Virus record (IMG/VR): IMGVR_UViG_3300030098_005045
Span: 1-20,911 of that record
DNA: 20,911 nucleotides
Reading direction: 5' to 3' (one strand)
DNA from: a virus
Made by a program: the position numbers and the translations under genes. The notes below the pieces were generated by a model that searched no databases, had not been told where the DNA came from, and saw nothing but the letters and a program-made list of their open reading frames with translations. Every line of letters begins with the position of its first letter. The stretch's first letter is position 1. Of this stretch, positions 1 through 20,911 are shown piece after piece.

Positions 1-51
1 TTTTCTAATTAATTTTATTTCATGATTTCTTATACCCCACCCTATTAACAT
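1..51 (-). CDS. Start of an unidentified gene, cut by the window edge
   Basis: An ATG at 51-49 opens a frame that stays open for 17 codons to base 1, beginning MLIGWGIRNHEIK. It overlaps the stop codon of the HNH gene (45-47), the same kind of tight start/stop overlap used by most neighbouring genes. Seventeen codons are too few to identify a family. HNH endonucleases often sit next to terminase genes in siphovirus genomes, so a terminase subunit is a guess from context only. The frame could also close just outside the window. Confidence 0.35.
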   Translation of the reverse strand, partial: MLIGWGIRNHEIKLIRK

Positions 52-395
52 TTATTTTTTTTTTTATCGTGCCCTTCATACCCGCTTTTAATATTATGAC
101 ACCTGTGACACAAACTTTGTAAATTATTCTCCGCTAAAGCTAACTCAGGATTAGTTCTAACTCTTTTAATATGGTCTACCACTTTCGCTTCTATTATTTT
201 ATTAAATCTTTTACATACTTCACATAGAGGTTCTTTAGTAATATAATAATTTCTTAGTCTCTTCCATTTATTTGTATTATAAAAGGTTGTATGTTCTCTT
301 TTAGTAATAAACGATTTTCTTTTACCATTCTCCCCTATATTTTTAGGGTCTATAGCAATCCACGTTTTATTCTTTCCTTTAGGTTTTGTTGGCAT
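45..395 (-). CDS. HNH endonuclease
   Basis: A 116-residue protein with a complete small HNH nuclease domain. The N-terminal 35 residues are basic. A conserved helix (FYNTNKWKRLRNYY, about 39-51) is followed by a zinc-binding CxxC pair (C58, C61), the VDHI motif with the Asp74-His75 catalytic pair, an Asn-Asn at 90-91, and the second zinc pair within CHRCHNIKS (C96, C99), ending in the metal-binding H100-N101. This is the layout of phage HNH proteins that nick or cut DNA, some of which act with terminase during packaging. The start overlaps the stop of the upstream gene in a TAATG. Assignment to the family is secure. Whether it serves packaging, DNA degradation or homing is not shown here. Confidence 0.9.
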   Translation of the reverse strand: MPTKPKGKNKTWIAIDPKNIGENGKRKSFITKREHTTFYNTNKWKRLRNYYITKEPLCEVCKRFNKIIEAKVVDHIKRVRTNPELALAENNLQSLCHRCHNIKSGYEGHDKKKNKC

Positions 396-664
396 TATTT
401 ACATTTGTATTTATCTATTTCTTTTTTTATAACGGCACATCTCTCATATAGTTCTCTCTGTTCATAATGTTTTACCATAAGCTCCCATAGTTCTATATCT
501 ACTTTATCTATATCATCTGGGTTAATAATAAATGTCATAGCCCCTATAGTAATTAATTCGCTTAATTCCCAATCATCAAACAATAGTTTATAAGTATTAT
601 CCACAGCTTCTTCTAATATATCTTCTGTATGTCTTGGGTATCTTTTAAATTTATATTGTTCCAT
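395..664 (-). CDS. Hypothetical protein, 89 aa
   Basis: Not recognised. The protein is 89 residues, mixed charge with an acidic middle, and predicted mostly helical. It contains a tryptophan pair (DDWELSEL about 30-37 and ELWELMVKHY about 58-67) and ends in a Lys/Cys-rich tail. It has no signal peptide or membrane segment. Its stop codon overlaps the HNH start (TAATG at 393-397) and its own ATG overlaps the stop of the VRR-NUC gene, so the three are probably translated in a coupled way. Position between two nucleases suggests a role in DNA processing or packaging, but that is context only. The overlaps and ordinary codon use make it a likely real gene. Confidence 0.75.
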   Translation of the reverse strand: MEQYKFKRYPRHTEDILEEAVDNTYKLLFDDWELSELITIGAMTFIINPDDIDKVDIELWELMVKHYEQRELYERCAVIKKEIDKYKCK

Positions 665-1008
665 TATTTTAAGTATTCATCTATTATTTCTTTAGCTTCA
701 TCAAACCCTTTACAGCATACAGAAAAATATCCTCTGGCTAATGCTTTAGTTTGAAATTCTTTTTGTTCTTTAGTCATCCTACCTTTATCTGTTTTTAGTT
801 CTATAAATAAACCTTTATACATTCCTTTACTTTCAAATATTAATAAGTCTGCTACCCCTTTAAGATAACCTGTAGACTTTAAAGCCATTCGTTGGCTCCA
901 GCTAACTAATCTCACCCCACCCATTGTTGCGGTAAATAAAGTATTTGGATAAGCTAATTTAATATATTTAACTACTGATGTTTGTAAATGTTGTTCTCTT
1001 TTTGTCAT
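664..1008 (-). CDS. VRR-NUC domain nuclease
   Basis: A 114-residue stand-alone VRR-NUC protein of the PD-(D/E)XK nuclease superfamily. The opening REQHLQTSVVKYI helix carries the conserved Glu and Gln. The catalytic core follows: KGVADLLI with Asp54, then LFIELKTDKG with Glu70 and Lys72, and Gln82 in the following helix. The C-terminal strand-helix (GYFSVCCKGFDEAKEII) is also typical. Full length for the phage version of the family. VRR-NUC enzymes resolve branched DNA; eukaryotic FAN1 is the best-known member. A Holliday-junction or flap-cutting role in phage recombination or packaging is a fair inference. Start and stop both overlap neighbours by one base. Confidence 0.88.
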   Translation of the reverse strand: MTKREQHLQTSVVKYIKLAYPNTLFTATMGGVRLVSWSQRMALKSTGYLKGVADLLIFESKGMYKGLFIELKTDKGRMTKEQKEFQTKALARGYFSVCCKGFDEAKEIIDEYLK

Positions 1009-1427
1009 TATGCTATATCATTATATCGTTTAAATATATCTACGTTATTATATTTCTTTAACATATTATTAGTTAAACCATCTCTAACCTTTTTTTGTAT
1101 ATTCAATCTTTGAGTTAAAGAGTCTATACATTCTTTAATCTCTCCTAAGTTAGCTGCTACATAATAACCTTTATGACAACTACATAATCCTTCTATTAAA
1201 TTTTTTAATCTAATATATTGAATAACCTTTCTACATTTCACATTAGTTAATTTATAATCATACTTAACATCTTCGTGACTATTAACCTTATTACATATTG
1301 CTGCATTATTAATCGCATTATCTTTACCTATATATTTAGATAACCCTCTAACCATTAATGGTACTATTATTCTTTTTTCAAACGCGTTTAATTCTTGAGT
1401 AATACTTTCAAAACCTTTTAATCCCAT
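1008..1427 (-). CDS. Predicted winged-helix phage protein
   Basis: 139 residues. It is not a named family to me, but the pattern resembles small winged-helix DNA-binding proteins common in the replication regions of phages of Gram-positive bacteria and Bacteroidota. The segment about 62-93 (VKCRKVIQYIRLKNLI, a short linker, then GYYVAANLGEI) looks like a recognition helix followed by a beta-hairpin wing. It is followed by a helical tail with SLTQRLNIQKKVRDGL. No membrane segment is present. It lies between the SSB-like gene and the VRR-NUC nuclease, consistent with a DNA-binding or regulatory role, which is inferred. The stop overlaps the VRR-NUC start (TAATG). Confidence 0.6.
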   Translation of the reverse strand: MGLKGFESITQELNAFEKRIIVPLMVRGLSKYIGKDNAINNAAICNKVNSHEDVKYDYKLTNVKCRKVIQYIRLKNLIEGLCSCHKGYYVAANLGEIKECIDSLTQRLNIQKKVRDGLTNNMLKKYNNVDIFKRYNDIA

Positions 1428-1642
1428 TGTTCTATTATTTGTTTAATTTCTTTTTTAGTTTTTGTTGTCCATACTATCTTACCCCAATAAGCACTATTGT
1501 CTAAATATATATAACTCTTAATTCCATATTTAGATAATCTACGCTGTATCTTATTACAATCAGCATGGCCTCCTCTATAATATTCGTAATACTTAATATC
1601 TTTATTTTTCATATATACGTTATTTTTAAAAAGGAGTTTCAT
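1418..1642 (-). CDS. Hypothetical protein, 64-74 aa
   Basis: Not recognised. It is a short, basic, Tyr-rich protein. The segment YYRGGHADCNKIQRRLSKYG followed by KSYIY is loosely reminiscent of SPOR-like alpha/beta units, but that is too weak to name. Two starts are possible. ATG at 1642 overlaps the end of the SSB-like gene by 17 bases. Met11 at 1612 would leave a 13-base gap and drops a short unremarkable leader. The 3' end overlaps the next gene by 10 bases. The gene keeps the compact head-to-tail arrangement of its neighbours, so it is probably real. Confidence 0.65.
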   Translation of the reverse strand: MKLLFKNNVYMKNKDIKYYEYYRGGHADCNKIQRRLSKYGIKSYIYLDNSAYWGKIVWTTKTKKEIKQIIEQWD

Positions 1643-1973
1643 CTTTGTGTTGGTCCATATCTTGATAAGCCATTGTCATCTCTTTTATTTCTAAATTTAC
1701 AAAAGTACAATTAGCACTTACAATATTACATTTAATATCGTATAATATCTCCACTACATCTCCTATATCAAATTGTCTTATTAATTCCGTGTTATCATAA
1801 CTCCTATCGGGATTATTTAAATTAATACTTTTAGTTGCTTGATATTGACGGATGTTATTAAACTTTCTGTCTAATATCTCAGCAGTTATTTTCTGTAAAG
1901 AAAACGTATCTGATTTTTTTTCTATCGGCCCAATTTCAGTAATTTTAACAGTATCTTTTTTCCAGTAGTCCAT
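1626..1973 (-). CDS. SSB-like OB-fold protein (DUF3127-like)
   Basis: 115 residues that read as a single OB-fold. The pattern VKITEIGPIEKKSDTFSLQK, then an EIL strand, a central Asn-rich turn, the LIRQFDIGDVVEILYDI strand pair and CTFVNLEIKEM matches the Bacteroidota DUF3127 proteins, which are predicted single-strand binding proteins. The C-terminus, acidic and ending DETPF, copies the bacterial SSB tail (typically ending DDIPF), which recruits polymerase accessory factors, RecO, helicases and exonucleases. It therefore probably coats single-stranded phage DNA and docks host SSB partners. The fold assignment is by pattern, not by search. It lies just downstream of the replication protein gene at 1984-2535. 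Confidence 0.7.
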   Translation of the reverse strand: MDYWKKDTVKITEIGPIEKKSDTFSLQKITAEILDRKFNNIRQYQATKSINLNNPDRSYDNTELIRQFDIGDVVEILYDIKCNIVSANCTFVNLEIKEMTMAYQDMDQHKDETPF

Positions 1974-1983
1974 ATTTATTTAT

Positions 1984-2535
1984 TTATTGATTATTAATTG
2001 TTTGATTAGTATCTAAAATTCTATCTCCTATATCACTTAACATATCTATATGCTTATTTAATATCTTTACATCTTTAATACTAATATCTTTTTTTTTGTC
2101 TTTATCTTTATTTTTATCTGTATATACTTCTTTATCTTTATCTTTAAGGGTATCATAACCCTTTATTAACCCTTTATATTCTTTAGTTAAATTGTGTTTT
2201 TCTAATAGTTTAATAACGGATAAGTGAGGTCTGCAAGATGGATTTAATTGACCATATTGAAATTCAATAAACTTAGGAAATAACCATTTTTTACCATCTT
2301 CTAATATTGTAATTTTGTTTTTAAACTTATTTAATATTTCTTCTTGGTTTAACATTAAGTTTCCAGTGCTATCAATCATAAATTGGGCTAACTCAAAATC
2401 TACTTCCCAGACCCCACAATTATTACATCTATCTAAAACATATTGCCAAAATAATTTTTCAACTGGTTTTAATCTTCTAAACCATGTATCTTCCCATTTT
2501 GCTGTTTCCGTGAATCTTTTTTTACTTCCTGCCAT
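1984..2535 (-). CDS. Phage replication protein, DnaD/helicase-loader-like
   Basis: 183 residues. The N-terminal 110 residues (RFTETAKWEDTWFRRL, then LFWQYVLDRCNNCGVWEVD, then FPKFIEFQYGQLN) match the winged-helix region of replication proteins common in phages of Bacteroidota, which are thought to act as origin-binding or helicase-loading proteins. After residue 130 the sequence becomes a low-complexity Lys/Asp linker (DKDKEVYTDKNKDKDKKK) leading to a short C-terminal helix. The DnaD-type C-terminal domain is not obvious, so this may be a short version. It sits between the DnaA-domain gene and the SSB-like gene. Exact biochemical role is inferred. Confidence 0.65.
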   Translation of the reverse strand: MAGSKKRFTETAKWEDTWFRRLKPVEKLFWQYVLDRCNNCGVWEVDFELAQFMIDSTGNLMLNQEEILNKFKNKITILEDGKKWLFPKFIEFQYGQLNPSCRPHLSVIKLLEKHNLTKEYKGLIKGYDTLKDKDKEVYTDKNKDKDKKKDISIKDVKILNKHIDMLSDIGDRILDTNQTINNQ

Positions 2536-2537
2536 AA

Positions 2538-2939
2538 TTATACTTTTTGTTTTTTGCTTAATAAATCTACTTTGTCATTTCTTATTTTTTTTAGCTTTTC
2601 TATTTGACTATCAATACTTTTAATATTTTTAACTAAATCAATCGCTACTGTATCTCGATTTAAAATACCTATAATAGTATTATATTCATTAGTTGCTTTT
2701 GGTTCATTATTATCTAAATAACCTTGTAACGTTTTATTATGATGTATTACAGAACTATGATTCATATTTAAAGCTTTGCCTATATCTAAAAATTTCATTC
2801 CTAAATCATTTCTTAAAATATAACACAATTGTCTTCTGGCTTCCATTATATGTCTTTTACGACTTTTGCCTAAAATATCTCCAGTTGATAAATCATAATA
2901 GTTACTAATAATATCTTTTATTATTTTTAATTCTTCCAT
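2538..2939 (-). CDS. Stand-alone DnaA domain IV (DnaA-box-binding) protein
   Basis: 133 residues. Residues about 5-75 correspond to the C-terminal DNA-binding domain of the chromosomal initiator DnaA. The helix DIISNYYDLSTGDILGKSRK is followed by MEARRQLCYILRNDLGMKF, and then by the DnaA signature helix in the form MNHSSVIHHNKTL, equivalent to the usual DHSTVxHAxxxI. The AAA+ ATPase domain and the N-terminal DnaB-interaction domain are absent. The rest (about 95-133) is a Lys-rich helical coil. The protein should recognise DnaA boxes but cannot hydrolyse ATP or oligomerise like DnaA. It could mark a phage origin, compete with host DnaA, or act as a repressor. The neighbouring helicase-loader-like gene supports replication. 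Confidence 0.85.
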   Translation of the reverse strand: MEELKIIKDIISNYYDLSTGDILGKSRKRHIMEARRQLCYILRNDLGMKFLDIGKALNMNHSSVIHHNKTLQGYLDNNEPKATNEYNTIIGILNRDTVAIDLVKNIKSIDSQIEKLKKIRNDKVDLLSKKQKV

Positions 2940-2941
2940 TT

Positions 2942-3400
2942 TTAATATCCTTTTTTTTGTCGATTAATATTTTCGTTTACTTTACTAAAATAATAATTAT
3001 AAATTGTATGAGCTTCTAACCCCATTGATAAAGCATAATTAATTAAAAAATGGAAACAATCAATCCATTCAAAAATTAATTCTTTTCTTTCATCTTCAGA
3101 TAAATCTTTTAAATACATAAATTTGTATTTATTATGTTTAGCTTTCCATGTTTTCCATACCGCATTATTATCATTACCACCTAATGCATCTGTCATTTCA
3201 TGGATTTCATCAATTAGTGCATGAGTATTAGTGTGCCAATAATCCATAATTTCACTTATTGTTAAATCTTTAAAATTTATTTTGTATGTTTCTTCTTGTA
3301 ATTTTTTTTGGGTATTTATAATATCCGCTAAAGGATTTATAGACTCCGTATATTTATCTAATATTTCTAAATTTTTACATTCATTATCTTTATTTGCCAT
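2942..3400 (-). CDS. All-alpha NTP pyrophosphatase, dUTPase-like
   Basis: 152 residues of the all-alpha NTP pyrophosphatase superfamily. The metal-binding helices are visible: LIDEIHEMTDAL (Glu65, Glu68, Asp71) and ELIFEWIDCFHFLIN (Glu111, Asp114). The C-terminal YNYYFSKVNENINRQKKGY is the substrate-binding tail characteristic of dimeric dUTPases. The expected reaction is dUTP to dUMP plus pyrophosphate. The same superfamily contains the T4 enzyme gp56, which also cleaves dCTP. The gene is two places from the ThyA-family gene, so it probably supplies dUMP or dCMP to it. Which nucleotide is preferred cannot be read from sequence alone; see the finding on the ThyA-family gene. Confidence 0.8.
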   Translation of the reverse strand: MANKDNECKNLEILDKYTESINPLADIINTQKKLQEETYKINFKDLTISEIMDYWHTNTHALIDEIHEMTDALGGNDNNAVWKTWKAKHNKYKFMYLKDLSEDERKELIFEWIDCFHFLINYALSMGLEAHTIYNYYFSKVNENINRQKKGY

Positions 3401-3404
3401 AGTA

Positions 3405-3671
3405 TTATTTATTTAAAACCTCCATAGAAGCAATATAAGCTATCAAATCTAAAAAACTATCGTAATGATGGCCTTTTCTTAGTCTGGCTATTTTTAAGCC
3501 AATTAAGCAAGCGTTTACGTCTTTAGGGGTTATTTGTTTATTTGTTAATATTGACGCAACTTTTGCTGCATCTTTAAAATTGGTTTCAAAGCTTCCGTAT
3601 TTAGACTTAGATTTATTAACTCCATTAATAATATCAGAAGCTTCTTGCATTAATTTGTTTTTTATTTTCAT
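3405..3671 (-). CDS. DUF6378-like protein
   Basis: 88 residues with the pattern of the DUF6378 family: MQEASDIINGVNKSKSKYGSF near the start, a central NACLIGLKIARLRKGHHYD segment, then a closing helix LDLIAYIASMEVLN. Such proteins are common in phage nucleotide-metabolism clusters and have no established activity that I know of. The compact helical shape and the conserved Asp/Lys/Arg residues would suit a nucleotide-related role, perhaps as a diverged MazG-like fold, but this is inference. The gene overlaps the end of the ThyA-family gene by four bases and is followed by the dUTPase-like gene, forming a nucleotide-metabolism block. Confidence 0.65.
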   Translation of the reverse strand: MKIKNKLMQEASDIINGVNKSKSKYGSFETNFKDAAKVASILTNKQITPKDVNACLIGLKIARLRKGHHYDSFLDLIAYIASMEVLNK

Positions 3672-4537
3672 ATTGCTACTTTAAATTTTATATTTTTTCC
3701 GTGTGTATAATTTTTAATTTTAAAATCTTCAAATTTATAATCTAATATTTCTTTTTTCTCCCAATCTTTAATAACCAAAGTTGGACAAAGACTGACAGGA
3801 CTTCTTAAATATTCTTGCATTCCATCAATATGGTCTGCGTAAATATGATAATTACCTAAACTAAAAGTTAAATTACCCGCGGTATAACCACAAGATATAG
3901 CGAAAATATGTAACATTAAAGCATATAAAGCAAAGTCATAAGGGAAGCCAATCATCATGTCAGCACTTCTTTGCATTACTAATAAATCTAATTTAACTCC
4001 AGTATAAGTATTTCTAATATGAAATTGAAAAGTATGATGGCAAGGAGGTAAAGCCATTTTTTTAATATGAAGAGGGTTCCACATTGTTAATAGTAATCTT
4101 CTATTTGATTCACCTTTTTTTAATTCTTTTATTAAAGGTAAAAGTTGGTCATGAGTATTATTAAACTTTCTTAATTGGTAACCATAAATTGGACCTAACG
4201 AACCATTATCGTCTTTTGCCCAGTTATCCCAAATTTTAACTTTATTTTGATTTAAGTATTTTATATTATTACCACCTTTTAATATCCATAATAATTCTGC
4301 TATAAAGTTTTTTGGATATAATTTTCGGGCAGTTAATAAAGGAAATAAAGTTTGATATTCTTTAGTAGCTTGGTTTGAATAAAAACCTTGACCTATGTCT
4401 TCAATCTTAAAATGTCCTCCGAATTTTTCAATTACTTTATGACCTCTGACTTCAGCCATTTGCCCTTCTTCTAATATAGAAGTTAACATCTCTTTATACT
4501 TATATTCCCAAAAATTTAATTTAAAATTTAGTTTCAT
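3668..4537 (-). CDS. ThyA-family enzyme with Asp at the base-recognition site (possible dCMP methylase or hydroxymethylase)
   Basis: 289 residues from Met at 4537, complete for the thymidylate synthase family. Visible: FPLLTARK, the ELLWILKG helix, VKIWDNWA with Trp103, GPIYGYQLRKF, the phosphate-binding Arg146-Arg147, the ALPPCHHTFQF active site with nucleophile Cys166, QRSAD at 189-193, HIY with His231 and Tyr233, and the C-terminal VAI. The usual GLPFNIASYA is GFPYDFALYA, so the Asn that reads uracil (E. coli Asn177) is Asp201. Asp here is the hallmark of dCMP-acting relatives such as T4 dCMP hydroxymethylase. The frame extends to an ATG at 4666, but those 43 extra residues overlap the ERF gene and a micro-gene and lack family similarity. 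The 4537 start overlaps the micro-gene stop (ATGA). The usual RTGTGT loop is diverged. Confidence 0.85.
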   Translation of the reverse strand: MKLNFKLNFWEYKYKEMLTSILEEGQMAEVRGHKVIEKFGGHFKIEDIGQGFYSNQATKEYQTLFPLLTARKLYPKNFIAELLWILKGGNNIKYLNQNKVKIWDNWAKDDNGSLGPIYGYQLRKFNNTHDQLLPLIKELKKGESNRRLLLTMWNPLHIKKMALPPCHHTFQFHIRNTYTGVKLDLLVMQRSADMMIGFPYDFALYALMLHIFAISCGYTAGNLTFSLGNYHIYADHIDGMQEYLRSPVSLCPTLVIKDWEKKEILDYKFEDFKIKNYTHGKNIKFKVAI

Positions 4538-4623
4538 AAATTTGTTGTTAAAATAATTATTAAGCTCATAAAAATTATATAAGCTATCCAAATTGGATAA
4601 GTTTGTTTTATAAATCTTTTCAT
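4534..4623 (-). CDS. Micro-gene: 29-residue membrane peptide
   Basis: A short frame reading MKRFIKQTYPIWIAYIIF and then MSLIIILTTNL. Its ATG overlaps the TGA of the ERF gene (bases 4620-4623), and its TGA overlaps the ATG chosen for the ThyA-family gene (4534-4537). It thus fits without a gap between its neighbours, using the ATGA junction seen elsewhere in this operon. A basic N-terminus is followed by one hydrophobic segment (about 10-26), predicting a single-pass inner-membrane peptide with the N-terminus inside. No function can be assigned. It competes with the longer ThyA-family start at 4666, which would read through it in another frame. Confidence 0.6.
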   Translation of the reverse strand: MKRFIKQTYPIWIAYIIFMSLIIILTTNL

Positions 4624-5048
4624 TGTTTATTATGTTTATTAATTTGGTCTGCATCAAGAGTATCATCGATTAAAAATAAATTACCTAATGCATATTTTTT
4701 ACCATAAGAAGAAGCAGCCCCATATTTTTGGGGCATTTGCATACCTTTCTGGTCTAATCCTATACCAACTATTGCTTTTGCTGAAATTTGATTAACTCCA
4801 TCTGAAATTGTAGCTGTTGATTCTATAACAGGGTTTGCAGCTTCATAAGAACATAATCGTTCATTAATAATAACTGAAACTTTTAAATTATTTAAATAAG
4901 GTTTTAAAGCTTCTAATATATCTTCAGCAGACCTAAAATAATATCTACCAAAAGAGTTATATCTGCTTTTTTTAGATTTAAACTTTACTTGTATTTCAGT
5001 TAACTTTTCGTTTAATGTTTGTTTTTGAAACTTCTTTAATTCATCCAT
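4620..5048 (-). CDS. erf: ERF-family single-strand annealing recombinase
   Basis: 142 residues with the core of the ERF superfamily. The RYNSFGRYYFRSAEDILEAL segment at about 29-48 is the family's first conserved block. It is followed by beta strands (VSVIINERL, ESTATISDG) and the second block QKYGAASSYGKKYALGNLF at 107-125, then an acidic IDDTLDAD. ERF proteins, like phage P22 Erf, anneal complementary single strands and support phage recombination and genome circularisation. Only the annealing domain is present; there is no long C-terminal extension. With the VRR-NUC nuclease and SSB-like protein it makes a plausible recombination set. The stop forms an ATGA with the following micro-gene. 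Confidence 0.88.
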   Translation of the reverse strand: MDELKKFQKQTLNEKLTEIQVKFKSKKSRYNSFGRYYFRSAEDILEALKPYLNNLKVSVIINERLCSYEAANPVIESTATISDGVNQISAKAIVGIGLDQKGMQMPQKYGAASSYGKKYALGNLFLIDDTLDADQINKHNKQ

Positions 5049-5050
5049 AT

Positions 5051-5218
5051 TTATTTTTTATTTATTATTTCTTGTTTTAATTTTGTTATCATATTAAGAC
5101 AACATTTTTTATATTTTAAATTACTACCACAAGGACATTTTTCATTCCTACCTACTTTTTTATGTTCTCTAACAATTGGTTTTTTTTTAAAGAGTTGACT
5201 TATTTTCTTTTTATCCAT
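5051..5218 (-). CDS. SEC-C zinc-motif micro-protein
   Basis: 55 residues. After a basic N-terminus ([11 protein letters not shown]) comes a complete SEC-C motif, [18 protein letters not shown], with the zinc ligands CxC and CC at the standard spacing, then a short helical tail. SEC-C modules are named from the C-terminus of SecA, where they bind zinc and contact SecB and ribosomes. They also occur as short stand-alone or fused modules. Here the module is essentially the whole protein. It lies two bases upstream of the ERF start and overlaps the previous gene by 19 bases. The motif makes this a confident gene. Its partner is unknown. Confidence 0.8.
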
Positions 5219-5364
5219 TTATTTATTGTCGTCGTTATTTGTTGTCCATCTCTATTTAATAATATTATATCAAATGCTAACCATAAAAATATTATAGGAA
5301 TAAATACAGTTAATAATATAAACATGAATATTCTAAATAGAGCTTCTTTAATTACTTCAATCAT
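5200..5364 (-). CDS. Small membrane protein, 54 aa
   Basis: A frame beginning [15 protein letters not shown], with one long hydrophobic segment at about 12-37 ([15 protein letters not shown]) followed by a polar tail ending NKWIKRK. One membrane helix, or a tight hairpin, is predicted. The ATG overlaps the TGA of the upstream coiled-coil gene (5361-5364). The 3' end overlaps the SEC-C gene by 19 bases. The compositional switch and the ATGA junction support a real gene. No family recognised. Confidence 0.6.
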
Positions 5365-5579
5365 TTTTTTAATTTATTGTTTAATACATTTCTTTGCTGT
5401 TCTGCTTTTAATAATTTTTCATAATTATAAGCAATAGAGGTATTTTTTATTTCCATTATATCATCATGTAATAAACGAATAATAGTTTTACGCAATTTAT
5501 TAATTTTTTTATTTAGAAGATTAATTTTATTTAAGTGTTCTAAATTTGTATTTCTGTTAATTTTCTTTTTACTCATCAT
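5361..5579 (-). CDS. Small basic coiled-coil protein, 72 aa
   Basis: A Lys/Asn/Leu-rich protein that should be almost entirely helical. The leucine/isoleucine spacing from about 13 to 40 (LEHLNKINLLNKKINKLRK) suggests a coiled coil. It has no signal peptide, membrane segment or recognised domain. Two adjacent Met codons are available as starts. It ends in an ATGA overlap with the small membrane protein gene and begins one base after the stop of the 38-residue gene. The role is unknown; such proteins in early phage operons often bind host proteins, but nothing here shows that. Confidence 0.65.
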   Translation of the reverse strand: MMSKKKINRNTNLEHLNKINLLNKKINKLRKTIIRLLHDDIMEIKNTSIAYNYEKLLKAEQQRNVLNNKLKK

Positions 5580-5580
5580 A

Positions 5581-5697
5581 TTATTTAATTAATGTTACTA
5601 ATAATAAAGTAATTATAACTCCTAAGCAGAAAAATACTGTATTCCAAATCATCATACCTTGAAGCGAAATTGTTGTTGTTGTTTCTAAGTCCATCAT
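5581..5697 (-). CDS. Micro-gene: 38-residue membrane peptide
   Basis: Reads MMDLETTTTISLQGMMIW, then NTVFFCLGVIITLLLVTLIK. A short polar, Thr-rich N-terminus precedes a single membrane helix of about 20 residues ending at the C-terminus. The start overlaps the stop of the upstream 56-residue gene as ATGA (5694-5697), and the stop lies one base from the next gene. An N-out single-pass topology is plausible because the positive charge is at the C-terminal end. No family recognised. Confidence 0.6.
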   Translation of the reverse strand: MMDLETTTTISLQGMMIWNTVFFCLGVIITLLLVTLIK

Positions 5698-5864
5698 TTG
5701 TGTCTTTGTTTTATTTGATTAAACATTGTTTTAAAGTCTTCATAAGCACTATCATACCCGTCATCATATCCTTTTCTCCAACCTATGCTAAAAAATACAT
5801 AAGAAAATATTGCTATTACAATAACTATCGCAAATAAATAATATGTAAATTCTAAATTATTCAT
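5694..5864 (-). CDS. Small membrane protein, 56 aa
   Basis: One membrane helix near the N-terminus (about 8-27, YYLFAIVIVIAIFSYVFFSI) is followed by a cytoplasmic-type tail starting GWRKGYDDGYDSAYEDF and ending IKQRHK. The positive-inside rule places the tail in the cytoplasm. The gene starts immediately before the stop of the upstream 80-residue gene and its TGA overlaps the ATG of the 38-residue peptide gene. Its GYDDGYDSAYED motif resembles short Gly/Tyr/Asp-rich tails of many phage single-pass proteins but does not name a family. Confidence 0.6.
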   Translation of the reverse strand: MNNLEFTYYLFAIVIVIAIFSYVFFSIGWRKGYDDGYDSAYEDFKTMFNQIKQRHK

Positions 5865-6107
5865 TTATTTTTTATTTTTTATTTCTTTTGCAATTTCTTC
5901 CATCCAATCATTATAAGAAGGTTTGTCAGATAAAAAGCTATCTAATTTTTTATTATATCTTTCTACCATATTTTGAAGTATTACTTCTTTTTTTTCTTTA
6001 TATATTTTAGTCCAATCTAAATTAATAGGGATGTCTTGTTCTTTATACATTTTTTCCAGATATTTTAAATCTTTTATTAATTTATCTCTTAAGCTATAGG
6101 TTATCAT
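5865..6107 (-). CDS. Hypothetical protein, 80 aa; first gene of the early unit
   Basis: Not recognised. It is predicted helical and Lys/Glu-rich, with WTKIYKEKKEVIL in the middle and NDWMEEIAKEIKNKK at the end. There is no signal peptide or membrane segment. It is the first gene after the terminator and non-coding stretch at 6108-6300, so it is probably the promoter-proximal gene of the leftward replication operon and expressed early. The start has no Shine-Dalgarno, only an A-rich run, as for other genes here. Confidence 0.65.
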   Translation of the reverse strand: MITYSLRDKLIKDLKYLEKMYKEQDIPINLDWTKIYKEKKEVILQNMVERYNKKLDSFLSDKPSYNDWMEEIAKEIKNKK

Positions 6108-6201
6108 TTTTTTTTATTTTGTTTCTGAATATAAAATTACATGTTTTAAACAAACTTTAATAAAATGTTTATAAGAAGTTATTAACAATTAAATGTTTAT
6201 C
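6108..6201 (-). promoter_or_regulatory. AT-rich non-coding leader, likely start of the early transcription unit
   Basis: No credible frame. It lies between a strong terminator and the first early gene, so it must hold a promoter if the early unit is transcribed independently. I found no confident Bacteroidota-type promoter (TTTG with TAnnTTTG at about 19-bp spacing). The nearest -7-like match is TAATTTTA on the minus strand, without a properly spaced -33. AAATGTTTAT is repeated at 6163-6172 and 6191-6200. On the minus strand these read TTATAAACAT and TGATAAACAT, loosely like degenerate DnaA boxes. Function inferred from position. Confidence 0.35.
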
Positions 6202-6233
6202 AAAAAAAAAGAGGAGTAGAAAACTACCCCTCT
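6202..6233 (-). terminator. Rho-independent terminator of the late unit
   Basis: On the minus strand a nine-pair stem, GAGGGGTAG and CTACTCCTC with a TTTT loop, is followed at once by nine T residues (A run at 6202-6210). One G:U pair forms in minus-strand RNA, whereas the plus strand would have an A:C mismatch there, which fixes the direction. It lies about 70 bases after the stop of the metallophosphoesterase gene and separates the late from the early genes. Confidence 0.9.
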
Positions 6234-6300
6234 CAACAAAAAACAAAGTTTTGCGTAAACAAATACTATTGAAGAAATTAAGTACATCGAAATTATAAAA

Positions 6301-7560
6301 TTATATTACAATCTCGATAATTTTAGACTTTACTTTCAACTTTTGTTCAGATTTAGCATTATATTCTGCTAACTCAGAATCTATATTATAACATTGTTCA
6401 GAGTTAGTATGTTGTAAATCTATCCTTATGTCTATCCTACTTTTATCTTTAAATAAAACGTAAATATTCTGAGAAGCTCTTGAACTTAAATTTAAAGCAT
6501 TTTCAGAATAAGCATTAGCTCCAACTAAACTGGAACCCCTTGCATAATAGTCTGATATTTTACATTCGTGCATGTGTCCGAATATTATAAAGTCTATAAT
6601 GATATTTCTTTTAGCATACTTAGAAACTACTTTTGCTATGCTATTAGAATTAGCCCTCCCTAATTGATGACCATGAATTAATAATATATTTTGATTTGCT
6701 ATTTTAATTAACTTTTCTAAAGGATTCCCCCCTATAAATTTAATATCAGAGTTTTCTCTAAATAGTATTTTTAATATTTCATGAATCGTTACATCATAAT
6801 TATCACTTGCTACAATATCAATCCATCCATTATCTTGAGTTATCCTGCTTTCGTTACCTATTGTAGTTGCAAAATTAATCTCTAAGACTTGAGTATTTTC
6901 GTAAATATCTATAATAAATTTAGATAATATATCAACCGCTAAAAAAGTAGCTTTACTTCTATTAGTGCTTAATGCTAATAATTCATCTAATCTCCTATCA
7001 GAGTTTAAAATATCCCCTGTGTTTGCTATTAAAACCTTTTCAATTTTATATAATTTAATTATTTCTTTTATTTTTTGAGCAAATTTATATAGTCTTTGAG
7101 AAGCTATATTAAAATCATATCTGTTATTTGGTATATTAACTAACTCATTAAAATGTAAATCAGACAAGTGTATTACTAAAGCTGAATTTTGTTTAATTGA
7201 TTTATATTTTTTTTTAGATAGTTTAAAAGAATTTTGTTTTAAGACCTTAATTAATTCTTTATTATATTCTACAATAGCATTTTCGATACGAGCTTCTTCT
7301 CTAAAAGCTTTATTTTTAATTCTATTTTTATCTTGTAATTTTTGGTTTGACTTAGCTAAAGACACATTTTCTTTTATAATCTCTTTATCAGTTAATCCAT
7401 TTTGAATAAAATATCTAACTGATGTCCTAAACCAAGTTGGTTGAATATCTAAATTATATTTCTCAATAAGATGTTCTGCTATCTGAGTATAGTTTAAACC
7501 CTGCTCAAATAACAGAATCATCTCATCTTGATATTCGCTATGTTTTAATATTCTTCTCAA
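6301..7560 (-). CDS. HTH-fused calcineurin-like metallophosphoesterase
   Basis: 419 residues. The N-terminal 60 residues look like a helix-turn-helix (YQDEMILLFEQGLNYTQIAE). A helical, coiled-coil-like Lys-rich linker (about 60-125) follows, then a calcineurin-like phosphoesterase domain. Its motifs are in order: SDLH (Asp134, His136), NTGDIL (Gly182-Asp183), IGNESR (Gly235-Asn236-Glu237), LIHGHQ (His298) and FGHMHE (Gly328-His329-Met330-His331). The usual GNH(D/E) reads GNE, so the His that protonates the leaving group in classic members is missing, while the metal-binding Asn is kept. The substrate is unknown; relatives act on DNA (SbcD/Mre11) or phosphoesters. It is the last gene of the late unit, just before the terminator. 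Confidence 0.8.
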   Translation of the reverse strand: MRRILKHSEYQDEMILLFEQGLNYTQIAEHLIEKYNLDIQPTWFRTSVRYFIQNGLTDKEIIKENVSLAKSNQKLQDKNRIKNKAFREEARIENAIVEYNKELIKVLKQNSFKLSKKKYKSIKQNSALVIHLSDLHFNELVNIPNNRYDFNIASQRLYKFAQKIKEIIKLYKIEKVLIANTGDILNSDRRLDELLALSTNRSKATFLAVDILSKFIIDIYENTQVLEINFATTIGNESRITQDNGWIDIVASDNYDVTIHEILKILFRENSDIKFIGGNPLEKLIKIANQNILLIHGHQLGRANSNSIAKVVSKYAKRNIIIDFIIFGHMHECKISDYYARGSSLVGANAYSENALNLSSRASQNIYVLFKDKSRIDIRIDLQHTNSEQCYNIDSELAEYNAKSEQKLKVKSKIIEIVI

Positions 7561-7562
7561 AT

Positions 7563-7940
7563 TTATTTTTTTATTTTTTCAATACTTCGTCCAGCAAAAT
7601 ATGCTCCATAACAAGTAATTAGTAAAGTTTGATAAATTGGTTTATAAGCATCGTTAATTGTAAACCCCCCAGCATTACCATCAAAAAAACTCATTATAAC
7701 AAAAACTACCGTTAAGAATATAAGAATCAAAGGTCTTATATTGGTCGAAAGCCAGTGGCCACTTTTAGCATCCGCTTCCCAACGTCTGGTTACTTGTTCT
7801 TGAGCTGACGATTCAGCATTTAACAAAAGTTGTTTTAATTCAGCTTTTGCTTTTAATTTATCTTTTTGTGTTGTTATGGTTTTATCCAGTATTCCTTCTG
7901 CGTTATTTAATAAACTTGAAAATATATTATTTAATATCAT
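7563..7940 (-). CDS. 3TM-type phage holin
   Basis: 125 residues. A soluble helical N-terminus (about 1-55, with KLKAKAELKQLLLNAESSAQ) leads into RWEADAKSGHWLSTNIRP, a conserved approach to the membrane in the 3TM holin family. Two clear hydrophobic segments follow (LILIFLTVVFVIMSFF, and YQTLLITCYGAYFAGRSI). The C-terminus is basic (EKIKK). This is the usual architecture of holin-3TM/GTA-holin-like proteins, which form the inner-membrane lesion at lysis. Its place next to another small membrane protein and the DUF5675-like gene supports a lysis role. The family is recognised by pattern. Confidence 0.8.
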   Translation of the reverse strand: MILNNIFSSLLNNAEGILDKTITTQKDKLKAKAELKQLLLNAESSAQEQVTRRWEADAKSGHWLSTNIRPLILIFLTVVFVIMSFFDGNAGGFTINDAYKPIYQTLLITCYGAYFAGRSIEKIKK

Positions 7941-7943
7941 ACC

Positions 7944-8165
7944 TTAATCTTTGTTAAAGAAACTTAATAAAATTAAAATCGCAATTATCCCTACAAAACC
8001 CTCATTACCTAATTTATTAACTACGTCGACTATATTAGTAATAATATTTATTCCAAAAAAAGAACCAAATACTATTTCTGCTAATATACCTACCGCAAAT
8101 AAATTAAATAATAGAGAAGTAAAGTTTTTAAAAAACCCGTTTAATGTATCAAAAATGTTATCCAT
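7944..8165 (-). CDS. Small membrane protein of the lysis cassette, 73 aa
   Basis: Two hydrophobic segments (about 18-40, LLFNLFAVGILAEIVFGSFF, and about 55-70, FVGIIAILILLSFF) are separated by a short polar turn with VDVVNKLGNEG. The N-terminus is short and polar and the C-terminus ends NKD. The size and two-segment layout are those of small holins or antiholins. It lies four bases upstream of the holin gene and could be a second holin or a regulator. No family recognised. Confidence 0.65.
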   Translation of the reverse strand: MDNIFDTLNGFFKNFTSLLFNLFAVGILAEIVFGSFFGINIITNIVDVVNKLGNEGFVGIIAILILLSFFNKD

Positions 8166-8196
8166 GTTTTTATATTTTTAAATGTTAAAATTATTT

Positions 8197-8676
8197 TTAA
8201 AAATCAAAGTCTTCAATTGTTATCCAAACCTTCTGTCCTTTGTCTAATTGTGCTGCAACACTTTTATAAATTTTTTTATATGCTATTGAGGACTTACCAG
8301 CAAAACCCTTTTCACTTTGGTTATTATTTACGCTATCCGCTACTAATAAACAACCTGAGCTATCTGCTGCTGTATTTCCACAGTGTATTAATATATATTT
8401 AAAATTTGGTACATTTTGAAGTTCTAACATACCTCTTTCATTATTTACTTCTGTAAATCTTGTTTTATATTTATTATAAAAACCTCCTTCCGTTCTATAT
8501 TTAATTTCGTATTTACCTGATGGAATTCTTGTATGATGTTTAATTTTATGTTCTCTAAAAGTGTCTTCAATAACATAACATAAAAATTGTCTGCCTGCTC
8601 GTTTATGATTAAGAGCAAACAATATACCTAAGGTTGATTCTAAAGAGGTTGAATATCTATATAATAACAATTCCAT
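8197..8676 (-). CDS. DUF5675-like protein, candidate peptidoglycan-active lysis protein
   Basis: 159 residues matching the DUF5675 pattern: an N-terminal strand (LLLYRYSTSLESTLGILF), CYVIEDTFRE, then RIPSGKYEIKY, LELQNVPNFKYILIHCGN and SSGCLLVAD. The His98-Cys99-Gly100 then Ser107-Gly108-Cys109 arrangement recalls the HG...SHGC active site of YkuD L,D-transpeptidases, although spacing and context differ. There is no signal peptide. DUF5675 genes sit in lysis modules of many Bacteroidota phages that lack a classical endolysin, and no other endolysin candidate is visible in this window. It probably cuts or remodels host peptidoglycan once the holin opens the membrane. That is inference; the family annotation is not functional. 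Confidence 0.75.
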   Translation of the reverse strand: MELLLYRYSTSLESTLGILFALNHKRAGRQFLCYVIEDTFREHKIKHHTRIPSGKYEIKYRTEGGFYNKYKTRFTEVNNERGMLELQNVPNFKYILIHCGNTAADSSGCLLVADSVNNNQSEKGFAGKSSIAYKKIYKSVAAQLDKGQKVWITIEDFDF

Positions 8677-9083
8677 TATTTAAATTTTTCTAATAATAAA
8701 TTATCAATTACTTTTTGTATATCTTTTTTTGAAGCTTCTAACTCAAACATAATATTTGCTTTAAACCTAATATATTCTTTACCCTTATTAAAAATTATAA
8801 CAGTGGGTAATGAAGAAATATTATACTCTTCTTTTATATTTTCATATTGTCCAATATCAACTCTATATTTTAAACACTCATTTAATTTAGATAAATCTTC
8901 GAATTTATTTTTATCATTCCAATCAGCCCAAAATTCAATAACAACAATATCTTTTGTTATTTTTTTATTAAATTCTTTTTGACTAATAAAATTTTGACAA
9001 TATAATTTATTAGAATTTAAGAATAAAAATCCTATAAAAATTATTAAAGAAAAAATATTATTAACAAATAATTGTTTATTCAT
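8676..9083 (-). CDS. Exported thioredoxin-fold protein lacking the active-site cysteines
   Basis: 135 residues from Met at 9083. A signal peptide (FSLIIFIGFLFL) ends near NKLYCQ, a flavobacterial-style cleavage context. The mature part reads as a thioredoxin fold: IVVIEFWADWNDKN is the beta strand and active-site turn, YRVDIGQYENIKEEYNI the next unit, SSLPTVIIFNKG the cis-Pro strand (Pro93), and the last helix DIQKVIDNLL. WADWNDKN replaces WCGPC, so it cannot be an ordinary disulfide oxidoreductase. A longer start at 9107 would bury the signal peptide and overlaps the previous gene more. It lies in the lysis-like cassette; a chaperone, adaptor or inhibitor role in the periplasm is a guess. 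Confidence 0.75.
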   Translation of the reverse strand: MNKQLFVNNIFSLIIFIGFLFLNSNKLYCQNFISQKEFNKKITKDIVVIEFWADWNDKNKFEDLSKLNECLKYRVDIGQYENIKEEYNISSLPTVIIFNKGKEYIRFKANIMFELEASKKDIQKVIDNLLLEKFK

Positions 9084-9345
9084 AAACTTTATTTTCAATT
9101 CTTTCAATCCTCTGTAATATTTGTTCTAATTGTTTACTTTGATTTAAAATTTCGTTTCTTATCATTTCATCTTTTAAAGTAAACTCTATTTCAGAGACTT
9201 CTGGTTTTGGTTCTTCCATTGCTATATCAATCTTAGCATTTAATTGATAATACATACCAATCATTGAAGCTACTACAAAACCAATACCTATTAAGGTTTT
9301 AATACTAAATTTAAAGGTTGTATCTTCGTTTAATTCTTTTGCCAT
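9076..9345 (-). CDS. Membrane-anchored coiled-coil protein (spanin- or holin-accessory-like)
   Basis: 89 residues. A polar N-terminus (KELNEDTTFKFSIK) precedes one transmembrane helix (about 17-33, LIGIGFVVASMIGMYYQ). After it come a Glu/Pro-rich linker (AMEEPKPEVSEIEF) and a C-terminal coiled coil, LNQSKQLEQILQRIERIENK. This topology, cytoplasmic N-terminus and periplasmic helical rod, is that of inner-membrane spanins and of phage holin-accessory proteins. No outer-membrane lipoprotein partner is obvious nearby. The stop overlaps the thioredoxin-fold gene start region by eight bases. Function inferred from topology and from the lysis-like neighbours. Confidence 0.65.
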   Translation of the reverse strand: MAKELNEDTTFKFSIKTLIGIGFVVASMIGMYYQLNAKIDIAMEEPKPEVSEIEFTLKDEMIRNEILNQSKQLEQILQRIERIENKVYE

Positions 9346-9348
9346 TTT

Positions 9349-10440
9349 TTAAAAAAATAAATAGTTAATTCCTGCTTTTATATCAAACCAGGTCCTACCC
9401 CACATTTGATTATAATTTCCTTCTATAAATGTTCCAAAGTTTTTGTTTTTACCGAATCGAGTTCCTATAATTAAACCCATATTGTAATCTATACGTTCTT
9501 CATCCAGCTCTATATATTGAATAATTTCGTTATTTATTTTATCTACCCATCTTTTAGGATATGCATCAGCCCAACTATGTATCCAAAAATTATCTGAATA
9601 ATGATATAATGATAGACCAATAGCTAAAGAAAACTCATGTATTAAACCTAAGCTATCTTGTATGTCAATTTGATATTCTCTAACTATATTACCATAATGA
9701 TATTTATAAAATTCCTGGTCAGTCATGGCAATTGTATCTCCTTCAGGGTTTGTCCAATACCAATTCCAATAATCATACCAATCATCTTGGCCATTTCCTT
9801 CTCCGTCAAAATACCAATAATGGTCTTCATAACCATAATCAAAAGCTAATTGCCACCATGCATTTCCAGCTGCTTGATAAGCCCCCATTGCATTATATTC
9901 ATACCCTAAAGGTCTCCAGGTATTTAACCCCCCGAAAGTTAAATTTAATTTATTACCTATTTTAATTCTAAACCTACTATCAGCATTATAAAATCTAACA
10001 TCTGCTAATCCATTTTCTAAATGTTCTGCTTTTATAACAAACCAATCACCTAAGTATCTTAAAAAATAATGTTTATTTTTAAATTCTCTGCCTTGTTGCC
10101 TTTTGGTTTCTAATTGAAATTTATACTCCAACCCTTTTACCGCTCCTATTAAAGCATTATCTGTATGATATTTTTCTGTACCATCATAAAAATTATTCTT
10201 TTTATTTTGGTAATCCATTCTCGCTATTTTTCTTAGTCCTATATTTAAATTAAAATCATAAGGGTTTTCTTTAGTTAAATCTATTAACTGGTTATCTTCC
10301 ATAATATATTGGCCTGGAGAAAATAAAGCATTATTAACCCCTACAGCTCCATAAAAAGTAGAGTATTTAAATAGGTTATCTAATTGAGCTTGTAATTGAA
10401 AAGCTATTAGACAAAATAATATTAATAATATTTTTTTCAT
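9349..10440 (-). CDS. Secreted protein resembling an outer-membrane beta-barrel
   Basis: 363 residues. A clean signal peptide (MKKILLILFCLIAFQLQAQ) ends in the QAQ context usual for Bacteroidota. The mature protein is dominated by alternating polar/aromatic strand-like segments (for example FNLNIGLR, LNLTFGGLNTW, FSLAIGLSLYHYS, YNMGLIIGTRFG). It ends FDIKAGINYLFF, with a terminal Phe and an alternating beta-signal like those recognised by the BAM complex. A very Trp/Tyr-rich, acidic loop lies at about 201-231 (WYDYWNWYW). It is not a recognised virion protein. A phage-encoded outer-membrane protein could block superinfection or weaken the outer membrane at lysis; both are inferences. Confidence 0.65.
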   Translation of the reverse strand: MKKILLILFCLIAFQLQAQLDNLFKYSTFYGAVGVNNALFSPGQYIMEDNQLIDLTKENPYDFNLNIGLRKIARMDYQNKKNNFYDGTEKYHTDNALIGAVKGLEYKFQLETKRQQGREFKNKHYFLRYLGDWFVIKAEHLENGLADVRFYNADSRFRIKIGNKLNLTFGGLNTWRPLGYEYNAMGAYQAAGNAWWQLAFDYGYEDHYWYFDGEGNGQDDWYDYWNWYWTNPEGDTIAMTDQEFYKYHYGNIVREYQIDIQDSLGLIHEFSLAIGLSLYHYSDNFWIHSWADAYPKRWVDKINNEIIQYIELDEERIDYNMGLIIGTRFGKNKNFGTFIEGNYNQMWGRTWFDIKAGINYLFF

Positions 10441-10463
10441 ATTGTTAAATTATATATAAAGTT

Positions 10464-10619
10464 TTATTCTTTTATAATTTTCGTTTCATTTCTACTAACA
10501 ATTTTAAATAAATCTATTTTCCATAAAGGTACAGGACGCGGCTGTTTTCGAGCCGTTTTGTTCCATTGTATAACTTCTGGATTAATTCTATTTCTATTGT
10601 TTTTCTTTTTTTTGTTCAT
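10464..10619 (-). CDS. Micro-gene: basic 51-residue protein
   Basis: Starts MNKKKKNNRNRINPEVIQWN and continues through KTARKQPRPVPLWKIDLF to a KIIKE end. Strongly basic in the first 30 residues, with a PRPVP stretch and two tryptophans. No membrane segment. The start overlaps the end of the 54-residue gene upstream by 26 bases. It is flanked downstream by a short AT-rich gap before the beta-barrel-like gene. The composition resembles small phage proteins that bind nucleic acid or ribosomes, but there is no diagnostic motif. Confidence 0.5.
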   Translation of the reverse strand: MNKKKKNNRNRINPEVIQWNKTARKQPRPVPLWKIDLFKIVSRNETKIIKE

Positions 10620-10758
10620 GTTTTTTACAAGCATGTTTTACCATTGTTTCATGCCACAATTGTAATAAGCTTTTATTTTTAATTAATAATTTATAAAAGT
10701 CTTCTTCAGGAATTTGCCCTGAATACCAACACTTTAATATATTTTTTTCGTATTCCAT
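10594..10758 (-). CDS. Micro-gene: 54-residue protein
   Basis: Starts MEYEKNILKCWYSGQIPEED and ends KKHEQKKEKQ. It contains CWYSGQIPEEDFYKLL and LLQLWHETMVKHACKKH, with Cys10, Cys44 and two His (H36, H42) that could bind metal, although no regular zinc motif is present. The start is two bases after the stop of the 276-residue gene, which fits the compact operon. Mixed codons and a normal amino-acid mix favour a real gene over chance. Not recognised. Confidence 0.6.
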   Translation of the reverse strand: MEYEKNILKCWYSGQIPEEDFYKLLIKNKSLLQLWHETMVKHACKKHEQKKEKQ

Positions 10759-10760
10759 AA

Positions 10761-11591
10761 TTAATTTATTTGTGTTGCTTCAAAAATTACTTCAAAATTT
10801 AAATACCATGTAGCTGTTCTGTCATGCTCCTCGTCTCCAACTCTTTTAATTGTAACAAAACAAGAATCATATTTATTAATAGCTACAGGGGAAGGTGTAT
10901 CAATTATCTGCTCAACATAATTATTAGCAGAGCTGGCTGGGAAAGTATGAGTTGTTTGCGATAATAAATATATTCTGGTTGCGGTTGTTCCATTAGCTGT
11001 ACTATCTTTTTTCCATATACTTAATGTAACAGCTTCAGGTTTTGAACTTGAAATTCCATTTCCATTAATCCAACCAAAAACTTTAGTTAATTTACATTCA
11101 ACAGGAGCTACAAAAAACCCATATCTTGCCCCCCAATTATTATTCTTAGCATCTCCATTAGATAATGATGCCGATGTATTTATATTAAATTGAGTATCGT
11201 GTGAATAATTACGTAAATAATCATTAGTGTCTGTTGTTCCTCCTGAGAATACTATTTGTTGGTTAAAATTATATTCTTTTTGTGTTAAAACTCTTGAATA
11301 AAAATCTGTAGCTTGATAATATATCATTGTTCCTACTGGTAATCCTGAGATAAATGTTTTAGAATCAATATTAATAATTTTAGCTAAAGCAGCATTTGGA
11401 GCTGAGACTGTCACATAATCAGATGTCCCATTTGGAGCTATTAATATTAATTTCGTTCCATCTTGAAGAATAGAACTCGGTAATTCAGAAGTCGTTAAAG
11501 ATGTAGCAGTGGCCCCTCGGGCTACAGCAGCCGTTAGAGTTCCTATTGCTCTTGTTGCTAATTGGTTTTGCATGTAAAAACTGTTTGCCAT
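10761..11591 (-). CDS. Putative virion or tail-fibre protein, 276 aa
   Basis: 276 residues, Ser/Thr/Asn-rich and predicted mostly beta, as in exposed virion proteins. The N-terminal 35 residues (MANSFYMQNQLATRAIGTLT, then AAVARGATATSL) look helical or flexible. A small beta unit (LILIAPNGTSDYVTVSA) follows. The C-terminal half (about 150-276) reads like a jelly-roll or carbohydrate-binding-type domain, with YGFFVAPVECKLTKVFGWI and SCFVTIKRVGDE. It follows the 681-residue tail gene by two bases. A role in the tail tip, fibre or host binding fits the position and composition. No family could be named, so receptor binding is only a suggestion. Confidence 0.6.
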   Translation of the reverse strand: MANSFYMQNQLATRAIGTLTAAVARGATATSLTTSELPSSILQDGTKLILIAPNGTSDYVTVSAPNAALAKIINIDSKTFISGLPVGTMIYYQATDFYSRVLTQKEYNFNQQIVFSGGTTDTNDYLRNYSHDTQFNINTSASLSNGDAKNNNWGARYGFFVAPVECKLTKVFGWINGNGISSSKPEAVTLSIWKKDSTANGTTATRIYLLSQTTHTFPASSANNYVEQIIDTPSPVAINKYDSCFVTIKRVGDEEHDRTATWYLNFEVIFEATQIN

Positions 11592-11593
11592 AT

Positions 11594-13639
11594 TTATCTA
11601 AGCATTGCGGCCTTATTTGGTTTAGCCGTCAGAGTGTTAACATTATGTGTATCGTTAGTATTAGTTGTTGAAGAGGTATCTAAAACACTTTTAAACCATT
11701 CCCCTGATACTTCATCGAGTCCTGTTTTTATTTCAATTCCATTTGGTATATATAAATAATCTGTTGAATCTTCTGTTATTTCAATTGAATTAGTAAAGTC
11801 AGGTAAATAAGTATATCCTCCTTTTAAATATATTGTCATTTGATTTTTATCTATGAAAGTTCTTTGTCCACCTAATTGCATCTCAGCCATGAGAGTCCAT
11901 AAAGTTGCTGATGTTCCTGCTCCACTTTGTTGCCATGTGTCAGCTATAACCCATGCTGAACCATTCCATACTTCTAATCTACCTGGACTTGCATTATTTG
12001 GACCATCCCCAATTAACGCCTCATCTTGTAAAGCTACTGAAGCTCCATTACTAACTTCAGAAAAATAATCTTGTTGAGTGGTTATATTACCCGCTACATT
12101 ATATAATACATAACGACCATACATTCTTGAAGGACTTAAAAATTCTGTTATAGAATTAGGTGCTTGAGCTGCTACAGAAGCTGTACTACTTGCTGAAACC
12201 TGCCCAGAACCATTTGGAGCCCCTGCCCCGTTTTGGTCAAGAACCCATGGGTCTGCTGAAAACTTTATACTATAATTAGCTGTTCTCGGAAGAGGGGGCG
12301 TATTAAAACTAATTTGTGATTGATAAGGATGAGCATAACCTGCAGGAGCATTCCATGCTGGTATATTACATGTTTGTACTAAGTAATAATTAGTAACAGC
12401 TGTAGACGTCCAAACTCCGTTAACATCATCAAAATAATCTGGGGTGCTATGGTCATTATATAATTGTACCCCTACCCATTGCTGTACATTCATAGCTCCG
12501 GTATATCCACCTAAAACGGTTGCTGAATCAAAACTACTTACATTGTTTTGAACTAACCATGCTAATTCAATAGAATCATTAGCAACAGCTGTTAGTCCCC
12601 CTAAAGCATGGGTTGAAGGTGTAGCCCCTGAATATTGATTTGAGGGAGTGGTATTTAATAAACTTCTTTCTCCAAAAGTTGAATATTGAATAGCTACTCT
12701 ATATAAAGGTTCATAGAATTCTTTTTTCATTCCTGCTAACTTAACAAGAGTTGTTGAATCTAAATCAAGTTGGTTCCCTGAACCTCCTACTTTATTTAAA
12801 TCTAATGTACCATTACCTAAAGCATTATTAGCTTCGTCATATCTTCTATATTCTACATTTCCAGCCGTATGGTATCTTTGTATTTGAACAAAATGCCATG
12901 AACCTCTGGACTGAAATATTCTTGCCCCAAAAGCTTTACATATATTTTCTAAAACTTCTATAGCTGGTACTGGATGTTCTACAGCATTATCATCTATTTG
13001 TAAAAAAGCATCTGCATATATCTGAGTTTTATAAAGAGGGTCGGAATTTTGAGCTCCTATATTACTCATAGAATTTTCATATAAATCTACAATAGTTGTC
13101 AAAAAAGTATTACCTGTTCCGAAGTCTGCGATATAACCACATAAGCTTAACATATCTTTTATATAAGTTAAAGCTCTATATCCTGTACCTGCATTATAAG
13201 TAACTGAGTGATTAAAATCTAAATCTTTTAATCTACCTAAACCATCTATAGCTTCTACATCTAACTCAAAAGGATAATCAATATCTTCTTCAGCTAAATT
13301 TTCAGCAACAATAAAACCCCTCCAATAAACATTCCAGGAACTACCATCATAATAAGATATTTTAATAGTAAACCTTCCTTCATCCGCTGCTCTTAATAAT
13401 GCTAAAAATCCATTAAGAGTAGCATTAGTTATCATCATAGTAAAATTACAAGAGCTTGCTTTTATAGGTTGGTATCTTTCATCATTTTCCCCATCCCATT
13501 TAATAGTAACCCCCTCCGGAGTTATATCAAACTCAGTATTCATATTCCCGGAAGATAGTGTACTATCTAATATTTCTAATTTCCAAAATATTCCGTTTTC
13601 AGAATAATGCTCGTTTTTATATCTATTATATAAAGCCAT
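11594..13639 (-). CDS. Tail tip / distal tail structural protein, 681 aa
   Basis: 681 residues. The N-terminal part (about 1-150: EHYSENGIFWKLEILDSTL, then WRGFIVAENLAEEDIDYPFE, then LDVEAIDGLGRLKDLDF) resembles distal tail or baseplate-hub proteins of Bacteroidota siphoviruses. The middle has a conserved-looking EVLENICKAFGARIFQSRG and SWHFVQIQRYH, typical of hub-like beta domains. The C-terminal half is Ser/Thr/Asn/Gly-rich beta sequence ending in a short basic NKAAMLR. No peptidase, glycosidase or signal peptide is evident. It is the first large gene after the tape measure and adaptor, the place where Dit/Tal-type genes are found. Family assignment by pattern and synteny only. Confidence 0.7.
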   Translation of the reverse strand: MALYNRYKNEHYSENGIFWKLEILDSTLSSGNMNTEFDITPEGVTIKWDGENDERYQPIKASSCNFTMMITNATLNGFLALLRAADEGRFTIKISYYDGSSWNVYWRGFIVAENLAEEDIDYPFELDVEAIDGLGRLKDLDFNHSVTYNAGTGYRALTYIKDMLSLCGYIADFGTGNTFLTTIVDLYENSMSNIGAQNSDPLYKTQIYADAFLQIDDNAVEHPVPAIEVLENICKAFGARIFQSRGSWHFVQIQRYHTAGNVEYRRYDEANNALGNGTLDLNKVGGSGNQLDLDSTTLVKLAGMKKEFYEPLYRVAIQYSTFGERSLLNTTPSNQYSGATPSTHALGGLTAVANDSIELAWLVQNNVSSFDSATVLGGYTGAMNVQQWVGVQLYNDHSTPDYFDDVNGVWTSTAVTNYYLVQTCNIPAWNAPAGYAHPYQSQISFNTPPLPRTANYSIKFSADPWVLDQNGAGAPNGSGQVSASSTASVAAQAPNSITEFLSPSRMYGRYVLYNVAGNITTQQDYFSEVSNGASVALQDEALIGDGPNNASPGRLEVWNGSAWVIADTWQQSGAGTSATLWTLMAEMQLGGQRTFIDKNQMTIYLKGGYTYLPDFTNSIEITEDSTDYLYIPNGIEIKTGLDEVSGEWFKSVLDTSSTTNTNDTHNVNTLTAKPNKAAMLR

Positions 13640-13671
13640 TTTATTTTACATCATCTTTTAAAAAAAAACTA

Positions 13672-13794
13672 TCAATCTTTTTTTTCATCATTTTTACACT
13701 TACAAACTTCTTTATTTTCATCAGAAGGTTCACAATTAGAACCCTCAGGACAATCAGTTTTAATAGTAGTTTCTGTATCGTATTCTTTATCCAT
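13672..13794 (-). CDS. Micro-gene: acidic Cys-rich 40-residue protein
   Basis: Reads MDKEYDTETTIKTDCPEGSN, then CEPSDENKEVCKCKNDEKKD. Four cysteines (15, 21, 31, 33) are arranged Cx5C...CxC, with many acidic residues. The composition and codons are those of the neighbouring genes. The competing longer frame in the same place (start 13826) reads as a Lys/Leu/Met run with codons (CTG, AGG, GTC) unlike the rest of the window. The gene stops 32 bases before the 681-residue gene. It could bind zinc or form disulfides; no family recognised. Confidence 0.5.
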   Translation of the reverse strand: MDKEYDTETTIKTDCPEGSNCEPSDENKEVCKCKNDEKKD

Positions 13795-13817
13795 TTTTTT
13801 ATTTTTTTTATCATTTT

Positions 13818-14050
13818 GGTTAACATAATATTTTATTTTTTTTGATTTTTTTTAAAGCTGGTTAACATAATATTTATTATAAGACAGCCCTAATTCCAAT
13901 CTGTTATTTGACAAACTCGACTCAAGCTATATATTTATACTAAAAAGCGTATAAAGTTCAAATATGGAGCTCTTTTTAGCTTTAAATTGAGTTTTGTCTT
14001 TATTGTACTATTTCTTTAATATCTCTATTTTTTTGGTTAACATAATGTTT
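13818..14050. repeat. Three copies of a 16-bp direct repeat in a non-coding segment
   Basis: GGTTAACATAATATTT is present at 13818-13833 and, identically, at 13860-13875. A third copy at 14035-14050 has one change (A to G). On the minus strand each reads ATGTTAACC after an A/T-rich lead. The spacing is 42 and 175 bp. The segment 13795-14052 is the longest non-coding stretch in the late unit and separates the head-tail adaptor from the Cys-rich micro-gene and the 681-residue tail gene. The repeats could be operators, promoter elements or scars of duplication; none of these is shown. Confidence 0.75.
13910..13998 (-). other. Large imperfect stem-loop between tail genes
   Basis: Between the second and third 16-bp repeats the sequence folds back on itself. 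CTAAAAAG (13940-13947) pairs exactly with CTTTTTAG (13972-13979). Outside it, CTCAA (13921-13925) pairs with TTGAG (13987-13991), and GACAAA (13910-13915) with TTTGTC (13993-13998), with small bulges. There is no downstream T run, so it is not a simple terminator. It may be an RNA element (processing site, stabiliser, small RNA) in the minus-strand transcript. Pairing was found by eye. Confidence 0.5.
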
Positions 14051-14052
14051 TT

Positions 14053-14367
14053 TTATACTTTTATTTTAGCTTTTAATTGAGTCCATTTTTTCCTTCCGTG
14101 GTGTAAAACTTCATCAATAAAATAATGTGCTCCGTCCCAATTAATTCTCATTTGTTGGGTCACGTCTGAGTTATATCTAATAGTGAAAATAACTACCGTT
14201 ATGTCAGTCATTCTACTTGCTTGGTCTTTTTCATTACCTGATTTATAAATTACATGAGCCCATACGTTTTTTAAAGTAGTCCATGAAATACTCATATCCC
14301 CATAAGCAGATTGAGTCTCTGTTGATTGCTCAATTGTTATCCGTCTATCTAATTGTCCTATATTCAT
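14053..14367 (-). CDS. Head-tail adaptor / joining protein (Phage_H_T_join family)
   Basis: 104 residues. The opening MNIGQLDRRITIEQSTETQS is the signature start of SPP1 gp16/HK97 gp9-type head-tail joining proteins. It is followed by SWTTLKNVWAHVIYKSGNEK, VVIFTIRYNSDVTQQMRI, and the closing NWDGAHYFIDEVLHHGRKKW strand set. Length and pattern fit the family, which seals the connector below the portal and links head to tail. In related phages it lies between the connector and the gp10-like gene. Here it follows the tape measure gene, two bases after it, so it is displaced. The family assignment is secure; its use in the virion is inferred. Confidence 0.85.
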   Translation of the reverse strand: MNIGQLDRRITIEQSTETQSAYGDMSISWTTLKNVWAHVIYKSGNEKDQASRMTDITVVIFTIRYNSDVTQQMRINWDGAHYFIDEVLHHGRKKWTQLKAKIKV

Positions 14368-14369
14368 AA

Positions 14370-17300
14370 TTAACTATTTATTCCTCTTACTCGAGTTTTA
14401 TTTTGTCTTGCTCTATCTGATACTAATACAATATCGTCTCCTGAAATTTTACCAACAACGTTAACCGTATTATCTCCCATCATGTTACCTAATTTATCTA
14501 ATGGAATAACAGCTTCTGCTCCTGCTTCACCAATTAATGCAGTAGTGGGACCTGTAACAATACCACCTTGAGCCATTGCTGGAATAGGTGTTGACATTAT
14601 TAATGCAATTTGAGCCAATCCTAATCCCCCTATAATTCCTGCAAGTGGAATACCTGGAGGACCTAAAGCTAAAGCTGAACTAACACCAGAAGCTGTATTT
14701 ATAATAGCTGATGCTACTGACATAGCTTTATCTGCAATAGCTTGTTTTCTTTTTTGTTGGTTCATTTTGTCAGCAAACTTTTCTTGAACACTTGACATGT
14801 TGTCGTCATGGGCTTCTTGAAGTTCTTGCATTTTTTCATCCTTCATTTGTTGGTTCATAGTAGAACCTTCTATATCCTCCATTTGTCTTTGGAATTCTTT
14901 CTCTAAAGCTTCTTCTTCTGCAGCTTGTTCGTTTTCAATTTGTTGCATTTTCATTTCGAAATATTGAGAAAAAACAGCTCCAACACTTGATAATATTTGG
15001 CCTGCTGTGTCAGCAAATTTTTGTAATCCTTTTGACATTCTTTCTGTAGTAGTTTCAGACTCTTTCCCTAATCTCTTATATTCATCTATTAAATCTTTTA
15101 AAGCTCCTTCCGCTGGGTCAAACCCTTGTGAAATTAAAGCATCTATTTCTGTTTTTAAATTATCTTGTCTCGCTCCTATTTCATCAAACTCTACACCCAT
15201 TTTTGCATAAGCTTTAGCTTTATTTGCAATAATTTGGCTTTCACTTGTTTGTGCTGTATTAAGAGATAAATATTGTTGTTCTAATTTTTTTACTAATTGA
15301 CTATTTTCCCCGTATAATGGAATCAATCTTTCAATCTCTGCTTTTATTAATTTTTGTTTTTCTGCATTAGCATCATATTCTTCACCTAACCTCGACTTAG
15401 AAACAGCTAAATCATCTACAGCAGCTAAATTATCAAGAAACGCTTGATGTGCTTCTCGTGATTTTTTTTCTTCGTCACTCAGTGCTTTATTTTGTTCCCC
15501 TGTTACTTTATTTAAATTTTCTTTCTCTTTAGTTAAATCAATAGTTGAACCTTTTATATCATCTAAATTTTTAGTTGATGTTTCAAAACTTTCATTTAAA
15601 TCATCATTACTTGTTTTCACAGAAGAGTTTTGGTTGGGTATATCACCTAAACTATCTTTATAAGTGCTAATACTTGTTCTTAAATTATTTACTTTATTTG
15701 TTAATTTTTCAAGACCTAATTTCTCGACAAGCTTACCCATCCCTTTAAGAATCAATAAAATACCTGATAAAAAGAATTCAACTACTCCATCGAATATTTT
15801 CTTAAAAGTTGTTTTAATACTGTTCCAGACTTTATCCCAATTACCTGTAAATATATCAACAAAAAAGTTTAATATTTTTAATATAAGATTAAGAGCTCTT
15901 TGAATAATACTACCAACTGTATTAAATACTTTCCCTACTATATCCATAACGAAAGGTCCTATTTTCGCCCAAACCGCTGCTATAAATTCACCCGCGGCTC
16001 CTACTACTTTTGCTACCACATCCATTGTTGTTACCACAATTTGTTTTATAGTATCAAACATTTTAGAACCATCACCTTCAGTAAAATATGTTCTTATCTT
16101 ATCCCAGTTTTTTACAATTGCCACAGCTGCTACAGCTAAAGCTCCTACAACTAATCCTACTGGACCTAACAGAGCACTCATAGCTGTTCCTATTGCAGGT
16201 AATACACTTATTATAGAACCTAAAGCCACTAACAAAGGACCGGCTGCTGCAACTAATAACCCTACTTTAACAATAATATCTTTTGTTTGAGGAGATAATG
16301 CTGTAAACTTTTCAGCTAATGCTTGAAATTTCGCTACCATTTGTAATACTACTGGTAATAAAGCTTCTCCTAATTGAATTCCAACTACTTTAAGTTGTGC
16401 TAATAATTGTTGAAATTGAAATCCTGGGCCTTGAGCTGTTTCATCAAAAGCATCATTAACAAAACCTTGAGTCTCTTGCATATCATCTAAAACATTAGTA
16501 TATGTTTCGGTCTGATTCCCTAATACACCTAAAACCCCTTTAATAGCATTACCTTTACTGAAAAATTCAGTCATTGGTATCCCTTGAGCTTGAAATGCTT
16601 CTTGTAGATGCATTAAGGTTCCTTGTAATCCTTTTTCTGATAACATTTCCCTCACACTCTCTCCAGTTAACCCTATTTTATTTAATGCTTTTTCCCCTTT
16701 AGGTGTTACTTTAGCAAATGACATCATCACAGCATTTACCCCAGTCATAGCTAAATTAGCATCACCTGTAGTTTTAGTATATGTTGCTATAAAAGCTCCT
16801 AACTCATCTATTTCAACCGATAAAGAAGATGATAATCCCATTAAACTACCTAAGCCGTCAGCTAATTCATCGGCTTCAAACATACCTGTTTTTACCATTT
16901 TACCGAAAGTATCTAATGAATCTGCTGCTGTTAAATTGGCTTCACCATAAGCATTTTGAGCTGCTGCTGCAAATTTAGCTAATGAAGTTTGGTCCCCTAA
17001 TCCTGCTGTATTAGCTTTTGCTACAGCTGTTAAAGTTTCTATAGCATTTGCTCCTTCTAAACCGGCTGATGTTAAGAAAAACAATCCATCAGCTAAAGCA
17101 ACTGGCGACTGTGCTGTTTCTCCAGCTAAATCTAAAATTTCATCTTTAAAGTTTTCTACTTCTCCTTTTGACACACCAACCAAAGTGTTAATTTTTCGCA
17201 TAGAAGTATCGAAGTCAGTAGCCATTTTAACAGAAGCTACCCCCACTAAACCTAATGGCATAGTTAAGTTTCGAGTCATCCCTCTCCCAACTTTTGTCAT

Positions 17301-17405
17301 TTGGCCACCTAATCTTTTAAAAGACTTTTGAGCCATTTGCATTTTGGTTCTAAAATCTTTAATATTAGCCGTCAAAAAAACCGATACACTTCCTAAACCT
17401 GCCAT
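14370..17405 (-). CDS. Tape measure protein, 1011 aa
   Basis: 1011 residues with the TP901-type tape measure domain. The start (LGSVSVFLTANIKDF, AQKSFKRLGGQMTKVGRGMT) and MATDFDTSMRKINTLVGVSK are the family hallmark, followed by the LADGLFFLTSAGLEG segment. A hydrophobic stretch is at about 375-435 and coiled-coil sequence runs from about 580 to 895, strongest at 812-895. Two related units of about 46 residues (671-716 and 734-779) lie in it. A small Ala/Gly/Ile/Pro-rich hydrophobic zone at 905-945 and the C-terminal GGIVTGPTTALIGEAGAEA VIPL motif follow. It sets tail length and may help DNA cross the host membrane; by the usual 1.5 angstrom per residue rule the tail would be near 150 nm. The gene follows the frameshifted chaperone, as expected. 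Confidence 0.92.
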   Translation of the reverse strand: MAGLGSVSVFLTANIKDFRTKMQMAQKSFKRLGGQMTKVGRGMTRNLTMPLGLVGVASVKMATDFDTSMRKINTLVGVSKGEVENFKDEILDLAGETAQSPVALADGLFFLTSAGLEGANAIETLTAVAKANTAGLGDQTSLAKFAAAAQNAYGEANLTAADSLDTFGKMVKTGMFEADELADGLGSLMGLSSSLSVEIDELGAFIATYTKTTGDANLAMTGVNAVMMSFAKVTPKGEKALNKIGLTGESVREMLSEKGLQGTLMHLQEAFQAQGIPMTEFFSKGNAIKGVLGVLGNQTETYTNVLDDMQETQGFVNDAFDETAQGPGFQFQQLLAQLKVVGIQLGEALLPVVLQMVAKFQALAEKFTALSPQTKDIIVKVGLLVAAAGPLLVALGSIISVLPAIGTAMSALLGPVGLVVGALAVAAVAIVKNWDKIRTYFTEGDGSKMFDTIKQIVVTTMDVVAKVVGAAGEFIAAVWAKIGPFVMDIVGKVFNTVGSIIQRALNLILKILNFFVDIFTGNWDKVWNSIKTTFKKIFDGVVEFFLSGILLILKGMGKLVEKLGLEKLTNKVNNLRTSISTYKDSLGDIPNQNSSVKTSNDDLNESFETSTKNLDDIKGSTIDLTKEKENLNKVTGEQNKALSDEEKKSREAHQAFLDNLAAVDDLAVSKSRLGEEYDANAEKQKLIKAEIERLIPLYGENSQLVKKLEQQYLSLNTAQTSESQIIANKAKAYAKMGVEFDEIGARQDNLKTEIDALISQGFDPAEGALKDLIDEYKRLGKESETTTERMSKGLQKFADTAGQILSSVGAVFSQYFEMKMQQIENEQAAEEEALEKEFQRQMEDIEGSTMNQQMKDEKMQELQEAHDDNMSSVQEKFADKMNQQKRKQAIADKAMSVASAIINTASGVSSALALGPPGIPLAGIIGGLGLAQIALIMSTPIPAMAQGGIVTGPTTALIGEAGAEAVIPLDKLGNMMGDNTVNVVGKISGDDIVLVSDRARQNKTRVRGINS

Positions 17406-17408
17406 AAT

Positions 17409-17771
17409 TTATTTTTTTCTTTTACTTATTGCTGAGTATTTTTTATTTAAATATTCTGCATGTTTTTTTCTTTTTACTAATTCATCTTTGCTTAATTTCT
17501 TGCTTTCTCCTTTTTCCCATGGAAACCTAATTAAGTCTTTAGGTTTTATCCTTTTACCTTTTTTCATATGAGGTTGCAATATCATCATTCCCAACCATCT
17601 TGTTCTTTCCCAATCCATCTTTTCTTTCTGGTCAAAAAAGTCCCAAAAGCCATCTAACTTATAGTAAAACACTCTTGGGCTCATATTCCAAAATTCATCT
17701 TCATTTAAACCAAGGGTCCCAAAAGCTATTTTGTATAAGTCTTCCCATTCAAGGGGAGCTTGGCGTTTTAC
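17409..17771 (-). CDS. Frameshift extension of the tail assembly chaperone (gpT-like part)
   Basis: A 120-residue extension read only after a -1 frameshift at 17771-17777. It starts VKRQAPLEWEDLYKIAFGTL, continues GLNEDEFWNMSPRVFYYKL and ends in a Lys-rich KYSAISKRKK tail. The EFWNMSPRVF motif is the conserved part of the tail chaperone extension in many siphoviruses. A Met at 17684 (MSPRVF...) would give an independent 91-residue frame, but it lies inside this conserved motif, so free initiation there is unlikely. The full fusion, 17409-18094, would be 228 residues. Like lambda gpGT it should bind both the tape measure and the major tail protein. Confidence 0.8.
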   Translation of the reverse strand, partial: VKRQAPLEWEDLYKIAFGTLGLNEDEFWNMSPRVFYYKLDGFWDFFDQKEKMDWERTRWLGMMILQPHMKKGKRIKPKDLIRFPWEKGESKKLSKDELVKRKKHAEYLNKKYSAISKRKK

Positions 17772-18094
17772 TTTTTTGCAGCTTTTTCTTTTTTTGGTTG
17801 TGCTTGAAACTTAGTAAAAACATCCAAAGCTTTTGGTAATAATTCTTGGTCCATATCCATTGCATCCCCAATTTCTGGTTTGGTTAAATTAAAATCAACA
17901 CCTGCTGCTCTTGCTCCATCTTTTAGCCCTACCCATATTAATGTTAAAGCTTGGTTTAAATCTAAATTTTTCTCTAACAAACCTAATTCACTTAATTTTA
18001 TATCGCACTCTTTACAAAACTGGCCTAAAGCCCAAAACCCAAATTTAATAGGTCTATCTTTACCAGCAACTTTTATTATTTCATATTTTAGCAT
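17768..18094 (-). CDS. Tail assembly chaperone (gpG-like)
   Basis: 108 residues. MLKYEIIKVAGKDRPIKFGF, then WALGQFCKECDIKLSELGLL, then LTLIWVGLKDGARAAGVDF match the N-terminal domain of phage tail assembly chaperones. The C-terminus is a Lys-rich tail, QAQPKKEKAAKK, whose last codons form the slippery heptamer. The stop TAA is immediately after it (17768-17770). It lies directly upstream of the tape measure gene, as in lambda (G, GT, H). The shorter product is made by normal termination and the longer one by the -1 shift; the ratio is usually set by the slip site. Confidence 0.85.
   Translation of the reverse strand: MLKYEIIKVAGKDRPIKFGFWALGQFCKECDIKLSELGLLEKNLDLNQALTLIWVGLKDGARAAGVDFNLTKPEIGDAMDMDQELLPKALDVFTKFQAQPKKEKAAKK
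17771..17777 (-). promoter_or_regulatory. Programmed -1 ribosomal frameshift site
   Basis: The minus-strand heptamer A AAA AAG lies in the zero frame as gcA AAA AAG and is followed by the TAA of the chaperone. This is one of the most efficient bacterial slippery sequences, as in E. coli dnaX. A slip of one base enters the downstream frame (17409-17771), which carries the conserved chaperone extension. A second candidate, A AAA AAA, lies 18 bases upstream (17789-17795). A stem downstream is possible (CCAAG with CTTGG) but weak by eye. Confidence 0.8.
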
Positions 18095-18129
18095 AATTAT
18101 CTTTTTTTGTTAATATTTGTTTAAATAAA

Positions 18130-18153
18130 TAGAGGGAAGAAAACTCCCCCCTA
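18130..18153 (-). terminator. Hairpin terminator after the major tail protein gene
   Basis: Minus-strand stem of ten pairs, TAGGGGGGAG and CTTCCCTCTA, with a TTTT loop. Two G:U pairs form in minus-strand RNA only; the plus strand would have A:C mismatches. It lies 13 bases after the major tail protein stop. The tail TTTATTTAAAC is only a weak U-tract, so partial read-through to the chaperone and tape measure genes is expected. The design resembles the terminator at 6202-6233. Confidence 0.75.
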
Positions 18154-18165
18154 TATTATTTGTTC

Positions 18166-18588
18166 TTAGTGAGTTGATGAACTTAATTCACCGGCTCCTT
18201 GAAAAGAAGCTGAGTATGTCATAGAATCCTCCATTGGAGCATCTGCAGACAAACTTGTTAATAACGCTGTACCTGACCAAACTAAATCTCCAGTTACTGG
18301 AGTTGCTTGAACAAATTTTAGTGTTACCGATGTTCTATTTTGATATAAAGCCCATAAAGAAGCTATATTACCTGTTGCAAAAGTTAATAAACCTTCGACA
18401 TCAGCAGACCAACTTCTCTGGCCATATAATGCATCTGCCCATCCAGCAGAAGCTTTATTAGAAGTGTCTCTCGTTTCTAAACTTAACGATAAAGAAGCTG
18501 ATGTTGATGTTGCCACCGTTACATATCCAGCCCCAGAATCATATTGTACAACGAAATCAGTTCCATTTATACTTGTAGTTGTTGCCAT
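18166..18588 (-). CDS. Major tail protein (TP901-1-type tube protein)
   Basis: 140 residues matching the TP901-1-type tail tube family: GTDFVVQYDSGAGYVTVATS, then LSLSLETRDTSNKASAGWAD, LYGQRSWSADVEGLLTF, SVTLKFVQATPVTG and the closing DSMTYSASFQGAGEL. The ETRDTSNK...W motif is characteristic. These proteins stack as hexamers to build the tail tube through which DNA passes. No extra Ig-like domain is present. It lies between the small gene at 18612 and the tail assembly chaperone, and is followed by a hairpin that would raise its transcript level over downstream genes, consistent with a protein needed in many copies. Confidence 0.88.
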   Translation of the reverse strand: MATTTSINGTDFVVQYDSGAGYVTVATSTSASLSLSLETRDTSNKASAGWADALYGQRSWSADVEGLLTFATGNIASLWALYQNRTSVTLKFVQATPVTGDLVWSGTALLTSLSADAPMEDSMTYSASFQGAGELSSSTH

Positions 18589-18611
18589 CTTTTGTATTAT
18601 TTAAATAATTA

Positions 18612-18803
18612 TTAATTCTTTTTAAATTCTCTTTTTACTTTTTTTTCTTCTTTTTTTGATTTGTACACTTTACCATCTCCTGCTTTTATGATATTTGCAT
18701 ATGTTAACTCTCCAATATCTGCTGGTACCGACAAGACTGTTCCTGCTTTCCAGTTATTGTATTCGTCGAATTTAACATCATTTATTAATTCCAATTTTTT
18801 CAT
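18612..18803 (-). CDS. Small virion-region protein, 63 aa
   Basis: Reads MKKLELINDVKFDEYNNWKA, then GTVLSVPADIGELTYANII, and ends in a very basic tail (KSKKEEKKVKREFKKN). The first 45 residues form a small beta unit with the pattern strand, turn, xAGTVLxVP, short helix, Gly. The gene at 20377-20562 has a similar pattern. Such proteins are common next to head and tail genes and have no established role. Located between the tail terminator and major tail protein genes. Confidence 0.7.
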   Translation of the reverse strand: MKKLELINDVKFDEYNNWKAGTVLSVPADIGELTYANIIKAGDGKVYKSKKEEKKVKREFKKN

Positions 18804-18814
18804 ATTTCAATTTT

Positions 18815-19243
18815 TTAAACATTATTAATTCTAAAATTAAAGTCCATTGCTCTACCATATATTCCATTATTACCTCCATCTTTTTCAAATTCATCTGCTG
18901 AAGTTATATAATCTACAGATTGGACTTTTATTGTATTTGCTGTTCCTGAATATCGATTTATTGTAGACATTACAGCAGCTGCTATAGTTTCTAACTCGCT
19001 ATATTCTTGGCTATATATATTTATTTGTATTCTAAAAGAATCTATCAAAGCATCGCCTCCCGCTGATATATCTTTATCTGCTTTTGGTTCTACTGATAAT
19101 ATATCATAAGTAATATAAGGGAAACTTCTTGCTCCTGACTGTTTTGCATTAATTATCATTGGCATTATCCTTGTTCCAACATTACTACTAATAGTTGAAT
19201 CATTTGATAATAAATTAAATATTGCTTTCCCTATTGCTGCCAT
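18815..19243 (-). CDS. Tail terminator / tail completion protein (DUF3168-like)
   Basis: 142 residues. IGKAIFNLLSNDSTISSNVG, then GTRIMPMIINAKQ, FPYITYDILSVEPKADKD and the long strand DSFRIQINIYSQEYSELETI, ending GRAMDFNFRINNV, fit the DUF3168 family (lambda gpU/HK97 gp17-like). These form the hexameric ring that ends tail growth and docks the tail to the head. Full length. The ATG overlaps the stop of the gp10-like gene, and the order (connector, gp10-like, terminator, tube) is standard. Confidence 0.85.
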   Translation of the reverse strand: MAAIGKAIFNLLSNDSTISSNVGTRIMPMIINAKQSGARSFPYITYDILSVEPKADKDISAGGDALIDSFRIQINIYSQEYSELETIAAAVMSTINRYSGTANTIKVQSVDYITSADEFEKDGGNNGIYGRAMDFNFRINNV

Positions 19244-19773
19244 TATCCAAATATTGTATATCTACCTTGTTTTAAATATCTTTTTTGAGCTCTACTAATC
19301 ATTGTAATTGCTTTTTTTGTTATTTCTGGTTTTACTTTAAGTTTATTTTCTTCATACGATTTACGCATAAAACCATAACCTGGAAAAGAACCAAACATTC
19401 CCCACTCAACACCAACCGCATATTTTTGTACATTTGGGAACTTTTTAACTATTGACCTTTTAGAACCAGCTTTAGCTACAACTGTTACCCGGTCTTTACC
19501 AAGTGCTCTTAAAACTTGAACACTTATACTATCCGTTAAAGCTTGATTTTCTTTTTTTTCTTGCTGCCCTGTTTCTCCTTTCTTTACAGAACTATTTAAA
19601 TTTCTTTGAGCAGATTTAACAAAATCTTTCGCGGAAGCTCTTAATATCATTATTAAAAACTTTCTTTTAAAAGCTTCTGGTAATTTTTTTAAAAATAAAT
19701 TTACATCATCTATATTATGTAAATCAGCTTTTAATAAACCTTTTTTAATTAATGGTTGTACTTTTCTTGCCAT
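19243..19773 (-). CDS. HK97 gp10-like head-tail protein
   Basis: 176 residues. LFLKKLPEAFKRKFLIMILR, then ASAKDFVKSAQRNLNSSVKK, the strand set LTDSISVQVLRALGKDRVTV and the C-terminal YAVGVEWGMFGSFPGYGFMR followed by a long basic helix match the HK97 gp10-like family. Members lie between the connector and tail terminator genes and help finish the neck or head-tail interface. It is somewhat longer than the usual 130-150 residues because of a charged N-terminal segment. The stop overlaps the tail terminator start. Confidence 0.82.
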   Translation of the reverse strand: MARKVQPLIKKGLLKADLHNIDDVNLFLKKLPEAFKRKFLIMILRASAKDFVKSAQRNLNSSVKKGETGQQEKKENQALTDSISVQVLRALGKDRVTVVAKAGSKRSIVKKFPNVQKYAVGVEWGMFGSFPGYGFMRKSYEENKLKVKPEITKKAITMISRAQKRYLKQGRYTIFG

Positions 19774-19775
19774 CT

Positions 19776-20387
19776 TTAAAAATTAAATAATCTATACTTT
19801 CTTAATATTGAGTCTGCTCCTTTTGGTATTTCATAAGCTATTTTGCCTACAATAACATCTTGTCTATTTTCATATAAATGGCCTATAATTAAATACATTG
19901 CGTTTAATAATTGTTTAGGAAACCCAGTAGATGAAGTTGAAGCATATCCCGCTACAAATTTAATTTCAACAGCGTTAGTTCTTTCATAAGTGGTTGGATA
20001 AGTCGTATTATAAGACTTAGTTATTCGGGCTGGTTTCCCTTTTAAGTCAGTATCATAATTTGATGAGCTCCATGTTTGTAAAGTGTTATCAGAATCATAA
20101 TATTTAATATGAGTAATAGCTGAAACCGGGTTCATTAATAATTCTATTGCTTGATTAGCTTTATATGGAAATCTATCTAAATATTGAATCCATGTTGCTG
20201 ATAACAATTGGTACCCTGTAAATTCTTCAACGTATTCTCGTGCAGAACTTATAATTGTTCCAATAAAAGCATCGTCTTCATTTGTATCTACTCTTAAAAA
20301 ATTTTTAGCTTCTGAAACAGCAATTGGCTCTGAGCTTGCTGCGGTATCTAAAACCTTGCTATATATACCGACATTTTTATAATCCAT
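19776..20387 (-). CDS. Head-tail connector protein (gp6-like)
   Basis: 203 residues. SEPIAVSEAKNFLRVDTNED, then DAFIGTIISSAREYVEEFTG and LLSATWIQYLDRFP are the hallmark of HK97 gp6/lambda gpFII-adjacent connector proteins. The rest (PVSAITHIKYYDSDN, VEIKFVAGYASTSSTGFPKQ, LLNAMYLIIGHLYENRQDVI) follows the usual family order with a strand-rich centre and a helical end. It forms the ring under the portal that prevents DNA leaking out. It starts inside the end of the 61-residue gene (11-base overlap). Confidence 0.85.
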   Translation of the reverse strand: MDYKNVGIYSKVLDTAASSEPIAVSEAKNFLRVDTNEDDAFIGTIISSAREYVEEFTGYQLLSATWIQYLDRFPYKANQAIELLMNPVSAITHIKYYDSDNTLQTWSSSNYDTDLKGKPARITKSYNTTYPTTYERTNAVEIKFVAGYASTSSTGFPKQLLNAMYLIIGHLYENRQDVIVGKIAYEIPKGADSILRKYRLFNF

Positions 20388-20562
20388 TTATTGTAGCTTT
20401 TTCTTTATTTATAACTTTTTTTTCAATTGTTCTTTTTAATGGTTTAACAAAACCCATTTTATAATATTCTATAAATTGAGATGGGGGGATAGTAATTTCC
20501 TCATTTGGAAAATAAGATTTTCCCCCTCTCTCAAATTGTTTAATAATTATGGCTTTAATCAT
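20377..20562 (-). CDS. Small hypothetical protein, 61 aa
   Basis: Reads MIKAIIIKQFERGGKSYFPN, then EEITIPPSQFIEYYKMGFVK, with a basic Lys-rich end (RTIEKKVINKEKATINGL). The first part is a small beta unit, strand, Gly-Gly turn, F-x-x-G/N-E-E-I-x-I-P, helix, similar in outline to many short phage proteins found beside the capsid gene and to the gene at 18612-18803. The end overlaps the connector gene by 11 bases. Function unknown. Confidence 0.7.
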   Translation of the reverse strand: MIKAIIIKQFERGGKSYFPNEEITIPPSQFIEYYKMGFVKPLKRTIEKKVINKEKATINGL

Positions 20563-20576
20563 TAACCTAATTATTT

Positions 20577-20911
20577 TTAATCTCTTGTTGCATAAACTAA
20601 AGCATCAGTTGCCGCAGTAACTAATTGCCCATCTAATCTATGGAACATAATGAAACCAACATTTAACTCATCAGCATATCTCTCATCTAATCTAAGAAGT
20701 TGAGGTTGTCCAACCATTCTTATTTTATATTGAGAAATATCTCCGAATACCATTGTTTTACCTCCAGAAGCACCTGCTGCTGAAAGATTCTCATTCAAAT
20801 AAACAGGTTTTCCGAAAATAACCCCTGCATTTCCATCTTCAGAGAATGATGGTCTAACACCGCTTAAAATGTCAGCATTAGCAATTAAATTGCTGTTAAC
20901 TGTCATTTGCT
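20577..20911 (-). CDS. Major capsid protein, HK97 fold (C-terminal part, cut by the window edge)
   Basis: The frame runs off the right edge. At least 111 codons are visible, and the ATG at 20906 is internal, since the frame continues upstream (…QMTVNSNLIANA). The sequence DILSGVRPSFSEDGNAGVIF, then GKPVYLNENLSAAGASGGKT, MVFGDISQYKIRMVGQPQLL, and NVGFIMFHRLDGQLVTAATD is the end of an HK97-fold capsid subunit. The GKPVYLNENL strand, the GDISQY motif and the RxDGxL...A close to the C-terminus are typical. Capsid subunits form the icosahedral shell. The N-terminal arm, E-loop and any protease lie outside the window. Confidence 0.85.
   Translation of the reverse strand, partial: QMTVNSNLIANADILSGVRPSFSEDGNAGVIFGKPVYLNENLSAAGASGGKTMVFGDISQYKIRMVGQPQLLRLDERYADELNVGFIMFHRLDGQLVTAATDALVYATRD

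What the first reader, a model, noticed from the sequence alone, without database searches (positions are those of the whole stretch)
3668..4537. ThyA-family enzyme with the Asn-to-Asp switch: a likely dCMP methylase/hydroxymethylase
Seen: the block that is GLPFNIASYA in thymidylate synthases reads GFPYDFALYA here, so Asp201 stands where E. coli ThyA has Asn177. The rest of the active site is kept (Cys166, Arg146-Arg147, QRSAD, HIY, C-terminal VAI). Known: Asn177 reads uracil, its Asp mutants favour dCMP, and T4 dCMP hydroxymethylase naturally has Asp there. Trp103, equivalent to the TS Trp that shields the intermediate from water, is retained. That leans towards methyl transfer (5-methyl-dCMP) rather than hydroxymethyl transfer. 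Inference: this phage may replace or partly replace cytosine in its DNA. The all-alpha dUTPase-like gene 2942-3400 could then act on dCTP as T4 gp56 does, and the DUF6378-like gene between them could belong to the same module.
Basis: partly seen in the sequence, partly recalled or inferred. Interest (0 to 1): 0.85.

Follow-up and report, generated by a model that had tools for sequence, protein, structure and literature searches.

The report
Phage enzyme probably methylating dCMP
A small phage carries a thymidylate-synthase-like gene with the one amino-acid change that lets this enzyme read cytosine instead of uracil, next to a gene resembling phage T4's dCTP-destroying enzyme, so it probably makes 5-methyl-dCMP; the kind is known and this is a new member of it.

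Summary
ORF 3668-4537 (-) is a full-length ThyA-fold protein with Asp201 where E. coli ThyA has Asn177. All ten members of its clade, and the wider clade of 15, carry Asp.

The reading is partly supported. dCMP as substrate fits: gene 2942-3400 matches T4 gp56 dCTPases best, and a dNTP pyrophosphatase lies within 3 kb of 112 of 119 sampled Asp-type ThyA genes against 8 of 120 Asn-type. Methyl rather than hydroxymethyl transfer is favoured: the published hydroxymethylase marks are all missing.

DNA-wide cytosine replacement is unproven. A near-complete sister phage lacks the ThyA-DUF6378-gp56 cassette and shows no polymerase or kinase family. The window has no GATC (28 expected) and no CTAG (38 expected), so some restriction enzymes still select on its DNA; a 5mC genome attacked by 5mC-insensitive enzymes would look the same.

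New here: DUF6378 neighbours Asp-type ThyA in six gene arrangements (12/119 loci, 0/120 Asn-type), and the ThyA of PaMx74, from the Xp12 lineage, also has Asp. New member of a known kind.

The parts
3668..4537 (-). Asp-type ThyA (PF00303), 289 aa; Asp201 at the E. coli Asn177 position; probable dCMP C5-methylase
3935..3937 (-). codon GAC of Asp201, the substrate-reading residue in GFPYDFALYA
   Evidence: sequence read directly, alignment
3405..3671 (-). DUF6378 (PF19905) protein, 88 aa, overlapping the end of ThyA by 4 bases; partner of unknown activity, four predicted helices
2942..3400 (-). gp56-type all-alpha dCTPase/dUTPase relative, 152 aa, with the ExxE, ExxD and K..N..RQ..GY-like motifs kept
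   Evidence: PHROG 173 E 2.9e-17; best matches gp56 dCTPase, E 4e-21; alignment
4620..5048 (-). ERF single-strand annealing protein; absent together with the cassette in the sister phage
2538..2939 (-). DnaA C-terminal-domain-like protein; flanks the cassette and is kept in the sister phage

Best explanation
The gene encodes a thymidylate-synthase-fold enzyme that uses dCMP: Asp201 takes the place of Asn177 and reads the cytosine ring. The methylene group of methylene-tetrahydrofolate is transferred and reduced in the closed, TS-like active site, giving 5-methyl-dCMP. The neighbouring gp56-type enzyme hydrolyses dCTP (and dUTP) to dCMP (dUMP), which supplies substrate and lowers the competing dCTP. 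DUF6378 is a helper of unknown activity. The product may enter DNA as 5-methylcytosine through host kinases and the host replisome, fully or in part. Shown here: the residues, the predicted fold, the neighbours, the clade and the cassette. Inferred: activity, product and fate. My estimate is about 0.65 for dCMP as substrate, 0.55 for 5-methyl-dCMP as product, and 0.35 for substantial 5mC in the virion.
For: Asp at position 177 in an otherwise intact TS site. The clade is uniformly Asp. Literature: Asn177Asp switches TS to dCMP giving 5mdCMP, and Asp at 177 marks modified-cytosine contigs (PMC8670742). The hydroxymethylase marks of PMC6400193 are absent. The gp56-like neighbour matches dCTPases best. 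A dNTP pyrophosphatase lies within 3 kb in 112/119 Asp-type against 8/120 Asn-type loci. The lineage of phage Xp12, whose cytosine is 100% 5mC (PMC7653180), has an Asp-type ThyA next to a nucleotide pyrophosphohydrolase (PaMx74).
Against: No activity data exist for this clade. His147 is kept, whereas position 147 is the second discriminating position in PMC8670742 and the other nine clade members have Tyr or Phe. No dNMP kinase, dCMP deaminase or polymerase family was found in the window genes scanned. Complete avoidance of GATC and CTAG shows that restriction still acts on this genome. One Asn-type locus (L167) also has gp56 and DUF6378, so these partners are not exclusive to Asp-type enzymes.
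Confidence: 0.55

Rival explanations
1. Ordinary or relaxed thymidylate synthase: despite Asp at 177 it still makes dTMP from dUMP, with the gp56-like enzyme acting as dUTPase to supply dUMP.
For: Everything else in the active site, including His147, is TS-like. gp56 enzymes are dCTPase and dUTPase (PMC8056088). Neighbouring Asp-type operons carry trimeric dUTPase and dCMP deaminase, enzymes of dTMP synthesis.
Against: Asp is uniform across deeply diverged ThyA clades, which an enzyme needing to read uracil would not be expected to keep. Mutant work cited in PMC8670742 reports the switch to dCMP.
Confidence: 0.2
2. dCMP methylase used for thymidylate supply: 5-methyl-dCMP is deaminated to dTMP by a host or phage deaminase and no modified base enters DNA.
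For: dCMP deaminase genes lie beside Asp-type ThyA in L035, L042, L061, L071 and L087. A 'new thymidylate biosynthesis' in Xp12-infected cells was reported in 1982 (title in the reference list read; content from memory). It fits the persisting restriction-site avoidance.
Against: No deaminase was found in the window genes scanned or in the sister phage genes scanned. A dCTPase would be more useful for excluding dC from DNA.
Confidence: 0.15
3. dCMP hydroxymethylase like T4 gp42, giving 5-hydroxymethyl-dCMP.
For: Asp at 177 and a gp56-type neighbour, as in T4.
Against: Leu, not Asp/Glu, at Cys-3; Pro116-Ile117 and no Ser/Thr before the catalytic Tyr118; full C-terminal tail. The model is very close to TS.
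Confidence: 0.1

Closest known systems
Asp177-type thymidylate synthases of modified-cytosine phage contigs (MetaGPA, PMC8670742)
   Same: PF00303 with Asp at 177; an all-alpha pyrophosphohydrolase nearby
   Different: His147 kept here; no deaminase or carbamoyltransferase found in the window; the link to DUF6378 is not mentioned in the passages read
Xp12 / Pamexvirus ThyA (dCMP methylase candidate of 5mC phages; PaMx74 read here)
   Same: Asp in a GLPYD block, next to a nucleotide pyrophosphohydrolase
   Different: Only 24% identical; Pro at 147 and an insertion before Cys; that phage has its own DNA polymerase, deaminase and DHFR
T4 gp42 dCMP hydroxymethylase with gp56 dCTPase
   Same: Asp at the base-reading position; gp56 relative in the same phage
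   Different: 22% identity; hydroxymethylation residues absent and C-terminal tail present here
E. coli ThyA
   Same: 37-38% identity, same fold and active site, Z 36.7
   Different: Asn177 is Asp here

Membership tests
Thymidylate synthase superfamily (PF00303) | profile match and fold | tested here: met
   E 9.6e-77; AF2 model Z 36.7 to E. coli TS
Thymidylate synthase (dUMP-specific) | Asn at E. coli position 177 | tested here: not met
   Asp201
dCMP-using TS relatives | Asp at position 177 | tested here: met
dCMP-using TS relatives | turnover of dCMP | not testable with these tools
   needs an enzyme assay
dCMP hydroxymethylase (T4 gp42 type) | Asp/Glu three residues before the catalytic Cys | tested here: not met
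   Leu163-Pro-Pro-Cys166 (mark from PMC6400193)
dCMP hydroxymethylase (T4 gp42 type) | Ser/Thr just before the catalytic Tyr (T4 Ser94, two before Tyr96; structurally EcTS Val93) | tested here: not met
   Gly115-Pro116-Ile117-Tyr118: no Ser/Thr at either place
dCMP hydroxymethylase (T4 gp42 type) | short C-terminus without the TS closing tail | tested here: not met
   tail present, ends VAI, aligned to the E. coli TS end
dCMP methylase (Xp12 type) | 5mC replaces C in virion DNA | not testable with these tools
   needs LC-MS; the Xp12 record MT664984 is not held
gp56 dCTPase/dUTPase | ExxE and ExxD motifs and the K..N..RQ..GY motif of the gp56 alignment | tested here: met
   alignment with T4, Aeromonas phage 25 and PAU; tblastn E 4e-21; Pfam dUTPase_2 only below its cut-off
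gp56 dCTPase/dUTPase | hydrolysis of dCTP | not testable with these tools
   needs an enzyme assay

The most novel reading that the evidence does not exclude
A phage of roughly 28 kb without its own DNA polymerase acquired a portable three-gene cassette (dCMP methylase, DUF6378, gp56-type dCTPase) that makes the host replisome put 5-methylcytosine into phage DNA, with DUF6378 a new component of such pathways.
Probability: 0.2. Interest if true: 0.65.

Novelty: new member of a known kind. Interest (0 to 1): 0.45.

Why it matters
Asp-type ThyA enzymes are common in environmental phages, while family libraries simply call them thymidylate synthases. Here the gene sits in a cassette that a close sister phage lacks, so the effect of the cassette on DNA composition and on restriction can be tested by comparison. 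The recurring DUF6378 neighbour gives a testable lead for a domain that is very common in mycobacteriophages. The Asp in the Xp12-lineage ThyA names a candidate for the 5mC step that the AXL1 paper (PMC9206674) left open.

Tried and rejected
Close relatives by peptide pattern in viral and genome contigs: none found. Xp12, Bosa and FMYAK-P1 records: not held, so PaMx74 was used. DUF6378 fold: model pLDDT 80, no convincing PDB match (best Foldseek E 3.7; best VIA Z 4.9, to YqeY, which is within the noise for helical bundles), so no fold assigned. gp56-like protein against PDB sequences: no match. Trp103 as evidence for methylation: rejected, T4 gp42 has Trp there too. Restriction-site avoidance as a yes/no test of 5mC: rejected as decisive, because enzymes at GATC and CTAG may be insensitive to 5mC (PMC7653180 reports that several enzymes whose own methylase is N6A or N4C still cut Xp12 DNA). 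In the large MAFFT alignment the columns just before Cys and Tyr are shifted for T4 gp42, so its marks were taken from PMC6400193 instead. First IQ-TREE run failed on thread count and was repeated.

Full report
Observation. ORF 3668-4537 on the minus strand encodes 289 aa and matches Pfam Thymidylat_synt. Aligned to E. coli ThyA, the catalytic residues are kept, while Asn177 is Asp201 in GFPYDFALYA. An AF2 model has pLDDT 93 and matches E. coli TS at Z 36.7, 1.1 A over 259 residues.

What the Asp means. PMC8670742 states that Asn177Asp switches TS to dCMP with 5mdCMP as product, and found positions 177 (Asp) and 147 to be the best markers of modified-cytosine contigs. PMC5175136 gives Asp at this place as the mark of cytosine-using enzymes. 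PMC6400193 gives the marks of hydroxymethylation: Asp/Glu three residues before the catalytic Cys and a Ser/Thr just before the catalytic Tyr, in an enzyme without the TS tail. Here Cys-3 is Leu163, the residues before Tyr118 are Gly-Pro-Ile, and the tail ends VAI. The site is that of a methyl-transferring enzyme with a cytosine-reading residue. A caution: His147 is kept, while the other nine members of the clade have Tyr or Phe.

Relatives. A pattern for QRSAD...GxP[YF]D found at least 119 viral contigs; the same pattern with Asn gave 120 controls. The window protein groups with L117, L052, L077, L071, L114, L104, L081, L058 and L054 (FastTree support 0.91); IQ-TREE recovers the same ten and puts them in a wider all-Asp clade of 15 (UFBoot 87). 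Asp is thus old and kept in this lineage. PaMx74, of the lineage of phage Xp12, also has Asp in GLPYD, next to a nucleotide pyrophosphohydrolase and a dCMP deaminase. Xp12 DNA has 5mC for 100% of C (PMC7653180); the Xp12 record itself is not held here.

Neighbours. Gene 2942-3400 finds T4-type gp56 dCTPases as its best relatives (34% identity, E 4e-21; PHROG 173) and keeps their motifs. Within 3 kb, a dNTP pyrophosphatase (MazG, trimeric dUTPase or gp56) lies near 112 of 119 Asp-type and 8 of 120 Asn-type ThyA genes; a search without iteration gave a similar number of MazG hits. Most of the 119 belong to one marine group, so the counts are not independent. DUF6378 lies within 3 kb of 12 of 119 Asp-type and 0 of 120 Asn-type genes. 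The arrangements differ: ThyA-DUF6378-gp56 (window); DUF6378-ThyA-dUTPase (L117, L052, L077); DUF6378-dUTPase-ThyA-deaminase (L071); MazG-DUF6378-(Dam)-ThyA (L104, L114, L081); DUF6378-ThyA-MazG fusion (L058); DUF6378-ThyA-MazG-deaminase (L035, L042, L061, L087). Against exclusivity, DUF6378 occurs in over a thousand mycobacteriophage records, and one Asn-type locus (L167) has gp56 and DUF6378.

A cassette. Sister contigs L128 and L129 are syntenic with the window (for example 87% for the metallophosphoesterase and 98% for the holin) but lack ERF, ThyA, DUF6378 and gp56, with two other ORFs in their place; PF00303 is absent from both records. The 26,325-base sister runs from terminase small subunit to HNH, so it is close to a whole genome, and the genes scanned include no polymerase or kinase family. 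By synteny the window lacks only about 7 kb of head and packaging genes. The phage therefore probably replicates with the host's polymerase and would depend on host kinases for 5-methyl-dCTP. That step is inference.

Restriction pressure. In the window GATC is absent (28 expected) and CTAG is absent (38 expected); no other 4-mer with 15 or more expected is so depleted. The sister lacks GATC, CCGG, GCGC and GTAC but has CTAG as expected. The cassette region (2942-5048) has no GATC or CTAG either (about 6.7 expected together). So restriction has acted on this genome at some cytosine-containing sites. A fully 5mC genome resists most but not all enzymes: several whose own methylase is N6A or N4C still cut Xp12 DNA. 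The pattern lowers the case for a fully protected genome without deciding it.

Verdict. The enzyme-level reading (dCMP, methyl transfer) is the best supported; DNA-wide replacement is open. New member of a known kind, with DUF6378 as a new lead.

Noticed in passing
window 1-20911; sister L252 and L129: Complete absence of GATC and CTAG in the window, and of GATC, CCGG, GCGC and GTAC in the sister: strong restriction-site avoidance that differs between two close phages.
   Followed up: partly
L007, L015, L034, L056, L062 and most of L007-L125: A large group of Asp-type ThyA lacks the Trp at E. coli W83 and is followed by a protein with a MazG domain behind an N-terminal part that looks GIY-YIG-like by eye.
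   Followed up: partly
L252:4242-6221: The sister phage's prohead protease ORF (659 aa) carries an extra P-loop-like segment (GCSCSGKST) ahead of the S78 peptidase domain.
   Followed up: no
window 45-395; ends of L128 and L129: All three contigs end within about 50 bases of the HNH gene, suggesting a real genome end (packaging site) there.
   Followed up: no
L127:1797-2693: ThyA of Pamexvirus PaMx74 has Asp at position 177; the AXL1 paper (PMC9206674) calls the mechanism of modification in this lineage unknown.
   Followed up: partly
window 8676-9107: Thioredoxin-like protein beside a DUF5675 gene and near a holin.
   Followed up: no
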